A stretch of DNA of 64,000 nt from Chloroflexota bacterium (lineage in GTDB: Bacteria > Chloroflexota > Dehalococcoidia > SHYB01), in contig VGPF01000008.1 of assembly GCA_016875535.1 (NCBI GenBank), forward strand, positions 1 through 64,000, in the 5' to 3' direction. Position numbers and translations under genes: made by a program. The notes beneath the pieces are model-generated. The model was not told where the DNA came from. It searched no databases and saw only the letters and a list, made by a program, of their open reading frames with translations. The stretch's first letter is position 1; each line of letters starts with the position of its first letter. Positions 1 to 64,000 of this stretch are shown piece by piece.

Positions 1-116
1 CCGCTTATCGCGACACCTCTACTTCCACCGACGTTTCGCGCAAGCCTTGCTCAGACTGCAACGGCACGCCTCCTAGGCGCGGCGCACCGCGACCGCCCGC
101 ACAACGCCGGACAAAG

Positions 117-210
117 AAAAAGGGAAGGCGTGACTGCGTTGGGCGCACGGCCGCGCGCCTTAGCGGTCACACCTTCCCGGCTCGCTGTCCTGGCGAAGGC
201 TTACACAGTC
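117..210 (-). ncRNA. Candidate small RNA ending in a hairpin and U-run
   Basis: A minus-strand promoter (236-241/214-219) is followed about 30 bases later by a long inverted repeat: 166-178 pairs with 122-134 (13 positions, one mismatch), with a second GC-rich hairpin inside. The minus strand then runs into TTTTTCTTT. The implied transcript is about 95 nt and holds no plausible ORF. The long stem plus U-run looks like a factor-independent terminator occupying most of the RNA. I do not recognise an SRP, 6S, tmRNA or RNase P signature. It could also simply be a terminator for a longer minus-strand transcript. Confidence 0.4.
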
Positions 211-213
211 ATG

Positions 214-241
214 ATAATGCATGCCTGCGCGGTCATGTCAA
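214..241 (-). promoter_or_regulatory. Minus-strand promoter, TTGACA-16-CATTAT
   Basis: On the minus strand TTGACA (241-236) is separated by 16 bases from CATTAT (219-214), four of six matches to the -10 consensus. It points leftward into the hairpin unit at 117-210. The -35 lies in an 11-base sequence CGCCTATTGAC that recurs in opposite orientation at 327-337 as the -35 region of a rightward promoter. Confidence 0.5.
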
Positions 242-337
242 TAGGCGAATGAACTTCGGCTAAAGCTAGAGAACCATCTCGTTCCCAGGGAGAGCACCGG
301 ATGCGCTCCTCACAGGCTGTGCCAAGCGCCTATTGAC
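237..337. repeat. 11-bp inverted repeat shared by two divergent promoters
   Basis: CGCCTATTGAC occurs at 327-337 (plus) and as its exact complement at 237-247. Each copy overlaps the -35 of its own outward-facing promoter, so a protein recognising it could act on both units. The 80 bases between the copies contain no convincing gene. Confidence 0.45.
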
Positions 338-361
338 GGAGACTCGTTCCCCTCGTAGGAT
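333..361 (+). promoter_or_regulatory. Plus-strand promoter, TTGACG-17-TAGGAT
   Basis: TTGACG (333-338), a 17-base spacer and TAGGAT (356-361) make a good sigma-70-type promoter. A terminator follows within 70 bases (399-427), so its product may be a short structured RNA of about 60 nt, or a leader whose readthrough is regulated. Confidence 0.5.
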
Positions 362-373
362 GAAACCGAACCC

Positions 374-427
374 CCCCAGTCGCTTCGACGGCTGGGTCGA
401 GGCCGCCTTTCGGCGGCCTCTGTTTTT
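374..427 (+). terminator. Tandem hairpins with factor-independent terminator
   Basis: The first hairpin pairs 374-381 with 389-396 (CCCAGTCG/CGGCTGGG, one wobble). The second is a perfect 9-bp stem, GAGGCCGCC (399-407) with GGCGGCCTC (412-420) and a TTTC loop, followed by TGTTTTT. This is a typical intrinsic terminator on the plus strand. From 428 to 629 I see no gene; the next gene is on the opposite strand and ends at 630. Confidence 0.75.
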
Positions 428-629
428 CGCCTCGGTGAGCTGATGGAGACGAACGTCTCGATTGACGGGGTCAATAATGCCCGCCGAAGGATCCGAGCGA
501 GACGCCCTCACATCACTAGGCGATTGTTCACCTGCAATGGCAAACCCCTTCCTCGGCCATCCTGAGGGCGAGCCGCACAAAAGACAACAATGCCTTGGCT
601 CGCCCCTACACCTGAAACTCCCGCTCCCC

Positions 630-1772
630 CTAGAACGGAGGCTCGGGGGGCAGGAGGCAGCGGTCGCGGCGGGAGAAGCCGACGGTGTCGCAGCGGCGGA
701 GGTATTCCTCGCGGACGCGGACATAGAGCTGGCGGTAGGCCTCATAGCCCCTGTCCATCTTGCCCGCGCCGCCGCCGGCAAGCACCGCGCTGGGCTCCAT
801 GGTGTCCGGGTTGAGGAGGATGGAGACGGCGTGGCTCACCTCGAGGGTATCGGCCAGGGCGTGGAGGCGCTCTGTCTCCTCTTCCCTATCGGGGCAGTTC
901 TCCAGGTGGAACTTGAGGCGCATGGCGCCGTAGGAGACGTGGCGAGCCTCGTCCTGCATGATGCGCTGGAACATGATCTTGTCCACTTCCGTCTGGCAGA
1001 GGAACTCGGAGAAGCGGAAGAGATCGAGGACGATGCCTTCGTCAATGAACTGGACGGCGTAGGAGTTCTTGTTGTAATCGGCTCGGATGGCTGGCTGATC
1101 GGGCATCAGGCCCAGGGCGGCGGCGGTGTCCATCTTGGGCTGCATCGAAGCGCCCATGCCGCCGCCGTTGGCGAAGGCGCGCTTGCGGAAGACTTCCAGG
1201 TGGCGGGTCTCGTCCATGATCTGGGCGCCCAGGAACATCTTCACCTCGTGGTAGGCATAGCCGATCTTGGCGAGCCATTCGCCCAGGTGGTCGGCGGCGA
1301 GGAACTCCACGCGGGTGAAGTGGGTGCAAATCATGCAGAGGGCGCGCTCCAGATCGCGGGGGAGGGGCGTGAGCCGCTCCCAGGGGATATCGCGGGTGGC
1401 GGACCACTGGCGGGAGACGGCCTCCTCATAGAGGGCCATGACGTTATCGGCCCAAACCTGATAGCGCTTGTTGGCGGCATAGGCCATGGGATAGAGGGGC
1501 CACCGGGGATCCATGGCGGCGCCGCGGATCTGCTGGGTGGCGAAGCCATCTTCGGGGGGCGGCGGGTCGCCGGCTTCGATGAGGTTCATGAGGGTGAGGC
1601 CGCGCTTGCTGGGCTTGGCCTTGACGCCCCAGGAGCCCCAGCCGCCGGAGCCATCGCCGGGTTCGGCGTTGAGCCAGCGGCCCGGCTCCAGATCGCCGCG
1701 GCGGATGCGCTGGAGGTGCGGCAGGGAGCGCATCGTCTCCCAAGCCTGCTTCGGCGTCACGCTTGCGCTCAT
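630..1772 (-). CDS. Ferritin-like (R2-type) diiron protein
   Basis: A 380-residue protein with the helical diiron-carboxylate pattern of ribonucleotide reductase R2-like and ferritin-like oxidases. Candidate ligands are E156 (VEFLA), then DETRH around 187-191 and DEARH around 274-278, i.e. two ExxH-type helices, with an acidic helix near 244-256. The spacing suggests an R2-like ligand-binding oxidase or N-oxygenase-type fold rather than iron-storage ferritin. The start is backed by GGGAGG seven bases upstream. It is transcribed away from the acetyltransferase gene at 1873. No partner reductase is adjacent, so the substrate is unknown. Confidence 0.75.
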   Translation of the reverse strand: MSASVTPKQAWETMRSLPHLQRIRRGDLEPGRWLNAEPGDGSGGWGSWGVKAKPSKRGLTLMNLIEAGDPPPPEDGFATQQIRGAAMDPRWPLYPMAYAANKRYQVWADNVMALYEEAVSRQWSATRDIPWERLTPLPRDLERALCMICTHFTRVEFLAADHLGEWLAKIGYAYHEVKMFLGAQIMDETRHLEVFRKRAFANGGGMGASMQPKMDTAAALGLMPDQPAIRADYNKNSYAVQFIDEGIVLDLFRFSEFLCQTEVDKIMFQRIMQDEARHVSYGAMRLKFHLENCPDREEETERLHALADTLEVSHAVSILLNPDTMEPSAVLAGGGAGKMDRGYEAYRQLYVRVREEYLRRCDTVGFSRRDRCLLPPEPPF

Positions 1773-1850
1773 GGTCGCCTCCCATCCCGACGGTAGACCT
1801 TAGGGGCATGATAGGCAGGCATGGCCCGGGAGTCAATGCGCCTCCGCTCC

Positions 1851-1859
1851 TGGTATACT
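1851..1859 (+). promoter_or_regulatory. Extended -10 promoter TGGTATACT
   Basis: TGG-TATACT (TATACT at 1854-1859) is a strong extended -10 element 13 bases before the acetyltransferase ATG. That predicts an mRNA leader of only about seven bases. No convincing -35 is present, as expected for this class. Confidence 0.55.
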
Positions 1860-1872
1860 GGAAGTCCGGGCC

Positions 1873-2376
1873 ATGACCATACGCAACCTCGTCATCCGCG
1901 ACGCCGTCGAGTCCGACCTCCCGGCCATCGTCGCCATCTTCAACGAAGCGGTCGCCAACGGCTATTCCACGGCGCAGACGACGCCCGTCACAGTGGAGAG
2001 TCGCATCCCCTGGTTCCGCAGCCATTCGCCGAAGCGGCCGTTCTGGGTGGCTGAGGTGGACGGCAAGGTGGCCGCGTGGTTCAGCTTCCAGGACTTCCAC
2101 GACCGCTCGGGCTACCACATCACAGCGGAAGTGAGCGTGTATCTCACGGCGGCGCACCAAGGGCATGGCCTGGGCAAGCGGCTGCTGGAGCAGGCCATCG
2201 CCGGCGCGCCGAAGCTGGGGCTACGGAACCTGGTGGGCCTGGTGCAGGCCCACAATGAGCATAGCGTGAAGCTCTTCACCCGGGCGGGTTTCGCCGAGTG
2301 GGGCCGCCTGCCCAAAGTGGCCGAGATGAACGGCATCGAGCGCGACCTGGTGATTTTCGGGCGACGGGTCCCCTAG
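1873..2376 (+). CDS. GNAT-family N-acetyltransferase (phosphinothricin acetyltransferase-like)
   Basis: A 167-residue single-domain GNAT protein. The acetyl-CoA-binding motif A is visible as HQGHGLGKRLL near residues 96-106, followed by the conserved H-N-x-x-S-x-K-L-F region and the GF turn (AGFAEWG) of motif B. The overall pattern (IFNEAV, TTPVTVESR, LVGLVQAHNEHS) matches the Pat/Bar/YncA branch, which acetylates small amines or amino acids. It probably acts as a detoxifying or maturation enzyme in the cytosol. It is preceded by an extended -10 promoter and followed 43 bases later by a separately promoted gene. Confidence 0.85.
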   Translation: MTIRNLVIRDAVESDLPAIVAIFNEAVANGYSTAQTTPVTVESRIPWFRSHSPKRPFWVAEVDGKVAAWFSFQDFHDRSGYHITAEVSVYLTAAHQGHGLGKRLLEQAIAGAPKLGLRNLVGLVQAHNEHSVKLFTRAGFAEWGRLPKVAEMNGIERDLVIFGRRVP

Positions 2377-2384
2377 CGGCGCGG

Positions 2385-2393
2385 TGCTACAAT
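2385..2393 (+). promoter_or_regulatory. Extended -10 promoter TGCTACAAT
   Basis: TGC-TACAAT (TACAAT at 2388-2393) lies 26 bases before the ATG at 2420, predicting a leader of about 20 bases. It is the same promoter style as at 1851. Confidence 0.5.
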
Positions 2394-2419
2394 CGCCCTA
2401 GCTCACCCGGGGCAATGCT

Positions 2420-3148
2420 ATGGCGCAGCGCACGAAGGCCTCTTCGGCAACCCTTTCGCTCCTCCGCGGCGGCGAGGTCACGAACCCGCGCGCCATCCCG
2501 GCCGGGCACAACGCCGCCTTCCTGGTGGACGTGCGCCAGGGTGATGCGGCCTGCAAGGCCGTCTACAAGCCGCGCGACGGCGAGCGGCCGCTGTGGGATT
2601 TCCCGTACGGAACGCTCTACCGCAGGGAGTACCTGGCCTGGCGCGTGAGCGAGGCGCTAGGGTGGGAGATCGTGCCTGCGACGGCGATCCGCGAAGGGCC
2701 CTACGGCATCGGCTCGCTACAGCTCTTCATCGAAGCAGTCCCCGAGGCGCACTACTTCACGATCCAGGAGCAGCGCCGCGCCGACCTGACGCCCATCGCC
2801 GTCTTCGACTGCCTCATCAACAACACGGACCGCAAAGGCGGGCATATCCTCCAGGCCAAGGGCGACGGCCGCCTATGGGGGATAGACCACGGCCTGAGCT
2901 TTCACGCGGAGCCGAAGCTGCGCACGGTGATGTGGGAGCTGGACAAAGCGCCGCTCCCGGCGAGCCTTGTCCCGGCCATCGCCACGCTGTGCCATGACGA
3001 GGCGCTGACGAAAGAAATCACGTCGCACCTTGCGCCGGGAGAGGTGACGGCCTTCTACCAGCGCGTGGAGGCCTTAGCCGCTGCGCGCGCGATCTCCTTC
3101 AAGCCCTTCGCCGACCGCCGGCGGCCCTACCCGTGGCCGCCTTTATAA
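2420..3148 (+). CDS. SCO1664-family (HipA/PI3K-like kinase fold) protein
   Basis: A 242-residue protein matching the SCO1664 family (TIGR03843). Visible family features are the YKP strand (about residue 49), the DFPYGTLYRREYLAWR segment, DCLINNTDRKGGHIL (catalytic-loop-like D..N..DR) and GIDHGLSFH (metal-binding D-H-G), which resemble the active site of HipA and PI3/4-kinases. In Actinobacteria the family sits with mycothiol and DUF3090 genes; those partners are not present here. A small Cys/His protein follows nine bases downstream and is probably co-transcribed. Function is unproven; protein or lipid kinase activity is the structural suggestion. Confidence 0.8.
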   Translation: MAQRTKASSATLSLLRGGEVTNPRAIPAGHNAAFLVDVRQGDAACKAVYKPRDGERPLWDFPYGTLYRREYLAWRVSEALGWEIVPATAIREGPYGIGSLQLFIEAVPEAHYFTIQEQRRADLTPIAVFDCLINNTDRKGGHILQAKGDGRLWGIDHGLSFHAEPKLRTVMWELDKAPLPASLVPAIATLCHDEALTKEITSHLAPGEVTAFYQRVEALAAARAISFKPFADRRRPYPWPPL

Positions 3149-3157
3149 GGAGTCCCC

Positions 3158-3349
3158 ATGACCCGATGCAATTACCCCAAGTGCGAGCGCGTTGTCCGCG
3201 AGCAGAATAAGTACGGCCTGTGCCATGTGCATGTGGACATGGCCGACTTCATTATCTGGTTCAGCGGCTATCTCCAGCGCGCGGAGAGCGTGGCCGGGCG
3301 GGGCGCGGCGATGCGCCCAAGCGGCCTGGTGGTGCCGCCGGGGGCATAA
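3158..3349 (+). CDS. Small zinc-site protein of unknown function
   Basis: A 63-residue ORF with an excellent ribosome-binding site (AAGGAG, seven bases before ATG), nine bases after the SCO1664-type gene. C4, C9, C22 and H25 form a plausible C-x4-C-x12-C-x2-H zinc site, and the tail is hydrophobic-aromatic. I know no family for it. Spacing suggests it works with, or is co-expressed with, the upstream kinase-fold protein. Confidence 0.6.
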   Translation: MTRCNYPKCERVVREQNKYGLCHVHVDMADFIIWFSGYLQRAESVAGRGAAMRPSGLVVPPGA

Positions 3350-3370
3350 GAGGTCCGCCTGAGAGAATCC

Positions 3371-3400
3371 TTGACACTCTCCCGGCCTGGTTGCTAGAGT
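3371..3400 (+). promoter_or_regulatory. Promoter TTGACA-18-TAGAGT
   Basis: A perfect -35 TTGACA (3371-3376), an 18-base spacer and TAGAGT (3395-3400) precede the FmdB gene at 3450, implying a leader of about 43 bases. Confidence 0.6.
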
Positions 3401-3449
3401 GAGATTTAGCAGTCCGCCAGCCCAAGCGCTACCCCGGAGCTTCTGATCT

Positions 3450-3797
3450 ATGCCTATCTATGAGTACTTGTGCCCGCAAGAGCACCGCTTTGAGCTGAAG
3501 CAGAGCTTCAGCGCGGAGACGATCGCCACATGCCCCACGTGCTCGACCCAGGCCAAGCGCCTGCTGCACGTGCCTGCCGTGGTGTATAAGGGCAGCGGCT
3601 TCTATACCACGGACTACGCCCGCAAAGGGACGGACTCCGAGAACGGCTCCAAGCCAGATGCAAAGGGCGAAAAAAAAGAGGGCGCGGCGGCCTCTTCCGA
3701 GAGCAAGGGCGAGGCGAAGACCGAGACGAAGACCGAGACGAAGAGCGAGTCCAAGAACACCCCCGCCAAAGAGGCTTCGCCCGCGGCGGCCAAGTAG
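3450..3797 (+). CDS. FmdB-family zinc-ribbon protein with charged tail
   Basis: A 115-residue protein. The first 50 residues are the FmdB/CxxC_CXXC zinc ribbon (MPIYEYLCP start and a CPTC knuckle at C28/C31). The usual first CxxC is degenerate: C8 is followed by H12, giving C-x3-H. From about residue 65 the protein is a Lys/Glu/Ser/Thr-rich low-complexity tail with KTET repeats, probably disordered. The family is of uncertain regulatory role. The 52-base gap to dtd contains no terminator, so the two may be co-transcribed. Confidence 0.85.
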   Translation: MPIYEYLCPQEHRFELKQSFSAETIATCPTCSTQAKRLLHVPAVVYKGSGFYTTDYARKGTDSENGSKPDAKGEKKEGAAASSESKGEAKTETKTETKSESKNTPAKEASPAAAK

Positions 3798-3849
3798 CGA
3801 ACTGCGAAGGAACCAGGAACTAGGGAACGCAGGAAGTTAGGGAGCCGGA

Positions 3850-4326
3850 GTGCGCGCACTCGTCCAGCGCGTCGCCAGGGCGTCCGTCGCCGTGAACGGC
3901 GGCGACGTGGGGCGCATCGGCAAGGGACTCGTCCTCCTCATCGGCATGGGCCGGGAGGATACGGACGAGGACAGCCGCTACATCGTGGAGAAGTGCGTCA
4001 ACCTGCGCATCTTTCCCGATGCCGAAGGGCGCTTCAATCTTTCAGCGCTGGATGTGCAAGGCGCGCTTTTGCTGGTGAGCCAATTCACCCTGTACGCGAA
4101 GACGCGCAAGGGCCGCCGCCCGAGTTTCACCACGGCCGCGCCGCCTGAACAGGCCGCGCCGATGTTCGAGCGGCTGACGGCGCAGTTCCGCGCGACGGGA
4201 CTGGAGGTCCAGACGGGGCGCTTCCAGGAGCACATGCTGGTGGAGATCCACAACGACGGTCCTGTGACCATCATGCTCGATAGCGCGGAGCGCCACCTGA
4301 ACCGGGACGGGCGGGAGAAGGCCTAG
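3850..4326 (+). CDS. dtd: D-aminoacyl-tRNA deacylase
   Basis: A 158-residue protein that hydrolyses D-amino acids mischarged on tRNA. The two family signatures are intact: SQFTLYA (about residue 77) and the Gly-cisPro motif in NDGPVTI near the C-terminus, which together form the chiral proofreading pocket. The GTG start is preceded by GGGAGCCGGA. The stop overlaps the stop of the convergent CoA-transferase gene by four bases. Confidence 0.93.
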   Translation: MRALVQRVARASVAVNGGDVGRIGKGLVLLIGMGREDTDEDSRYIVEKCVNLRIFPDAEGRFNLSALDVQGALLLVSQFTLYAKTRKGRRPSFTTAAPPEQAAPMFERLTAQFRATGLEVQTGRFQEHMLVEIHNDGPVTIMLDSAERHLNRDGREKA

Positions 4327-5540
4327 GGCACGGTCTTGGCGATGACGCCGCGCCTATCCAGATCCGCCATCTTCGCGCTCGCCAGGCTCAAGAGATCGCC
4401 ATAGACGTAGGCGTTATCTTCTCCAAGGGTGGGCGGGATCTTCCGCGCCGTGACGGGCGTCTTGGAGAGCTGGGCGGGAAAGCCGTAGTAGGGATGCTTC
4501 CCTTCGTTGATGGGGCGATCAATCCACCAGAAGAAGTCGCGGTGCTTGAGCTGGGGATCGTCTATGACGGTGGCGTGGGTGACGGTGGCCCCTGAGGGGA
4601 CGCCGGCCTGCTGAAGCAGGGCGGCGGCTTCTTGGTTGGTGTGCCGCCGGGACCAGTGGGCGATAGGTTCGCGGAGCGCGGCTTCGTTCTCCCAGCGGGA
4701 GAGCGCATCGGCGAAGCGGGGGGCGGCGGCCAGCTCGGGCCTGCCGATGCAGGCGCAGAGGGCGGCGAACTGGGCATCACTCTGCACGGCGATGGCGACC
4801 CACTCATCGTGACCCTTGCAGGGGAAGGCGCCGTGGGGCGACCAGAGGCGGTGCTTGTTGGCGTTGCGCTCCATGATGCGCCCGTTCATCGTGTAGTCCA
4901 GGAGGGCATAGGGGTTGATGAAGGACATGCCTTCCGTGGTGGCGAGGTCTATGAACTGGCCCTGGCCTGTACGTCGGCGGTGGCTGAGGGCCATCATAAT
5001 GGCGATGGCGCCGAAGGTCCCGCCGATGGGGTCGCCCATGGCGGGATTGCCCATCGGCTCCAAATCGGGGTAGCCGCTGATATAGGTAATGCCGGAGGCC
5101 TGCTCGAACTGGGGGCCGAAGCCCACGTATTCCTGCCAGGGGCCGGTTGCGCCGAAGCCGGTCATGGAGAGCATCACGACGGTGGGGTTCACGGAGCGGA
5201 CGTAGTCGTACTCGAGGCCGAGCTTTTTGACGGCGCGGGCGCTCATGTTCATGGCCACCACATCGCTGATGGAGATGAGATGGCGGAGGAGGGCCTTGCC
5301 TTCCGGAGTGGTGATGTCCAGAGTGCAGCCGTGCTTGTTCACGTTGGTGCCGTTGAAGATGGCGACCCACTCGCCTGCGTTGGGGCGCGGCACGGCGCTG
5401 GTGCGCTGGCGATCGCCCCGGCCCGCCGGTTCGATCTTGATGACTTCAGCGCCCAGGTTCGCCAGGTACTGGGTGGCGAAGGGGCCTGCCCAAAACTGGG
5501 TGAGGTCGCAGACGCGGATGCCTTCCAAGGGGAGCGGCAT
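4323..5540 (-). CDS. CaiB/BaiF (family III) CoA-transferase, downstream member of pair
   Basis: A 405-residue class III CoA-transferase, moving CoA from an acyl-CoA to a free carboxylic acid. The N-terminal nucleotide-fold segment (LEGIRVCDLTQFWAGPF...LGAEVIKIEP) and the catalytic Asp in GQFIDLATTEG are present. Its start codon shares one base with the stop of the upstream CoA-transferase (TGATG), so the two are translationally coupled. The pair may form a heteromeric enzyme or activate different acids. Substrate cannot be read from sequence. Confidence 0.9.
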   Translation of the reverse strand: MPLPLEGIRVCDLTQFWAGPFATQYLANLGAEVIKIEPAGRGDRQRTSAVPRPNAGEWVAIFNGTNVNKHGCTLDITTPEGKALLRHLISISDVVAMNMSARAVKKLGLEYDYVRSVNPTVVMLSMTGFGATGPWQEYVGFGPQFEQASGITYISGYPDLEPMGNPAMGDPIGGTFGAIAIMMALSHRRRTGQGQFIDLATTEGMSFINPYALLDYTMNGRIMERNANKHRLWSPHGAFPCKGHDEWVAIAVQSDAQFAALCACIGRPELAAAPRFADALSRWENEAALREPIAHWSRRHTNQEAAALLQQAGVPSGATVTHATVIDDPQLKHRDFFWWIDRPINEGKHPYYGFPAQLSKTPVTARKIPPTLGEDNAYVYGDLLSLASAKMADLDRRGVIAKTVP

Positions 5541-6790
5541 CAGATGACTCCCTGCTCGGCAAGGATGCCGAGCTCCAGCTTGGAGAGGCCCAAGCGGTTG
5601 CAGAAGACTTCGATGTTGTGCTGACCCAGGTCGGGCGCGGCGGAGCGCAGCTGCCAGGGCGTGGCGCTCATGCCGAAGGGCCGTCCCAGCGCGGCGACTT
5701 TGCCTGACCCGGCAGTCCCAATATCGGTGAAGAAGCCGCGAGCCTGGTACTGGGGGCTCTCCACGAGGTCTTTGGCACTGGCGACGCGGACGAAGGGGAC
5801 GTGGTGCTCCTGGCCGATGCGCACCGCCTCATCGCAGGTGCGATCCAGGAACCAGGGGAGGATGATAGCGAGGGCCTCATCGGCATGCTCCATGCGGGCC
5901 AGGGGGGCGGCGAAGCGCGGATCGGTCTTGAGCTGGGGCATGCCGAGGGCATCGGCGAACATCTCCCACTGATGCGGGAACTGGGGGTAGAAGCCGACGT
6001 AGCCGTCCTTGCAGTGGACGATGTTCATGGGGAAGCGGTTGCCCGCGCGCCCCATGTGGGTCTTGTTGTAGGCGTAGGACAGGGCGCTGGAGGGCTGGAC
6101 GGTGATGAGGGCCTCCAGCACCGAGAGATCGGCGCGCTGGCCGCCGACGGCATCGCGGCCGAAGAGCATGCCGAGGGCCGTGGCGCAGGCGTTGAGGCCT
6201 GCGACGTATTCGCTGACATCATCGCCGACGCGGAGAGGCTCCCGGTCCGAGAGGCCGGAGCCGATCATAAGGCAGGCCATGGCCCAGTGCGCGATATCGG
6301 CGGCCTTGCGATGGCGATAGGGGCCGGTCTGGCCGTAATCGGTAATGGAGGCGACGACGAGGTTTGGGCAATCGCGGGAGAGATCGGCTTCGCCCAGGCC
6401 CCAGGAGTCGAGGGTGCCGGGCGGCAGGCCTTCGATGAGGAGATCGGCTTCGCGAAGGAGGGCCTTTAGCATGGCCGCGCCGGTGATCGTGGAGGGCTCG
6501 AGGGTGACGCTCTTCTTGTTGGTGTTGAGGAAGAGATGCAGGCCGGATGCGCCGGCCATATCGTCGCCCACAAAGGGGCCCATGCGGCGCTCCGGGGCGC
6601 CCGCGCGGGGCTCCACCTTGACAACCTGGGCGCCGAAATCGCCGAAGAACTTGGCGCAGAAGCTCGCGGCAACGCGGCTGCCGATCTCGACGACCCGGAA
6701 GGGCGCGAGGGCTTGCGGCGGGCGAAGCTGGGGACGGGCAGGCGGCAACGCTCGGCTCCGTGAATCAGGTGGAGGCGTAGTATAGCTCAC
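5540..6790 (-). CDS. CaiB/BaiF (family III) CoA-transferase, upstream member of pair
   Basis: A 416-residue paralogue of the gene just downstream. It has the RVVEIGSRVAASFCAKFFGDFGA start of the fold and the catalytic Asp in GQRADLSVLEA. The apparent GTG start adds about 25 Pro-rich residues, and TATACT lies inside this extension at 6779-6784. A later start such as TTG at 6748 is therefore possible. It is divergent from the luciferase-like gene, with about 93 bases between starts, suggesting a shared control region. Confidence 0.88.
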   Translation of the reverse strand: MSYTTPPPDSRSRALPPARPQLRPPQALAPFRVVEIGSRVAASFCAKFFGDFGAQVVKVEPRAGAPERRMGPFVGDDMAGASGLHLFLNTNKKSVTLEPSTITGAAMLKALLREADLLIEGLPPGTLDSWGLGEADLSRDCPNLVVASITDYGQTGPYRHRKAADIAHWAMACLMIGSGLSDREPLRVGDDVSEYVAGLNACATALGMLFGRDAVGGQRADLSVLEALITVQPSSALSYAYNKTHMGRAGNRFPMNIVHCKDGYVGFYPQFPHQWEMFADALGMPQLKTDPRFAAPLARMEHADEALAIILPWFLDRTCDEAVRIGQEHHVPFVRVASAKDLVESPQYQARGFFTDIGTAGSGKVAALGRPFGMSATPWQLRSAAPDLGQHNIEVFCNRLGLSKLELGILAEQGVI

Positions 6791-6883
6791 GTAACGCCTC
6801 GCGTCGTGTTTCCATTGACTCGCCCGCCATGCGGCCTAGACTTGGGCCAGCCAGGCTCCACAGCCGCCGCCCGGGAGGCCGCC

Positions 6884-8131
6884 ATGCGCTTCTACTGGTT
6901 CCACCTGATGCCGTACCAGGACCTGCCCGCCGATTTCTCCCAGAAATACCCCAGCGTGTGGGTGACGCCGCCCAGCAGCAGGCTCTACGACCCGGCGGCG
7001 GGCCACCGGATGTACAACGAGTACCTGGACGAGCTGGAGCATGCGGCGGAAGCGGGGTTCGACGGCGTGTGCGTGAACGAGCATCATCAGAACGCCTACG
7101 GGATGATGCCATCGCCCAATATCATGGCGGCGACGCTTGCGCGGAACACGAAGAGGTCGGCCATCGTGGTGCTGGGGAACAGCATCGCGCTCTACAACCC
7201 GCCGATCCGCGTGGCGGAGGAGCTGGCGATGCTGGACGTGATGAGCGGCGGCCGCCTGGTGGCCGGCTTCCCCGTGGGCAGCTCCATGGACACGAACTAC
7301 TGCTACGGGGCGACGCCCGCCACCCTGCGCGAGAAGTACCAGGAGGCCCACGACCTGATCATGCGGGCCTGGATGGAGCCGGAGCCCTTCGCCTTCAACG
7401 GCAAGTACACGCAGCTGCGCTATGTGAACGTCTGGCCACGCCCGCTGCAGAAGCCGCATCCGCCCGTGTGGGTGCCCGGCGGCGGCAGCATCGAGACGTG
7501 GGCGTGGGTGGCGGAACGGAACTACTCGTACAGCTACCTGAGCTTCTCCGGCTACAAGCGCGGGGAGCAGGTGATGCAGGGCTACTGGAGGACGCTGGAC
7601 GAGATGGGGCTGAAGCGCAACCCCTATCGCGGGGGCTTTCTGCAGCTGATCTGCGTGGCGCCCACGGACGCGGAGGCGGAGCGGATCTACGCGCCCCACG
7701 TGGACTACTTCTACGACAAGTGCCTGCACATCGCGGCGGGGTTCGCGGAGGCGCCGGGCTACCGGACGGTGAAGACGATCGCGGCGGGGCTGAGCTCGCA
7801 GTTCGCGCCGACGCAGCGGCAACAGCGCCAGCAATCGGGCAAGCGCATGACGTGGAAGGACTACATCGAGCAGGGGTTCATCGTAGCCGGGAGTCCGGCG
7901 ACGGTGCGGGAGCAGCTGAAGGACGTCATCACGCGCCTCCACGTGGGCCACCTGATGTGCCTCCTGCACCTGGGGAACATGCCGCGCGAGACGACGCTGA
8001 TGAACACGGACCTCTTCGCGCGGGAGGTGATGCCGCATCTGCGGGGCCTGTGGTCCGAGTGGCGCGACGAGTGGTATCCCAAGGCGCTCCCAGAGCGCGC
8101 GATGCAGACGCCTGCGGCCCGCGCGCGCTAG
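6884..8131 (+). CDS. Luciferase-like flavin/F420-dependent oxidoreductase
   Basis: A 415-residue TIM-barrel protein of the bacterial luciferase-like superfamily, using FMN or F420. Characteristic stretches are GFDGVCVNEHHQ, the flavin-pocket NPPIRVAEELAMLDVMSGGRL and the late GSPATVREQL. I start at the ATG at 6884 (MRFYWFH), which has GGGAGG upstream; the frame is open 26 codons further but without a start signal. It is divergent from the CoA-transferase pair and is followed by a hydrolase 19 bases downstream. This suggests oxidation of an organic substrate followed by hydrolysis. Confidence 0.85.
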   Translation: MRFYWFHLMPYQDLPADFSQKYPSVWVTPPSSRLYDPAAGHRMYNEYLDELEHAAEAGFDGVCVNEHHQNAYGMMPSPNIMAATLARNTKRSAIVVLGNSIALYNPPIRVAEELAMLDVMSGGRLVAGFPVGSSMDTNYCYGATPATLREKYQEAHDLIMRAWMEPEPFAFNGKYTQLRYVNVWPRPLQKPHPPVWVPGGGSIETWAWVAERNYSYSYLSFSGYKRGEQVMQGYWRTLDEMGLKRNPYRGGFLQLICVAPTDAEAERIYAPHVDYFYDKCLHIAAGFAEAPGYRTVKTIAAGLSSQFAPTQRQQRQQSGKRMTWKDYIEQGFIVAGSPATVREQLKDVITRLHVGHLMCLLHLGNMPRETTLMNTDLFAREVMPHLRGLWSEWRDEWYPKALPERAMQTPAARAR

Positions 8132-8150
8132 GCGAGAATCGAGGAGGCCC

Positions 8151-8936
8151 ATGCCGATACTACAGCGAGTCTCCATGCGCAAGGGGACGTTTAGCGTCCG
8201 TTATTGGTCGCAAGGGAAGGGACGGCCCATCGTCTTCCTGCACGGGTGGGCGGGACTCCCTCGCGCCACGGCGTGGCTGGAGGCGCTGGCCCAGCGGAGG
8301 CTCGTCATCGCGCCGGAGTTCCCGGGCTTCGGCGAGAGCACGGGCCTGGAACGGCTGGACGATTTTCTGGACATCGCCCTCTATCAGTTCGACCTCTTTG
8401 CCACGCTGAAGCTCCGGCAGGCCGACCTCATCGGCCACGATTTCGGCGGCGCCATCGCCGCCGAGGTCGCGGCGCTGCGGCCGTCGCTCGTTCGCAGGCT
8501 GGTGCTCGTCGCGCCCAGCGGCCTCTTCGATGAGAAGCGGCCAGGGGTTGACCCCTTCGCGACGACGGAGGCGGAGCTGAACGCCGCATCGTGGCATGAC
8601 GCCGCCGCGGCGGCGAAGGGCGGCCTGATCGTCACGCCGCAGAGCGACGAGGAGAAGAAGGCAGCGGTCATCGAGCGGGCGAAGGCGCTCTCCGCCGCCG
8701 GGAAGTTCCTCTTCCCCATCCCGGACAAGGGGCTCAAGAAGCGCCTCTCGCGCATCGAAGCGCCGACGCTGCTGATCTGGGGCGCGGGGGACCAGGTGGT
8801 GCCGCCGCAATATGCGGCGCTGTTCAAGCGCCGGGTGCAGGGCGCGCGGAGCATCGCCATCGCAAAGGCAGGGCACTACCCGATGCTGGAGCAGCCTGCA
8901 AAGTTCACGGCAGCGGTGAAGGGTTTCTTGGGGTAA
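8151..8936 (+). CDS. Alpha/beta hydrolase with Asp nucleophile
   Basis: A 261-residue alpha/beta hydrolase. The nucleophile elbow reads GHDFGG, so the nucleophile is Asp (D97) rather than Ser, as in epoxide hydrolases and haloalkane dehalogenases. D214 (GAGDQV) and H242 (AGHYPM) complete the triad, and HGW (31-33) gives the oxyanion hole. The cap region lies at about 125-195. It is probably co-transcribed with the luciferase-like gene. An epoxide or halide substrate is inference from the nucleophile alone. Confidence 0.82.
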   Translation: MPILQRVSMRKGTFSVRYWSQGKGRPIVFLHGWAGLPRATAWLEALAQRRLVIAPEFPGFGESTGLERLDDFLDIALYQFDLFATLKLRQADLIGHDFGGAIAAEVAALRPSLVRRLVLVAPSGLFDEKRPGVDPFATTEAELNAASWHDAAAAAKGGLIVTPQSDEEKKAAVIERAKALSAAGKFLFPIPDKGLKKRLSRIEAPTLLIWGAGDQVVPPQYAALFKRRVQGARSIAIAKAGHYPMLEQPAKFTAAVKGFLG

Positions 8937-8965
8937 GCGGCGACCTTCGGGCGTGTTCTTCCCTG

Positions 8966-9029
8966 AAAGTATGACTGTGCTTAGTAGTCATACTTCAGCA
9001 AAAAGTCATACGAATGACCGGAGTCATAC
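8966..9029. promoter_or_regulatory. Operator array: AGTCATAC repeats before vapC
   Basis: AGTCATAC occurs three times in direct orientation at 8986, 9004 and 9022, exactly 18 bases apart. GTATGACT at 8969 is an inverted copy. The first two form a perfect 11-bp dyad, GAAGTATGACT (8966-8976) with AGTCATACTTC (8986-8996). The array ends one base before the antitoxin-like ATG, the usual place for autoregulation of a toxin-antitoxin operon. Confidence 0.7.
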
Positions 9030-9030
9030 C

Positions 9031-9117
9031 ATGCCGACAAAAGTCGGAACCAAATGGCAGGTTGTCATCGAGAAGGATGTGCGGGAGAAGTACGGAGGTA
9101 ACCGGAACAAGCCATGA
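9031..9117 (+). CDS. Miniature AbrB/MazE-like antitoxin (28 residues)
   Basis: A 28-codon ORF whose residues 2-22 (TKVGTKWQVVIEKDVREKYG) resemble the first two-thirds of an AbrB/SpoVT DNA-binding domain (T-x-V-x-x-K-x-Q-V-V-I-P-K-x-x-R). The rest of the swapped-hairpin fold and the toxin-binding tail are missing. Its stop overlaps the vapC start as ATGA. It is either a truncated antitoxin remnant or an unusually small functional one. The intact operator array just upstream argues that something still binds there. Confidence 0.55.
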   Translation: MPTKVGTKWQVVIEKDVREKYGGNRNKP

Positions 9118-9515
9118 CCGGATTCGTTGACACGAACATCATCGTCAGGTACCTGACGAATACGCCCCCGGACCTCGGGGAGGCCGCGTCCCGGATCCTG
9201 GAGCGAGAGGACCGGCTGTACCTCACCGACGCCGCCTTAGCTGAAGCGGCGTATGTGCTCACTTCGTATTACCGACTGCCGCGGACAACGGTAGCAGACA
9301 GCCTCATCCAACTCTGCCAGCAAACGAACATCGAACTCTTCCGCCTTGAAAAGGGCTTTGTGCTTCAGGGACTGTACCTCTGTCGTGAGTCAGCCAAGGT
9401 CTCCTTTGACGATGCCCTGATCTGGGCCGCCGCCAGAAGTAGCGATATCAAAGGGGGTTACACGTTTGACAAGGACTTTCCTCAGGCCGGCATCGAAGTA
9501 TTGGGGCTAGGGTAG
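9114..9515 (+). CDS. vapC: VapC-type PIN-domain ribonuclease toxin
   Basis: A 133-residue PIN domain with all acidic metal ligands visible: D6 (VDTN), E44, D99/D100 (SFDDA) and D119/D121 (TFDKDF). The family cleaves tRNA or rRNA with Mg2+ or Mn2+. It overlaps the 28-residue AbrB-like ORF by four bases. Codon use is less GC-biased than in neighbouring metabolic genes, consistent with horizontal arrival. The nuclease looks intact although its partner is reduced. Confidence 0.88.
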   Translation: MTGFVDTNIIVRYLTNTPPDLGEAASRILEREDRLYLTDAALAEAAYVLTSYYRLPRTTVADSLIQLCQQTNIELFRLEKGFVLQGLYLCRESAKVSFDDALIWAAARSSDIKGGYTFDKDFPQAGIEVLGLG

Positions 9516-9688
9516 CCCTATGCCCATCAACGCCGCGTGGCATAGAAGGCACGTGCTGCCCAAAAGCGCCCCAAAAGCGGCTAGAATAGCCTGGCACTCG
9601 GCGCATGCGAAGGCGTGCGGCTGCAGGCCTATCCCGGCGAGTCTCCAAGCCGAGATACGAAGGCCGGCACAGAAAGGCTAAGGCTGCC

Positions 9689-10093
9689 GTGGAACTCGAT
9701 TTCGCGTTCATCTGCGACTATGCGGAGGTCTCCAACAAGATCAACGCCCTGGGCATAGGCTTTGACACCATCTTCGCCCAGTCAACGCCGGTCACCCACG
9801 GCTCCTTCCACCTGGTGGCGCAGTTCCGCGCCGAGCCGACCGAGGTGGGGCAGAAGCGCATCACGCTGAGCATCATTGACGCCGATGGAAAGGCCGTCAT
9901 CAACCCTGCCGAGGCGGCTATCACCATCGGCCCGCCAGCGCCAGGGTCCTATGACATCGTCGCCAGAGTGAGCATCGCCTTCGGAAGCGTAACCTTCCCC
10001 AGGTTCGGGGCCTACTCTCTGCATGCCGATGTGGAGGGCCAGGAGATGGTCCGAATCCCCCTGCGAGTGGCGAAGTCCGGCCAACAGAAGTAG
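9689..10093 (+). CDS. DUF6941-family protein
   Basis: A 134-residue protein with the DUF6941 pattern: a FAFICDYAEVSNKINALGIGFDTIF start, a beta-rich middle with an IDADGK turn, and a PGEYS-like GAYSLHADVEGQ near the C-terminus. It looks like a small beta-sandwich of unknown function. I prefer GTG 9689, preceded by AAGG, because upstream codons from 9605 are Arg-rich and unlike the family. A TAGAAT element near 9585 may be its -10. It ends 28 bases before the ilv promoter. Confidence 0.7.
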   Translation: MELDFAFICDYAEVSNKINALGIGFDTIFAQSTPVTHGSFHLVAQFRAEPTEVGQKRITLSIIDADGKAVINPAEAAITIGPPAPGSYDIVARVSIAFGSVTFPRFGAYSLHADVEGQEMVRIPLRVAKSGQQK

Positions 10094-10121
10094 GCTTCCT
10101 TCCGCCCTCCGGCGGTCTCGG

Positions 10122-10149
10122 TTGACAGGAGCCCCCTCCGCCTGATAGT
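10122..10149 (+). promoter_or_regulatory. ilv operon promoter TTGACA-16-GATAGT
   Basis: TTGACA (10122-10127) and GATAGT (10144-10149) with a 16-base spacer. Transcription would begin near 10156, just where the T-box stem I starts. Confidence 0.6.
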
Positions 10150-10157
10150 GTTGGTGT

Positions 10158-10415
10158 TTGTTGGAACGCGGTGAAAGGGAGCAGTAGAGGCCCCTCTTGC
10201 CATCAGAGAGCCGGGGAACGGTGCGAACCCGGTGACAAGAGCCTCGAAGTCGCCCTGGAGCGGCCAAGCTGAAGTCCGGCGCAAGCCGGGCCACTAAGGT
10301 TGGACGGGCTGGCCCGAGATAGCCAAGGAAGGGCCCCGCCGGATGTGGAACCGGAGGGGAATGAGGGTGGTACCGCGGGAATCGCATCCCGTCCCTTGGT
10401 GGGACGGGTTTTTTT
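10158..10415 (+). promoter_or_regulatory. T-box riboswitch, probable valine specifier (GUC)
   Basis: The T-box sequence AGGGTGGTACCGCGG is at 10364-10378. A terminator follows: CCCGTCCC (10388-10395) with GGGACGGG (10401-10408), then seven T. Stem I can be folded: TTGG (10161) with CCAA at the base, AGGG/CCCT, a loop-E motif AGTA/GAA, GAGG/CCTC, CTCTTG/CAAGAG and a CCGGG/CCCGG tip. The codon after the GAA of the loop-E motif is GTC (10249-10251), which would read tRNA-Val. Uncharged tRNA would stabilise the antiterminator and allow ilvBHC transcription. T-box identity is certain; the specifier is from a hand fold. Confidence 0.93.
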
Positions 10416-10466
10416 GTTACTGCGGCTCTAGCTGCGATTCCTGGGCCGGAAAGAGAAAGGACGCCT

Positions 10467-12178
10467 ATGAAGCTCACCGGCGCGCAAGTGGTCTGCGAGT
10501 CCCTGATACGGGAAGACGTAGACGTGGTCTTCGGCCTGCTGGGCGGCGCGATCTTGCCGCTCTATCAGACCCTGCCACAATACCCCCAACTGAAGCACAT
10601 CCTGGTCCGCCACGAGCAGGCCGCCGCCCACGCGGCGGACGGCTATGCCCGCGTGACGGACAAGGTGGGCGTCTGCATCGCCACGTCAGGCCCCGGCGCA
10701 ACGAACCTGGTGACGGGCCTGGCCAATGCCCTCATGGACTCCGTGCCCATGGTGGCCATCACGGGCCAGGTGCCGCGCAAGGCCATCGGCAAGGACGCCT
10801 TCCAGGAGACGGACGTCCAGGGCGTCACGCTGCCTGTGACCAAGCACAACTACCTGGTAATGGACCCGAGTGAGCTGGCCCGCACCATAAAAGAGGCCTT
10901 CCACATCGCCAAGACGGGCCGCCCGGGGCCGGTGCTGGTGGACATCCCCAAGGACGTCCAGCAGGAGATCGTGGACTACAACCCGGAAGACGTGGCCATT
11001 GACCTGCCCGGGTACAAGCCGCATCTGACCGGGCATCCCTCGCAGATCCGGGCCGCCGCGAAGCTCATCGCGGAGGCCAAGAAGCCCATCATCCTGGCGG
11101 GCCACGGCGTCATCATCTCCAGCGCCTACGCCGAGTTGCGGGAGCTGGCGGAGAAGGCCCAGATCCCGGTTATCACGACGCTGCTTGGCATCAGCAGCTT
11201 CCCTGAAGACCATGTCCTCTCCGTGGGGATGCCGGGGATGCACGGGATGGCATACGCCAATATCGCGATAGACCGCGCCGACCTGCTCATCGCCATCGGC
11301 ATGCGCTTCGACGACCGAGTCACCGGGCGCATCTCGGACTTCGCGCCGCGGGCGAAGGTGATCCACATTGACATTGACCCGGCCGAGATAGATAAGAACG
11401 TAAAGACGACGGTTCCCCTGGTGGGCGACGTGAAGAACGTCCTGACCCAGCTGAACCGCCAGGTCACGAGCAAGACCCACGTGGAGTGGGTGCGCGAGAT
11501 CGAGCAGGCCAAGAAGGAGCACCCTTCGCACCTTATCCCGGAGAACAACAAGCTCCTGCCCCAGTACGTGGTGCGCCAGCTGTGGGAGGCCACCAAGGGC
11601 AACAGCATCATCGTGACCGGGGTGGGCCAACACCAGATGTGGGCCGCCCAGCACTTCTTCTACACCAAGCCCGGTTCCTTCGTGACCTCCGGCGGCCTGG
11701 GCACCATGGGCTTTGAGGTGCCTGCGGCCCTGGGCGCGAAGGTGGGACGGCCCCATGACACGGTCTGGTCCATCTGCGGCGACGGCGGCTTCCAGATGAC
11801 GCTCCAAGAGCTGGCCACGATCCGCGAGCACAACATTGACGTGAAGTTCGCCATCTTCAACAACGGTTTCCACGGCATGGTGCGCCAGTGGCAGGAGTTC
11901 TTCTATAAGAAGGACTACGTGGAGACGCGCTTCTTCAACCCGGACTTCGTGAAGCTGGCGGAGGCCTACGACATGAAGGGCTTCCGCGTGACCGAGCGGA
12001 GCAAGGTGCGCGAGACGATCGAGAAGGCGATGGCCCACAAGGGCCCGGTGATCGTGGACTTCGCCGTGGAATCGGAAGAGAACGTCTACCCCATGATCCC
12101 CGCCGGCACCTCCGTGAAGGAGATGCTGGAGGCCCCCATGCCCGGCCGGGAGCTGGTGGACCACAAGGATGCATCCAC

Positions 12179-12182
<4 letters not shown>
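10467..12182 (+). CDS. ilvB: Acetolactate synthase large (catalytic) subunit
   Basis: A 571-residue ThDP enzyme condensing two pyruvates to acetolactate, or pyruvate with 2-oxobutyrate. The catalytic Glu is E50 (VRHEQAAAHAADGYAR). The ThDP/Mg motif is GDGGFQM...NN in the C-terminal third, and a central FAD-type domain is present. It is the first gene after the T-box, with GAAAGGA before the ATG. Its stop overlaps the small-subunit start (ATGA), fixing stoichiometric expression. Confidence 0.96.
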
Positions 12183-13742
<1,560 letters not shown>

Positions 13743-13748
13743 GGCGAT

Positions 13749-13972
13749 ATGAGTCCTCGCCTTCGAGAATTGAGGGCACAGGAAGTCATACAGGCCTTCC
13801 AAAGAGCAGAGGAATGGTCAGGCAAGGCAAAGGAGACCACGTTAAGATCTTCATGCCCAATGGCAAGATGCTTGTTTTCCGCGGTGTTGGGGAAGTCGGC
13901 ATCGGCATCTTACGAGATATGATCAAACGAGCAGGTCTGAGCGACGAAGAGTTCATAGGGTGTCTGAGGTAA
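13749..13972 (+). pseudogene. hicA: hicA toxin, frameshifted by a 2-base insertion
   Basis: From ATG 13749 the first 20 codons read MSPRLRELRAQEVIQAFQRA, a normal HicA N-terminus. The frame then runs into nonsense protein. The rest (GMVRQGKGDHVKIF... through LRDMIKRAGLSDEEF) continues in another frame from 13811. Removing the two bases GA at 13809-13810 restores one 73-codon HicA with the catalytic His in GDH. So the gene appears inactivated by duplication of an AG pair. Translation from the internal ATG 13814 would give a 53-residue C-terminal fragment keeping the His. hicB follows two bases later. Confidence 0.75.
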
Positions 13973-13974
13973 CG

Positions 13975-14232
13975 ATGGCAAGAGATCGCAAGTACGCCGT
14001 GGTCCGCGAATACACCATAGTTATCGAAAAACAGGAGGACGCCCGGGGCTATTCTGTCCGCGTCCCTGCCCTGCCCGGCTGTTTTTCAACGGGAGACACC
14101 GTCGCGCACGCCGCAAGGAATGCCAAGGATGCCATCGAGACGTACATCGAGGGCCTGCAGGAGCAGGGCGAACGCATCCCTCGGGAACAACGCCCCAACG
14201 CTTACATCGGCAAAGTGAAGATTGCGGTTTAG
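13975..14232 (+). CDS. hicB: HicB-family antitoxin
   Basis: An 85-residue HicB partial RNase-H-fold domain: YTIVIEKQEDARGYSVRVPALPGCFSTGDTVAHAARNAKDAI is the family core. There is no separate C-terminal DNA-binding domain, as in short HicB forms. GAGGT precedes the ATG, two bases after the broken hicA. It appears intact, so the antitoxin outlives its toxin. Base composition is less GC-rich than the ilv and leu genes around it. Confidence 0.82.
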   Translation: MARDRKYAVVREYTIVIEKQEDARGYSVRVPALPGCFSTGDTVAHAARNAKDAIETYIEGLQEQGERIPREQRPNAYIGKVKIAV

Positions 14233-14392
14233 TAATATGTCACAGACCACGATTGACATAGCCCCCAGCCCAGCCCGGTTCGCCATGAAGACCCGGGCCA
14301 GCCTCCTCCTCCCCTGCGGGGGATAAAGAGACTGGCTCACCTCCGCGCGCGATCTCCCAAGGTTTTCACGGCAACGAAAGAGGCTACACCCC
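14233..14392. other. Spacer between hicB and leuA
   Basis: 160 bases without a gene. TTGACA occurs at 14253-14258 but I find no acceptable -10 at the right distance. There is no terminator, so leuA may be read from the ilv promoter or from a promoter I cannot identify. Confidence 0.3.
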
Positions 14393-15958
<1,566 letters not shown>

Positions 15959-16040
15959 CGCACACCGGCAGGACGCTCACGCTCGCCTGAACATTCCCAG
16001 GGCTCGGGCTCATATCTGGCCCTGCGGCAGAAAGACCACT

Positions 16041-17441
16041 ATGCCTAAGACAATGTTCGAAAAGATCTGGGAGTCGCACGTCGTGAGCGAAGAGCCCGGC
16101 AAACCGGCGCTCCTCTACATTGACCTGCACCTGATCCACGAAGTGACCTCCCCGCAGGCCTTCGACGGCCTGCGCCTCAACAGCCGCGAGGTGCGCCGCC
16201 CGGACCTGACAGTGGCGACGGTGGACCACAACGTGCCGACGACGGACCGCTCCAGGCCCATCGCGGACGAGACCTCGCGGAAGCAGATCGAGGTGCTGAC
16301 CAAGAACGCGAAGGAGTTCGGCTTCACCTACTACGATATCCACAATCCCAACCAGGGCATCGTCCACGTCATCGGCCCGGAGCAGGGGTGGACCCAGCCG
16401 GGGATGACCATCGTCTGCGGCGATAGCCACACATCCACCCACGGCGCATTCGGCGCGCTGGCCTTCGGCATCGGCACCTCGGAGGTCGAGCACGTTCTTG
16501 CGACGCAGTGCCTCATTCAGACCAAGCCGAAGACGATGGAGGTCCGCACCAAAGGCGCGCTCCCCAAGGGCGTCACGGCCAAGGACCTAATCTTGAACAT
16601 TATCGGCCGCCTGGGCGTGGACGGCGGCACCGGCTACGTTATCGAGTACACGGGAGAAGCGGTCCGCGGCCTTTCCATGGAAGGGCGCATGACCATCTGC
16701 AACATGTCCATCGAATGCGGCGCACGGGCGGGACTTGTCGCGCCGGACGAAAAGACCTTTGCCTACGTGAAGGGCAGGCCCCGCGCGCCCAAGGGCGCCG
16801 AGTGGGAGAAGGCCGTGGAGCGGTGGAAGTCCCTGACCACCGATCCCGGCGCGACATACGACAAGGTTGTGGAGGTGGACTGCGCCTCCATGACGCCCTT
16901 TGTCACCTGGGGCACGAACCCAGGCATGTTAGTGAAGGTGACAGACACAGTGCCGACGGTGGAGTCTTTCAAGACGGAGGCCGACCGCCGGGCGGCCCAG
17001 CGCGCCCTGGAGTACATGGGCCTCAAGCCAGGAACGCCCATCCAGGAGATCCCTGTAGACTACGTCTTCATCGGCTCCTGCACCAACTCGCGCATAGAAG
17101 ACCTACGCGCAGCGGCGGCCATCGTGAAAGGGAAGAAGAAATCGCCCAAGGTCCAGGCCATCGTGGTGCCCGGGTCGGCCATCGTGAAGCGGCAGGCCGA
17201 GGCTGAGGGCCTGCACAAGGTCTTCACCAATGCCGGCTTCGAGTGGCGGGAGGCTGGCTGTTCCATGTGCTTAGCCATGAACCCGGACGTGCTGAAGCCT
17301 GGGCAGCGCTGCGCCTCCACCTCCAACCGCAACTTCGAAGGGCGGCAAGGCGCGGGCGGGCGCACACATCTGGTAAGCCCGCAGATGGCGGCGGCGGCGG
17401 GTATCACGGGCCACTTCGTGGACGTGCGGGACTGGAAATAG
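16041..17441 (+). CDS. leuC: 3-isopropylmalate dehydratase large subunit
   Basis: A 466-residue aconitase-family subunit carrying the 4Fe-4S cluster. The three cluster cysteines are C347 (GSCTNSR), C407 and C410 (GCSMCLAMN), the same numbering as in E. coli LeuC. I start at ATG 16041 ([10 protein letters not shown]); the frame is open further upstream but runs through the leader after leuA. leuD, its partner subunit, is displaced 680 bases downstream by three small ORFs. Confidence 0.95.
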
Positions 17442-17447
17442 GGGATA

Positions 17448-17630
17448 ATGCGACCCATCATGCGAAGGTGCTCGAAAACAAAAGCGGCGCGCACAGCTCG
17501 ATTGAAACATGCGTTGGCAAAAATTGACCCAAAGCATGAGACGGCATTTGCTAACGGAGAAGTACATGAGGACTTCAGTTTTTGGCTCGAGAACGACCCT
17601 CGCATTCTGAAGCGAATAGCCGCTGCATAG
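17448..17630 (+). CDS. Small basic hypothetical protein
   Basis: A 60-residue ORF seven bases after leuC. The N-terminus is rich in Lys/Arg and the second half is acidic-aromatic (HEDFSFWLENDPRILKRI). A second in-frame ATG at 17460 could be the start. Its lower GC differs from leuC and leuD. I recognise no family; the size and setting resemble toxin-antitoxin cargo. Confidence 0.35.
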   Translation: MRPIMRRCSKTKAARTARLKHALAKIDPKHETAFANGEVHEDFSFWLENDPRILKRIAAA

Positions 17631-17697
17631 AAACGAGTAGCCGCCTGAAAAGGCGTGCGGCTCGAGGATATCAAGGTGTAAAGGAAGGCTGGCTGCG

Positions 17698-17967
17698 ATG
17701 GGTGAGCAAGCGAAGAAGTGTCAAAGCTGCAGCATGCCGCTCCCCAAGGACGGGAGCAAAAACGGGATGGAGGCCGACGGCTCAAAGAGCCTGGCCTACT
17801 GCAACCTTTGCTATCAGCAGGGCGCCTTCACGCAGCCGAATATGACCGTTGCGGAGATGCAGGCCTTCGTCAAAGGCAAGATGAAGGAGATGCACTTCCC
17901 CGGCTTCATAGCCGGATGGTTCACCAAGGAGATTCCCAAGCTAAAGCGGTGGAAGAAGAGCGCATGA
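17698..17967 (+). CDS. Zinc-ribbon domain protein (zf-ribbon_2 type)
   Basis: An 89-residue protein with two zinc knuckles, C8-x2-C11 and C35-x2-C38, and the family pattern CQSC-MPL...YCNLCYQQGAF. It then has TVAEMQAFVKGKM...PGFIAGWF, typical of the short Putative zinc ribbon family found across bacteria. Function is unknown; zinc binding is probable. GGAAGG precedes the ATG. Its stop overlaps the next 42-codon ORF as ATGA. Confidence 0.8.
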   Translation: MGEQAKKCQSCSMPLPKDGSKNGMEADGSKSLAYCNLCYQQGAFTQPNMTVAEMQAFVKGKMKEMHFPGFIAGWFTKEIPKLKRWKKSA

Positions 17968-18092
17968 AAGCCAAGCATCGCGAAGCCGAGGAAGATAAAG
18001 AGGATATTGAGGCCGTGAAAGAACGCGCTCGGGAGCCGAGTCTGAATTTCGAAGACGTTATCAAAGCTCTGAAGATGCGAGGGAAATTGTAA
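17964..18092 (+). CDS. 42-residue charged peptide, antitoxin-tail-like
   Basis: An ORF of 42 codons starting in an ATGA overlap with the zinc-ribbon gene. It is highly charged and helical (EEDKEDIEAVKERA), ending in LNFEDVIKALKMRGKL. The D-x-E-A-x-x-x-x-x...S/N-x-E-D/E-V-x-x-x-L pattern resembles the C-terminal toxin-binding tail of small antitoxins. No toxin is adjacent. It may be a remnant or a coupled small protein. Confidence 0.4.
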   Translation: MKAKHREAEEDKEDIEAVKERAREPSLNFEDVIKALKMRGKL

Positions 18093-18124
18093 GGCGTCCT
18101 TGTGCGGTCGCCCGGAGAAATACC

Positions 18125-18739
18125 ATGCAACCGTTCACCAAAGTCACCGGCATCGTCGCCGCGCTGAACCGCGTCAACGTGGACACGGACCAGATCATCC
18201 CGAAGCAGTTCTTGAAGCGCGTGGAGCGCACGGGCTTCGAAGACTTCCTCTTTTTCGACTGGCGCTATCTCCCCGACGGCAAGCCGGACCCGAAGTTCGA
18301 GCTGAACGACCCGGCCTATAGGGGCGCGACCATCCTGGTCGCGGGGCGCAACTTCGGCTGCGGCTCCTCCCGCGAGCACGCGCCCTGGGCCCTCAACCAG
18401 TACGGCTTCCGCTCTATCATCTCCTCCAGCTTCGCCGATATCTTCCGCAACAACTGCTACCAGAACGGCATGGTGCCCGTGGTCCTGCCGGAGGAGACCG
18501 TGGCGAAGATCATGGCGAAGGCCAAGGCCAGGAACGGCTACAAGCTGACCGTAGACCTGGAGAAGAAGCAGGTTTACGATGACCAGGGCCTGACGGCCTC
18601 CTTTGACATCGAGGAGTTCCGCCGCTACTGCCTTATCAACGGCCTGGACGACATCGGCCTGACGCTGAAAGACGAGGGCAAGATCGCCGCCTACGAAAAG
18701 AAGCGCTGGCCGGAGACGGCAGGCAAGAAGCATAGCTGA
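18125..18739 (+). CDS. leuD: 3-isopropylmalate dehydratase small subunit
   Basis: A 204-residue swivel-domain subunit that pairs with LeuC. Key stretches are [32 protein letters not shown] (substrate loop) and [18 protein letters not shown]. With LeuC it isomerises 2- to 3-isopropylmalate and, given cimA here, probably also citramalate to 3-methylmalate. Confidence 0.95.
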
Positions 18740-18744
18740 TCCCA

Positions 18745-18773
18745 GGGGCCGCCTGAAGCGGCCCCTTCAATTT
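18745..18773 (+). terminator. Intergenic hairpin between leuD and leuB
   Basis: GGGGCCGC (18745-18752) and GCGGCCCC (18758-18765) form a perfect 8-bp stem with a CTGAA loop, followed by TTCAATTT. The T-run is interrupted, so it is probably a weak or processing-related terminator that lowers or stabilises expression of one segment. Confidence 0.5.
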
Positions 18774-18791
18774 CTCCCGAGGATATGCGCC

Positions 18792-19904
18792 ATGAAGTTC
18801 ACTATCGCTGTGGTGGCCGGAGACGGCATCGGCCCCGACGTCGTCGCTGAGGGCATCAGCATCCTCAATCGCATCGGCGAGTTGTACGGGCACCAGTTCG
18901 AGTTCAAGCAGGCCCTCATCGGAGGCTGCTGCATAGACGCCCACGGCGTCGCGATTACGGATGAGACGGTGGCGATGGCGAAGAAGACGAACGCGGTGCT
19001 CCTGGGCGCCGTGGGCGGGCCCAAGTGGGACGACCCCAAGGCGCCCACGCGCCCGGAGGACGGCCTGCTGCGCATCCGCAAGGACCTGCAGCTCTTCGCC
19101 AACCTGCGCCCGGTGAAGACCCATCCCCAGCTCCTGGACTCCACGCCCATCAAGGCAGACCTCCTCCGGGACGTGGACATGCTCGTCATCCGGGAACTGA
19201 CTGGCGGCCTCTACTTCGGCAAGCCGAAGAGGCGCTGGGAAACGCCGCGCGGGCGCAAGGCCGTGGACACCATGGCCTACAGCGAAAAAGAGATCGCCCG
19301 TGTGGTCACCGTCGGCTTCGAGATGGCGCGGCGGCGGCGCAAGAAGCTGACCTCCGTGGACAAGGCAAACGTCCTCACCACCTCCCGCGTCTGGCGCGAG
19401 ATCGCCATCGAGATCGGCAAGAGCTACCCGGACGTGAAGCTGGAGCACATGCTGGTGGATACCTGCGCCATGAACCTAATCCGGAACCCGCGCAGCTTCG
19501 ATGTCATCGTGACGGAGAACACCTTCGGCGATATCCTCACGGACGAAGCGGCGGTGCTGGCGGGCTCCATGGGGATGCTTCCCTCGGCGAGCCTGGGCGG
19601 CGCGCGGCTGGCGAAGGGCGGCGCGATGGAGGGCAAGAAGCTCTTCGGCCTCTATGAGCCGATCCACGGCAGCGCGCCCGATATCGCGGGGCAGAACAAG
19701 GCAAACCCCCTGGCCACCATCCTTAGCGTGGCGCTGCTCCTGCGCTACTCCTGCGGCCTCCCCAAAGAGGCCGAAGCGGTCGAACAGGCCGTCCAGGGCA
19801 TCCTGGAGAGCGGCCTCCGCACCTTCGATATCGCGAAGCCGGGCGAGCCGTGGCTCGGGACGAAGGAGATGGGCGCGAAGGTGCGCGAGGCGATCCAGCG
19901 GTAG
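18792..19904 (+). CDS. leuB: 3-isopropylmalate dehydrogenase
   Basis: A 370-residue NAD-dependent oxidative decarboxylase. The family features [36 protein letters not shown], the catalytic YSEKEI region and [14 protein letters not shown] are all present. It completes leucine synthesis and should also serve the citramalate pathway to 2-oxobutyrate. Confidence 0.95.
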
Positions 19905-19950
19905 ACGCCGGAGGCCTTGGGCGCTGTAAGAAGAGCTGCGGAGGACGCTT

Positions 19951-20370
19951 ATGCAACCTGCGCCGGTTCTCAGCATCGCTGCCGCAGTCACCCTCGTCGC
20001 TATCGCGGTAGGGGCCGCCGCTTGCGCTAGCGCGCCCTCAACGGGTGCGCCCAAAGAGGTCGTCGAGCGGGGCAAGGCCCTCTATGAGGCCAACTGCCGG
20101 AGCTGCCACGGAGGCGCAAGCGGCGGCGCGCTCCGGGATATCCCGCCTCCACACAACAATAACGGCCACACCTGGCATCACGCCGACCAGCTGCTCATTG
20201 ACATCGTCCTCAACGGGGTCAGCATCCCCAACTACGAATGGAAGATGCCGCGCTTCAAGGACACGCTTACGGAGGCGGACGCCCAGGCCATCATCGCGCA
20301 CATCAAGAGCTGGTGGACGGCGGACCAGCGCGCCTTCCAGGCCACCGCAACGGCCCAGTACGGCACCTAG
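19951..20370 (+). CDS. Membrane-anchored mono-heme cytochrome c
   Basis: A 139-residue protein with an N-terminal hydrophobic signal and a probable lipobox Cys (C25, GAAAC). It has one heme-binding motif C49-R-S-C52-H53 and a Met ligand at M99 (WKMPRF). It is a small class I cytochrome exported and probably lipid-anchored, carrying single electrons. GGAGG precedes the ATG. It lies 46 bases after leuB, an unexpected neighbour for a biosynthetic gene. Confidence 0.85.
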   Translation: MQPAPVLSIAAAVTLVAIAVGAAACASAPSTGAPKEVVERGKALYEANCRSCHGGASGGALRDIPPPHNNNGHTWHHADQLLIDIVLNGVSIPNYEWKMPRFKDTLTEADAQAIIAHIKSWWTADQRAFQATATAQYGT

Positions 20371-20384
20371 GCCCACCCCTCACC

Positions 20385-21533
20385 TCAGGCCGGGGCTTGT
20401 CCCACCCCGTACAGCCTCGCGCAGTTCTCCCAAAGGATCTTCCGCTTGGCCTCCGCGCTCAGGCCCTCCATCGCCAGGAATTCGTCTATGGCGTGCGGGT
20501 AGAGCGAATCGTCGTGGGGCCAATCGGTGGAGATGACCAGGTTGTCCGCGCCAAGCGCCTGCACCACCGCGGGGACGCCCGCTTCGTCCGGGTCGCAGGC
20601 CACGTAGCAGCGGCCCGCGAAGTAGTCGCTGGGCTTGCGCTCCAGCTTCATCGCATCGGCGTGGCCCAGCTTGGTCTGCTCCTCGTCCAGCCGCCAGAGC
20701 CACCAGGGCGCCCAGCCGCAGGTGGCCTCCAGGAAAGCTGCTTTCAGCTTGGGGTGGCGGTCGAAGGCGCCGCTATAGATCAGGCCGCCCATCGCCAGCA
20801 TCATCTCGATGGGGTGGGCCGCGGCGTGCATCATCATCAGACTATCCATGTAGCGGTTGGATAGATGCTCCTGGTAGGCGCCCTGGATGCCGTGGAAGGC
20901 CACGGGCACGCCCAGGTCGGCGGCCGTCTCCCACAGGGGGTGGTAGGCCTTGTCATACCAGGGGCGCCGCTTCACCGGATTCGTCGGCAGGGTAAGCGCC
21001 GCATGCCCCAGCGTGCCGACGGCGTACTCGGCCTCTCTGATGCCCAGGCGGACATCATGCAGGGGGATGACGGCAGTAGCCTTGAGGCGCTTGGGGTCCC
21101 TGGCGCAGTAGTCGGCGAGCCAGCGGTTGAAGGCGCGGCAGAGGGCGGCGGCCAGCTCGGCATCCATATCGTCTATGGCGATGACGTGGCCGCCGATGGT
21201 GCGGAAGGCGACGGCGACGTCTATCCCCTCCACGTCCATCGCCTCCAGTTGGGAGGCGGCGCCATAGCCCTGGGCCTTGGCGCCGGCATAGCGCTTGGTC
21301 TTAGGGTGATTCTGGTCGTAGCGGGCCTTGTTCAGCGGCCCGCGCAGGGGGTGGTCGCTGAAGGCTGGAAGGGCCTTGCCCTGGCTGGTCCAGCCGATGC
21401 GCCCGTGCTCGCCCTGGGGCGCGATGGTCGGCGCGTAGGCCTTGAAGCGGTCGTCCAGGTAGGTGAGCCAGAGGTCGCGCGGCTCCATGACGTGCATATC
21501 GGAGTCCATGACCCGGTAGCCCTGCTTCGCCAT
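20385..21533 (-). CDS. Amidohydrolase-2 family metal-dependent hydrolase/decarboxylase
   Basis: A 382-residue TIM-barrel of the amidohydrolase-2 group, related to ACMSD- and resorcylate-decarboxylase-type enzymes. The N-terminal metal motif is DSDMH, mid-barrel FHG supplies a His, and the C-terminal STDWPHDDS supplies the metal Asp. AGGAGG precedes the ATG. It is oriented against the leu genes and sits between cytochrome c and cimA. Likely substrates are aromatic or cyclic acids; this is family inference. Confidence 0.82.
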   Translation of the reverse strand: MAKQGYRVMDSDMHVMEPRDLWLTYLDDRFKAYAPTIAPQGEHGRIGWTSQGKALPAFSDHPLRGPLNKARYDQNHPKTKRYAGAKAQGYGAASQLEAMDVEGIDVAVAFRTIGGHVIAIDDMDAELAAALCRAFNRWLADYCARDPKRLKATAVIPLHDVRLGIREAEYAVGTLGHAALTLPTNPVKRRPWYDKAYHPLWETAADLGVPVAFHGIQGAYQEHLSNRYMDSLMMMHAAAHPIEMMLAMGGLIYSGAFDRHPKLKAAFLEATCGWAPWWLWRLDEEQTKLGHADAMKLERKPSDYFAGRCYVACDPDEAGVPAVVQALGADNLVISTDWPHDDSLYPHAIDEFLAMEGLSAEAKRKILWENCARLYGVGQAPA

Positions 21534-21627
21534 CTGCGCCTCCTGGCGGGCAGACTATAGGCGCGGCACGGAAAGGGGTCAAGGCGGGCCGCCCAACAGA
21601 AGCGGAGGCGGCCATTCCCTCCCGTTT

Positions 21628-21636
21628 TGCTATACT
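21628..21636 (+). promoter_or_regulatory. cimA extended -10 promoter TGCTATACT
   Basis: TGC-TATACT (TATACT at 21631-21636) lies 42 bases before the cimA ATG and gives it a promoter separate from the T-box unit. Confidence 0.55.
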
Positions 21637-21677
21637 TATTGCTGGTGTCTCCCAGAGAAGCTTGCCCTTGATTGCCT

Positions 21678-23273
21678 ATGGACTCCAGACCAGTCGAGCT
21701 CTATGACACGACCCTCCGCGACGGCTCTCAGGCCGAAGGCGTGACCTTCTCTGTGGAAGACAAGCTGAAGATCGCCCAGAAGCTGGACGAGCAAGGGATC
21801 AAGTACATCGAAGGCGGCTGGCCCGGGTCCAACCCCAAGGACGCCGACTTCTTCGAGCGCGCCAAGAGGCTCAAGCTGAAGCAGGCCCAGATCGCGGCCT
21901 TCTCCATGACGCGCCGCGCCAACGTAGCGGTGGAGAAGGACGAGAACATCAAGGCGCTCCTGGACGCCGAGACGCCGGTCATCACCTTCGTCGGCAAGAG
22001 CTGGGACCTCCACGTCTCAAAGGTGCTGGAGACGAGCCTGGAAGAGAACCTGGGCATGATTTCCGATTCCATCGGCTATATGAAGGCGAAGGGGAAGAAG
22101 GTCTTCTACGACGCCGAGCACTTCTTCGACGGCTACAAGGCGAACCCCGACTACGCGATGCAGACGATCAAGGCCGCGGCGGAGGCGGGGGCCGACTGCA
22201 TCATCCTCTGCGAGACGAACGGCGGCGCGCTGCCGAGCGAAGTCGCCGATATCGTCGCCAAGGTGAAGAGGGAGCTGCCGAAGATCAACTTGGGCGTCCA
22301 CTGCCACAATGATAGCGAGCTGGGCGTGGCGAACAGCCTGGTCGGCGTCGCCGCCGGCGCGACCCAGGTGCAGGGCACCATCAACGGCCTGGGCGAGCGC
22401 TGCGGCAACGCCAACCTCATTTCCATCATCGCCAACCTCAAGCTGAAGTACGGCAACGACTGCGTGACGGACTCTCAGCTGGCCAAGCTGAAGGAGACCT
22501 CGCAGTACGTCTATGAAATCCTGAACCGCGCGCCAAACCCCTTCCAGCCCTACGTGGGCGAAAGCGCCTTCAGCCACAAGGGCGGCATGCACGCCTCGGC
22601 CGTGGCCAAGGTGGAGCAGAGCTACCAGCACATCGAGCCGGAGAAGGTGGGCAACAAGAAGCGGATCACAGTCTCCGAGCTTTCGGGCCGCAGCAACATC
22701 CTCTCCAAGGCCAAGGAGATGGGCATAGACCTCTCCAAGAACAAAGAGGTCGCGAAGAAGCTGGTGGACATCGTCAAAGAGATGGAGAGCAGGGGCTTTG
22801 CCTTCGAAGGGGCCGAGGCCTCCTTCGAGCTCCTCCTCCGCCGCGAGCTTCCCGGCTACAAGAAGCCTTTCGACCTCGTGGACTTCATGGTCGTCGTGGA
22901 GCGGGCGCGACGCGCCAACGGCAAGGGCGTCAGCGAAGATTCCCTGGCGGAGGCGACGGTGAAGGTGCGCGTGGATGGGACGCTCCAACACACGGCCGCC
23001 GAGGGGGACGGCCCGGTGAACGCCCTGGACAACGCCCTGCGGAAGGCCCTGGCGCAGTTCTACCCCAAGATCTCCATCATCAAGCTGGCCGATTTCAAGG
23101 TGCGCATCGTGGACGGCACCGTGGGCACGGAGGCCTCCGTGCGCGTCTTCATTGACTCGACGGACGGCCAGCGCCACTGGACCACGGTGGGCGCCTCGCC
23201 CAACATCATTGACGCCTCATGGCTCGCCCTGGCGGACAGCCTGGAATACTGGCTCATCAAGTACGGGAAATAG
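21678..23273 (+). CDS. cimA: Citramalate synthase
   Basis: A 531-residue DRE-TIM enzyme of the type that condenses acetyl-CoA with pyruvate to (R)-citramalate, the threonine-independent entry to isoleucine. The signature reads YDTTLRDGSQAEGV; HCHNDSELGVANS binds metal and INGLGERCGNANL follows. The C-terminal regulatory domain is present. The length and the GSQ form of the motif separate it from LeuA. I use ATG 21678; a TTG two codons earlier is also in frame. It fits with leuBCD upstream supplying the later steps. Confidence 0.92.
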   Translation: MDSRPVELYDTTLRDGSQAEGVTFSVEDKLKIAQKLDEQGIKYIEGGWPGSNPKDADFFERAKRLKLKQAQIAAFSMTRRANVAVEKDENIKALLDAETPVITFVGKSWDLHVSKVLETSLEENLGMISDSIGYMKAKGKKVFYDAEHFFDGYKANPDYAMQTIKAAAEAGADCIILCETNGGALPSEVADIVAKVKRELPKINLGVHCHNDSELGVANSLVGVAAGATQVQGTINGLGERCGNANLISIIANLKLKYGNDCVTDSQLAKLKETSQYVYEILNRAPNPFQPYVGESAFSHKGGMHASAVAKVEQSYQHIEPEKVGNKKRITVSELSGRSNILSKAKEMGIDLSKNKEVAKKLVDIVKEMESRGFAFEGAEASFELLLRRELPGYKKPFDLVDFMVVVERARRANGKGVSEDSLAEATVKVRVDGTLQHTAAEGDGPVNALDNALRKALAQFYPKISIIKLADFKVRIVDGTVGTEASVRVFIDSTDGQRHWTTVGASPNIIDASWLALADSLEYWLIKYGK

Positions 23274-23359
23274 GGGCGCTCCCTGGAGCAGTCCTGCTTC
23301 CCCTAGTTGCGGCAGGCGGCTAAGCTGAGACAGTCTACTGTTCCGAGATAAAGGCGGGT

Positions 23360-23611
23360 GTGGAGATGGCAGCTCTCACGGACTATATACAGGTAGCCAT
23401 GCATCGAGCGGAATATGAAAAACTCGAGGATGGCACATTCTACGGCCAGATCCCGGGTCTGAATGGTCTCTACGGTAGCGGCAAGACATTGGAAAGCTGC
23501 CGGGAAGAACTCCAGAGCGCCCTCGAAGACTGGATCGTTTTCGGGCTCCGAAATCGCGCGACTATTCCGTCGATTGATCACGTTGACCTGAATGTTGCTC
23601 GGGTTGGGTGA
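23360..23611 (+). CDS. hicB: HicB-family antitoxin (second hic locus)
   Basis: An 83-residue HicB core (AEYEKLEDGTFYGQIPGLNGLYGSGKTLESCREELQSALEDW). The GTG start has AAAGG upstream; ATG 23366 is an alternative. Its stop shares a base with the following hicA ATG (TGATG). Order is antitoxin then toxin, opposite to the locus at 13.7 kb, and the two HicB proteins are clearly different subfamilies. Confidence 0.82.
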   Translation: MEMAALTDYIQVAMHRAEYEKLEDGTFYGQIPGLNGLYGSGKTLESCREELQSALEDWIVFGLRNRATIPSIDHVDLNVARVG

Positions 23612-23769
23612 TGCCCAACTTCGGCCCTGTCAGCCGCCGCGAGTTGACCGAAGCGCTGCGGCGGAGCGGCTTTTCGGGGCCATATCCGGGTGGGCGGCAT
23701 GAGTTCATGTCAAAGGCACGCATCGTGAGGCAGGCCGGCATCAGCCGGAGCGAATGGGAGTCACTCTAG
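23611..23769 (+). pseudogene. hicA: HicA toxin with internal in-frame deletion (52 residues)
   Basis: The ORF opens MPNFGPVSRRELTEALRRSGFSG and keeps the catalytic His in GGRHEFM, then jumps from MSK directly to ARIVRQAGISRSEWESL. Full HicA relatives of this subfamily have about 20 residues (a beta strand plus the NPHxGDIG loop) between those points. The double-stranded RNA-binding-like fold should be incomplete, so it is probably inactive, though still coupled to hicB. It could alternatively be a natural mini-HicA. Confidence 0.6.
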
Positions 23770-23808
23770 GCCCGGGCCCCAGCCGCCTCCGCGACAGAGA
23801 CAAGCCTC

Positions 23809-24777
23809 CTACCGCGCAGCCGCAGAAGGGGCGCCCCGACGCAGCATCGGAGCGCCCCTCAAAGCCCGCCGCTCGAGCGCCAACACCGGAAGGCCGATCG
23901 CCAAGTGCGGAAGGAAGAGCAGCGCGTGGATCACCACGGCAAAGCTCAGTACGGCGGCCTCATCCACGGCGAAGAGCCCCAGGGTGGAGACGGCGACGAA
24001 CTCGTACACACCGGCGACGCCAGGCGGCGCCGGGACTGCGCCTGAGAACATGGAGACGGCGACGATAACGATGGAGGCGAGCCAGAAGGGCATCTGAATG
24101 CCCGCCGCCTGGGCGACGAGCCAGGCGGCTACGCCAATCAAGAGCCACGCAATCGCCGTCAGGGAGATGCAGAGGGCAAGGAGTCCCCGCTGGCTCTGCG
24201 TTGCATGCACATGCTGCAGGGTCTCCGCCAGGGGCTTCAGCCACCGCACCTTGCCGAGGCGCGAGACACCTCTGCCCAGGAACACCATGCCGAGAAGCGC
24301 CGCGCCCGAAAGGCCCCACAGCGGCAGGACGATGGGCCGGAAGCCCGAAAGCTGGGGCAGCACCACCAGCCCCGCGCCGACCAGGTTCACCGTCACCAGC
24401 AGGTCGAAGAGCCTGCTGAGGAGGAAGCCGGAGACGACGCGCGAAGCCTTCACGCCATCGCCGCGCGTCAGCAAGACCGTCTGCGTCGCCTCCGAAAGGA
24501 CGCGCACAGGGCTCAGGTTGTTCACCGCGCTCCCGGCGCTGGCGACAAGGAAAAGGCGCGAGGTGGTCACGCGCTCATCGCGCAGGAGGAGGCGGAAGCG
24601 GATGGCCCTCAGGATGCCTGCGATGATGACGGCGCCAAGGGCCAGAGGCACAACCCGCCAATCGAGCTCCGCCAGGGCTCGCCCTAGGGATGCCCACGAG
24701 GTGTCCTTCAAGGCTAGCCAACCGAGCGCTCCGCCTACGCCAAAGCCGATCAGTCCGTATGCAAAGCGTCGGTCCAT
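23809..24777 (-). CDS. Flippase-like/LPG synthase transmembrane-domain protein
   Basis: A 322-residue integral membrane protein with about seven or eight hydrophobic helices. It matches the lysylphosphatidylglycerol synthase TM (UPF0104/YbhN) family: an early IRFRLLL stretch, then SAGSAVNNLSPVRVLSE, then APPGVAGVYEF near the C-terminus. The aminoacyltransferase domain of MprF is absent, so lipid or glycolipid flipping is the more likely role. It converges on the hic locus and lies downstream of the binding-protein gene. Confidence 0.8.
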   Translation of the reverse strand: MDRRFAYGLIGFGVGGALGWLALKDTSWASLGRALAELDWRVVPLALGAVIIAGILRAIRFRLLLRDERVTTSRLFLVASAGSAVNNLSPVRVLSEATQTVLLTRGDGVKASRVVSGFLLSRLFDLLVTVNLVGAGLVVLPQLSGFRPIVLPLWGLSGAALLGMVFLGRGVSRLGKVRWLKPLAETLQHVHATQSQRGLLALCISLTAIAWLLIGVAAWLVAQAAGIQMPFWLASIVIVAVSMFSGAVPAPPGVAGVYEFVAVSTLGLFAVDEAAVLSFAVVIHALLFLPHLAIGLPVLALERRALRGAPMLRRGAPSAAAR

Positions 24778-24942
24778 GGACGCGGTCCGTCTCTCTCTTC
24801 ACGCCCCGGCGCATCAAGCACAGGGGCGATGCCAACACGTTATGAGTGATTCTCTCCGAACCGGGCGCATGGCGAAACAAGGCCAGCACTAGAATCCGGG
24901 AGAGGGTGCGCACCCACAGGCCCGCACCAGGGCAAGACGGCT

Positions 24943-26016
24943 TCACAGGCCGTAGCGGGCCACTTTTCCCTTGCGCACAGTGCGGAACATGAAGAGATCG
25001 GGGCCTTTGACGGCGGCATGATCCCAAGGGGCAAAGCCCATCACGGGGTTTCGCCCGCCGGTGGCGCAGGGGACGTTGCGCACCTGCTCCAGCCCGGTCT
25101 TCAGCCCTGCGCGCGTCAACTCGGGAGCGCGGCGCAGGCCCTCGGTCATCAGCGTCATCATGTCATAGCCGAAGGCGGCGCGAAAATCGGCAGGGGGCCG
25201 TCCGCCCCAGCGCTTCACGTATTCCCGCTCCAGGCGGCGAAGCACGGGGTTGCGCTCATCGTACTGGTCGGGCCAGACCACGCCTTCGTTCTTGGCGATG
25301 GCGGCGGGCGTATTCGCCACCACCAGCATCGCGATATTGGAATAGACGAGGATCTTCCAGCCGAGCTTTCGGGCCGCAGGCACAAAGGTAAGCGTCGGCG
25401 CGCCCATGCCCAGGAAGAGCAGGCAATCGGCATGCCCCTTCCTTAGCGCGCGCAGCTGCGGCGTCACATCGCTCGTGTGGACATCGGTCATCTCGCGCCT
25501 GGCGATCTGGACGCCCAGGAGGTGCAGCTCCATCTCCAGCGAGGTGTAATAGAGGTCGCCGATGGGCCCGCGGCACTGGAGGACGGCGACGCGCTTGCGT
25601 CCCTCCTTCGCCATGAGCCGCGCCAGGTAGGTCATCTCGTCCGTGAGGGAGCCCGCCTGGAACTGAAAGTACCACTCGCCCCTTGTGCGCTCATGGCCGG
25701 ACCAGTTGATGGTGGGCACCTTGACCCTATCCACCACCTCGGCCACGGCAAGGGCGTTGTCCGTGATGCCCGGCCCCATGATGCCGATGACCTCCGGGCG
25801 CGCCGCCATCTTCTCCCAGGCACGTACGACATTCTCCGGCGATCCCTCATGAGCCCCCGCGCCCGCCATGTACTGGAACTCGACGCCATAGCCGGCGATC
25901 CCGCCGGCGGCGTTGAACGCCTCGCGCTGCAACTCCATGCCGCGAAAGACCGGGTTCGCCCAATCAATCTTGGCGGCATCATGCAACACGCCGATCGTGA
26001 CGCTCTGCCTAGCCAT
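24943..26016 (-). CDS. Leu/Ile/Val-binding-like ligand-binding protein, no signal peptide
   Basis: A 357-residue type I periplasmic-binding fold (VTIGVLHDAAKIDWANPVFRGMELQREAFN; VIGIMGPGITDNALAVAEVV). Unlike transport-linked relatives it starts directly with the first beta strand and has neither a hydrophobic signal nor a lipobox. It overlaps the stop of the MFS gene by eight bases. No ABC permease or ATPase is adjacent. It may be a cytosolic sensor or an amidase-regulator-like protein. Confidence 0.8.
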   Translation of the reverse strand: MARQSVTIGVLHDAAKIDWANPVFRGMELQREAFNAAGGIAGYGVEFQYMAGAGAHEGSPENVVRAWEKMAARPEVIGIMGPGITDNALAVAEVVDRVKVPTINWSGHERTRGEWYFQFQAGSLTDEMTYLARLMAKEGRKRVAVLQCRGPIGDLYYTSLEMELHLLGVQIARREMTDVHTSDVTPQLRALRKGHADCLLFLGMGAPTLTFVPAARKLGWKILVYSNIAMLVVANTPAAIAKNEGVVWPDQYDERNPVLRRLEREYVKRWGGRPPADFRAAFGYDMMTLMTEGLRRAPELTRAGLKTGLEQVRNVPCATGGRNPVMGFAPWDHAAVKGPDLFMFRTVRKGKVARYGL

Positions 26017-27328
26017 CTCCGCCTCCTTTGGCCGAGTCTTTTGCCTCCGCCTGGATCACCGCCGGTTCCGTCCACAACACCTTGCGATAGGCGATGCAGA
26101 TCGCCGCCGTCAGCGTAACTGAAATGAGCCCGCCCGTCAGCATCGCCGTCTCCACGCTGTAGTGCTCCGCGATCGTGCCGCCGATGAGCGCTCCCAGCGG
26201 CGCAAGGCCCACGTTGATCATATAGATGCCCATCACACGCCCGCGCATATGATCGGGAAGCATAGCTTGCAAATGCGTATTGTTCATCGCGCCGAAGGAG
26301 AGCGTCGCCGCGCCCTCCGCCAGAAGAAAGAGCATGGCGAAGGGCACGGAGGTCATGAACGAAAGGGCCACGAGCGCGAGCCCGGCCAGGATGCCCGCCA
26401 CCGCCTGAGTGGTCATATGGCCCGCGCGGCGATTCCCCACCCCGGCAAACGTGGCGAGGATCAGAACGCCCACAAATCCGCCTCCGCCGAAACAAGCCAT
26501 GAGCCATCCAAGGCCGTCTGCTCTCTGGCCCAGCGCATCCTTGGCAAAGACGGGCATGAGGCCAGTGGTGAACGGCATGACGAAGAAGGAAGGGATGATG
26601 GCCAGCATGATGATGGCAAAGATGCCGCGGTTGCCCAGCACGTAGCGAACGCCCTCCCGCATATCGGCGCCCGCGCTGGTCTCCGGCCGGCCCGCCTTCG
26701 GCGCCGGTTGCGGCACCATAGGCAGGATGATAAGGGTGACGACCAGGTAGCACGAGCCCTGCATGAAGAAGTTCGCCGTCGGGCCGAGATACTGGATCAT
26801 GATGCCGCCGAGGGCTGGGCCGAGGACACGATTGAAGCTGAATGCAGATGAGGCGAGCGCGAGGGCGTTCGGCACATCGGCCCTGGGCACGGTGTTGGCG
26901 ATGATAGTCTGGCGCAAGGGATTCATGATGGAGAAGCCCGCGCCGCTCAGGAAAGCGAAAAGGATCATGGTCCACGGTTTGACATGGTCCGTGGCGACCC
27001 CAAAGGCAAAGAGGAGTGACGTCGTCGCCAGGAAGATCTGGTCCGCCAGGAGCATCTTGCGGCGGTCCACCCGGTCGCTGAAGACGCCGGCAACGGGCCC
27101 GACGATCAGGAACGGAATGGTGCGAGCGCCGTTCACCGCGCCGACGAGGAGCGCGCTGTTCGTCTCCTCATACATCAGCCAGCCGATGGCGATCTGCTGG
27201 ATCCAGTTGCCCGCCGCGAAGAAGACGGTCCCGATCCACAAGAGGCGAAAGTCGCGGTACTTGAGCGACTTGAAGGTGTGGATGTCCGTGATGCGCAGCT
27301 TTGCGGCGAACCCGGTGCCGATGCTCAC
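26009..27328 (-). CDS. MFS exporter (DHA3 type), second of a tandem pair
   Basis: A 439-residue 12-helix major facilitator. It carries the loop 2-3 motif DRVDRRKML, FLSGAGFSIMNPLRQTIIANTVPR in the middle, and the EntS-like start FKSLKYRDFRLLWIGTVFFAAGNWIQQ. It is a clear paralogue of the next gene upstream, with almost the same motifs throughout, so the pair arose by tandem duplication. The likely role is export of a small organic compound. Its end overlaps the ligand-binding-protein gene, tying them in one operon. Confidence 0.88.
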   Translation of the reverse strand: MSIGTGFAAKLRITDIHTFKSLKYRDFRLLWIGTVFFAAGNWIQQIAIGWLMYEETNSALLVGAVNGARTIPFLIVGPVAGVFSDRVDRRKMLLADQIFLATTSLLFAFGVATDHVKPWTMILFAFLSGAGFSIMNPLRQTIIANTVPRADVPNALALASSAFSFNRVLGPALGGIMIQYLGPTANFFMQGSCYLVVTLIILPMVPQPAPKAGRPETSAGADMREGVRYVLGNRGIFAIIMLAIIPSFFVMPFTTGLMPVFAKDALGQRADGLGWLMACFGGGGFVGVLILATFAGVGNRRAGHMTTQAVAGILAGLALVALSFMTSVPFAMLFLLAEGAATLSFGAMNNTHLQAMLPDHMRGRVMGIYMINVGLAPLGALIGGTIAEHYSVETAMLTGGLISVTLTAAICIAYRKVLWTEPAVIQAEAKDSAKGGGDG

Positions 27329-27376
27329 GGGCTGATTCTACTGCGTTGCACCGCCGGTGGCGAACGCGCAGGGCGC

Positions 27377-28645
27377 CTAGGCGGGCGGCGGCTTGGCGAA
27401 GAGGCTCTTGCCATAGAAGAGCCCCATGGCGAGGAAGAGCGCGATGGCGATGCCGCCGCCCACGAGCATCGTGGTATCGCTGCCGCGCCCGTGGGCCAGC
27501 GCCCCGGCGAACATCGCGCCGAAGGGGCCGACGCCGACGTTCATCAGGTAGATGCCCATGACACGCCCACGCATCGCGTCCGGGATAGAGGTCTGCATGT
27601 GGGTGTTGTTGAGGGCCATGAAGGTGAACATCGCGGTGCCCTGGATGAAGAGGAAGACCATCGCCACCGCCATGCTGTGCGTGCGCGAGACGATGATGAG
27701 GCTGACGCCCGCCAAGACGCCGATGACGATCTGCGTGCGCCCGTGCTCCGGCCGGTTGCCGATGGTCGCCAGGACCAGGACGCCGATGAGCCCGCCCACG
27801 CCGAAGACGGCCAGAAGCGCGCCGAGGCCGTCGGCGTCCTGACGCAGGACGTCCTTGGCGAAGACGGGCATCATCTGGACGGTGAAGGGCATGATAAAAA
27901 AGGCGGGGATCATCGCCAGGAGCATCAAGGCCGTGATGTCGCTGCGGCTCGCCACATAGCGCAGGCCCTCCCGCAGGTCCGCCATCGCCGAAGTCTTCGG
28001 CTTCGCCGTCTCCTTCGCGCCGCCGCGGACGGAGAGGAGCATGCTCATGACGGCCACCACGGCGTAGCAGCCCGCCTGGATGAAGAAATTCGCCGAGGCG
28101 CCCACGGTGGTGATGAGGACGCCGCCCAACGCCGGGCCGACGACTCTATTGATATTGAAGGCCGACGAGTTGAGGGCGATGGCGTTCAGGAAATCCTCCT
28201 TGGGCACCACGTTCGCCGTCACCGCCTGCCGCAAGGGATTCTGGATCGCAAAGCCGATGCCTCCCAAAATGCTGAAGAGCATCATGTGCCAAACGGCGAC
28301 CCCATCCGTGGCGACCATGAGGGCGAACCACAAGGCCAGCGCCGCCAGGAAGAGCTGGTTCACGATGAGGAAGCGCTTGCGGTCCACCCGGTCTATGAAG
28401 ACGCCCGCGATGGGCCCGGCGAAGAGGAAGGGCAGCGAGCGTGCGCTCCAGATCGCGCCGACGAGGAAGGCGTTGTCCGTCCTATCGTAGACCAGCCAGC
28501 CCAGCGTGACCTGCTGGATCCAGTTCCCGGCGGAGAAGAGGACCGTCCCCAGCCAGACAAGGCGGAAGTCCCGGTGCCGCAGGGAGCGAAAGGTGGGGAC
28601 GTTGGTGATGCTCAACTTTGACGTACTCGTGGGGGCGCCCCGCAT
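27377..28645 (-). CDS. MFS exporter (DHA3 type), first of a tandem pair
   Basis: A 422-residue paralogue of the gene 48 bases downstream: FRSLRHRDFRLVWLGTVLFSAGNWIQQ, DRVDRKRFL, IGFAIQNPLRQAVTANVVPKEDF. Twelve hydrophobic helices are recognisable. The pair could work singly or as a heterodimer. It follows the thiolase-like gene on the same strand, consistent with a catabolic or export operon. Confidence 0.88.
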   Translation of the reverse strand: MRGAPTSTSKLSITNVPTFRSLRHRDFRLVWLGTVLFSAGNWIQQVTLGWLVYDRTDNAFLVGAIWSARSLPFLFAGPIAGVFIDRVDRKRFLIVNQLFLAALALWFALMVATDGVAVWHMMLFSILGGIGFAIQNPLRQAVTANVVPKEDFLNAIALNSSAFNINRVVGPALGGVLITTVGASANFFIQAGCYAVVAVMSMLLSVRGGAKETAKPKTSAMADLREGLRYVASRSDITALMLLAMIPAFFIMPFTVQMMPVFAKDVLRQDADGLGALLAVFGVGGLIGVLVLATIGNRPEHGRTQIVIGVLAGVSLIIVSRTHSMAVAMVFLFIQGTAMFTFMALNNTHMQTSIPDAMRGRVMGIYLMNVGVGPFGAMFAGALAHGRGSDTTMLVGGGIAIALFLAMGLFYGKSLFAKPPPA

Positions 28646-28712
28646 TGGTAACTTACGGTGGAGGCAGCGGGGTCGCGGACCCGCGACACGCCGTTCGCCC
28701 CGCTCCTTGATC

Positions 28713-29861
28713 CTATTCTCTATAGAGCACCGCGGCGCCCGCCATGGGCCCGCCGCCGTTGGTGGCCACGGCCACCTTGGCGTTCGGCGTCTGCCTGGGG
28801 CCGCAGGTCCCGCGCAGCTGCTCCACCGCTTCGATGACGTGGCTGATGCCGTGGACGCGCCCGATGTTCAGCATGCCTCCGTTCGTGTTCGTGGGCAGCT
28901 TGCCGCCCAGCTTCGTGTTGCCATCGGCCACGAAGCGCCCGCCTTCGCCCATGGGGCAGAGGCCTAGGGCCTCCAGCCAGTTGAGGGTGAGCATCGTGAA
29001 GCCGTCGTAGACCTGGGCCGTGTCCACATCGCCCGGCTTGAACTGCGAGCGCTTCCAGAGGTACTTGGAGGCGACGATGCTGCCGTTGGTCGTAAGGTCG
29101 GGCCACTGGAACCAGTCGTACGGGTGCCCGGCGCCGAAGGACCAGGCGTCCACGTAGACGGGCCGCTGCTTCAGCGCTTTGGCCCGCTCAGCCGTGGTGA
29201 CGATGACGGCTCCCGCGCCGTCCACCGGGAGATCGCAGTCCAGCAGGCGCATCGGCTCGGTGATGTAGCGCGCGGAGAGGTAGTCCTGCATCGTGATCTT
29301 CTGCCGCATCAGGGCGCGCGGGTTCAGAGAGGCGTACTCCCGCTGGGCCACCGCCACCGCGCCGAAGTGCTCTTCCTTGGTGCCGTAGACGGCCATATGG
29401 CGGCGCATGTACATCGCCACCCACTGGGTGGCCGAGATGAAGCCGTAGGGGACGGTGAATTGGTTATCGCCAGGGATATGCGTCGGCGGCTTGCGGCCAG
29501 CGCTGTGGCCCCCGGTGAGGGAGACGGAGCGATAGGCGAGGCAAACTTCGGCGCTGCCGGAGGCGACCGCCGCGCAGGCGTCTATAAGCCCCGTGATGCC
29601 TGCGGGGCCCCAGCCGTTGATATCGTTGTACCAGGCAAGGTCCTTGATGCCCAGCGCATCGGCCACTTCCCAGCAGGTGACCGATTCGAAGGAGAAGCCG
29701 TACTGGGTGACGCCGTCAATATCGCTGGGCTTCAGCCCGGCATCGGTGATGGCGTCCATGGAGGCGCGGAAGGCGTTCTGCAGCACCGTGAGCCCGGTGT
29801 TGCGGCCCACGTGCGAATAGCCGACTCCGACGATGGCGACCTTGCGTCCGTGGTGCGGCAT
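28713..29861 (-). CDS. Thiolase-superfamily (lipid-transfer/Ltp-type) protein
   Basis: A 382-residue thiolase-fold protein starting GRKVAIVGVGYSHVGRNTGLTV. The usual nucleophilic Cys region is replaced (NGWGPAGITGLIDACAA), the normal NxHGG reads NTNGG, and the C-terminal CxG Cys is missing. So ordinary thiolysis is unlikely. The DUF35 OB-fold gene starts just upstream with one base between, exactly as in Ltp2-ChsH2 retro-aldolases of steroid side-chain breakdown. An acyl-CoA aldolase role is therefore the better guess. Confidence 0.82.
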   Translation of the reverse strand: MPHHGRKVAIVGVGYSHVGRNTGLTVLQNAFRASMDAITDAGLKPSDIDGVTQYGFSFESVTCWEVADALGIKDLAWYNDINGWGPAGITGLIDACAAVASGSAEVCLAYRSVSLTGGHSAGRKPPTHIPGDNQFTVPYGFISATQWVAMYMRRHMAVYGTKEEHFGAVAVAQREYASLNPRALMRQKITMQDYLSARYITEPMRLLDCDLPVDGAGAVIVTTAERAKALKQRPVYVDAWSFGAGHPYDWFQWPDLTTNGSIVASKYLWKRSQFKPGDVDTAQVYDGFTMLTLNWLEALGLCPMGEGGRFVADGNTKLGGKLPTNTNGGMLNIGRVHGISHVIEAVEQLRGTCGPRQTPNAKVAVATNGGGPMAGAAVLYRE

Positions 29862-29862
29862 C

Positions 29863-30303
29863 TTAGCGCTCTCCCCTGGCTGCAGCCGCCGCGCGCGGGC
29901 GGAACTTGGGCAGCGTGACCTCGGGCGTCACATCATCGAAGACGACCTCCACCGGCTCGCCTACCTTCAACTGCTCCGGCTTGTAGTCCACCAGATTGCT
30001 GACGATGCGGACGCGGGGGTCCTCCTCCAACTCAACCAGGACCACAGGGTAAGGCCCGTTCTTCACGAAGCCCGGGTGGTAGGGATAATGCGTCACCGTG
30101 TAGGAGTAGATCGTTCCCTTGCCGCTCACCACCTGGGGCGCGAGCTTGTCCGATTGGCAGAACCGGCAGACGGGCTTGGGCGGATGGTTCAGCCGCCCGC
30201 AGGCGGAGCACTTGGCGATGGCGAGCTGGTGACGCTTCGCAGCCTCCCAGTAGGACTTCGTGAACTGGTTCAGCTCGGGAAGCGGCTTATCGTAATCGGG
30301 CAT
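29863..30303 (-). CDS. Zinc-ribbon OB-fold protein (DUF35), partner of thiolase-like protein
   Basis: A 146-residue protein. Its N-terminal rubredoxin-like zinc ribbon uses C32, C35, C46 and C49 (KCSACG...VCRFCQ), followed by an OB-fold (GTIYSYTVTHYPYHPGF...VRIVSNL). I start at ATG 30303, which has GAGGTG upstream, rather than the in-frame ATG 84 bases earlier. Such proteins bind the thiolase-like subunit and acyl-CoA. A second pair lies at 43105-44769. Confidence 0.88.
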   Translation of the reverse strand: MPDYDKPLPELNQFTKSYWEAAKRHQLAIAKCSACGRLNHPPKPVCRFCQSDKLAPQVVSGKGTIYSYTVTHYPYHPGFVKNGPYPVVLVELEEDPRVRIVSNLVDYKPEQLKVGEPVEVVFDDVTPEVTLPKFRPRAAAAARGER

Positions 30304-30401
30304 GGGCGCACCTCGTGCGGCAAGAGAGGGGATCGCGGCCATTATACGCCGGGAACCTCTTGAGTCCAGCGTAGGCATCGGCGGCACCTGCTAGAGCGCA
30401 G

Positions 30402-31277
30402 TTATCGCTTCTCCGCCCGCGCCGCCGCGATGACCTTCGCCGCCGCCGCGTAGTCCCGCGCGCCGCCCTTGAAGATCGGCGGCACCAGGTAGAAGGCGTC
30501 GCAGCCCAGCTTCGCCAGGTTTGCCACGAGCTCCAGCGCCAACTCCACGTTGGAGCGCCCGCCCTCGATGGCCCGCAGCATCGCCGCGGGCGGATCGCCG
30601 AAGGCGACGCCGTCCTTCATCAGCATCTGGACGCCGCAGAAGACGGGCCTCTCCAGGTTCCTTCCGGCCACCGCTTCATAGTTCCGCCGGAACTGCTCGA
30701 CACGCTTTGTGTCATAGACGGCCTGGGTGATGAAGAAGTGCGCGCCGGCCTGGACCTTCCGCAGCGTCAGCTCCGCCTGGCGCTGCGGGTCGGCGGCCAG
30801 GTCAACGATGGCGCCGACGCAGAGGTCCGTCGGCCTGGTGAGGCGCAGGCCGCGGAAGTCGTAGCCCTCGTTCATCCTGTTGATGGCGGCGATCAGCTCC
30901 GTCGGGCGATAGTCGTGGACGGCCCTCACGCGCCCCTGATCCTTCTCGCCGAAGTCGTCGCCCTTCACGATAAGGACGTTCTCCAGGCCGAGGGCGTCCG
31001 CGCCCAAGGCCTGCATCTGCAGCGCAAGGCGGTTCGCGTCCCGGGTGGCGAAGTTCACGATAGTCGAAAGGCCCGCGGCCTTCTTGATAAGCGCGCTCGC
31101 GGCCACCGTGTCCATGCGCACGGCGCGCCCGGGGCTGTAGGCCACGGAGACGGCGTCAGCGCCCAGGCCCCGCAGCTCGCGGGCGAACGATGGGTCGCTG
31201 GAGCGCGGGGGCGAAACGTCAACGATGAAGAGCGGCCGCGCGCCGCGCTTGGCGAAGAGCTCCGTAACCTTCGCCAT
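30402..31277 (-). CDS. Divergent methylenetetrahydrofolate reductase-like protein
   Basis: A 291-residue TIM barrel of the MTHFR family. The flavin/folate Asp is present in LIVKGDD and FFITQAVYD matches the conserved FxxTQ strand. The E. coli catalytic Glu28 (EFFPP) is replaced by Asp in VDVSPP, and the C-terminal FYTLNR becomes FYLVPPIFKGG. It may be a true MetF variant or an enzyme for another one-carbon carrier. It lies three bases after the His-rich lipoprotein gene and upstream of the DUF35/thiolase pair. Confidence 0.75.
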   Translation of the reverse strand: MAKVTELFAKRGARPLFIVDVSPPRSSDPSFARELRGLGADAVSVAYSPGRAVRMDTVAASALIKKAAGLSTIVNFATRDANRLALQMQALGADALGLENVLIVKGDDFGEKDQGRVRAVHDYRPTELIAAINRMNEGYDFRGLRLTRPTDLCVGAIVDLAADPQRQAELTLRKVQAGAHFFITQAVYDTKRVEQFRRNYEAVAGRNLERPVFCGVQMLMKDGVAFGDPPAAMLRAIEGGRSNVELALELVANLAKLGCDAFYLVPPIFKGGARDYAAAAKVIAAARAEKR

Positions 31278-31280
31278 AGG

Positions 31281-31808
31281 CTACGGCGCCGGGCTCGCCG
31301 GGAAGGGCGGCCCGTACATCAGCACGATATCGGCGTTGTCCTCCAGGGGGATCGCCGCCGGGTCGCCCGTGACGAGCCTGCCGCTCACGAAGGCGCTTAT
31401 CTCGTGCTGGGCATCCGTCTTATTGTTCAACAGCGCCGTCCGGCTCAGCGGCTGGCCCCACACCTGAAAGAACTGGCCCAGGGTAAAGCTCCGCTTGGAG
31501 GGCGCCTCCACGTGGATGACGCCGCCGGCATCATGCGTGTGGAGCCAGAAGATGCAGGTGTTGCGGATGCCGACCTCCGCCGGGACGGGCGCGCGCTGGT
31601 TGTTGATGTGGATCGTGAGGCGGGAGTGGACGTGATAGGTCAGCTTCTCCGTCGCTTCACAAGGGATGTTCGCGGCCTGGGTCACGTTCGGGCCGGGAGT
31701 GCCAAAGGCGGATGTAGGGCCGGGCGCCACCTCATCCTTCGAATCGCCGCACGCGGCGCGGGCCATAATCGCAGTGAGGGCTGCGCCCAGGAAGGAGAGA
31801 GTTCGCAT
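31281..31808 (-). CDS. His-rich putative metal-binding lipoprotein
   Basis: A 175-residue exported protein. A short signal ends at a lipobox-like A-R-A-A-C20, followed by a Pro/Thr linker. The domain from about 48 to 170 has many possible metal ligands: C50, H59, H61, H67, C85, H90, H92 and H99, in HVHSRLTIHI and FWLHTHDAGGVIHVE. It ends with SFTLGQFFQVWGQPL. I recall similar uncharacterised proteins in Chloroflexota and Actinobacteria but no assigned function. Copper or iron binding is inference. Confidence 0.65.
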   Translation of the reverse strand: MRTLSFLGAALTAIMARAACGDSKDEVAPGPTSAFGTPGPNVTQAANIPCEATEKLTYHVHSRLTIHINNQRAPVPAEVGIRNTCIFWLHTHDAGGVIHVEAPSKRSFTLGQFFQVWGQPLSRTALLNNKTDAQHEISAFVSGRLVTGDPAAIPLEDNADIVLMYGPPFPASPAP

Positions 31809-31870
31809 GATGCTCCTTCAGACGGAGGAAAAAGCGGATAGGAGCATGATACCAGAGGCGGGCCGCCGCC

Positions 31871-31899
31871 TTGACACTCCCCCGGTGCGCGCCTATGCT
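31871..31899 (+). promoter_or_regulatory. Promoter TTGACA-17-TATGCT
   Basis: TTGACA (31871-31876), 17 bases, TATGCT (31894-31899). It drives the dienelactone hydrolase gene at 31922 and shows that upstream in-frame codons are not translated. Confidence 0.65.
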
Positions 31900-31921
31900 C
31901 CCGCGCACGGAGGAGACCGTC

Positions 31922-32686
31922 ATGTCAGACGTCATCCCCAAAGCGGCGAGCGTGCCCGGCATCGAGATCAGCGACATCCGCTACGATTCGCACGGCTATC
32001 CTGTGCCCGCCTATCTGGCGCGGCCCAAGAAGACCGGACGCCTTCCCGGCGTCATCGTCGGCCAGGAGGCCTTCGGCATCACCGACCACGTGCGCGATAT
32101 CGCGGCGGCCCTGGCGGGCCAAGGCTACGTTGCCATCGTGCCCGATTACTACGCCCGCACGGGGGAGCCGAAGCCGCGCACGGAGATCCCGGCCATCCTG
32201 AGCGCCATAGACCGCATCCACAACCCCGCCATCCTGCGCGATTACCAGAGCGCCATCTCGCATCTGGTGAAGAGCGGCCTTTGCGACCCCAAGCGCATCG
32301 GCACCATGGGCTTCTGCACCGGCGGCACTTACTCGATGATCCTGGCCATCGAACAGCGCGACCTGGCCTGCGCCTGCATCTGGTACGTCAGCCAGCTGAC
32401 CTATCAGCAGCTGAACGAGCGCAAGCCCTACCACCCGATAGACCGCGCGGGCGAGATCCGCTGTCCCACCCTCTTCATCTACGGCACCGCCGACCAGGTC
32501 TGGACGAAGGAGAAGGTCGCGCGCCTGGAGGCGAACCTCAAGAAGGGCAAGTCGCCCTCCACCCTGCGCGCTTACGAAGGGGCGGGCCACGCCTTCCTCG
32601 CGCCGGACGGCTTCGCGTATAGCGAAGCGGCATCCAGGCAGGCCTGGCCGGAGGCCCTGGCCTTCATGCGGCGCCACCTGGGCTAG
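31922..32686 (+). CDS. Dienelactone hydrolase family protein
   Basis: A 254-residue alpha/beta hydrolase with a Cys nucleophile. The triad is C132 (GFCTGG), D191 (GTADQ) and H223 (GAGHAF), and E49 in GQEAFG matches the Glu that activates Cys in dienelactone hydrolases. The family opens lactone rings such as dienelactone in halo-aromatic catabolism. GGAGGAG precedes ATG 31922. It is monocistronic or followed by the small membrane protein. Confidence 0.88.
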   Translation: MSDVIPKAASVPGIEISDIRYDSHGYPVPAYLARPKKTGRLPGVIVGQEAFGITDHVRDIAAALAGQGYVAIVPDYYARTGEPKPRTEIPAILSAIDRIHNPAILRDYQSAISHLVKSGLCDPKRIGTMGFCTGGTYSMILAIEQRDLACACIWYVSQLTYQQLNERKPYHPIDRAGEIRCPTLFIYGTADQVWTKEKVARLEANLKKGKSPSTLRAYEGAGHAFLAPDGFAYSEAASRQAWPEALAFMRRHLG

Positions 32687-32710
32687 CGCGCGCCCAACCG
32701 CCCCGCCGCA

Positions 32711-32719
32711 TGCTATGAT
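32711..32719 (+). promoter_or_regulatory. Extended -10 promoter TGCTATGAT
   Basis: TGC-TATGAT (TATGAT at 32714-32719). It overlaps the first in-frame ATG (32715) of the next ORF, so the true start should be the later ATG at 32757. Confidence 0.45.
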
Positions 32720-32756
32720 GGCTGGGCCGGATATCCTTACCCTCATTCACTCTGCC

Positions 32757-33002
32757 ATGCAAAAGCCCCCGGAAAAACCCCAAGAGCCCCAGAAACCCGA
32801 ACGCCCGCGCCGCTATCTCCCTCCCTGGCGCAGGCTCCTCCTCGAATACATCGCCATCGCCCTGAGCTACATCGCTATCCTGCTCCTTACAGGCAATGCC
32901 CTCATCGGCATCATCGTTATGCTCGCCGTCCTCTTCCTTCTCCGGTGGACGCGCCCGCCCTACTACCGGAAGCCCGACGATAAGAACGACCAAAAGAAGT
33001 AG
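32757..33002 (+). CDS. Small two-helix membrane protein
   Basis: An 81-residue protein: a Pro/Lys-rich cytosolic start, two hydrophobic helices (about 30-47 and 49-65) separated by a short GNA turn, then a basic-polar tail. I recognise no family. ATG 32757 is preferred because a promoter occupies the upstream start. Confidence 0.5.
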   Translation: MQKPPEKPQEPQKPERPRRYLPPWRRLLLEYIAIALSYIAILLLTGNALIGIIVMLAVLFLLRWTRPPYYRKPDDKNDQKK

Positions 33003-33074
33003 CCGGGCGCGGAACCTTCCCAAACTCGCCGTCGTAGGCTTTACTGAGCACAAGACGCCGATGCGAGGTAGCCG

Positions 33075-34460
33075 TTGCGCCTGCGATTTCTCCTCTTGGT
33101 TGTAAGCGCCATCGCCGCAGCATTCCTCCTCGCCGCTTGTGAGGACGAGGCCGCGCCCACCGCAATGCCAACGCCGACCACGGCTCCATCGCCAACCGCT
33201 CTCCCGGCGACGGCGACCGCTTCACCGACGGCTACTGCGCTTCCCACCTCAACGCCGACCCGATCGCCGACGGCCACAGCCACGCCTCTGCCGACTCCAT
33301 CGCCGACGGCGCGCCCAGCGCCAAGTCCGACGCCCGCTCCCACGCCAACGCCTGCCGCCACCGGCGAACCGCTGCGCGCCATCACCCTGGAGCGCGCCTT
33401 CCTCCGTCTGCCTGGAGGCGCATTAGGCCAGCGGCCCCTCTTCCTCACGTACCCGCCAGATGGCACGAACCGTGTCGTCGTTGTGGACCAGAACGGGCGC
33501 ATCGTCATCTTTCCGAACGACACAAATGCTGCAGCCGTGAGCGCATTCCTCGACCTCACCGGCAGAGTCGGCCGCGAGGGCAATGAAGAGGGACTCCTGG
33601 GGTTGACCTTCCATCCGCGCTACGCGGAAAACGGCTTCGCCTACGTCTATTACACGGCCTACAACCCGCGCCGCTCCGTCATCAGCCGCTTCAAAGTCTC
33701 TGGGGATGCGAACCGCCTCGACCCGGCGAGCGAGACGGTGATCCTCGAGGTGGCGCAGCCCTTCGCGAACCACAACGGCGGGATGATCGCCTTCGGGCCG
33801 GACGGCTACCTCTATATCGGATCGGGCGATGGCGGCAGCGCAAACGACCCCCAGCGCAACGGGCAGAACCTCGGCGTGCTCCTGGGGAAGCTCCTGCGCA
33901 TAGACGTGGACCGCCAGGAGGCCGGGCGCGCCTACGCCATCCCCGCTGATAACCCCTTCGTGAACCAGGCGGGCGCGCGCGGCGAGATATGGGCCTACGG
34001 CCTCCGCAATCCCTGGCGCTTCTCCTTCGATCGGGCCACCGGCGCGCTCTGGGCGGGCGACGTGGGCCAGAACCGCCTGGAGGAGATAGACATCATCAAG
34101 CGGGGCCTCAACTACGGCTGGAACATCATGGAGGGAAGCTCGTGCCTCTCCGGCACAACGTGCAACCGGGCAGGGCTGGAGCCGCCCATCGCCGAGTACG
34201 GGCGCGATAAGGGCTGCTCCGTCACCGGGGGCTATGTCTATCGCGGGCCGTCGCTCACCTGGCTGCGCGGCGCCTATCTCTACGCCGATTTCTGCAGCGG
34301 GCGCATCTGGGCCGTCCGGCACGATGGGTCGAAGGTCACAGAGGAGCGCGAGATGGCCAACACCGGGAGAAGCGTCTCCTCCTTCGGCGAAGATGCCGCG
34401 GGCGAAGTCTACGTCCTGGCCTTCGATGGGGTGGTGTACCGGATGCGGGCTGCGTCATAG
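33075..34460 (+). CDS. PQQ-type glucose/sorbosone dehydrogenase lipoprotein
   Basis: A 461-residue exported protein with a TTG start behind GAGGT. A signal peptide and LLAAC lipobox (C22) lead to a Thr/Pro/Ser/Ala repeat linker (about 27-97), then a six-bladed propeller. The propeller has GSDH-family marks: the ANHNGG catalytic His, GPDGYLYIGSGDGG, GEIWAYGLRNPWRFSFD and GDVGQNRLEEI. It should oxidise sugars or aldehydes with PQQ at the outer face. No PQQ synthesis genes are in the window. Confidence 0.88.
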   Translation: MRLRFLLLVVSAIAAAFLLAACEDEAAPTAMPTPTTAPSPTALPATATASPTATALPTSTPTRSPTATATPLPTPSPTARPAPSPTPAPTPTPAATGEPLRAITLERAFLRLPGGALGQRPLFLTYPPDGTNRVVVVDQNGRIVIFPNDTNAAAVSAFLDLTGRVGREGNEEGLLGLTFHPRYAENGFAYVYYTAYNPRRSVISRFKVSGDANRLDPASETVILEVAQPFANHNGGMIAFGPDGYLYIGSGDGGSANDPQRNGQNLGVLLGKLLRIDVDRQEAGRAYAIPADNPFVNQAGARGEIWAYGLRNPWRFSFDRATGALWAGDVGQNRLEEIDIIKRGLNYGWNIMEGSSCLSGTTCNRAGLEPPIAEYGRDKGCSVTGGYVYRGPSLTWLRGAYLYADFCSGRIWAVRHDGSKVTEEREMANTGRSVSSFGEDAAGEVYVLAFDGVVYRMRAAS

Positions 34461-34488
34461 TTGCGGAGCCTGCGGCCTTTGCTATACT
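34461..34488 (+). promoter_or_regulatory. Promoter TTGCGG-16-TATACT with extended -10
   Basis: TTGCGG (34461-34466), 16 bases, TATACT (34483-34488) preceded by TGC. It lies 30 bases before the GTG of the alcohol dehydrogenase gene. Confidence 0.6.
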
Positions 34489-34518
34489 GCCCCCAATCTT
34501 TCGCCAAAGGACGCCGCT

Positions 34519-35457
34519 GTGCGAACCGTCGTCTATGCCGGGAACGGCCGCTTCTCCCTGGACCCCGAGATGCCATTGCCCAAGCTGGACGAGCATGACG
34601 TCCTGGTGAAGGTGCGCTATTGCGGCATCTGCGGCTCCGATCTCCACCACTTCCAGGCCACCGGCTATGCCGAGCGCATCCGCGTCCTGGGGCACGAGAT
34701 CTCGGGGCGCGTCGAGGATATCGGGAGAGGCGTCGGCAAGGTGGAGCGCGGCGACCGGGTGACGGCCCTGTGCGACGGCGGCTACTCGGAGTATGTGAAG
34801 GTCATCCAGGACGATGTGATCCCCCTGCCGGACCACGTGACCTACGAGCAGGCGGCCCTCAGCGAACCCCTGGCCATCGGCCTGCGCTCGGTGCGCGATT
34901 CGGGGCTGCGCCTGGGGGACAAGGCGGCCATCGTGGGCACCGGGCCCATCGGCCTCTACACGCTGGCGGCGGCGAAGGCGGCAGGCGCGCTGGAGGTCTA
35001 CGTTTCCGAGATTTCCCCGGCCCGGCGCGAGGCGGCGAAGCGGATGGGCGCAACGGCTGTCTTCGACCCCAAGTCGCAGGATGTGCCCGGCGAGCTGAAG
35101 AGGCGCGGTGTGGAGGGCGTGGACGTAGTCTACGATTGCGCGGGCGCCAGGGGAACGCTCAAGCAGTCCATAGATATGTTGAAGCGCGGCGGCACCGTCG
35201 TTGTCGTCGGCCTCTCGGGCAAGCCCGATGAGATAGACACGCGCTGGTTCTTCCGCGCGGGCAAGGTGATGGCGATCCCCGCCGCCAAGGAGCTGTGGCC
35301 CATGAGCGTTGAGCTCATCGCCAAGGGGAAGATTGACCCGGCGGCGATCATCAGCAACATCATCACGCTGGAAGAGCTGCCGGACTATATGCAGGCATTG
35401 CAGAAGCCGGACGCCCATGTGCAGGTGCTGGTGGACCCTTGGGGAAAACGGTTTTAG
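34519..35457 (+). CDS. Zinc-binding alcohol dehydrogenase (MDR) lacking the structural zinc lobe
   Basis: A 312-residue medium-chain dehydrogenase. Catalytic zinc ligands are present: Cys in YCGICGSD, GHE and the following Asp/Glu. The Rossmann motif is GTGPIGLY. Between GDRVTAL and GGYSEYV only a few residues remain, so the four-Cys structural zinc loop of classical ADHs is absent. The GTG start has AAAGGA upstream. Nearest types are sorbitol, threonine or butanediol dehydrogenases; substrate unknown. Confidence 0.88.
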   Translation: MRTVVYAGNGRFSLDPEMPLPKLDEHDVLVKVRYCGICGSDLHHFQATGYAERIRVLGHEISGRVEDIGRGVGKVERGDRVTALCDGGYSEYVKVIQDDVIPLPDHVTYEQAALSEPLAIGLRSVRDSGLRLGDKAAIVGTGPIGLYTLAAAKAAGALEVYVSEISPARREAAKRMGATAVFDPKSQDVPGELKRRGVEGVDVVYDCAGARGTLKQSIDMLKRGGTVVVVGLSGKPDEIDTRWFFRAGKVMAIPAAKELWPMSVELIAKGKIDPAAIISNIITLEELPDYMQALQKPDAHVQVLVDPWGKRF

Positions 35458-35526
35458 TTCCCTTTTCTTCTCTTTCCCACCAGGGGCGAGAAGGGAAATG
35501 CACGGAAAAGCTAGAGGAGGCTCACG

Positions 35527-36006
35527 ATGAGAGGAAAGCCGGTCATAAACCACGTCGCGCTGACGGTGGACGAGTCCCTGCTCCAGGGGGAAAAGCGCGA
35601 GAGGCTGAAGGAGTTCTACGGCCAGGTCTTCGGGTGGACGGAGATCAAGCAGATGACGAAGGACGGCAAGCTCTTCGTCTTCAGCCTCTACCGCTCGGGC
35701 CAGTTCCTGTACCTTCTCTCGGGGCCGAAGCCCAGCGTGATGGCGGGGCCGGACCATTTCGGCATCGAGGTGCAGACGCGCAAGGAGCTGGACGGGATGG
35801 TGGCTCGCGCGAAGGAGTGCAAGCAGCACCTGGGGAAAGAGCTCCAGATCATTGACATCAAATGCGACACGGAGACGCCCGACCTGCGCCTCTGGAACGC
35901 CTATGTCCGCTACCTCCTGCCGTGCATGGTGGAGGTGCAGTTCTATGAGGACAAGGCGACGGGGAAGACGCGCACCTCCATGGGATGGGAGCAGGGCGAG
36001 GGGTAG
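35527..36006 (+). CDS. VOC-family (glyoxalase-fold) protein
   Basis: A 159-residue vicinal-oxygen-chelate domain. Metal ligands expected from the fold are H in INHVALTV, H in DHFGIEV and E in MVEVQFYE. It is a paralogue of the VOC gene at 51926, sharing INHVALTV, LLSGP/LVSGP, DHFGI and YLLP. GAGGAGG precedes the ATG. The reaction is unknown: ring cleavage, isomerisation or lyase. Confidence 0.8.
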   Translation: MRGKPVINHVALTVDESLLQGEKRERLKEFYGQVFGWTEIKQMTKDGKLFVFSLYRSGQFLYLLSGPKPSVMAGPDHFGIEVQTRKELDGMVARAKECKQHLGKELQIIDIKCDTETPDLRLWNAYVRYLLPCMVEVQFYEDKATGKTRTSMGWEQGEG

Positions 36007-36052
36007 GGGCTGCGGGGCAGCCCAGTCGGGTAGGTGGGTTGCTTCGCAACCC
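36007..36052 (+). terminator. Two adjacent hairpins after the VOC gene
   Basis: GGGCTGC (36007-36013) pairs with GCAGCCC (36017-36023), and GGGTTGC (36036-36042) with GCAACCC (36046-36052), each with a 3-nt loop. There is no T-run, so they may stabilise the 3' end or act as a poor bidirectional terminator before the convergent gene. The rest of 36053-36153 shows nothing. Confidence 0.35.
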
Positions 36053-36153
36053 AGGCGGCGTAGGCCCGTTCGTCGTGGCGATTGGGGATCGCCGCTTCTC
36101 AGGGCGACAGAGGGGGTGGCGCGGGGCGGCAGTGGGTATGTGGCCACTCGACT

Positions 36154-36771
36154 CTAGCCCTTTTTCTTTTTGCTGTTCCCTGCGATGTCACGCTCAGGCA
36201 GGTAATCGCAGAAGACTCGCGCGCGCTTCCAGTCAGGGACAGGCGGCTTGTGTCCCTTTTTAGGGGCATACACAGAGAGGCCCTTCATCTCCATGCGGTG
36301 GATATATCGCGGGCAGTTCGGGAAGATGTGCTTTGCTCTCACCCGGACGATGAACTGGGCACCCTCGAATTCTTTCATGAGCGGGTCGTCGCGGTGCAGC
36401 GTTGCCTCCCCGTTGACGCGCATCCGGTTCGTGTCTTCGAAGTTGATGAAGAGCATGCCGACTTGTGGATTTTTGAGGATGTTCCCCATACTTCGGTACA
36501 TGCCATTGCCGTCATAGTTGGGGAATGCCAGCGTGTGCTCGTCAACCACACGCACGAACCCCGGCAGACCACCCTTGTAGGAGCAATCGGGTTGGCCGTG
36601 CTCGTCGGCAGTGGCGAGGAAGAACATGGGGGCACTTTCGATGATGTCACGGTCACCATCGGTGAAGACATCGTGGACGATGACCTGTTCCAGCCTATCT
36701 GCGATTCGGCGGCTGTCGAACATATCCTGAAGCTGCCGCGAACCTTCGTGATACATGTCTCCCATGTTCAT
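36154..36771 (-). CDS. PNPOx-family flavin-binding protein
   Basis: A 205-residue split-barrel of the pyridoxamine-phosphate-oxidase-like superfamily. FFLATADEHGQPDCSYKGG is the flavin-binding core and ILKNPQVGMLFINF the second conserved strand, followed by MRVNGEA. A Lys-rich C-terminus (KKKKG) is unusual. GAAGGAG lies seven bases before the ATG. It probably binds FMN or F420 and reduces a small molecule. GC content is lower than in its neighbours. Confidence 0.82.
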   Translation of the reverse strand: MNMGDMYHEGSRQLQDMFDSRRIADRLEQVIVHDVFTDGDRDIIESAPMFFLATADEHGQPDCSYKGGLPGFVRVVDEHTLAFPNYDGNGMYRSMGNILKNPQVGMLFINFEDTNRMRVNGEATLHRDDPLMKEFEGAQFIVRVRAKHIFPNCPRYIHRMEMKGLSVYAPKKGHKPPVPDWKRARVFCDYLPERDIAGNSKKKKG

Positions 36772-36892
36772 TTGCCGTCTCCTTCAATCATGGTTAGCAA
36801 AAAATCATAGATCAGCATCGCTCCCCGACCAGCGCAGAACTCAGCATGCGGCGCGACAGGCGGTGACGTCTTCCCTTACTTAGGTCCACGTC

Positions 36893-38329
36893 TTAGTGAA
36901 GTCCCACCAGGAGAGTCACGCGCAACGCCCGTTGTCCGGCCTTGGGGCGGGAGGCCAGGGCGGAGGCGCGGAGGCCGACGAGCCAGAGGATGGCGCCATC
37001 GGCGCAGAGGAGGGGGAGGCGATCGCGGAGGGACCGCGGGAGCTTGGCGTCCACCATGAAGTCTTGTAGCTTCTTGGGCGCGCGCATGCCGGAGGGTGTG
37101 AAGCGGTCGCCGGGGCGGCGCACGCGCAGGGTGAGTCGCCTCTCGGCCCATGCGGCGTCGAGCCAGAGGACGTTCGGCGATGGGCGCGGCGACTTCGGCA
37201 TCGCCGTTAGCTTGGCGGTGAAGCTCCACTCGCCGAAGGCGGCGGCGCCGGGAACGGCGAGGGGCGTTTCGCTGGGAGGCGGCGCCTGCGGCGGCGCTTC
37301 GCGGCGCAGCGTAAGCTCGCGGTAGCCTGCCTCGAAGCGCAGGCCGCCCGGGAGGGAGGTTGAGCGCCCGGCGGGGCCTGCGGCGATCTCCCGCATGGCG
37401 GCGAGATGCTCCCACTCGATGCCTTCGAGGTTGCCGCGCAGATGCGCGAGGGCGCGCTGAAGGGCGACGGTTTGCAGGGCCAGCGGCAGCTTCGCGAAGG
37501 CGTCCTTCTCGAGGGAAATGCCTTCCTTGGATAGTGTCGCGAGGCTCTTCCAGAGGGCGGCGACCTGCTCTTTCAGATAATCGTCGGCGTGGGATGCGCC
37601 TTCAGCCATGCGCAGCAGGGCGTCCTCGATGCGCGGGTTATAGGAGCGCAGCGCGGGCAGGAGCTCCAGACGGACGCGGTTGCGGAAGAACTTGAGGGAC
37701 CTGTTGGAGGAGTCGCGGCGCGGCGCGAGCCTGTGGGCCGTGCAGTAGTCGTGAGTCTCCCGGCGGCGTGTGGTCAGCAGCGGGCGGGCGACGACGAGGG
37801 TGGCGCCGGATGCGCCGCGCCATGCGCTGACGGCCTCCATGCCGCGGAGGCCGCCGAGGCCGCTGCCGCGCAGGAGGTGCATCAGCACCGTCTCCGCCTG
37901 GTCATCGGCGGTGTGGCCGAGGAGGACGGCCTGCGCGCCGACCTTCTTGGCGACGGTGGCGAAGAAGCCGTAGCGGATGTGGCGTCCCGCCTCTTCAAGG
38001 GAGAGACGGGCGCGGCGACGGTAGGCTTCGACCTCCGCCGACTCGATGGTGAGGGGGATATCGAGGGCGCGGCAGAGGTCACGGACGTAGCCGGCATCGG
38101 CCTCGGACTCATTGCCGCGCAGGCGGTGGTTAAGGTGTGCGGCGTGGAGGCGGAAGCTGAGCGATGGGCGAAGGGAGGCGAGGGCGTGGAGCAGGGCGAC
38201 GGAATCGGGGCCGCCGGAAATGCCGACAAGGAGGACGCTTCGCGAAGGGGCAAGCTTGCGCGCCCGGAGGAAATCGGCGATGCGGCGGTGGAGGCGAGCG
38301 GTGAGTCGTGAGGCCTCAGTGGAGGGCAT
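36893..38329 (-). CDS. tilS: tRNA(Ile)-lysidine synthetase
   Basis: A 478-residue enzyme adding lysine to C34 of tRNA-Ile(CAU) so it reads AUA. The PP-loop SGGPDS is at 38-43, HLNHRLRG follows and GHTADDQAETVLMHLLRGSGL is the second signature. The C-terminal TilS substrate-binding domains are present (RVRRPGDRFTPSGM, KKLQDFMVDAKLPRSLRDRLPLL). Full length; an essential gene. Confidence 0.94.
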   Translation of the reverse strand: MPSTEASRLTARLHRRIADFLRARKLAPSRSVLLVGISGGPDSVALLHALASLRPSLSFRLHAAHLNHRLRGNESEADAGYVRDLCRALDIPLTIESAEVEAYRRRARLSLEEAGRHIRYGFFATVAKKVGAQAVLLGHTADDQAETVLMHLLRGSGLGGLRGMEAVSAWRGASGATLVVARPLLTTRRRETHDYCTAHRLAPRRDSSNRSLKFFRNRVRLELLPALRSYNPRIEDALLRMAEGASHADDYLKEQVAALWKSLATLSKEGISLEKDAFAKLPLALQTVALQRALAHLRGNLEGIEWEHLAAMREIAAGPAGRSTSLPGGLRFEAGYRELTLRREAPPQAPPPSETPLAVPGAAAFGEWSFTAKLTAMPKSPRPSPNVLWLDAAWAERRLTLRVRRPGDRFTPSGMRAPKKLQDFMVDAKLPRSLRDRLPLLCADGAILWLVGLRASALASRPKAGQRALRVTLLVGLH

Positions 38330-38381
38330 GGCGAGGGCCTATCGCGCGCGGGCGTTCGACGCGCAGGGGGCGCTTCTCACG

Positions 38382-39641
38382 CTAGGCCTTCGAGACCAGA
38401 ATGCGCTCGATCTTGACGCCGGTCATCTCGCCGACGACGAGGCGGGTGCCGTTGTAGACGACCTGCTCGCCCTCCTTGGGGACGCGGCCCAGGCGATCAA
38501 GGACGAAGCCCGCGAGGGTCTCGTAGTCGCCCTCGGGGATGCCGAGCTTCAGATGCTCGTTCGCCTCTTCGATGCGGAGGCCTCCATCCACCTCCGTCGT
38601 CTTCTCATCTATCTTCTGGATGGCGGCCTCGCCCTCCGTCTCCTCCGTGATGCGGCCGACGATGGCGCCGACGATCTGCTTGAGGGTGAGGATGCCGGCG
38701 ATGCTGCCGAACTCGCTGACGAGGACGGCCATCTGGGTCTTCTGGTTGCGCATCTCCACAAAGAGGTCGTCGGCGTATTTGTTCTCGGGGAAAAGGTGGG
38801 CCTGACGCGCCAGATGGGTCACTTCATCGCTCTCCTTGAGGCCCTGCTTGGCCACTTCGCGGAGGACGTCTTTGGCGTAGAGGATGCCGATGACGTTATC
38901 GGGCTCGCCATCATAGACGGGGAACTTGGTGTGGGCCGTCTCCCGGTAGGCGGCGTAGAAATCGGTGAGGGTGGCGCCCTTTTCGAGCCACTGGATCTCC
39001 GTGCGCGGCGTCATGATCCGGCTGGCCAGGGTATCGCCCAGGCCCAGGGCCTTGTGTATGATCTCGGCCTGGGTCTTCTGGACCGTGCCCTCCTTTGCGC
39101 CCATCTGGACGATGGTCTGCAACTCCTCCTCGCTCACACTCGGCTTCTTCTCCTTCACCCGGCCCAGGGGAGCGGAGAGGACGGAGGCGACCCTATAGAG
39201 GAGCATGGCGAGCGGGTAGAGGATGCGCTCTGCGGTCTCGAAGGGGCGCACGAGCCAGAAGGCGAGGCGCTCGGCGTGGCGGGAGGCGATGGTCTTGGGC
39301 GTGGCCTCGCCTAGGACCACAAGGGCGATCGTGGCGAAGGCCGTGGCGGCGGCAACGGCGGCGCCGCCTTCGCCGAAGGCTCGGATGGTGAGCATGGTGG
39401 TGAGGGTGGCAAGGGCTGTGTTGACGAGGTTGTTGCCCAGAAGAATGGTCGCGAGGAAGCGGTCGGGCTCGTCCTTGATCTTGGCAACGCGTTTGGCGTT
39501 GGGGATGCCGCGGGAGACCCAGTGCTGAACGCGGACGTTCTGGAGGGAAAAGAAGGTGGTCTCCGCCCCGGAGAAGAAGGCGGAGAGGCTGAGGCAGATG
39601 AGGATGAGGAGGACGATCAGCCAGGTATCCACGCATGCCAC
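38382..39641 (-). CDS. CNNM/CorC-HlyC family membrane protein with CBS pair
   Basis: A 419-residue protein. The N-terminal DUF21/CNNM membrane domain has about four helices (FFSGAETTFFSLQNVRVQHW; LGNNLVNTALAT). Two CBS domains follow (about 200-325, starting RIMTPRTEIQWLE), then the CorC/HlyC C-terminal domain (EVDGGLRIEEANEHLKLGIP). The family transports or senses Mg2+, Co2+ or Na+. It is probably in the same unit as tilS, about 50 bases upstream of it. Confidence 0.92.
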   Translation of the reverse strand: MACVDTWLIVLLILICLSLSAFFSGAETTFFSLQNVRVQHWVSRGIPNAKRVAKIKDEPDRFLATILLGNNLVNTALATLTTMLTIRAFGEGGAAVAAATAFATIALVVLGEATPKTIASRHAERLAFWLVRPFETAERILYPLAMLLYRVASVLSAPLGRVKEKKPSVSEEELQTIVQMGAKEGTVQKTQAEIIHKALGLGDTLASRIMTPRTEIQWLEKGATLTDFYAAYRETAHTKFPVYDGEPDNVIGILYAKDVLREVAKQGLKESDEVTHLARQAHLFPENKYADDLFVEMRNQKTQMAVLVSEFGSIAGILTLKQIVGAIVGRITEETEGEAAIQKIDEKTTEVDGGLRIEEANEHLKLGIPEGDYETLAGFVLDRLGRVPKEGEQVVYNGTRLVVGEMTGVKIERILVSKA

Positions 39642-39851
39642 CCATCAAGAGAGGCTGTCACAATGGAATCGTAACAAGGGCGGTGAGGGGTGTCAAAGAG
39701 AAGGGAGAGGAGATTCCATCCACAGATTCCACAGATGCATGCAGATTTAGGAAATGAGCCTGGGGAGAGCGCGGGAAGTCCACAGGATGAGAGGCCCCCT
39801 GAAAAACGCTAAGATTCTCCAAACAAGGGGGTAAATGGAAGTGGACTGCCG
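39642..39851. other. Spacer between CNNM and SDR genes
   Basis: 210 bases without a gene. It contains a tandem CCACAGATT/CCACAGATG duplication near 39719 but no clear promoter or terminator. Confidence 0.3.
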
Positions 39852-40625
39852 CTATTGGACGGTGTAGCCGCCGTCTACGACGAGGGTGTGGCCGGTAATG
39901 TAGGCGGCATCATCGGAGGCGAGGAAGAGGGCGGCGTGGGCGATATCGTCGGGCTTGCCGATGCGTCCCATGGGAGCGCTGGCGGCAAGTTTGGCGACGT
40001 TCTGGGCCTGGGCATCGGCATCCATGCCGCGCTTGCCGCCCCGGGCGAGGGGCGTGTCTATGAAGCCGGGGGCGATGGCGTTGACGCGGATGCCCTTGGG
40101 CGCAAGCTCCAGGGCCATGGTCTTGGTGATGAGGGTGACGCCGGCCTTGGAGGCGCCATAGGCATGGTTGCCCATGCCGACGAGGCCGGCGATGGAGGCG
40201 GTGTTGATGATGGCGCCGCCGCCGCTCTTGAGGATCTCCGGGACGGCGTACTTTGAGCCGAGGAAGACGCCCTTGAGATTCACGGCCAGGATGTTGTCCC
40301 AGTTGGCTTCATCGAAGGTCTCCACGGTGCTCTTGTACTGGTTCCCGGCGATGCCGGCGTTGTTATAGATGATATGGAGTTTGCCGTACTGCTTCACCGC
40401 GGCGGCGACCATGGCCCTCACATCGGCGGCTTTGGTGACATCGGCCTGGACGGCGACGGCGCTGCCGCCGAGGTCTTCGATGAGGGCGACGGTGGCCTGG
40501 GCGCCCGGCAGGTCTACATCAGCGACGGCGACCTTCGCGCCCTCCTTGGCGAAGAGGACGGAAGTGGCGCGGCCCAGGCCGGAGCCGCCGCCGGTGACGA
40601 TCGCGACCTTGCCCTGGAGTCGCAT
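39852..40625 (-). CDS. Short-chain dehydrogenase/reductase
   Basis: A 257-residue classical SDR. The cofactor motif is TGGGSGLG, NNAG follows and the catalytic set is N, S (TASIAG), Y-x3-K (YGASK), with PGFIDTPL and GHTLVVDGGYTV at the end. I start at ATG 40625 (MRLQGKVA); 64 in-frame codons upstream belong to the Rieske gene in another frame. It follows the Rieske ferredoxin by eight bases, so an oxygenase-dehydrogenase pathway is likely. Confidence 0.9.
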   Translation of the reverse strand: MRLQGKVAIVTGGGSGLGRATSVLFAKEGAKVAVADVDLPGAQATVALIEDLGGSAVAVQADVTKAADVRAMVAAAVKQYGKLHIIYNNAGIAGNQYKSTVETFDEANWDNILAVNLKGVFLGSKYAVPEILKSGGGAIINTASIAGLVGMGNHAYGASKAGVTLITKTMALELAPKGIRVNAIAPGFIDTPLARGGKRGMDADAQAQNVAKLAASAPMGRIGKPDDIAHAALFLASDDAAYITGHTLVVDGGYTVQ

Positions 40626-40633
40626 GGCGACGC

Positions 40634-40945
40634 CTACGGCGCCTCGACCTCTACGTCGTCGCCCTGGAGGCGGACCTTGAAACAGGAGAGGATGCCGGAT
40701 GCGGGAGGGTTCAGGGCCTCGCCGGTGGTGATGTTGAAATCGCCGGCGTGCCAGGGGCATTGGAGGGAGGTGCCCTCCAAAAAGCCCTCTTCCAGCGGCC
40801 CGCCCATGTGGGGGCATTCGCTCTGGACGGCGTAGAGCGTGCCGTCCACGTTGCCGATGGCGATGCGCTGTTCGCCGAGGTCCACGCCGATGAGGCTGCC
40901 GGGAGGGATATCGGCGAGTTTGGCTACTTTGACGAACTGTCCCAA
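40634..40945 (-). CDS. Rieske 2Fe-2S ferredoxin
   Basis: A 103-residue single Rieske domain with C44, H46 (CPHMGG) and C63, H66 (CPWHAGDF). It is of the ferredoxin-subunit type that feeds electrons to ring-hydroxylating or other non-heme iron oxygenases. No oxygenase subunit is adjacent, so its partner must be elsewhere. It is coupled to the SDR downstream. Confidence 0.92.
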   Translation of the reverse strand: MGQFVKVAKLADIPPGSLIGVDLGEQRIAIGNVDGTLYAVQSECPHMGGPLEEGFLEGTSLQCPWHAGDFNITTGEALNPPASGILSCFKVRLQGDDVEVEAP

Positions 40946-41088
40946 GATGGGCCTCCGGAGGCTGTTGGTTAGGCAGGTTTCCAGGCGGAAAGGAGAGACT
41001 GAGCAGGGAGGATTATATCAGACAGGAGTTGCAGTTCGGCCAACTCGATCTGTGGCGCATCGCGGCCTGCACGACCGCTTGCACACCA

Positions 41089-41117
41089 TTGAAAAAGTAC
41101 ACTTTCAAGTACATAAT
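41089..41117 (+). promoter_or_regulatory. Promoter TTGAAA-17-CATAAT with overlapping operator
   Basis: TTGAAA (41089-41094), 17 bases, CATAAT (41112-41117). The spacer holds AAGTACA twice (41095 and 41107, 12 apart) and a TTGAAA/TTTCAA dyad, so a repressor could occlude the polymerase. The AT-rich stretch stands out in this GC-rich sequence. Confidence 0.65.
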
Positions 41118-41146
41118 TCAGTATTATTTACCGCACGGAGAGAGCT

Positions 41147-41623
41147 ATGCCGCTCACTTCAACCGACAGCATCGTGAACCCGACAGAGTTGAAGCAGCGT
41201 CAGAAGGACGTACTGAAGCGAGTGAGGAAGGGCAGATTCGTCACCTTGCGGCAGACGAAGGGCGAGGACTTGGTCATCGCCGACCGGAACGATTTCCTGA
41301 GCACGCTTGAGAGCCTGGAGAACGTCCGGGCCGTGCTGAAGTACATCGCGGAGACGCGGCTGATGGACGACCAGCGCGTACAGTCCATCCAGTTCCCGTG
41401 GGTGAAGTTTTTGAGCGCAGAAGAGCGGAAGCAGTTTTCCGCCGACCTGCTGGAGACGACGCTCCTGTGCGCCGATATGGGGAGTTGGGAGGCGCTGCGC
41501 GATCTGCTGGGCGATTGGCAGGCGACGGCGGAGGCGCATCGAACGCCGGGCCTGATGGAGGCGTGGAGGTCGCGCGGCACGGCGAGCGACTACAGCGGTG
41601 CAACCAGACGCGCCCGTGGCTAG
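41147..41623 (+). CDS. Phd/YefM-like antitoxin with long C-terminal domain
   Basis: A 158-residue protein. Residues 7-60 (SIVNPTELKQRQKDVLKRVRKGRFVTLRQ...DLVIADRNDFLSTL) resemble the DNA-binding N-terminus of Phd/YefM antitoxins, with a longer helical extension after. It precedes and overlaps a RelE-like gene and has an operator-like promoter. GGAGAG precedes the ATG. Antitoxin role is inferred from this arrangement. Confidence 0.6.
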   Translation: MPLTSTDSIVNPTELKQRQKDVLKRVRKGRFVTLRQTKGEDLVIADRNDFLSTLESLENVRAVLKYIAETRLMDDQRVQSIQFPWVKFLSAEERKQFSADLLETTLLCADMGSWEALRDLLGDWQATAEAHRTPGLMEAWRSRGTASDYSGATRRARG

Positions 41624-41882
41624 CTATCGCGTTCTGGTCCGCAACCGGGCCCGGAAGGGCTGGGAGCAGCTCCGGCAGCGCCACCCCAAGGCGATGGCGG
41701 AGCTGGTGCGATACCTGGAAACGACGCCGCTGACGCGGACGCACCGGACCAAGATGCTGCGAGGGCGCTTCAGCGGACTCGTCCAGTATGACGTTTCGGC
41801 GGGCGACCGCGTCTGGTATTGGGTGGAGGGCGACGTGGTGCGCATCGAGTATGCGGGCGGGCATCCGAAAGGGACGGAGTAG
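41616..41882 (+). CDS. RelE/ParE-superfamily toxin-like protein
   Basis: An 88-residue protein of RelE/mRNA-interferase-like pattern: YRVLVRNRARKGWEQLRQRHPKAMAELVRYL, then HRTKMLRGRFSGLVQYDV, RVWYWVEGDVVRIEYAGGHP. GTG 41616 overlaps the antitoxin by eight bases; GTG 41598 is an alternative six codons earlier. The strand order and basic residues fit a ribosome-dependent RNase or a related non-toxic member. Confidence 0.65.
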   Translation: MASYRVLVRNRARKGWEQLRQRHPKAMAELVRYLETTPLTRTHRTKMLRGRFSGLVQYDVSAGDRVWYWVEGDVVRIEYAGGHPKGTE

Positions 41883-41912
41883 CAGGGCTGCTTTTAACCC
41901 TGCTTGGAGTCC

Positions 41913-41941
41913 TTGCGCCTGGGAGTTGCAGGTGCTACCTT
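41913..41941 (+). promoter_or_regulatory. Possible promoter TTGCGC-17-TACCTT
   Basis: TTGCGC (41913-41918), 17 bases and TACCTT (41936-41941) preceded by TGC. It is 58 bases before the amidohydrolase start and would drive the catabolic module at 42.0-48.2 kb. The match is weaker than other promoters here. Confidence 0.35.
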
Positions 41942-41999
41942 ACCGTCAGCCCGAGCCTCTTTTTCCTGTCGGCGCTCCGGGCGATGGAAAGGACTCCTG

Positions 42000-43073
42000 A
42001 TGCAAAGGATTCCCATCATCTCCGCAGACTCGCATGTCAACGAGCCGGAAAACCTGTGGGCGGAGCGCCTGCCCGCCATATACCGCGAGCGGGCGCCTCG
42101 GGTGGTGGAAGAGGACGGGGTGGTGGTGCGCTACATCGAAGGGATGCGGCCCCGGCGGAACAAGAAGAACGCTTCGGTCAAGTGGGATGGGGAAGACCTG
42201 GAGCGGATGCAATCGGGCGGGTACGACCTGGCGAAGCGGATGAAGGACCAGGACCGCGACGGCGTGGTGGGGGAGATCATCTACCCTAGCCTCGGCCTCT
42301 TCATCTTCCTCTCGTCGGACGACGCCTTCCAGATGGCCCAGGCCAAGGTCTACAACGATTGGCTCATGGAGATCTTCAAGCCCCAGCCGAAGCGGTTCGC
42401 CCCCGTGGCGCTGATCCCCATCGGGGATATCCCGGCGGCGGTGGCGGAGGTGCAGCGGGCGGTGAAGATGGGCCACCGCGGGGTGAGCGTGCCATGCCAG
42501 ACGGGCGAACGGCCTCCTTACAACAGCCCGGTCTACGACCCGCTGTGGGCCGCCATCCAGGACGCCGATGTGCCGGTGAACTTCCACGCCGGGACGGGCC
42601 ACGAGCCCCGCGATGAGAGGGGGCCGGGCGGCGCCGTGATCAACTATCTCCTGCAGGCGCAGGGGGACGGCCCGCGCATCGTGACCTACCTGTGCGCCTC
42701 GGGCGTGCTGGAGCGCTTCCCCAAGCTGCAGTTCATCACGGTGGAGACGGGGAGCGCCTGGCTGGCGTGGATCCTGACGCACATGGACCATATCTACCAG
42801 AAGCACCATATGTGGGTCTCGCCGAAGCTGCCGATGGCGCCGAGCGAGTACTGCCGCCGCCAGGGCCACGTGACTTTCCAGGACGACCCGGTGGGCGTGG
42901 TGGCGCGGCAGTTCACGGGCGTCCAGACGCTGATGTGGGGGAACGATTACCCGCACCATGAAGGGACATGGCCCCATTCGCAAGAGGCTATCGCCTCCAT
43001 GTTCAAGGGCGTGCCGCTGGAGGAGACGAAGCAGATCGTGAACGGGAACGCGGCCAAGCTCTTCAAGTTCTGA
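42000..43073 (+). CDS. Amidohydrolase-2 family hydrolase/decarboxylase
   Basis: A 357-residue TIM-barrel related to the enzyme at 20385. The first metal motif is SADSH, mid-barrel NFHAGTGH gives His, and GNDYPHHEGTWP gives the C-terminal Asp/His cluster. I start at ATG 42000 with AAAGGA upstream. It heads a run of five tightly spaced genes (thiolase-like, DUF35, double CoA-transferase, hydrolase), so it probably acts on a carboxylated intermediate of that pathway. Confidence 0.85.
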   Translation: MQRIPIISADSHVNEPENLWAERLPAIYRERAPRVVEEDGVVVRYIEGMRPRRNKKNASVKWDGEDLERMQSGGYDLAKRMKDQDRDGVVGEIIYPSLGLFIFLSSDDAFQMAQAKVYNDWLMEIFKPQPKRFAPVALIPIGDIPAAVAEVQRAVKMGHRGVSVPCQTGERPPYNSPVYDPLWAAIQDADVPVNFHAGTGHEPRDERGPGGAVINYLLQAQGDGPRIVTYLCASGVLERFPKLQFITVETGSAWLAWILTHMDHIYQKHHMWVSPKLPMAPSEYCRRQGHVTFQDDPVGVVARQFTGVQTLMWGNDYPHHEGTWPHSQEAIASMFKGVPLEETKQIVNGNAAKLFKF

Positions 43074-43104
43074 ACGCACCACCACCTTTAGGAGCGCCTG
43101 CACC

Positions 43105-44280
43105 ATGAGCATGAAGGACAAGACGTGTATCGTCGGCGTGGGCACGACGAAGTACGGCCTGCGCGGCGAGTTCTACGGACGGAGCCAGATAGACCAACTG
43201 CGGGAGGCGCTGGACATCGCGCTGGCGGAATCGGGGCTGAAGCGCACGGACATAGACGGCTTCTCCAGCTACTCGATGGACGCGAACGACCCCAGCGTGC
43301 TGGCGCCGGCGCTCGGCATCCCGAACCTCAACTATTCTTCCATGGTCTTCGGCGGCGGGGGCGGGGGCGGCTGCGGGGCCATCGCCAACGCCTCGGCGGC
43401 GATCCTGGCGGGCTATGCCAAGGCGGTGATGTGCTACAAGGTGATCACCCAGCCGCCGCACATGCGCTTCGGGGCCTCCTACGGGCGGGCGCGCGCCGCC
43501 GACCCGGACAGCGATTTCACGCGGCCCTTCGGCCTGCTGGCGCCGGGGCAAATCATGTCCATGATCTACCGCCGCCACATGCACAAGTACGGGACGACGC
43601 CGCGGCACCTGGCGGAGGTGGCCGTGGCCCAGCGCTTCCACGCCACGCGGAACCCGAAGGCGCTGATGCGCGCGCCGATGACGATCGAGGACCACCAGAA
43701 CTCGCGGATGATCTCCGACCCCTTCCGCCTCTTTGACTACTGCCAGGAGAACGACGGCGGCGTGGTGGTGCTGGTGACTTCCGCCGAGCGAGCGAAGAGC
43801 CTGAAGCAGAAGCCGGTCTACATCATGGCGGCGGCGATGGGCGGCGATACGGCCTGGGGCCACGGGCTGACGGGGCAGAACTCGCCGGAGCCGCTTTACA
43901 CTTCGGCGGGGCATGCGCACCTGGCCAAGCGCCTCTACGCCCAGGCGGGCATCACCCCCAAGGACATTGACGTGGCGGAGATGTACGACCACTTCAGCGG
44001 CATGGTGATCATGCAGCTGGAGGACTACGGCTTCTGCAAGCCGGGCGAGGGCGGCTCCTTTGTGGAGAAGGGCGGCATCAGGTGGCCGGACGGCAGGTTG
44101 CCGGTGAATACCCACGGGGGCAACCTTTCCGAGGTCTACCTGCTGGGGATGACGCACATGGTGGAGGCGGTGAAGCAGCTGCGCGGCACCTCCACCAGCC
44201 AGGTGAAGGGCGCGGAGATCGCGCTGGTCACCTCCGGGCCCAGCAACCATCCCACCAGCTCCATGATCCTGAGGAGATAG
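43105..44280 (+). CDS. Thiolase-superfamily (Ltp-type) protein, second copy
   Basis: A 391-residue thiolase fold (KDKTCIVGVGTTKYGLRGEF). It keeps the His of NTHGG and has a Cys in a Gly-rich stretch (GGGGCGAIANA), but lacks the C-terminal catalytic CxG. It is followed three bases later by its DUF35 partner. The active-site differences from the 28713 protein suggest different chemistry in the two pairs: closer to acyl-transfer here, aldolase-like there. Confidence 0.85.
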   Translation: MSMKDKTCIVGVGTTKYGLRGEFYGRSQIDQLREALDIALAESGLKRTDIDGFSSYSMDANDPSVLAPALGIPNLNYSSMVFGGGGGGGCGAIANASAAILAGYAKAVMCYKVITQPPHMRFGASYGRARAADPDSDFTRPFGLLAPGQIMSMIYRRHMHKYGTTPRHLAEVAVAQRFHATRNPKALMRAPMTIEDHQNSRMISDPFRLFDYCQENDGGVVVLVTSAERAKSLKQKPVYIMAAAMGGDTAWGHGLTGQNSPEPLYTSAGHAHLAKRLYAQAGITPKDIDVAEMYDHFSGMVIMQLEDYGFCKPGEGGSFVEKGGIRWPDGRLPVNTHGGNLSEVYLLGMTHMVEAVKQLRGTSTSQVKGAEIALVTSGPSNHPTSSMILRR

Positions 44281-44283
44281 GCC

Positions 44284-44769
44284 ATGACCACCCAATCCAA
44301 AAAGCCATACTTCCTGCCCAGCCTGGCCCACCTTGGGGCCGACATGCACACCAAGCCGTTCTGGGACTACTGCAAGCAGAGCGAGCTGCGCTTCCAGCGG
44401 TGCGCCTCCTGCGGGAAGTTCCGCCACCCGCCGAGCTACGGCTGCCGCCACTGCGGCTCCAACAAGACGGAGTGGGTGAAGAGCAAGGGCCTGGGCACCA
44501 TCTTCACCTTCACGCTTCCCTACCATGCCGTCCTGCCCGAAGTGGCCGAGTACGTGCCGTACAACGTCATCGTCGTCGAGTTCCCGGACGCGCCGGGCGT
44601 GCGGCTCATCAGCAACCTAATAGAGACGCCGCTGGAAGAGATCAAGATCGGCATGCCGGTGCAGGTGGTATGGGAGACGGCGAACGAGACCGTGCTGCCG
44701 CGATTCGTGCGAGCGAAGACGGCCCCCGCCGGGAAGGCGAAGGGCAAAGCTCCGGCGAAGAAGCGGTAG
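44284..44769 (+). CDS. Zinc-ribbon OB-fold protein (DUF35), second copy
   Basis: A 161-residue partner of the preceding thiolase-like protein. Zinc ligands are C40, C43, C54 and C57 (RCASCGKFRHPPSYGCRHCG), then an OB-fold (LGTIFTFTLPYHAV...VRLISNLIETP). The tail is Lys/Ala-rich and basic, unlike the acidic-neutral end of the 29863 copy. Confidence 0.9.
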   Translation: MTTQSKKPYFLPSLAHLGADMHTKPFWDYCKQSELRFQRCASCGKFRHPPSYGCRHCGSNKTEWVKSKGLGTIFTFTLPYHAVLPEVAEYVPYNVIVVEFPDAPGVRLISNLIETPLEEIKIGMPVQVVWETANETVLPRFVRAKTAPAGKAKGKAPAKKR

Positions 44770-44778
44770 GGGCGCCCC

Positions 44779-47250
44779 ATGGCAGGCCCCCTAGGCGGAT
44801 TGACCGTTGTTGATTTCAGCTGGGGGTACGCGGGCGCAGTCGCCACACAATTCCTTGCCGATTACGGCGCCGAGGTGGTCAGGATCGAGCCGCCGGAGGG
44901 CGACCCAATCCGCCGCCATGCCGGCTTTCCGATGTGGTTCCGCGGGAAGAAGAGCGTTGTCCTGAACTTCAAACGCCCGCAGGAGCTGGCCCAAGCCCAG
45001 CGCCTGGCGGCGAGCGCGGACATCGTGGTGGAGACCTTTCGCCCTGGAGTGGCCGAGCGGCTGGGGCTGACCTATGAGGCCCTTTCCCAGGACAACCCAG
45101 GATTGATCCACTGCGGCATCACGGCCTTCGGCAAGAGAGGTCCCTACGCCCGCCTGAAGGGGTATGAGGCCATCGTGCACGCGAAAATCGGGGCCTCCGA
45201 CCATATGAAGTCGCTGGCGCCGCGGCCGGGGCCGGCCTTCAGCCCGCTGCCGGCGGCCGGGTTCAGCGCGGCGCAGACGGCGCTCCAAGGCATCCTGGCG
45301 GCGCTGCACGTGCGGCAGAAGACGGGGCTGGGGCAGAAGGTGGAGACGACGCTGATCCAGGCCTGGGCCTCCCACGACCCGTGGATGGGATTCATCGAAT
45401 ACCTGTGCGAGAAATACCCGGAGGCCTACAAGGTGACGCCCATGGTGCCGGTGGCGGGGACGCCCATCACCTCCTACGCCTTCCGGCTGATGGTGGCGAT
45501 GACGAAGGACGGGCGCTGGGTGCAGTTCTCCCAGACGGCGCCGCACCTGTGGAAGGCGCTCGAGCGGGGGCTTGGGATCGAAGCGACGCTGCAGGCGGAC
45601 CCGGCCTTCAAAAACGCGCCTGAGATGGAGACCTACGCCGACTCCGTTCGCTTCTGGGAGTTGCTGCTGAACACGGTGCGCTCGCGGACGCTGGCGGAGT
45701 GGCAGGAGCACTTCAAGCAGCACCCGGACGTGGGGATGGAGGTGTTCCTTTCGCCGGAGGAGGCGACGCGGCACCCGCAGATGCTTCATAACGGCCATGT
45801 GATCGAGCTGGAGGACCCGAGGTTCGGGAAGACGCGCCAGCTTGCGCCGATGGTGAAGCTCTACGCGACGCCAGCCCCGCCGCCAGTCCCGGCGCCCGAC
45901 CTGGGCCAGCACACGAAGGAAATCTTAGGGCGGCCCTACGCCACCCCTAAGCCTGCCCCAAATGGGGCGGCAAACGTCAAAGGCAGAGCGCCGCTGGAAG
46001 GCATCACGGCCATCGAGCTTGGGCACTTCTACGCCGCGCCCTACGGCTTGACGATCCTGGCCTCGCTCGGCGCGACGGTGGTGAAGCTGGAACCCTTGCG
46101 CGGCGACGACATGCGCATCGCGATGCCGATACCGGAGACGGCGGCGGTGAAGGTGCTGGAGGGAAAGCGAAGCGTCGCAGTCAACCTGGAGACGGCAGAG
46201 GGGATGGAGATCGCACGGCGACTGGTGAAGAGGGCCGATCTGCTTATGACGAGCTTCCGCGGCGGAGTGACGAAACGGATGGGGCTGGACTACCCAACGC
46301 TCCGCCATCTGAACCCGAACCTGATCTATCTGAACGCGCCAGCCTATGGCGTGGACGGCCCGTACAGTCGCATCCCGGCCTATGCCTCCACCATCGGCGC
46401 GGGGATGGGCTACGGCTTCCTTATCGCGGGGCCGAAGGCGCAGAACCCGGACCCGAACAAGATCACGATGGAAGAGCTGAAGGCGCTGACGACGCGCCTG
46501 CGGGTGGCGACGACGGGCGGCGGAAACCCGGACGGGCTGGCCGCCCTCGGCGTGGGCACGGCGCTGCTGCTGGGGCTGGTGACGCGCGACCGGACAGGGA
46601 CGGCGCAGGAGATGCTGACGACGATGATCGGCACGGCGGCTCAGTGCAATGCGGCGGAGATGGTCCAGTACGCCAAGAAGCCGCCGGTGCAGAGGACGGA
46701 CGCCGACCTGAACGGCCTCCACGCGCTGGATCGGCTCTATCAAGCCGCTGACGGGTGGGTGATGGTGGCCTGCCTCCAGGAAGAGGACTGGCAGGGCTTC
46801 GCGAAGGCGCTCGCGCCAGCGGTGCCCGGCAAGGCGGAACTGGCGGCGGACCCGCGCTTCGCCGATAGAGCCTCCCGGCAGAGGAACGATCCCGTCCTCA
46901 CCGGGCTCCTGAGCAGCGCCCTGGCGACCCGGAAGGCGCAGGAGTGGGAGGAACTCTTTGCGCCGCTGGACGTGCCGTGTGTGAAGGTGGAGCCAGGGCC
47001 GATTTTCAGCGGCATCTACAAGTCGCCGGTCTTCACGGAGAACGGCTTCATCGCCGATGTCTCGCATCCCATCTTCGGCGATTACCCGCGCCTTGCGCCG
47101 TTGAGCCGGCTTTCGCTGACTCCGGGGGTGGCGAAGCCGGGGGTGGTGCTGGGGCAGCATACGGAGCAGGTGCTGCGGGAGCTGGGGTATAGCTTAGAGC
47201 AGATCGAAGCCCTGGAGCAGGCAAAGGTCATTGGAAGAGGGAAGGCCTGA
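44779..47250 (+). CDS. Tandem fusion of two CaiB/BaiF CoA-transferase domains
   Basis: An 823-residue protein made of two complete class III CoA-transferase units: about 1-395 (LGGLTVVDFSWGYAGAVATQFLADYGAEVVRIEP) and 405-823 (LEGITAIELGHFYAAPYGLTILASLGATVVKLEP). At the position of the catalytic Asp (GQxVDxS) the first half has Glu (E189, GQKVETT) and the second has Leu (L613, AQEMLTT). So the second site should be dead and the first altered. The family works as interlocked dimers, so the fusion may be an intramolecular dimer. It overlaps the next gene by one base. Confidence 0.9.
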   Translation: MAGPLGGLTVVDFSWGYAGAVATQFLADYGAEVVRIEPPEGDPIRRHAGFPMWFRGKKSVVLNFKRPQELAQAQRLAASADIVVETFRPGVAERLGLTYEALSQDNPGLIHCGITAFGKRGPYARLKGYEAIVHAKIGASDHMKSLAPRPGPAFSPLPAAGFSAAQTALQGILAALHVRQKTGLGQKVETTLIQAWASHDPWMGFIEYLCEKYPEAYKVTPMVPVAGTPITSYAFRLMVAMTKDGRWVQFSQTAPHLWKALERGLGIEATLQADPAFKNAPEMETYADSVRFWELLLNTVRSRTLAEWQEHFKQHPDVGMEVFLSPEEATRHPQMLHNGHVIELEDPRFGKTRQLAPMVKLYATPAPPPVPAPDLGQHTKEILGRPYATPKPAPNGAANVKGRAPLEGITAIELGHFYAAPYGLTILASLGATVVKLEPLRGDDMRIAMPIPETAAVKVLEGKRSVAVNLETAEGMEIARRLVKRADLLMTSFRGGVTKRMGLDYPTLRHLNPNLIYLNAPAYGVDGPYSRIPAYASTIGAGMGYGFLIAGPKAQNPDPNKITMEELKALTTRLRVATTGGGNPDGLAALGVGTALLLGLVTRDRTGTAQEMLTTMIGTAAQCNAAEMVQYAKKPPVQRTDADLNGLHALDRLYQAADGWVMVACLQEEDWQGFAKALAPAVPGKAELAADPRFADRASRQRNDPVLTGLLSSALATRKAQEWEELFAPLDVPCVKVEPGPIFSGIYKSPVFTENGFIADVSHPIFGDYPRLAPLSRLSLTPGVAKPGVVLGQHTEQVLRELGYSLEQIEALEQAKVIGRGKA

Positions 47251-48164
47251 TGCACACGAAAGAAGAGCTTGAGCGGGCGCTAGCGGCGGCGGCAAAGACA
47301 TTCGGTTTGACGTTCAAGGACGCCTCGCCGCCGAAGGAAGGCTTTGTGAAGGCGAACGGCCTGAAGATGCACTATCTGGATTGGGGAGGCAAGGGGACCA
47401 CCATCCTCTTCCTCCACGGCGGCAACCAGACAGCCCACACCTGGGATCTGACCTGTCTCCAGCTGCGCCAGCAGTACCACTGCTACGCCCTGGACCAGCG
47501 CTGCCATGGTGAGACGGATTGCCCTAAAGATGCGGACCTGATGCCCTTTGACCAGCGGGAAGACGTGAAGGCGGCCATCGAAGGCTTAGGGCTGAAGAAG
47601 CTGGTGATCATCGGGATGTCCATGGGCGGGCTGAATACGATGGCCTATGCAGGCAAGTATCCGGAGCGGCTCCAGGCCGTCGTCATCGTGGACGTGGCGC
47701 CTGCGATCAGCAAGAAGGGGATGGAGGAGACGGGCCGGTTCCTCCAAGACAGCCGTGTCTTCGATTCGATAGAACACGCGCTGGACGAATCGCTGAAGTT
47801 TCTGCCCGCGCGCCCGCGAAACGGGCTGCGCTACAGCCTGATGCACGCCCTGAAGCAGCGCCCCGATGGGAAGTGGACGTGGAAGCATGCCATCTCGCCG
47901 AACCTCAAGCAGCGCGGAGGGGCAGAGGAGGCCTTAATGCATTATGGCAAGCTCTGGGCAGAAGTGAAGAAGATCCCCTGCCCAACGCTTGTGGTCCACG
48001 GTGAGAAGAGCAACGTCCTGGACTGCGCGGGGGCGGACAAACTGGCGAAGACGCTACCCAAGGGACGCTCCGTGCACATCCCCGGCGCCGGGCATACCGT
48101 TCAGGGAGACCAACCGAAGCTCTTTGCCAAGGCGGTGGCCTCTTTCCTGAAAGAAGTGCTTTAA
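47250..48164 (+). CDS. Alpha/beta hydrolase, Ser nucleophile
   Basis: A 304-residue hydrolase with S124 in GMSMGG, HGGN (oxyanion region) at 56-59, and a C-terminal GAGHTVQ His. A 25-residue helical extension precedes the fold. TGATG couples it to the CoA-transferase fusion. It probably cleaves a thioester, ester or carbon-carbon bond (meta-cleavage-type) at the end of the module. Confidence 0.85.
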   Translation: MHTKEELERALAAAAKTFGLTFKDASPPKEGFVKANGLKMHYLDWGGKGTTILFLHGGNQTAHTWDLTCLQLRQQYHCYALDQRCHGETDCPKDADLMPFDQREDVKAAIEGLGLKKLVIIGMSMGGLNTMAYAGKYPERLQAVVIVDVAPAISKKGMEETGRFLQDSRVFDSIEHALDESLKFLPARPRNGLRYSLMHALKQRPDGKWTWKHAISPNLKQRGGAEEALMHYGKLWAEVKKIPCPTLVVHGEKSNVLDCAGADKLAKTLPKGRSVHIPGAGHTVQGDQPKLFAKAVASFLKEVL

Positions 48165-48168
48165 CCGT

Positions 48169-48192
48169 GCATCTGCATCTGCATCTGCATCT
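48169..48192. repeat. Hexanucleotide tandem repeat (GCATCT)x4
   Basis: Four perfect copies of GCATCT start five bases after the hydrolase stop. It is the only simple repeat of this kind I saw in an intergenic region here. Copy number could vary by slippage. Confidence 0.9.
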
Positions 48193-48376
48193 GCGAAACC
48201 TCTTCGTCAACCCAGAGACCTGGGCGACCAAGAAGACTGTCAGCGGCGGCTATCGGCCTCCTCTAGTTCCCCACCATTGACCTTCTATCGGGCAAGTCGG
48301 GCTCGGGAACATTTGGGCGGGGGTCTCCGTCATATCTAGTGAAAGCACTTTTCCTAGATAGATTTGGAGGCCCGGT
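48193..48376 (+). promoter_or_regulatory. Intergenic control region with TATCTAG dyad
   Basis: CCCAG/CTGGG at 48211-48224 forms a small hairpin. TATCTAG (48333-48339) and CTAGATA (48354-48360) are perfect inverted repeats, and the 14 bases between are nearly self-complementary, giving a 28-bp imperfect palindrome. It sits 17 bases before a 40-codon ORF with a strong ribosome-binding site, so it is a likely operator. No clear promoter hexamers. Confidence 0.45.
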
Positions 48377-48499
48377 ATGCAGAACTGGATCGAACCCCTT
48401 ATCAAGGCGCTATGGGCGATGCACGTCCCCCCACGCTATCAGATGGCGGTGGCCCGCGTAGCCGTTACGGCGAGCCGCCGGACCATGGGTGGGAGGTAG
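48377..48499 (+). CDS. 40-residue amphipathic peptide
   Basis: ATG 48377 follows GGAGG by six bases. The 40 codons encode a Trp-containing, basic, helix-prone peptide (QNWIEPLIKALWAMH at the start, RVAVTASRR near the end). Its stop lies in the ribosome-binding region of the lipoprotein gene, four bases before that ATG, so the two are coupled. It is either a regulatory leader or a small membrane-active protein; no homologue known to me. Confidence 0.45.
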   Translation: MQNWIEPLIKALWAMHVPPRYQMAVARVAVTASRRTMGGR

Positions 48500-48503
48500 C
48501 GCG

Positions 48504-49046
48504 ATGCGAAGACATCTCCTCTTCCCAATCTCCGCGCTGGCGCTCGCGGGGCTCTTCATCGTGACTGCGTGTTCGACGGAAGCGGACGCCTATAGCCGCA
48601 AGCCTGCGCAGACGCCGCCGGATGGACCTGGCCGCGTAGTGCGGTCAAACGAGGGCATTGACCCCGCCGTCTGCAATCCCATCCACAATATCAACGCCTG
48701 CACGCCCGATAACCCTCCCAGCAGCAAGCCGAAGGCGCAGGCGATCCCCGCACCGATAGAGAAGGTCACCATCGTTATGTTGAAGTCCTACCCGGCGCAG
48801 TATGTGCTGAACATCACCTCCGGCCTGCCAAGCGGATGCGCGAAATTCGGGCACGTCAGCTGGGTGGTTGAGGACTCGACGTCAACGGTAGAGGTGCAGG
48901 TGTATAACCTCATGCCCAGCAGCCCGATGATGGCCTGCACGACGATCTACGGGTACTCCACCAATTCGGTGAGCATCGGGTCGCTGACGCCGGGCAAGAC
49001 GTACACGATCAAGGTGAACGACTACTCCACCACGCTGACGGCGTAG
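48504..49046 (+). CDS. Secreted lipoprotein of unknown function
   Basis: A 180-residue protein with a clear signal and lipobox (FIVTAC, C23). A Pro-rich stretch is followed by a beta-rich domain with cysteines at CNP, CTP, GCAKF and ACTT that could form disulfides. It ends in SLTPGKTYTIKVNDYS, resembling a fibronectin-like or Ig-like strand pair. GGGAGG precedes the ATG. Surface role inferred; family not recognised. Confidence 0.7.
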   Translation: MRRHLLFPISALALAGLFIVTACSTEADAYSRKPAQTPPDGPGRVVRSNEGIDPAVCNPIHNINACTPDNPPSSKPKAQAIPAPIEKVTIVMLKSYPAQYVLNITSGLPSGCAKFGHVSWVVEDSTSTVEVQVYNLMPSSPMMACTTIYGYSTNSVSIGSLTPGKTYTIKVNDYSTTLTA

Positions 49047-49069
49047 CCCCTCACGCCGTCGGTACATGC

Positions 49070-49107
49070 AGAGGCCCCGGGCGCGATGCCCGAGGCCTCT
49101 CTCATTT
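49070..49107 (+). terminator. Terminator-like hairpin after lipoprotein gene
   Basis: 49070-49082 (AGAGGCCCCGGGC) pairs with 49088-49100 (GCCCGAGGCCTCT) with one mismatch and a 5-nt loop, followed by CTCATTT. It lies between convergent genes and could serve both. Confidence 0.65.
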
Positions 49108-49121
49108 CGAAAGAGCCGCTG

Positions 49122-51074
49122 CTAGGAGGCGAGCCAGATGACCTCCGCCAGGTGACCGCCCTGGTGGAAGGCCTCGCCGCCGGCGGACTGCTGGTAGGAG
49201 TTGCGCAGACGTCCCGAATAGGTGATGTAGCGGGCCGGCTCCGGGAGCGGCAGGCGCTTCAGCTCCTTCTTTTCAAGGCTCCAGACCTCAAGGGCAATCT
49301 GGCGCATGCGCTCATCGGTGACGCCGCGGGCGGCTTCGGCGGCCAGATCATCTATGCGGGCGTTGTTGTATTCCATGAAGTTGGCGGCGTTGCTCCGGGT
49401 GAGGGTGACCAAGTCCTGGGCGGCAGTGGCCAGGGGCTGGGTGAAGTAAACGGTGAGCCCATCGAAGTTCTGATGGGGTTGACCCGGGTTATAGCCCACC
49501 GCGGCGTAGTAGACGTTGATATCGGAGACCTGGTTCACCTTGATGGAGATGCCCAGGTTCTTTTCGATATCGCCGACGACGGCCAAGACGGTGTTAGGCA
49601 GGTTGGTGTATGGGTTGAAGATCAGGTTCACCGTCTCGCCAAGCCTGCGCCCGGAGGCGACCCAAAGCTCCTTGGCCTTGGCGGGGTTAAAGACCCAGGG
49701 GTTCTCATCGTCGTTCGCGAAGCCTTCGGCGAACTTGGCGAGGGCGGGGTTTTCATCGTACATGATGCCGGTGGAGACGGTGTTGGGAACAAGGCGGCCT
49801 GCGCCGGTGAAGACGTTGTTGATGATGCCCTGCCAGTCCACGGCCTTGCCGATGGCGATGCGGGAGCGGATATCGGCGAAGGCGGCGCCTGCGCCATCCG
49901 TCTTGAAGCCCAAGCCGTAGATGCTCTTGGCGCTGAACATTTCGACGATCTGGCAGGACTGGCACTGGCGGCCGAAGTTCACGGCATCGGCAGGTGTGAC
50001 GAGGCCGATGCTGAGGGCGCTATCCACCTGGCCTGTAATCAAGGCGGAGCGGGCCAGCGTGGCGGTGAGGATAACGAGGTTATGCCGGTCTATGTAGGGG
50101 AGAGGCTTGCCATCGGCGCCGTTCTTCCAGAACTTGGTGTTGGCGACGAACTCCGTGCGAACAGGGCGATCGAACTTATCCATGATGAGGGCGCCGGAGC
50201 CGACGGCGCGCTTGGTGTAATCGCCATCGAGGGCGAAGACCTCCGGCGGGACGAGGCGGGACTGGAAATCGGCCAAGGAGTTGGGGAAGTAGGGGTCGGC
50301 AGCTTTGACCGTGACTTCCAGCGTGGCGGAATCAACGGCGCGGAGGGTATCAATGTTGGACCAGTGGGGCCCCTGCGTCACTGTTGGCTGGGGAGAGCCA
50401 TCGGCCTTCTTGAGCCTGCCGAGCCAATAGTTGATGCTGTGGACCGCATCATCGGCCACGAATTTGCGGCCGTAGAGGGGCGCGAGCTTGGCATCATAGC
50501 CGAAGGCGCTGGCGGCCGGGCTCTGCCAAGCGGCGTTGGGGTTCAGTTTGAAGGTCCAGACTTTGCCATTGCCCGTCTGGGACCAGGAGGCGGCTACATC
50601 GGCCTCCGGAGTGCAGGTGCTAATATCGCCGACCTTCTGGTTAGGGGCAACGGCGCAGCGGACCAGCTGGCTATAGACAGGCGTGGTGGCCGCCATGGTG
50701 GTGAAGGAGCGGCTAAGGACGGGGTCAAGGGAGGCGGGCTGGGCGCTGTTGGCGTAGGTGTGGGTGCCGCCGCGCCGAGGAGCGGCCTTCCAGTTCGGTT
50801 GGTTCTGAATCCAGCGGAAGCCTTTGATAGCGTCCGTTTGCGCGCCAAGACCGGGCTGCGGCGTTGGCGTGGCCGTTTGAACGACGACGACCGGGGTGTT
50901 TGTGGGGCCAGGCGGGCGCGTGGGCGCCGGCGTGGGGGTAGCGATGACGATCTGGGGCGTGGCAGTAGGCCCAACCGTTGGCTCATCATCATCCCCGCCA
51001 CCGCAGGCGACGATGACCAGCCCGACGATAGTCATAAGGGAGACGAGGGTCAGCAGGCGGAATCGTGTAATCAC
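49122..51074 (-). CDS. Family-5 ABC substrate-binding lipoprotein
   Basis: A 650-residue solute-binding protein of the oligopeptide/nickel (SBP_bac_5) family. GTG 51074 with GGAGGT upstream gives a signal ending in VIVAC. The Thr/Pro linker (about 30-75) leads to the two-lobed domain: SLDPVLSRSF, VVASWSQTGNGKVWTFKLNPNAAW, YIDRHNLVIL. It probably captures peptides or other organics. No permease or ATPase is nearby, so the transporter is encoded elsewhere. Downstream of the cupin/VOC/EthD-like genes on the same strand. Confidence 0.88.
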   Translation of the reverse strand: MITRFRLLTLVSLMTIVGLVIVACGGGDDDEPTVGPTATPQIVIATPTPAPTRPPGPTNTPVVVVQTATPTPQPGLGAQTDAIKGFRWIQNQPNWKAAPRRGGTHTYANSAQPASLDPVLSRSFTTMAATTPVYSQLVRCAVAPNQKVGDISTCTPEADVAASWSQTGNGKVWTFKLNPNAAWQSPAASAFGYDAKLAPLYGRKFVADDAVHSINYWLGRLKKADGSPQPTVTQGPHWSNIDTLRAVDSATLEVTVKAADPYFPNSLADFQSRLVPPEVFALDGDYTKRAVGSGALIMDKFDRPVRTEFVANTKFWKNGADGKPLPYIDRHNLVILTATLARSALITGQVDSALSIGLVTPADAVNFGRQCQSCQIVEMFSAKSIYGLGFKTDGAGAAFADIRSRIAIGKAVDWQGIINNVFTGAGRLVPNTVSTGIMYDENPALAKFAEGFANDDENPWVFNPAKAKELWVASGRRLGETVNLIFNPYTNLPNTVLAVVGDIEKNLGISIKVNQVSDINVYYAAVGYNPGQPHQNFDGLTVYFTQPLATAAQDLVTLTRSNAANFMEYNNARIDDLAAEAARGVTDERMRQIALEVWSLEKKELKRLPLPEPARYITYSGRLRNSYQQSAGGEAFHQGGHLAEVIWLAS

Positions 51075-51203
51075 GGTGACCTCCACATCTGGTGTTGCGG
51101 AACGGCGTCGCGGAACAAGGTGCCCATTAGCTAAACCGATAGGGCGAGCGCTGTCAACCCTTGTGGGCGGTAACCTCTCGCCTCAGCGGCCCGTTATCCA
51201 GGT

Positions 51204-51893
51204 CTATGCCCGCTCCAAGCCTGCCGAAACGGCGACGGCCGAATACCGATCCAGGCCGATGCGACGGAAGGGGCGGGCGAAGGTGACATCGTAGAGGGGA
51301 GACCTCGGGCTGCGCGCGAGTCCTTTGGCGATTGCGTCGGTAGCGTCTTGAGACGTTGTCTCATAAAATGAAATGTACCGGCCATCGCCGGGGAAGGGAT
51401 TGTTGCGCTCGAATCGCTCAACGCGCTGGAAGGCCCCGGTCTTGAGCAGGGCAGTGGCGTAGGTATTCATGTACCACCGCTCGGCCTGGGCCTCCTTGCC
51501 CGGCTCCCTGCAGCGCCCCATCTCCACATAGAGGCCGGTGACGCGGGCAGGGCGCCCTTTCCCTGCATCCTTCGCGCCGATGAACCTGTAGTTCTCTCGG
51601 TATCTGCCCAAGAGGTGCGGCGAGAGGGTCATCTTGATCTTGCGATCGTGGTCGCGGAGCTCTTCATAGGCCTTATCCAGGTCGGAGCGGGTGGTGTAGT
51701 AGAGGGAGAGGTAGATAGGGTCGCCGGGCTTTGGGGCGGCGTTCTCAAAGCGGGTAGCGGTGTAATAGATGCCGGAGCTAAGGATATCGGGGACATGAAC
51801 CTCGTCATACCACTTGTTGTAGTCGGCGATGTGGGCGGGCGATGTGCAATCGGTGAAGACGACGACGACGCCAGCAGGGTGTTTCGGCGGCAT
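51204..51893 (-). CDS. Duplicated dimeric alpha/beta-barrel (EthD-like) protein
   Basis: A 229-residue protein with two related ferredoxin-like halves: YNKWYDEVHVPDIL...RFE at about 25-50 and AERWYMNTYATALL...RFE at about 138-162. This matches the dimeric alpha/beta-barrel superfamily (EthD, DUF4286-like), fused so that one chain forms the barrel. Such proteins bind or modify hydrophobic aromatics or heme. It is in a row with VOC and cupin genes. Confidence 0.65.
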   Translation of the reverse strand: MPPKHPAGVVVVFTDCTSPAHIADYNKWYDEVHVPDILSSGIYYTATRFENAAPKPGDPIYLSLYYTTRSDLDKAYEELRDHDRKIKMTLSPHLLGRYRENYRFIGAKDAGKGRPARVTGLYVEMGRCREPGKEAQAERWYMNTYATALLKTGAFQRVERFERNNPFPGDGRYISFYETTSQDATDAIAKGLARSPRSPLYDVTFARPFRRIGLDRYSAVAVSAGLERA

Positions 51894-51925
51894 TGTTGCG
51901 TTCCTTTGCCTAGGCAGAAGCCACG

Positions 51926-52393
51926 CTAGCCACGCTTGGCCCAGGCGGTGTAGGTAGAGGCAGCTCCTGCCTTTTCTATGAAGTACTGGACCTCTATGGT
52001 CAGTGGCAGAAGATAACGGATGTAGGTGCTCCAGCCGGTGACGCGGGGGGTGTCCGTGAACCGGCGAACGGGGGTGACGGTGAGATTGGGGTGGGTCTTT
52101 TTGAAGGCCCGAGCCGAGGCGGCCATCTTGTCTATGGTCTCGCGCTCATAGACGCGGATGCCGAAGTGGTCGCCGGAGGGGGCGATGGCGGGCGTAGGGC
52201 CGGAGACGAGGTAGAGGAGCTGGGTCATCTGGTAGAGGTGGAAGACGAGGCGCTTGCCGTCTATGGTCAGGTAGTCGAGGGGTTTCCAGCCAAAGACTTC
52301 GCCAAGGAAATGCTTGAGCTCTTCTCGGCCTTCGCCGGTGAGAATGCGCCTCTCCACGGTAAGGGCGACGTGGTTGATATCCGGCGGGCGCAT
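51926..52393 (-). CDS. VOC-family protein, second copy
   Basis: A 155-residue glyoxalase-fold protein paralogous to the one at 35527. Expected metal ligands are H in INHVALTV, H in DHFGIRV and E in IEVQYF. It lies nine bases after the bicupin and 32 before the EthD-like gene; the three genes look like one operon for a ring- or diketone-type substrate. Confidence 0.8.
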   Translation of the reverse strand: MRPPDINHVALTVERRILTGEGREELKHFLGEVFGWKPLDYLTIDGKRLVFHLYQMTQLLYLVSGPTPAIAPSGDHFGIRVYERETIDKMAASARAFKKTHPNLTVTPVRRFTDTPRVTGWSTYIRYLLPLTIEVQYFIEKAGAASTYTAWAKRG

Positions 52394-52402
52394 GCGGCTC
52401 GC

Positions 52403-53113
52403 TTAGGCCGGCGGAACTTCGCGGGGGAACTGGAGGAGGAGGAGCCGGGCGCCGCCGGGGCCAGCGGAGAGGAGCGGAGGAGGATCGCTGGGGGTGATGT
52501 GGATACAGGCCTTTTTGCCAAGGGGCGTGCCATCACAGATGATGGAGCCTTCGATGACGGCGTAGCAGTGGCCGCCAGTGCCCTTGGGAGAGGCTCCAGC
52601 GGTGGAGGCGCCGGGGGCAAAGGCCAGGCCGGAGGCTTTGACGCCATCTTCGCGCTCCAGGAAGTCGCGGCGGCTGACGCCTGCGGCGGGGATGGCGGGC
52701 ATATCGGCAGGGACGACGAGGTTGCGCCCGGCCTTACGTGCCAGCTTGTCCCGTGATTCGGGCATGGCGAAGAGGCCGCCTTCGGCGTGGATGCGGATGA
52801 CGAGGAACTCGATGCCCTCCGGCCCGGCGACGATAGGGCCGTACGGGGTATAGCCATCCACATAGTGCAGGGTGAGGCCCTGCACGGCCTGCTTGCCGAC
52901 GGTGGCGGAGCCGCCGATATAGACGTGGTACTGGTTGACGCGATGGAAGTGTGGAGGCAGGGTGCCGCCGGGGTTGGTCACCTCCGTGATGTAGGCCTGG
53001 GGAAGGCGGTCGTCCTTCATGGGGCCGCCGATGATGTCCGTTAGGCGATAGTGGACGCCTCGGGAGTCTTTGGCCTCCCGAACGGCCAGGGCTTCAAGGG
53101 GCTTCACCGGCAT
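52403..53113 (-). CDS. Bicupin-like protein
   Basis: A 236-residue cupin. The first barrel has the metal motif PPHFH-x4-YHVYIGG then HYVDGYTPYGPI. The second is degenerate (GGHCYAVIEGS...ITPSDPPPLLSAG) and lacks a full His set. ATG 53113 has GGAGGT upstream; 18 further in-frame codons are open. It may be a dioxygenase or isomerase, or a sensor, heading the cupin-VOC-EthD-like row. Confidence 0.78.
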   Translation of the reverse strand: MPVKPLEALAVREAKDSRGVHYRLTDIIGGPMKDDRLPQAYITEVTNPGGTLPPHFHRVNQYHVYIGGSATVGKQAVQGLTLHYVDGYTPYGPIVAGPEGIEFLVIRIHAEGGLFAMPESRDKLARKAGRNLVVPADMPAIPAAGVSRRDFLEREDGVKASGLAFAPGASTAGASPKGTGGHCYAVIEGSIICDGTPLGKKACIHITPSDPPPLLSAGPGGARLLLLQFPREVPPA

Positions 53114-53469
53114 AGGCACCTCCAACGCTGGGGCGAAGGATAGCGCAAAGGCATGCCTCTCCGCCACTGCCGCAATCCTGCAGCAGATTGCATGCCTTCC
53201 CGCATGACACCGCAGGCAGGCACGGCCGATGCTGGTGGATAGCGCGCCTCCAGCCAGCGGCGGAGGCGATGGAGCCCATCAGGGCCGCGCCACCAGCGGA
53301 AATTGGTGGAGCCCTCCGTAGTGACGGAAGAGGGCGCGCTGTAGAGTAGTCACGTGGGGGCGGGACATCCGCCTCGGCTTAGCGCCCCCTCACCGGCCTG
53401 CCGAGGCGGATGTCCCGATTCCTTACGATCCCAGAGCCTGGGGCCGAACGAACGGAGTAGGAGGCGGCG
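53114..53469. other. Divergent intergenic region without a gene
   Basis: 356 bases between the divergent bicupin and the 163-residue gene. Apart from the long inverted repeat at 53361-53417 I see no RNA gene, and no promoter with both hexamers. Confidence 0.4.
53361..53417. repeat. 18-bp perfect inverted repeat
   Basis: CGGGACATCCGCCTCGGC (53361-53378) is exactly complementary to 53400-53417, with a 21-base GC-rich loop. There is no T-run after it. CGGATGTCCCGA at the right end recurs inside the following gene at 53515-53526. It could be an attenuator-like leader hairpin, a protein site or a remnant of a small repeat element. Confidence 0.8.
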
Positions 53470-53961
53470 ATGGAGCTCACGCAAGAGACGATGCCGGACG
53501 GAGAGTGGCTGCGACGGATGTCCCGAGCCTACCATTGGGTCCGCACACAGGTGGACCTGGTGAAGGCTGTGCTGGACGGGAACCCGACCCAGCGGGAGGT
53601 AGGCTCTCTCTCCACCGTCTCCCAATGGTTCCCCACGGTCCTCCAATCGGTGCAATCCATACCGGCGCCTCGCTCGATACGGGGCAAGCGCGCCCAGCGG
53701 CACTTGGTGCAGGCGATCGAGCTGTACCACGAGGCGGCGAAGCAGAGCGAGCTGACGCACAGCCGCAGCGGCGCCCAATGCGCGTGCGGGGAGACGCACC
53801 AGCACGGGCGGGTGAAGGTGCCCAGGGCCCAGCTCGTCTCGCTGCGGCATGCGTGCGCCAAGGCGCGGAGTCATTTGCGCGTCACATCCAACTATATGCT
53901 GGCCAAGGCGGCACAGACCCAAGAGCAGCCAATGGCGACAGCTCTGGCCCAAGCGGCCTAA
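53470..53961 (+). CDS. Hypothetical helical protein
   Basis: A 163-residue protein preceded by GGAGG. It is mostly helical with a central Cys/His patch (CACGETHQH, about 102-110) that may bind metal, and Gln/Ala-rich ends. I recognise no family. It is bounded by a long inverted repeat upstream and a strong terminator downstream, so it is a single-gene unit. Confidence 0.6.
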   Translation: MELTQETMPDGEWLRRMSRAYHWVRTQVDLVKAVLDGNPTQREVGSLSTVSQWFPTVLQSVQSIPAPRSIRGKRAQRHLVQAIELYHEAAKQSELTHSRSGAQCACGETHQHGRVKVPRAQLVSLRHACAKARSHLRVTSNYMLAKAAQTQEQPMATALAQAA

Positions 53962-53973
53962 GCGCGAAGGAGC

Positions 53974-54012
53974 ACAAAATAGGAGGGCGAAGTGTCCGCC
54001 CTCCTATTTTGT
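53974..54012. terminator. Strong bidirectional terminator
   Basis: A perfect 16-bp stem: ACAAAATAGGAGGGCG (53974-53989) with 53997-54012, a 7-nt loop and TTTT at the end of each strand. It closes the 163-residue gene on the plus strand. Confidence 0.88.
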
Positions 54013-54045
54013 ATTGCCTTAGATCCACGCAGCCCGCGCTCGGCA

Positions 54046-54054
54046 TGGTAGGAT
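54046..54054 (+). promoter_or_regulatory. Extended -10 promoter TGGTAGGAT
   Basis: TGG-TAGGAT (TAGGAT at 54049-54054) overlaps an in-frame ATG at 54045 and lies 39 bases before GTG 54093, supporting the later start of the thioesterase. Confidence 0.4.
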
Positions 54055-54092
54055 TCCGGCGGCTCGTTTCCAGTCCAGCCGTGGAGGCCGCC

Positions 54093-54542
54093 GTGAAGCA
54101 GTTCGATATGTCGCGCATATCCGTTGACCCGTTCGGGTCGAAGCTGGGGATACGGCCCGTGAAGGTGGCCCACGGCTCCAGCCTGGTGGCGGTGGAGATA
54201 GACGAGCGGCACATGAACTCGAACGGCTATGTGAACGGCAGCGTCTCCTTCGCCCTGGCGGATGCGGCGATGGGCCTGGCCATCGCGACGGACATGCTGA
54301 ACAGGAAGACCTCTTCAGCGACGCTGGAGATGAAGCTGAACTTCCTACGAGCGGCCAAGGGCGGACGGCTGGAGGCGGAGGCGAAGGTGATCCGAATCAC
54401 GGAGCGGTTCGCGATGGCGGAGGCCACGATACGGTCAGGGGAGCATGAGGTCGCGCGGGCGCTGGGGACCTTCGCCATCCTGCCGCTGACGGAGCACGTG
54501 CGCTCCTCCCTAAAGCGGGCGCGGGAGCAGAAGCCGGGTTAG
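54093..54542 (+). CDS. PaaI-type hotdog-fold thioesterase
   Basis: A 149-residue hotdog protein. The family core is MNSNGYVNGSVSFALADAAMGLAIATD, where NGYVNGS replaces the common HxGxxHGG loop and the Asp of LADAAM is kept. ATLEMKLNFLRAAKGG and EVARALGTFAIL follow. GTG 54093 has GGAGG seven bases upstream. It should hydrolyse small aromatic or acyl-CoA thioesters; the missing His may reduce or alter activity. Confidence 0.8.
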   Translation: MKQFDMSRISVDPFGSKLGIRPVKVAHGSSLVAVEIDERHMNSNGYVNGSVSFALADAAMGLAIATDMLNRKTSSATLEMKLNFLRAAKGGRLEAEAKVIRITERFAMAEATIRSGEHEVARALGTFAILPLTEHVRSSLKRAREQKPG

Positions 54543-54582
54543 GCGCCGCTCCACCTCCTTCGCAAACGGCAGGCTTTTCACA

Positions 54583-54622
54583 ATCGATGCGGGCGGCCGG
54601 ATATCCGGCCGCCCGCATCGAT
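54583..54622. repeat. Perfect 40-bp palindrome
   Basis: ATCGATGCGGGCGGCCGGAT (54583-54602) is followed directly by its exact complement (54603-54622), with no spacer. It lies between the convergent thioesterase and substrate-binding genes, 40 bases after one stop and 16 from the other. As RNA it gives an 18-bp stem with a 4-nt loop on either strand, without a T-run. It probably acts as a shared 3' stabiliser or terminator. Confidence 0.95.
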
Positions 54623-54637
54623 GCCACAGATCCGACG

Positions 54638-56407
54638 CTACTTATTCAGCCAGACGTTTTCGAACTTGTGAGCGGAGCTGACGACGAAGGCGCGGGAAAC
54701 CGGAAGGTTTTCAACGTAGGGATGCACGCCGAAGACGGTGGTCAGCTCGGCGAATGGGACAAAGGTCGCCCACTCGAACATCCTGCGCTGGAGGTCCCAG
54801 ACCATGTCGCGCCGCTTCGCGAAGTCCAGCATCTGCTCCTGGTCGGCGAGGATTTTGTCCAGGTCAGGGTTGGCAAGCTTGCCGTAGTTGTTGGCTCCTG
54901 TGGAGGAGATGTAGTTCACGATCTGGTCGTACGGGTCGTCCAACGTCTGACCGCCGCCGGCGGTGCCGATATCGAAGTCGTTGCGGAGGAGGCGCGCGGT
55001 CCGGTCGGCGGTGGCCGCGATGACCTGGAGGGTGGTCTTGATGCCTGCCTTGCCGAGGAGGGTGACGAGGGCTTCTGTGTAATCGGCCTGCTGGGGAACG
55101 CCGATGACGACGAGGTTCAGAGACGCGGGGTCTACGCCCGCCTCTTGGAAGAGCCGCTTGGAGAGCTCGAAATCCGCCGGGTCCTTTGCGTTGTTCTGGA
55201 GGCGGAACCCGGGCGTTCGCAGGAGCTCTGCATCCGTGAGGGTGAATTTGCCGCCCATCTTTTCCGGCACGAGCCAGGTCGGCGGATAGCGGAGGCCGCC
55301 GCCGCGGACGATATCGGCGATGGTCTTGCGGTCAATGGCGACGCTGATGGCCTGGCGGACCTTCGCGTTTGCCAGAGGCCCGCGGGAGCCGAAGAAGAGG
55401 ATGTTCATGCTGGCGCTATTGCCGATCTTGACGTTCGGGATGGACTTGCGGGCTTCGTCCTTCTGCTCGGGAAGCATGTCGCTGCTATAGCCGCAGGTGC
55501 AATCGAGACGGCCTGCGCGGAAGGCGGCGAAGGTGAGGGCCTGATCCGTGATGAACTGGTAGGTGATGCCGTCCAGGTAAGGCGTCGCCCGGCCTGCGGC
55601 GTCCTTTTTCCAGTAATCGGGGTTCTTCACGAACTCCGTGACGACGTTCGCTTCGAACTTCTTGTACTTGAAGGGGCCGGTGCCGATGGGGTTCTGCTTC
55701 CACGCGCCCTGCACGTCTTGCGAATCGGCTGAGTACATGAGCATGAAGGGCGTGGAGAGGGCGTAAATGATCGAAGCGCTCGGTTGCGAGAGGGTGACGG
55801 TGAAGGTGTAATCGTCCGGCGCGGCGAAGGACTGGATGGAGCGGAGGCGCGGCAGCATAGCCTGGGCCTTGGGGTCGGTGCCGTTCTTGGCCCGGGTGAA
55901 GCTGAAATTGACGTCCTTGGAGGTGAAGGGGGCGCCGTTGTGCCACTTCACGTCTCTGCGGAGGTTGTAGGTGATGGTCTTGCCATCGGCGCTGATGGAA
56001 TAGCGCTCCACAAGGTCGGTGCGGATGGTGGAGCCGTCCACCGCGTCAATGTAGGTGAGGTTGTTGAGCAGGTTCTGCAGGATGATGGCCGAGAACTGCC
56101 CTGATGTGGAATAGGTGTCCCATTCGTTGCCGAATGCGCCGGAGATCCGGATGTTGAAGGTGCCGCCGGTCTTGATGGGGCGCGGCGTGGGTGTCGAGGT
56201 GGGCGCAGGTGTCGGCGTCGGCGCTGGAGTGGCCGTCGGCCCTTGGGTCGTGGGGGCGGGGGCGGTGGTGGCCGTGGCGGCAGGTGGGCGCGTGGGCGCC
56301 GGTGTCGGCTCTTCTTCGTCGTCGCCGCCGCAGGCGGCCAAGACCATCGCCAGGATGACGGCGATCGAGAGGGCGAGCCACGATTTCTTTGTGAGTGATC
56401 GGATCAT
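54638..56407 (-). CDS. Family-5 ABC substrate-binding lipoprotein, second copy
   Basis: A 589-residue SBP_bac_5 protein. ATG 56407 has GGAGGT upstream, the same leader style as the 49122 gene. The signal ends in VLAAC, then an acidic and Thr/Pro linker (about 22-70), then the binding domain (VERYSISADGKTITYNLRRDVKWHNGAPFTSKDVNFSF is the diagnostic region). It is a paralogue of the 49122 protein and likewise has no permease nearby. Confidence 0.9.
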   Translation of the reverse strand: MIRSLTKKSWLALSIAVILAMVLAACGGDDEEEPTPAPTRPPAATATTAPAPTTQGPTATPAPTPTPAPTSTPTPRPIKTGGTFNIRISGAFGNEWDTYSTSGQFSAIILQNLLNNLTYIDAVDGSTIRTDLVERYSISADGKTITYNLRRDVKWHNGAPFTSKDVNFSFTRAKNGTDPKAQAMLPRLRSIQSFAAPDDYTFTVTLSQPSASIIYALSTPFMLMYSADSQDVQGAWKQNPIGTGPFKYKKFEANVVTEFVKNPDYWKKDAAGRATPYLDGITYQFITDQALTFAAFRAGRLDCTCGYSSDMLPEQKDEARKSIPNVKIGNSASMNILFFGSRGPLANAKVRQAISVAIDRKTIADIVRGGGLRYPPTWLVPEKMGGKFTLTDAELLRTPGFRLQNNAKDPADFELSKRLFQEAGVDPASLNLVVIGVPQQADYTEALVTLLGKAGIKTTLQVIAATADRTARLLRNDFDIGTAGGGQTLDDPYDQIVNYISSTGANNYGKLANPDLDKILADQEQMLDFAKRRDMVWDLQRRMFEWATFVPFAELTTVFGVHPYVENLPVSRAFVVSSAHKFENVWLNK

Positions 56408-56466
56408 GAGACCTCCATGACTTTCTATCGGAACGGAACCTTGCTTACAGACAAATGTCGACACGT

Positions 56467-56495
56467 GTTATAGCAATCAAATTCCCCGCAGTCAA
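56467..56495 (-). promoter_or_regulatory. Promoter TTGACT-17-TATAAC with extended -10
   Basis: On the minus strand TTGACT (56495-56490), 17 bases, TATAAC (56472-56467) preceded by TGC. It is 60 bases before the substrate-binding-protein start and one of the strongest promoters in the window. Confidence 0.7.
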
Positions 56496-56613
56496 GAGAA
56501 AAACAGCCGAATCCGCGTAATGGTTCACAGGGGCGGGCGTTGTTCAGGCTCGTCACTACCGCGAAGGTAGCTCATCGTGTAGGATGAATGGGCCTGAGGA
56601 GCAAGGGGTTTGC

Positions 56614-56874
56614 ATGGCGAAAGTGAGCAATAGCAAAGAGCCTTCCTTCGAGGAGGCCTTTCGGAGGCTGGAAGAGACGGTGCAGGCACTGGAGGGCGGC
56701 AACCTGAGCCTGGCGCAGGCGACCTCCCTTTACGAGGAAGGGATGCGCCTTGCGAAGGTCTGCTCCCAGCGCCTGGACACCGCCGAGCTGAAGATCTCCG
56801 AGCTTCAGGCGGCCTTCGCGAGTGCGACGGGGCAGGACGAGGATGCGGCGATGGACGAGGACGACGATGCCTGA
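56614..56874 (+). CDS. xseB: Exodeoxyribonuclease VII small subunit
   Basis: An 86-residue helical hairpin: SFEEAFRRLEETVQALEGGNLSLAQATSLYEEGMRLAKVCSQRLDTAELKI is the XseB core. The acidic tail (DEDAAMDEDDD) is an extension. I use ATG 56614; an ATG ten codons upstream is in frame. The catalytic XseA is not in the window. It overlaps the PHP gene by eight bases. Confidence 0.88.
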   Translation: MAKVSNSKEPSFEEAFRRLEETVQALEGGNLSLAQATSLYEEGMRLAKVCSQRLDTAELKISELQAAFASATGQDEDAAMDEDDDA

Positions 56875-57565
56875 GGGAGCCGTCCCGACGCCCGTCCGCG
56901 GCGACTTCCACATGCACACGTGGTACTCCAAGGACTGCGTGACGCCCCCCAAATCCTTGGTGGCGCGGGCGCTCAAGGTGGGCCTCACCTGCATCGCGGT
57001 GACGGAGCACAACAACGTAGAGGGGGCCCTGGCCGTAAAGAGTCTCGCGCCGCCTGAGCTCAAGGTCATCGTCGCCGAAGAAGTGAAGACGACCCACGGC
57101 GAGATCACGGGCTTCTTTCTGGAAAAGACGATCCCTCCGGGCCTTTCGCCGCTGGAGACGTGCAAGCGGATCAAGGAGCAGGGCGGCCTGGTCTCCATCC
57201 CGCACCCCTTCGACCGCGTGCGGCGCTATGTGCTGAAGCGCGAGGTCTTTGAGCCTATCCTTCCCTACGTTGACATCGTCGAGATTTTCAACGCGCGCAC
57301 CACCCTCCTCCGCGACTCCAACCGCGCCCTGGACTTCGCGAAGGAGCACCGCTTCGTTACCGGCGCGGGGAGCGACGCCCACTGCGCCTGGGAACTGGGG
57401 CATGTCTCTGTGGAGATGCCGGACTTCGACGGGCCGCAGGAGTTCAAGGCGGCCCTGGGACACGCCAGGATCCGCGCCAGGCGCTCGACGCCGCTGGTGC
57501 ACGGCGTGAGCAAGTTCAACACCTACCGCAAGAAGCTCTTGGGCTACCGGATCAAGCCTTCCTAG
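56867..57565 (+). CDS. PHP-domain metal-dependent phosphoesterase
   Basis: A 232-residue PHP protein. Metal ligands are H15 and H17 (DFHMHTWYSKD), EH in VTEHNN, E in AEEVKT, H in PHPFDR and DAH in GSDAHC. It is close to the YciV/RNase AM type, which removes nucleotides from RNA or DNA 5' ends or hydrolyses pAp. It follows xseB with overlap and precedes a formyltransferase by three bases. Confidence 0.85.
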   Translation: MPEGAVPTPVRGDFHMHTWYSKDCVTPPKSLVARALKVGLTCIAVTEHNNVEGALAVKSLAPPELKVIVAEEVKTTHGEITGFFLEKTIPPGLSPLETCKRIKEQGGLVSIPHPFDRVRRYVLKREVFEPILPYVDIVEIFNARTTLLRDSNRALDFAKEHRFVTGAGSDAHCAWELGHVSVEMPDFDGPQEFKAALGHARIRARRSTPLVHGVSKFNTYRKKLLGYRIKPS

Positions 57566-57568
57566 CCA

Positions 57569-58369
57569 ATGGCGAACGACTTTCACATCGGCCTCTTCGC
57601 GACTGGGCGCGGGCAGGGCTCCCGCCAGCTCCTGCAGGCGATCCACGAGGCGATCCGATCGGGGCGGCTGAAGGCGAAGGTCACCTTTGTCTTCAGCAAC
57701 CGGGACCAGGGGGAGTTCGAGCCGACGGACGGCTTTTTCCAGATGGTGCGCGGCTACGGCTACCCCCTGGTGACCCACTCCTTCCGCAAGTTCAAGGCCC
57801 GAGCGGGCGACGATCCGGCATGGCGGGACAATTACTACGGCGAAGTGATGCAGAAGCTGGCCCCCTACAAGCACGACCTGTGCGTGCTGGCGGGCTACCT
57901 GCACATCTTCAGCCCGGAGATGTGCAGGCGCTACCCCTCCATCAACCTGCACCCGGCGGCGCCGGGCGGCCCCGTGGGGATGTGGCAGCAGGTGATCTGG
58001 GAACTGATCGAGAAGAAGGTGACGCACAGCGGCAATACGGTCTTTTACGTGACGGAGGAGATGGACAAGGGCCCGACGGTCACGTATTGCACCTTTTCGC
58101 TGCTCGGGCCGCTGTACGATGTCCACTGGAGGGCGGTGGAGGGCAGGCGGATAGCCTACCTGGAGAAGAGCCCAGGGGAGGAGCTGCCCCTCTTCAAGGT
58201 GATACGGGAGCAGGGGGCGCTGCGGGAACGGCCCCTGTTGGTGGAGACGCTGCGCGCCTTTGCGGACGGCAGGCTGCGCCTGCAGGGCGGCGCCGTGACG
58301 GACGCAAGCGGCAGGCCGGTGAAGGGTCTGGACCTGACGGCGGAGATCGAGGCGGTGCTGAAGGGCTGA
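57569..58369 (+). CDS. Formyltransferase (PurN-like)
   Basis: A 266-residue formyltransferase fold. The catalytic N126-x-H128 (INLHPA) and D166 (EEMDKGPTV) match the Asn-His-Asp set of GAR transformylase and methionyl-tRNA formyltransferase, and LAGYLHIFSP is the conserved strand. It is longer than PurN by about 50 residues, with an extra C-terminal helical part. The formyl acceptor is uncertain. Confidence 0.8.
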   Translation: MANDFHIGLFATGRGQGSRQLLQAIHEAIRSGRLKAKVTFVFSNRDQGEFEPTDGFFQMVRGYGYPLVTHSFRKFKARAGDDPAWRDNYYGEVMQKLAPYKHDLCVLAGYLHIFSPEMCRRYPSINLHPAAPGGPVGMWQQVIWELIEKKVTHSGNTVFYVTEEMDKGPTVTYCTFSLLGPLYDVHWRAVEGRRIAYLEKSPGEELPLFKVIREQGALRERPLLVETLRAFADGRLRLQGGAVTDASGRPVKGLDLTAEIEAVLKG

Positions 58370-58372
58370 GCC

Positions 58373-59692
58373 CTACGCCGTCTTCTGCTCCGGCATCTGG
58401 GCGGGCTGGCCGTTGCCCGTAAGGAGCAGGGGCTGGCGCTTGGAGCGGACCGTCTCTTCCGTGATGACGCACTTCCGCACGTCCGTCATGGAGGGGATCA
58501 TGTACATCACGTCCATGAGCGTCTCTTCGATGACGGTGCGGAGGCCGCGCGCGCCGGTCTTGCGCTTGAGGGCCTCATCGGCGGCGGCTTGGAGCGCCTT
58601 CTCATCGTAGACCAGGTCTACCTTATCGAGGGCGAGGAGGCGCTGGTACTGCTTCATGAGGGCGTTCTTGGGCTCGATGAGGATGCGCACCAGGGAGTCG
58701 CGGTTCAGGGCCTCCAGGCCCACACAGACAGGCAGGCGGCCGACGAACTCGGGGATGAGCCCGAACTGCATGAGGTCGTCGGGGATAAGGTGCTGGAGCT
58801 GCTGGTAGGCCTCTTCCTGGAGGTTGCGGATGGGGTTGACGCCATCGGTGGAGCGGAAGCCCATGGCGGCAGGGCCTTGGCCACGGCGCTTGGCGACGAT
58901 TTTCTCCAGGCCTTCAAAGGCGCCGCCGCAGACGAAGAGGATGTTGTGCGTCTTGAGCTGCAGGAACTCCTGGTAGGGGTGCTTGCGGCCGCCCTGCGAG
59001 GGGACGTTGGCAGTGCAGCCTTCGATGATCTTGAGAAGGGCTTGCTGGACGCCTTCGCCGGAGACATCGCGGGTGATGGAGGGGTTCGCACCCTTGCGCG
59101 CGATCTTGTCAATCTCGTCAATGTAGACGATGCCGATCTCCGCCTTGGAGATATCCCATTCGGCGGCCTGGATAAGGCGCAGGAGGATGTTCTCCACATC
59201 CTCGCCCACGTAGCCGGCCTCGGTGAGGCTGGTGGCGTCGGCGATGGCAAAGGGGACATCGAGGATCTTGGCCAGGGTCTGCGCGAGGAGCGTCTTGCCG
59301 GAGCCGGTGGGCCCGACGAGGAGGATGTTGCTCTTATCAACCTCGATGGCGCCGGGCTGGCCGCCGGTCTTGACGCGCTTGTAGTGGTTGTAGACGGCGA
59401 CGCTCAAAACCTTCTTGGCCTTCTCCTGGCCGACGACGTACTCGCTCAGCTGCTCGTAGATGCGGTGGGGCGTCAGGCTGCCGACGGGCGAGCCCTTTGC
59501 GGGAGCGGCCGCCGCGGGGGCCTGCTCGCCAATGATGCGCTGGCAGAGGGTCACGCACTCATCGCAGATGTAGACCTTGCCCGGCCCGGCGATGAGGCGC
59601 TTGACCTGCGCCTGCGCCTTGCCGCAGAACGAGCATTCGTACTGCGCCCGGGGCCCGCGTGGAGGGGGAGGTGGTGGTGTCGTCGTCGCCAT
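58373..59692 (-). CDS. clpX: ATP-dependent Clp protease ATP-binding subunit
   Basis: A 439-residue AAA+ unfoldase. The N-terminal zinc domain uses C20, C23, C43 and C46; Walker A GPTGSGKT is at 126-133 and Walker B VYIDEIDK near 194. The pore loop GYVGEDVEN and a sensor-2 arginine region follow. MGF in place of IGF near 290 would be the ClpP-docking loop. AAGGAG precedes the ATG. It is the last gene of tig-clpP-clpX. Confidence 0.95.
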
Positions 59693-59732
59693 TCGGCTCC
59701 TTACGTAGTGGTATGCCGGAAGGGAAGGCTGT

Positions 59733-60353
59733 CTAGCGGACGGCGGCTATCTTTGCTTGTTTGCCTGTGAGGACATCGTCAACAAGGCCGTATTCCTTGG
59801 CCTGCTGGGCGTCCAGGTAGAAATCGCGGTCGGAATCGCGGGCGATGCGCTCGTAGGGCTGGCCGGTGTTGTCGGAGAGGAAGCGGCGCAGCTTGTCCTG
59901 AAGGCGCAGGATCTCCTTGGCGGCGATTTCGATGTCCGTCGCTGAGCCGCCGGCGCCCCCCTGGGCCTGGTGCATGTGGATGGTGGAGTTGGGCAGGGCG
60001 AAGCGCTTGCCCTTGGTGCCGGAGGAGAGGAGGACGGTGGCCATGCTGGCGGCCATGCCGACGCAGATGGTGGAGACATCGCAGCGGAGGAGCTTCATCG
60101 TGTCGTAGATCGCCAGGCCGGCGCTGACGGAGCCGCCGGGGCTGTTGATATACAGGCTGATGTCCTTCTCCGGGTCCTCACGGTCCAGGAAGAGAAGCTG
60201 GGCGATGATGAGGTTGGCGACCATATCGTTGATGGGCGTGCCCAGGAAGAGGATGCGCTCGCGGAGGAGGAGGGAGTAGATATCGGAATAGCGCTCGCCG
60301 CGGGGCGTCTGCTCGATGACGGTGGGGACGTAAACGTTGCTGGGCGTCTGCAT
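59733..60353 (-). CDS. clpP: ATP-dependent Clp protease proteolytic subunit
   Basis: A 206-residue serine peptidase with S103 (GMAASM), H128 (HMHQA) and D177 (RDFYLDA). I choose ATG 60353 because GGAGG lies eight bases upstream; the in-frame ATG 60368 has no such signal. It forms the tetradecameric barrel with ClpX. A single clpP copy is seen here. Confidence 0.94.
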
Positions 60354-60377
60354 GTGGTAAGCCTCCATGTCTCGCTG

Positions 60378-61673
60378 TTAGGCCGGTGCTTGCTGCGTGG
60401 CGATCTCGACGAGCCGATCCAGCACCTTCCGCTGCTGAAGGGTGCGCTGGATGGACCGCCTGCCGTTCTCGTTGTCGAAGATGCGCTCGAACTGCTTGAT
60501 GTTCTGCTCGCCGCCCGAGGTGATGAGCCCGCTCAGTTCCTGGTCTATCTCATCCTCGATGACGTCAACCTTTTCCTGCTTGATCAGTTCGGCAAGGGCG
60601 AGGGAGCGCTTGATGCGCTCTTCGGCCATGGGCTTCATCTCTTCGATGAGGGCCTTCTGGCTCTTGCCGATGCTCTTGAGATATTCGTCCAGGCCGATCT
60701 TGCTGCGCTGGAGGCGATCGGTCTGCTCCTTGAACATCTCCTCAGCCTCGCGCTGGGTGATGTTCGGGGAGAAGTCGAAGGCGGCCTTCGCGACCACTTC
60801 GTCCAGGGCCTTCTCCTTCAGCTTCTCTTTCGCTTCCCGCTCGGCGTTCTCCTTGAGGCGGTTGGTGACGAAGTCTCGCAGGGCCTGCATGGAGTCATAC
60901 CCATCGCCCACGCCCTTGGCGAACTCGTCATCGAAGGCGGGGAGCGTCTTCCCCTTCACGTCCAGGACCGTGACGCGGAAGGAGACTGTTTTGCCCGCCA
61001 TGCTCTTGCGCACGTCCGATTCCGGAACGGCGATGGAGAAGTCTTTCGTCTCGCCCGCCTTCATCCCGGCAACCTCTTCGGCGAAGCCGAGGATTGGGGC
61101 TTGGGCGCCTTCGACGAGGCGGTATTGAACGGCCTTATCGCTGCCCATGGGCTTGCCCTCGGACTCGGCGGACATATCAAGCGTCACCATATCGCCCATC
61201 CGGGAGGGGCGGTCCGCCGGCTCCCAGGGCGTGTTCTGGAACCGGATATCTTCCAGCACCTTGACGATCTGCTCTTCCGTGACTTCCACAGGCTCGGGCG
61301 TGAGGCGGATGTCCTTGTAGCCCGCCAGGTCTACCTTTGGCGTCAGGTCTACCGTGGCCTTCCACTTGATGCTGGGCTCCACACCCTCCAGGGCCACTTG
61401 CGGCACGCCGATGGCTTCCAGGGATTGCTCCTGGATGGCCTTCTGGGTCACCTCAGGGATGAGGTGGTTGACCGCCTCTTCCATGATGGCAGCCTCGCCG
61501 ATGTACCGAGCCAGCATCGCCTTGGGGACCTTGCCCTTGCGGAAGCCGGGGATGCGCACCCGCTGGCTCACGTGGTTATAGGCGTGTTCCTTGGCGCGGT
61601 CTACTTCAGGCTGCTCAGCTTCGATATTGAGGACGACTTGACGACGGGGAAGTTGTTCTACGGTGACTTTCAC
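60378..61673 (-). CDS. tig: Trigger factor
   Basis: A 431-residue ribosome-associated chaperone. The N-terminal ribosome-binding signature GFRKGKVP (about 44-51) is present, a PPIase-type domain spans about 155-240 and the helical C-terminal arms complete it. GTG start. First gene of the tig-clpP-clpX operon, driven by a strong promoter 24 bases from the predicted mRNA start. Confidence 0.94.
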   Translation of the reverse strand: MKVTVEQLPRRQVVLNIEAEQPEVDRAKEHAYNHVSQRVRIPGFRKGKVPKAMLARYIGEAAIMEEAVNHLIPEVTQKAIQEQSLEAIGVPQVALEGVEPSIKWKATVDLTPKVDLAGYKDIRLTPEPVEVTEEQIVKVLEDIRFQNTPWEPADRPSRMGDMVTLDMSAESEGKPMGSDKAVQYRLVEGAQAPILGFAEEVAGMKAGETKDFSIAVPESDVRKSMAGKTVSFRVTVLDVKGKTLPAFDDEFAKGVGDGYDSMQALRDFVTNRLKENAEREAKEKLKEKALDEVVAKAAFDFSPNITQREAEEMFKEQTDRLQRSKIGLDEYLKSIGKSQKALIEEMKPMAEERIKRSLALAELIKQEKVDVIEDEIDQELSGLITSGGEQNIKQFERIFDNENGRRSIQRTLQQRKVLDRLVEIATQQAPA

Positions 61674-61703
61674 GAGGGGGACTCCACAGGCCTAAGTGGA
61701 ACT

Positions 61704-61733
61704 ATTATATCAGTAGCCCCTCCTTATGGACAA
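61704..61733 (-). promoter_or_regulatory. tig-clpP-clpX promoter TTGTCC-18-TATAAT
   Basis: Minus-strand TTGTCC (61733-61728), 18 bases, perfect TATAAT (61709-61704). A mRNA start near 61697 gives a leader of about 24 bases. Confidence 0.75.
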
Positions 61734-61837
61734 CGAAGGGCTGACACTACCTTAGATGTGTGGGGGCATCCAAAGGAGACAGCCTGCGGAGGAAACTTTA
61801 CAGAAGGAGGGACGGGTAGGTGTGGGGCAACGAGTTG

Positions 61838-62125
61838 CTATGAGGCAACTCGGCTCGACTGCCTCAGACGCTCAAGGATCCACATACGGGCCAACGTCGT
61901 CGGTCCGATGCCCTTCTCACTCGCCTGCATCCTCAGTGCCTTCAGTGATCGCGCATCGAAACGGATCGTGATTCCCTGGCTGAGATTTTTGGCGAAGCGA
62001 ACCTTGGCAACCTTAAATTCATCCTGGTAGTCAGCCATATCGTGGCTGTCGAACCAAGCGGCCTCTTCTTCCCGGCTCGAAAATGTGGGGATGCGGTTAG
62101 TCGCCTGGACTCTTTTCTTGGCCAT
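61838..62125 (-). CDS. brnA: BrnA-family antitoxin
   Basis: A 95-residue antitoxin with an N-terminal toxin-binding part (IPTFSSREEEAAWFDSHDMADY) and a ribbon-helix-helix DNA-binding C-terminus (ITIRFDARSLKALRMQASEKGIGPTTLARMWI). This is the CopG/BrnA arrangement. It starts eight bases after the brnT stop. Confidence 0.88.
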   Translation of the reverse strand: MAKKRVQATNRIPTFSSREEEAAWFDSHDMADYQDEFKVAKVRFAKNLSQGITIRFDARSLKALRMQASEKGIGPTTLARMWILERLRQSSRVAS

Positions 62126-62132
62126 AACTCAG

Positions 62133-62414
62133 TCACCTGCCTCCCTTTCGTTGGCTATAGATGCGGCGCTCTTGTCTGCTCGAGGGCCGGGCTGTCACGA
62201 CATAATAGACACCGGGTGTTTCAGTGGCATCGAGCACTATCGTGAGTATGCGCCCCTTTTGTGTGGGCCCAAGCACAAGGAGGCGTCCGAACTTTCCCAT
62301 CTGCGCGACCGGCTCGGTGTGACAGACCTCTTCAACATCGTCCGGTTTGACTTTGTGTCGAGCGATATGAGCGACGTTGCCGGGGTTCCAGACAAGACGG
62401 CGAACGGAGAGCAT
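62133..62414 (-). CDS. brnT: BrnT-family RNase toxin
   Basis: A 93-residue RelE-like RNase. The pattern is RRLVWNPGNVAHIARHKVKPDDVEEV, GRLLVLG, then VVTARPSSRQERRIY, with the basic/His residues expected for catalysis. I start at ATG 62414: it lies only five bases after an extended -10 element, so the mRNA is probably leaderless. An upstream GTG (62429) would sit inside the promoter. Confidence 0.85.
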   Translation of the reverse strand: MLSVRRLVWNPGNVAHIARHKVKPDDVEEVCHTEPVAQMGKFGRLLVLGPTQKGRILTIVLDATETPGVYYVVTARPSSRQERRIYSQRKGGR

Positions 62415-62419
62415 AGGCA

Positions 62420-62440
62420 ATTGTAACACAATGCGTTACA
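62420..62440 (-). promoter_or_regulatory. brnTA promoter and operator
   Basis: Minus-strand TGT-TACAAT (TACAAT at 62425-62420) is an extended -10 five bases before brnT. It overlaps a perfect dyad TGTAAC (62422-62427) with GTTACA (62435-62440), a likely BrnA-binding site. Confidence 0.6.
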
Positions 62441-62454
62441 GACCGCCGTAATGC

Positions 62455-64000
62455 CTACGTCGCCTTCCTAATCTCTATCCCCAGCTCTTTCAACTGGGCT
62501 TCGCTTGCGGGAGAGGGCGAGCCGGTCAGCAGGTCGGAGGCGCTCTTGCTCTTGGGATAGGCGATCACATCGGCGATGCTCTTCTCGCCCGCCAGGATCA
62601 TGACCCAGCGGTCTATGCCGGAGGCGAAGCCGCCGTGGGGCGGCGCGCCATACTCGAAGGCACGGAGCATGTAGCCGAACTTCGCCTGGATCTCATCGGC
62701 GTCCAGTCCCAGGATGCCGAACATCTTCTGCTGGAGGGCGCGGTCGTGGATCCTGATGCTGCCGCCGGCCACTTCATAGCCGTTGCAGGCCAGGTCATAG
62801 GCCAGGGCGCGCACCTTGCCCGGCGCGGTATCCAGCAGGGAGACATCCGCCAGGTTGGGCGATGTGAAGGGATGGTGCGTGGAGACGAACTTCTTGTCCG
62901 TATCGCTCCATTCCAGGAGGGGAATGTCAATGATGAAGGCATAGGCGAGGCTCTTGGGGTCGGCCAGCTTGAGGCGTTCGGCAAGCTCGCGCCGTATCCC
63001 GTCCAGGGCGGCGTTGGTGCTCTTGGCATCGCCCGCCACGATGAGCAGCATATCGCCCTGCTTGGCCCCCACGCGATTGGCGATAGCCTTCACCTGCTCC
63101 AAGGGCAGGTATTTGGCCACCGGGGAGCGGACATCCTCCGCCTTTAGCGATCCGATATCGCCCGTCCCGGTAAGCTGGGCGCTCACCAGGCCCTTGGCGC
63201 CTTTGCTCTTGGCCAACTCCGTCAGCTCGTCCACCTGCTTGCGGGAATAGGCGGCCATCCCAGGGGCGTTGATCGCCTTGATGACGCCGCCTGCCGCCAC
63301 CGCGCCCTTGAAGACGGCGAACTCCGTCTGCTTCACGAGATCTTCGATGTGGCTTAACTCCAGGCCGTAGCGCAGGTCCGGCTTGTCCGAGCCGTACCGG
63401 CGCATGGTCTCTTCATAGCTCAGGCGCGGGAAGGGCGACGCGGCGAGCTTGAACTCCGGCGCAACGCGCTTCGCGACGCTGGTGTAGATCTCCTCCATGA
63501 GCCGCAGGATGTCCTCCTGCTCCACAAAGCTCATCTCCAGGTCCAGCTGGGTGAACTCCATCTGGCGGTCTGCGCGGGAGTCCTCGTCGCGGAAGCAGCG
63601 GGCGATCTGGTAGTAGCGCTCGTAGCCCGCCACCATGAGCATCTGCTTGAGCTGTTGGGGCGATTGGGCCAGCGCGAAGAATTTCCCAGGGTAGACGCGG
63701 CTGGGAACCAGGTATTCGCGCGCGCCTTCGGGCGTGCTCTTGAAGAGGATGGGCGTCTCCACGTCCAGGAAGTCGCGGGCGTTCAGGAAGTCCCGGATGT
63801 GCTGGACCAGCTTGTGGCGCAGGATGATGTTGTGCTGCATGCGCTGCCGCCGTAGGTCCAGGTAGCGGTACTCCTGGCGCAGGGAATCGTCCACCGGGGA
63901 GTCTTCGTTGATATAAAAGGGAGGGGTCTTGGCCTGGTTCAGCACCGTCACTTCCCCAGCCGCCACTTCGATGGTTCCTGTGGGCAGTTTGGCGTTCTCC
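62455..64000 (-). CDS. aspS: Aspartyl-tRNA synthetase (5' end outside window)
   Basis: The C-terminal 514 codons of a class II synthetase; the open frame continues past the right edge, so the N-terminal anticodon-binding OB-fold is cut off. Motif 2 (ARCFRDEDSRADRQMEFTQLD) and motif 3 (GFASGIDRWVMIL) are intact and the bacterial GAD insertion domain lies between them. It attaches aspartate, perhaps also to tRNA-Asn. Confidence 0.93.
   Translation of the reverse strand, partial: ENAKLPTGTIEVAAGEVTVLNQAKTPPFYINEDSPVDDSLRQEYRYLDLRRQRMQHNIILRHKLVQHIRDFLNARDFLDVETPILFKSTPEGAREYLVPSRVYPGKFFALAQSPQQLKQMLMVAGYERYYQIARCFRDEDSRADRQMEFTQLDLEMSFVEQEDILRLMEEIYTSVAKRVAPEFKLAASPFPRLSYEETMRRYGSDKPDLRYGLELSHIEDLVKQTEFAVFKGAVAAGGVIKAINAPGMAAYSRKQVDELTELAKSKGAKGLVSAQLTGTGDIGSLKAEDVRSPVAKYLPLEQVKAIANRVGAKQGDMLLIVAGDAKSTNAALDGIRRELAERLKLADPKSLAYAFIIDIPLLEWSDTDKKFVSTHHPFTSPNLADVSLLDTAPGKVRALAYDLACNGYEVAGGSIRIHDRALQQKMFGILGLDADEIQAKFGYMLRAFEYGAPPHGGFASGIDRWVMILAGEKSIADVIAYPKSKSASDLLTGSPSPASEAQLKELGIEIRKAT

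Follow-up and report, generated by a model that had tools for sequence, protein, structure and literature searches.

The vapBC locus described here is very probably a decayed type II toxin-antitoxin module, in which the antitoxin gene has been internally deleted and the orphaned toxin gene has stayed intact in sequence. It lies in the window, by which we mean the whole 64,000-nucleotide stretch of DNA that was analysed, and we count it as a decayed vapBC with an orphan toxin, not as a complete VapBC module. The features of the locus are collected in Table 1.

Table 1. Positions in the window of the upstream boxes, the vapB remnant and vapC.
Feature	Position	Strand	Remarks
Inverted AGTCATAC box, reading GTATGACT on the + strand	8969..8976	-	Forms a dyad with the next box; inverted copy also in the same-genus locus
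AGTCATAC box 1	8986..8993	+	Counterpart in the same-genus locus
AGTCATAC box 2, at about the -43 position of the family	9004..9011	+	Family box RGTYATAC at this position
AGTCATAC box 3, at about the -24 position	9022..9029	+	Overlaps the GGAG ribosome-binding site of vapB, 9020-9023
vapB remnant (AbrB/SpoVT-type antitoxin), 28 codons	9031..9117	+	About 22 N-terminal residues and a short C-terminal tail
GGAGGT, possible vapC ribosome-binding site	9094..9099	+	Read from the sequence; 14 nt before the ATG, in the retained tail
vapC, 133-residue PIN-domain toxin, sequence-intact	9114..9515	+	PF01850; D6, E44, D100, D119

A truncated antitoxin gene upstream of vapC

The position of the antitoxin gene, directly upstream of vapC and overlapping it, is occupied by a 28-codon open reading frame (ORF) whose product is MPTKVGTKWQVVIEKDVREKYGGNRNKP. 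The overlap is the ATGA at 9114-9117, as the preliminary description of this DNA had reported, and the same arrangement of the two genes is found in the relatives. That description had further stated that the ORF matches only the first part of an AbrB domain and is too short for a normal fold, and both points hold. The stub aligns with positions 2-19 of the 44 in TIGR01439 at 16.8 bits, below the cut-off of 28.3, and has no Pfam match; full-length VapBs align with positions 3-41 of 44 and score above the cut-off. The stub does not contain a complete SpoVT/AbrB DNA-binding domain, and half of the AbrB fold is missing from it.

Residues 1-22 of the stub align with the start of VapB, where 68% of the aligned positions are identical in the same-genus protein. 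What the full-length relatives carry at residues ~23-85 is missing from the stub, and with it the putative C-terminal toxin-binding region. Relative to the same-genus VapB, the net loss amounts to 64 codons (~192 bp) and is in frame. Because they stand directly before vapC, the remaining residues of the stub are, by position, the old C-terminal tail. Within this tail, REKYG resembles the ends REKFG, KERYG and KEKFG of relatives, a likeness that in sum is equalled by 8 of 1000 shuffles. The last 10 residues, EKYGGNRNKP, resemble the tails of relatives no better than chance (200 of 1000 shuffles), and therefore the signal is confined to REKYG. The stub also carries a second lesion, the substitution G9W in the KGQ motif, at a glycine that is invariant in 34 of 34 relatives.

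Full-length antitoxins in related loci

The closest comparison is offered by G001, the sole other genome of the genus in our comparison, in which the locus occupies the same position, after the genes for an LLM-type oxidoreductase and an alpha/beta hydrolase. Two of our loci, L004 and L043, are this one record (CAMAVV010000018.1). It shares with the window the gene neighborhood and the set of three direct and one inverted AGTCATAC boxes; its VapC is 62% identical to that of the window, and the start of its VapB is conserved to the degree given above. However, its VapB is a full-length AbrB-type protein of 92 aa, its boxes are spaced at intervals of 20 and 19 bp instead of 18 and 18, and its vapB stop abuts the vapC start, whereas the genes in the window overlap. 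A full-length vapB at the same place in a syntenic close relative suggests that the copy in the window is a pseudogenised antitoxin gene.

The same length recurs more widely. The VapB of a same-family genome also has 92 residues, and those of all 34 non-redundant relatives with a readable antitoxin have about 82-99; no short form was found among intact relatives, and the internal vapB deletion was observed in one genome only. These further loci were obtained by searching more widely, in 393 genomes of the class and in the GTDB contig collection, with antitoxins extracted by script; the loci without an antitoxin readable in this way were L022/L064, which lie too near a contig end, and L066, which has an internal stop. 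A scan of viral contigs found no viral carriers of the locus.

In the predicted structure of the same-genus VapB, residues up to ~45 make up an AbrB-like core, and a helix follows at 67-85 in the C-terminal part. The model is of moderate quality (pTM 0.38), and its Foldseek E-values are weak, with AbrB, SpoVT and MazE domains as the best matches. Mapped onto this predicted fold, the deletion takes out strands 28-43 and helix 67-85.

Locus L066 (~2150-2890 of JAHBVG010000035.1, Caldilineaceae) is a second decayed member of this vapBC family, with damage in both genes. Read by eye, its vapB is interrupted by a stop codon at about residue 65-70, and its VapC lacks the aspartate matching D119, with FYQRF in place of FDxxF.

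Origin of the truncated gene

The preliminary description had proposed a comparison with close relatives for a longer antitoxin and a check for an assembly frameshift, and had taken a full-length AbrB gene at this locus as the mark of a sequencing error. Such a gene is indeed present at the same locus in the same genus. The difference, however, goes back to the loss of ~192 bp from inside the gene with the frame kept, not to a frameshift, which makes a simple sequencing error unlikely. We also considered a frameshift on its own terms and rejected it: the 83 bp before vapC hold no longer AbrB frame, and what is missing amounts to ~192 bp.

It is improbable that the deletion is an artefact of assembly or amplification, in which case the true genome would carry a full-length vapB whose 192-bp segment was lost in assembly. 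Although the assembly is fragmented into 86 contigs, the only repeat capable of collapse spans a few codons, far below the assembly word length, and we found no good match to the missing segment elsewhere in the genome or on another contig. An artefact would be in keeping with the full length of all readable relatives and with the likewise disrupted hicA, which belongs to another toxin-antitoxin pair of the window, but neighboring long ORFs, ilvB and ilvC among them, show no damage, and the separate G9W change would be left unexplained.

The VapC toxin

The product of vapC matches PF01850 over positions 2-118 of 120 (E 8.8e-14) and is the PIN-domain toxin of a VapBC module. Its acidic PIN residues (Table 1) are all present, in agreement with the earlier reading of a complete active site, and each of them is conserved across all relatives scored. 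Most other conserved positions of VapC are also kept. One window-specific change, R95K, falls at a position that is invariant in 33 of 33 relatives and is a mild substitution.

In a relative-rate test of the window VapC against the same-genus copy, unique changes numbered 17/10, 14/13 and 15/16 with different outgroups. Because this comparison reveals no clear acceleration, the toxin gene does not look like a pseudogene. Synonymous sites are saturated between the window and same-genus copies (pS 0.80), and dN/dS is 0.29 against a same-family copy, a figure that does not isolate the branch leading to the window.

The AlphaFold model of the window VapC (pLDDT 95) superposes on PIN structures over residues 1-78 only. 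The different placement of the C-terminal half may be a modeling artefact. Neither the window VapC nor the same-genus VapB matched any of the PADLOC defence models.

Repeated boxes upstream of vapB

Three direct AGTCATAC boxes and one inverted copy precede the vapB remnant, just as first described. In the window as a whole there are 6 exact matches to AGTCATAC against 0.49 expected, a count that none of 100 shuffles reached; the remaining two, at 13784 and 60893, are both isolated. The array before vapB is furthermore the sole case in the 2.5-Mb genome of AGTCATAC pairs 8-12 bp apart. The repeats that an operator of a VapBC module would contain are at hand: the 3+1 boxes of the window, the same set in the same-genus locus, and a related box across the family. 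The earlier impression that the operator looks intact holds.

Across the family the box takes the form RGTYATAC. Counted from the conserved valine codon of vapB, it stands near -24 in 15 of the 34 relatives (0.026 in shuffles) and near -43 in 13 of 34 (0.03 in shuffles). The two copies form a conserved pair ~19-20 bp apart upstream of vapB, of which the proximal one overlaps the ribosome-binding site. We consider it likely from this conservation that the RGTYATAC boxes are the operator of this vapB family, to which a protein would bind. The 18-bp phasing that had been emphasized earlier is exact in the window, with both intervals at 18 bp, but is not a property of the family: intervals in relatives are mostly about 19-20 bp, including those of the same-genus locus.

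Other antitoxins in the genome and the 28-residue product

Elsewhere in the genome, which is 98% complete, three AbrB-type proteins score above the PF04014 cut-off. Two of them are encoded directly upstream of other PIN genes, and downstream of the third lies an ORF that, judged by eye, resembles a PIN gene. Restraint of VapC in trans by one of these antitoxins of the same cell, a possibility raised in the preliminary description, would have such candidates to draw on, and cross-interaction between modules is among the topics of a review (PMC10305079). Even so, we think it very unlikely. No candidate is close enough to serve as a VapB paralogue acting in trans: against the same-genus VapB, their E-values are at least 0.0085 and reach 0.37, with 26-34% identity, and the AbrB core is all that relates them to this VapB. 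Nor does the genome hold another VapC of this family, a second array of the AGTCATAC operator or a paralogous module sharing that operator.

It is scarcely credible that the 28-residue product works as a minimal antitoxin, as had also been suggested, or as a short regulator that controls VapC through the intact operator. In favor of such a role stand the uninterrupted frame, its good ribosome-binding site and the ATGA overlap, and the preserved frame, overlap, operator and VapC would also be expected were the stub kept by selection. Against it, the AbrB fold lacks its second half, the C-terminal half of the protein is entirely missing, the invariant glycine of KGQ is lost, and every comparable relative, the syntenic same-genus locus included, is full-length.

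Other features of the window

A second, damaged-looking toxin-antitoxin pair lies at 13749-14232, between ilvC and a leuA-like gene. Its HicA-like toxin is split over two frames: the C-terminal part corresponds to positions 16-58 of PF07927 (E 1.7e-4), and the N-terminal part is in the other frame. An intact HicB-like antitoxin follows (PF15919, E 5.1e-17). A search of three same-family genomes for the HicA part brought up no counterpart. Additionally, a T-box leader (RF00230, 95.9 bits) is located at 10162-10399, upstream of an ilvB-like gene.

Discussion

In published work, antitoxins of the AbrB type contact their operators as dimers formed by a complete two-hairpin domain, and toxin binding and neutralisation fall to a separate region at the C-terminus (PMC4803016). 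The ancestor of the locus would have encoded a full-length AbrB/SpoVT-type VapB of ~92 residues, which presumably bound the AGTCATAC boxes and neutralised VapC. An in-frame internal deletion of ~64 codons (~192 bp) would then have fused the first ~22 codons of vapB with its last few. Lost with the intervening codons would be the latter half of the AbrB fold and all of the putative VapC-binding C-terminal region, while the operator, the vapB start, the ATGA overlap and vapC stayed in place. The deletion may have occurred between two REKxG-coding stretches, one at either end of vapB; a deletion between short direct repeats is plausible because REK-like stretches are found near residue 18 and at the C-terminus.

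The 28-residue product would be expected neither to bind the operator nor to neutralise the toxin, given that the former is the work of a dimer of the complete two-hairpin domain and the latter of the C-terminal region. VapC would from then on be an orphan whose transcription had lost its repressor. As the toxin gene looks intact and its partner is gone, the cell probably tolerates VapC either because of its weakness, poor expression or partial impairment, or because it was orphaned only very recently.

Among known systems, the vapBC of a Thermus thermophilus plasmid (NZ_AP024930.1, LDO10_RS10840/RS10835) has the same two-gene order with a 4-bp overlap, and its VapC is 47% identical over 97% to that of the window. 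Its antitoxin, in contrast, has 86 codons and is annotated as a complete AbrB/MazE/SpoVT-family protein, and the module is plasmid-borne. The structurally solved Shigella flexneri VapBC and Rickettsia felis VapBC2 likewise pair an antitoxin of the SpoVT/AbrB class with a PIN toxin (PMC4803016), but there the antitoxin is complete and the toxin is only distantly related. Orphan toxins turn up commonly in genome surveys; in one, of metagenome-assembled genomes, orphan type II toxins outnumber complete pairs in Chloroflexota (PMC12654330). The locus resembles these surveyed orphans in having a PIN toxin without a usable partner, and differs from them in that a readable antitoxin remnant and an operator still stand beside the toxin. 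Our literature search for a truncated antitoxin paired with VapC found no match.

For the family, the RGTYATAC pair provides a testable candidate operator of vapBC, found here mainly in Chloroflexota and Thermus. The locus itself, while it matters little as it stands, clearly captures toxin-antitoxin decay at a stage when the antitoxin has gone first and the toxin still looks intact. Such antitoxin-first loss would not be expected to be tolerable with a potent toxin, which suggests that in this lineage VapC has little potency, is poorly expressed or is impaired.
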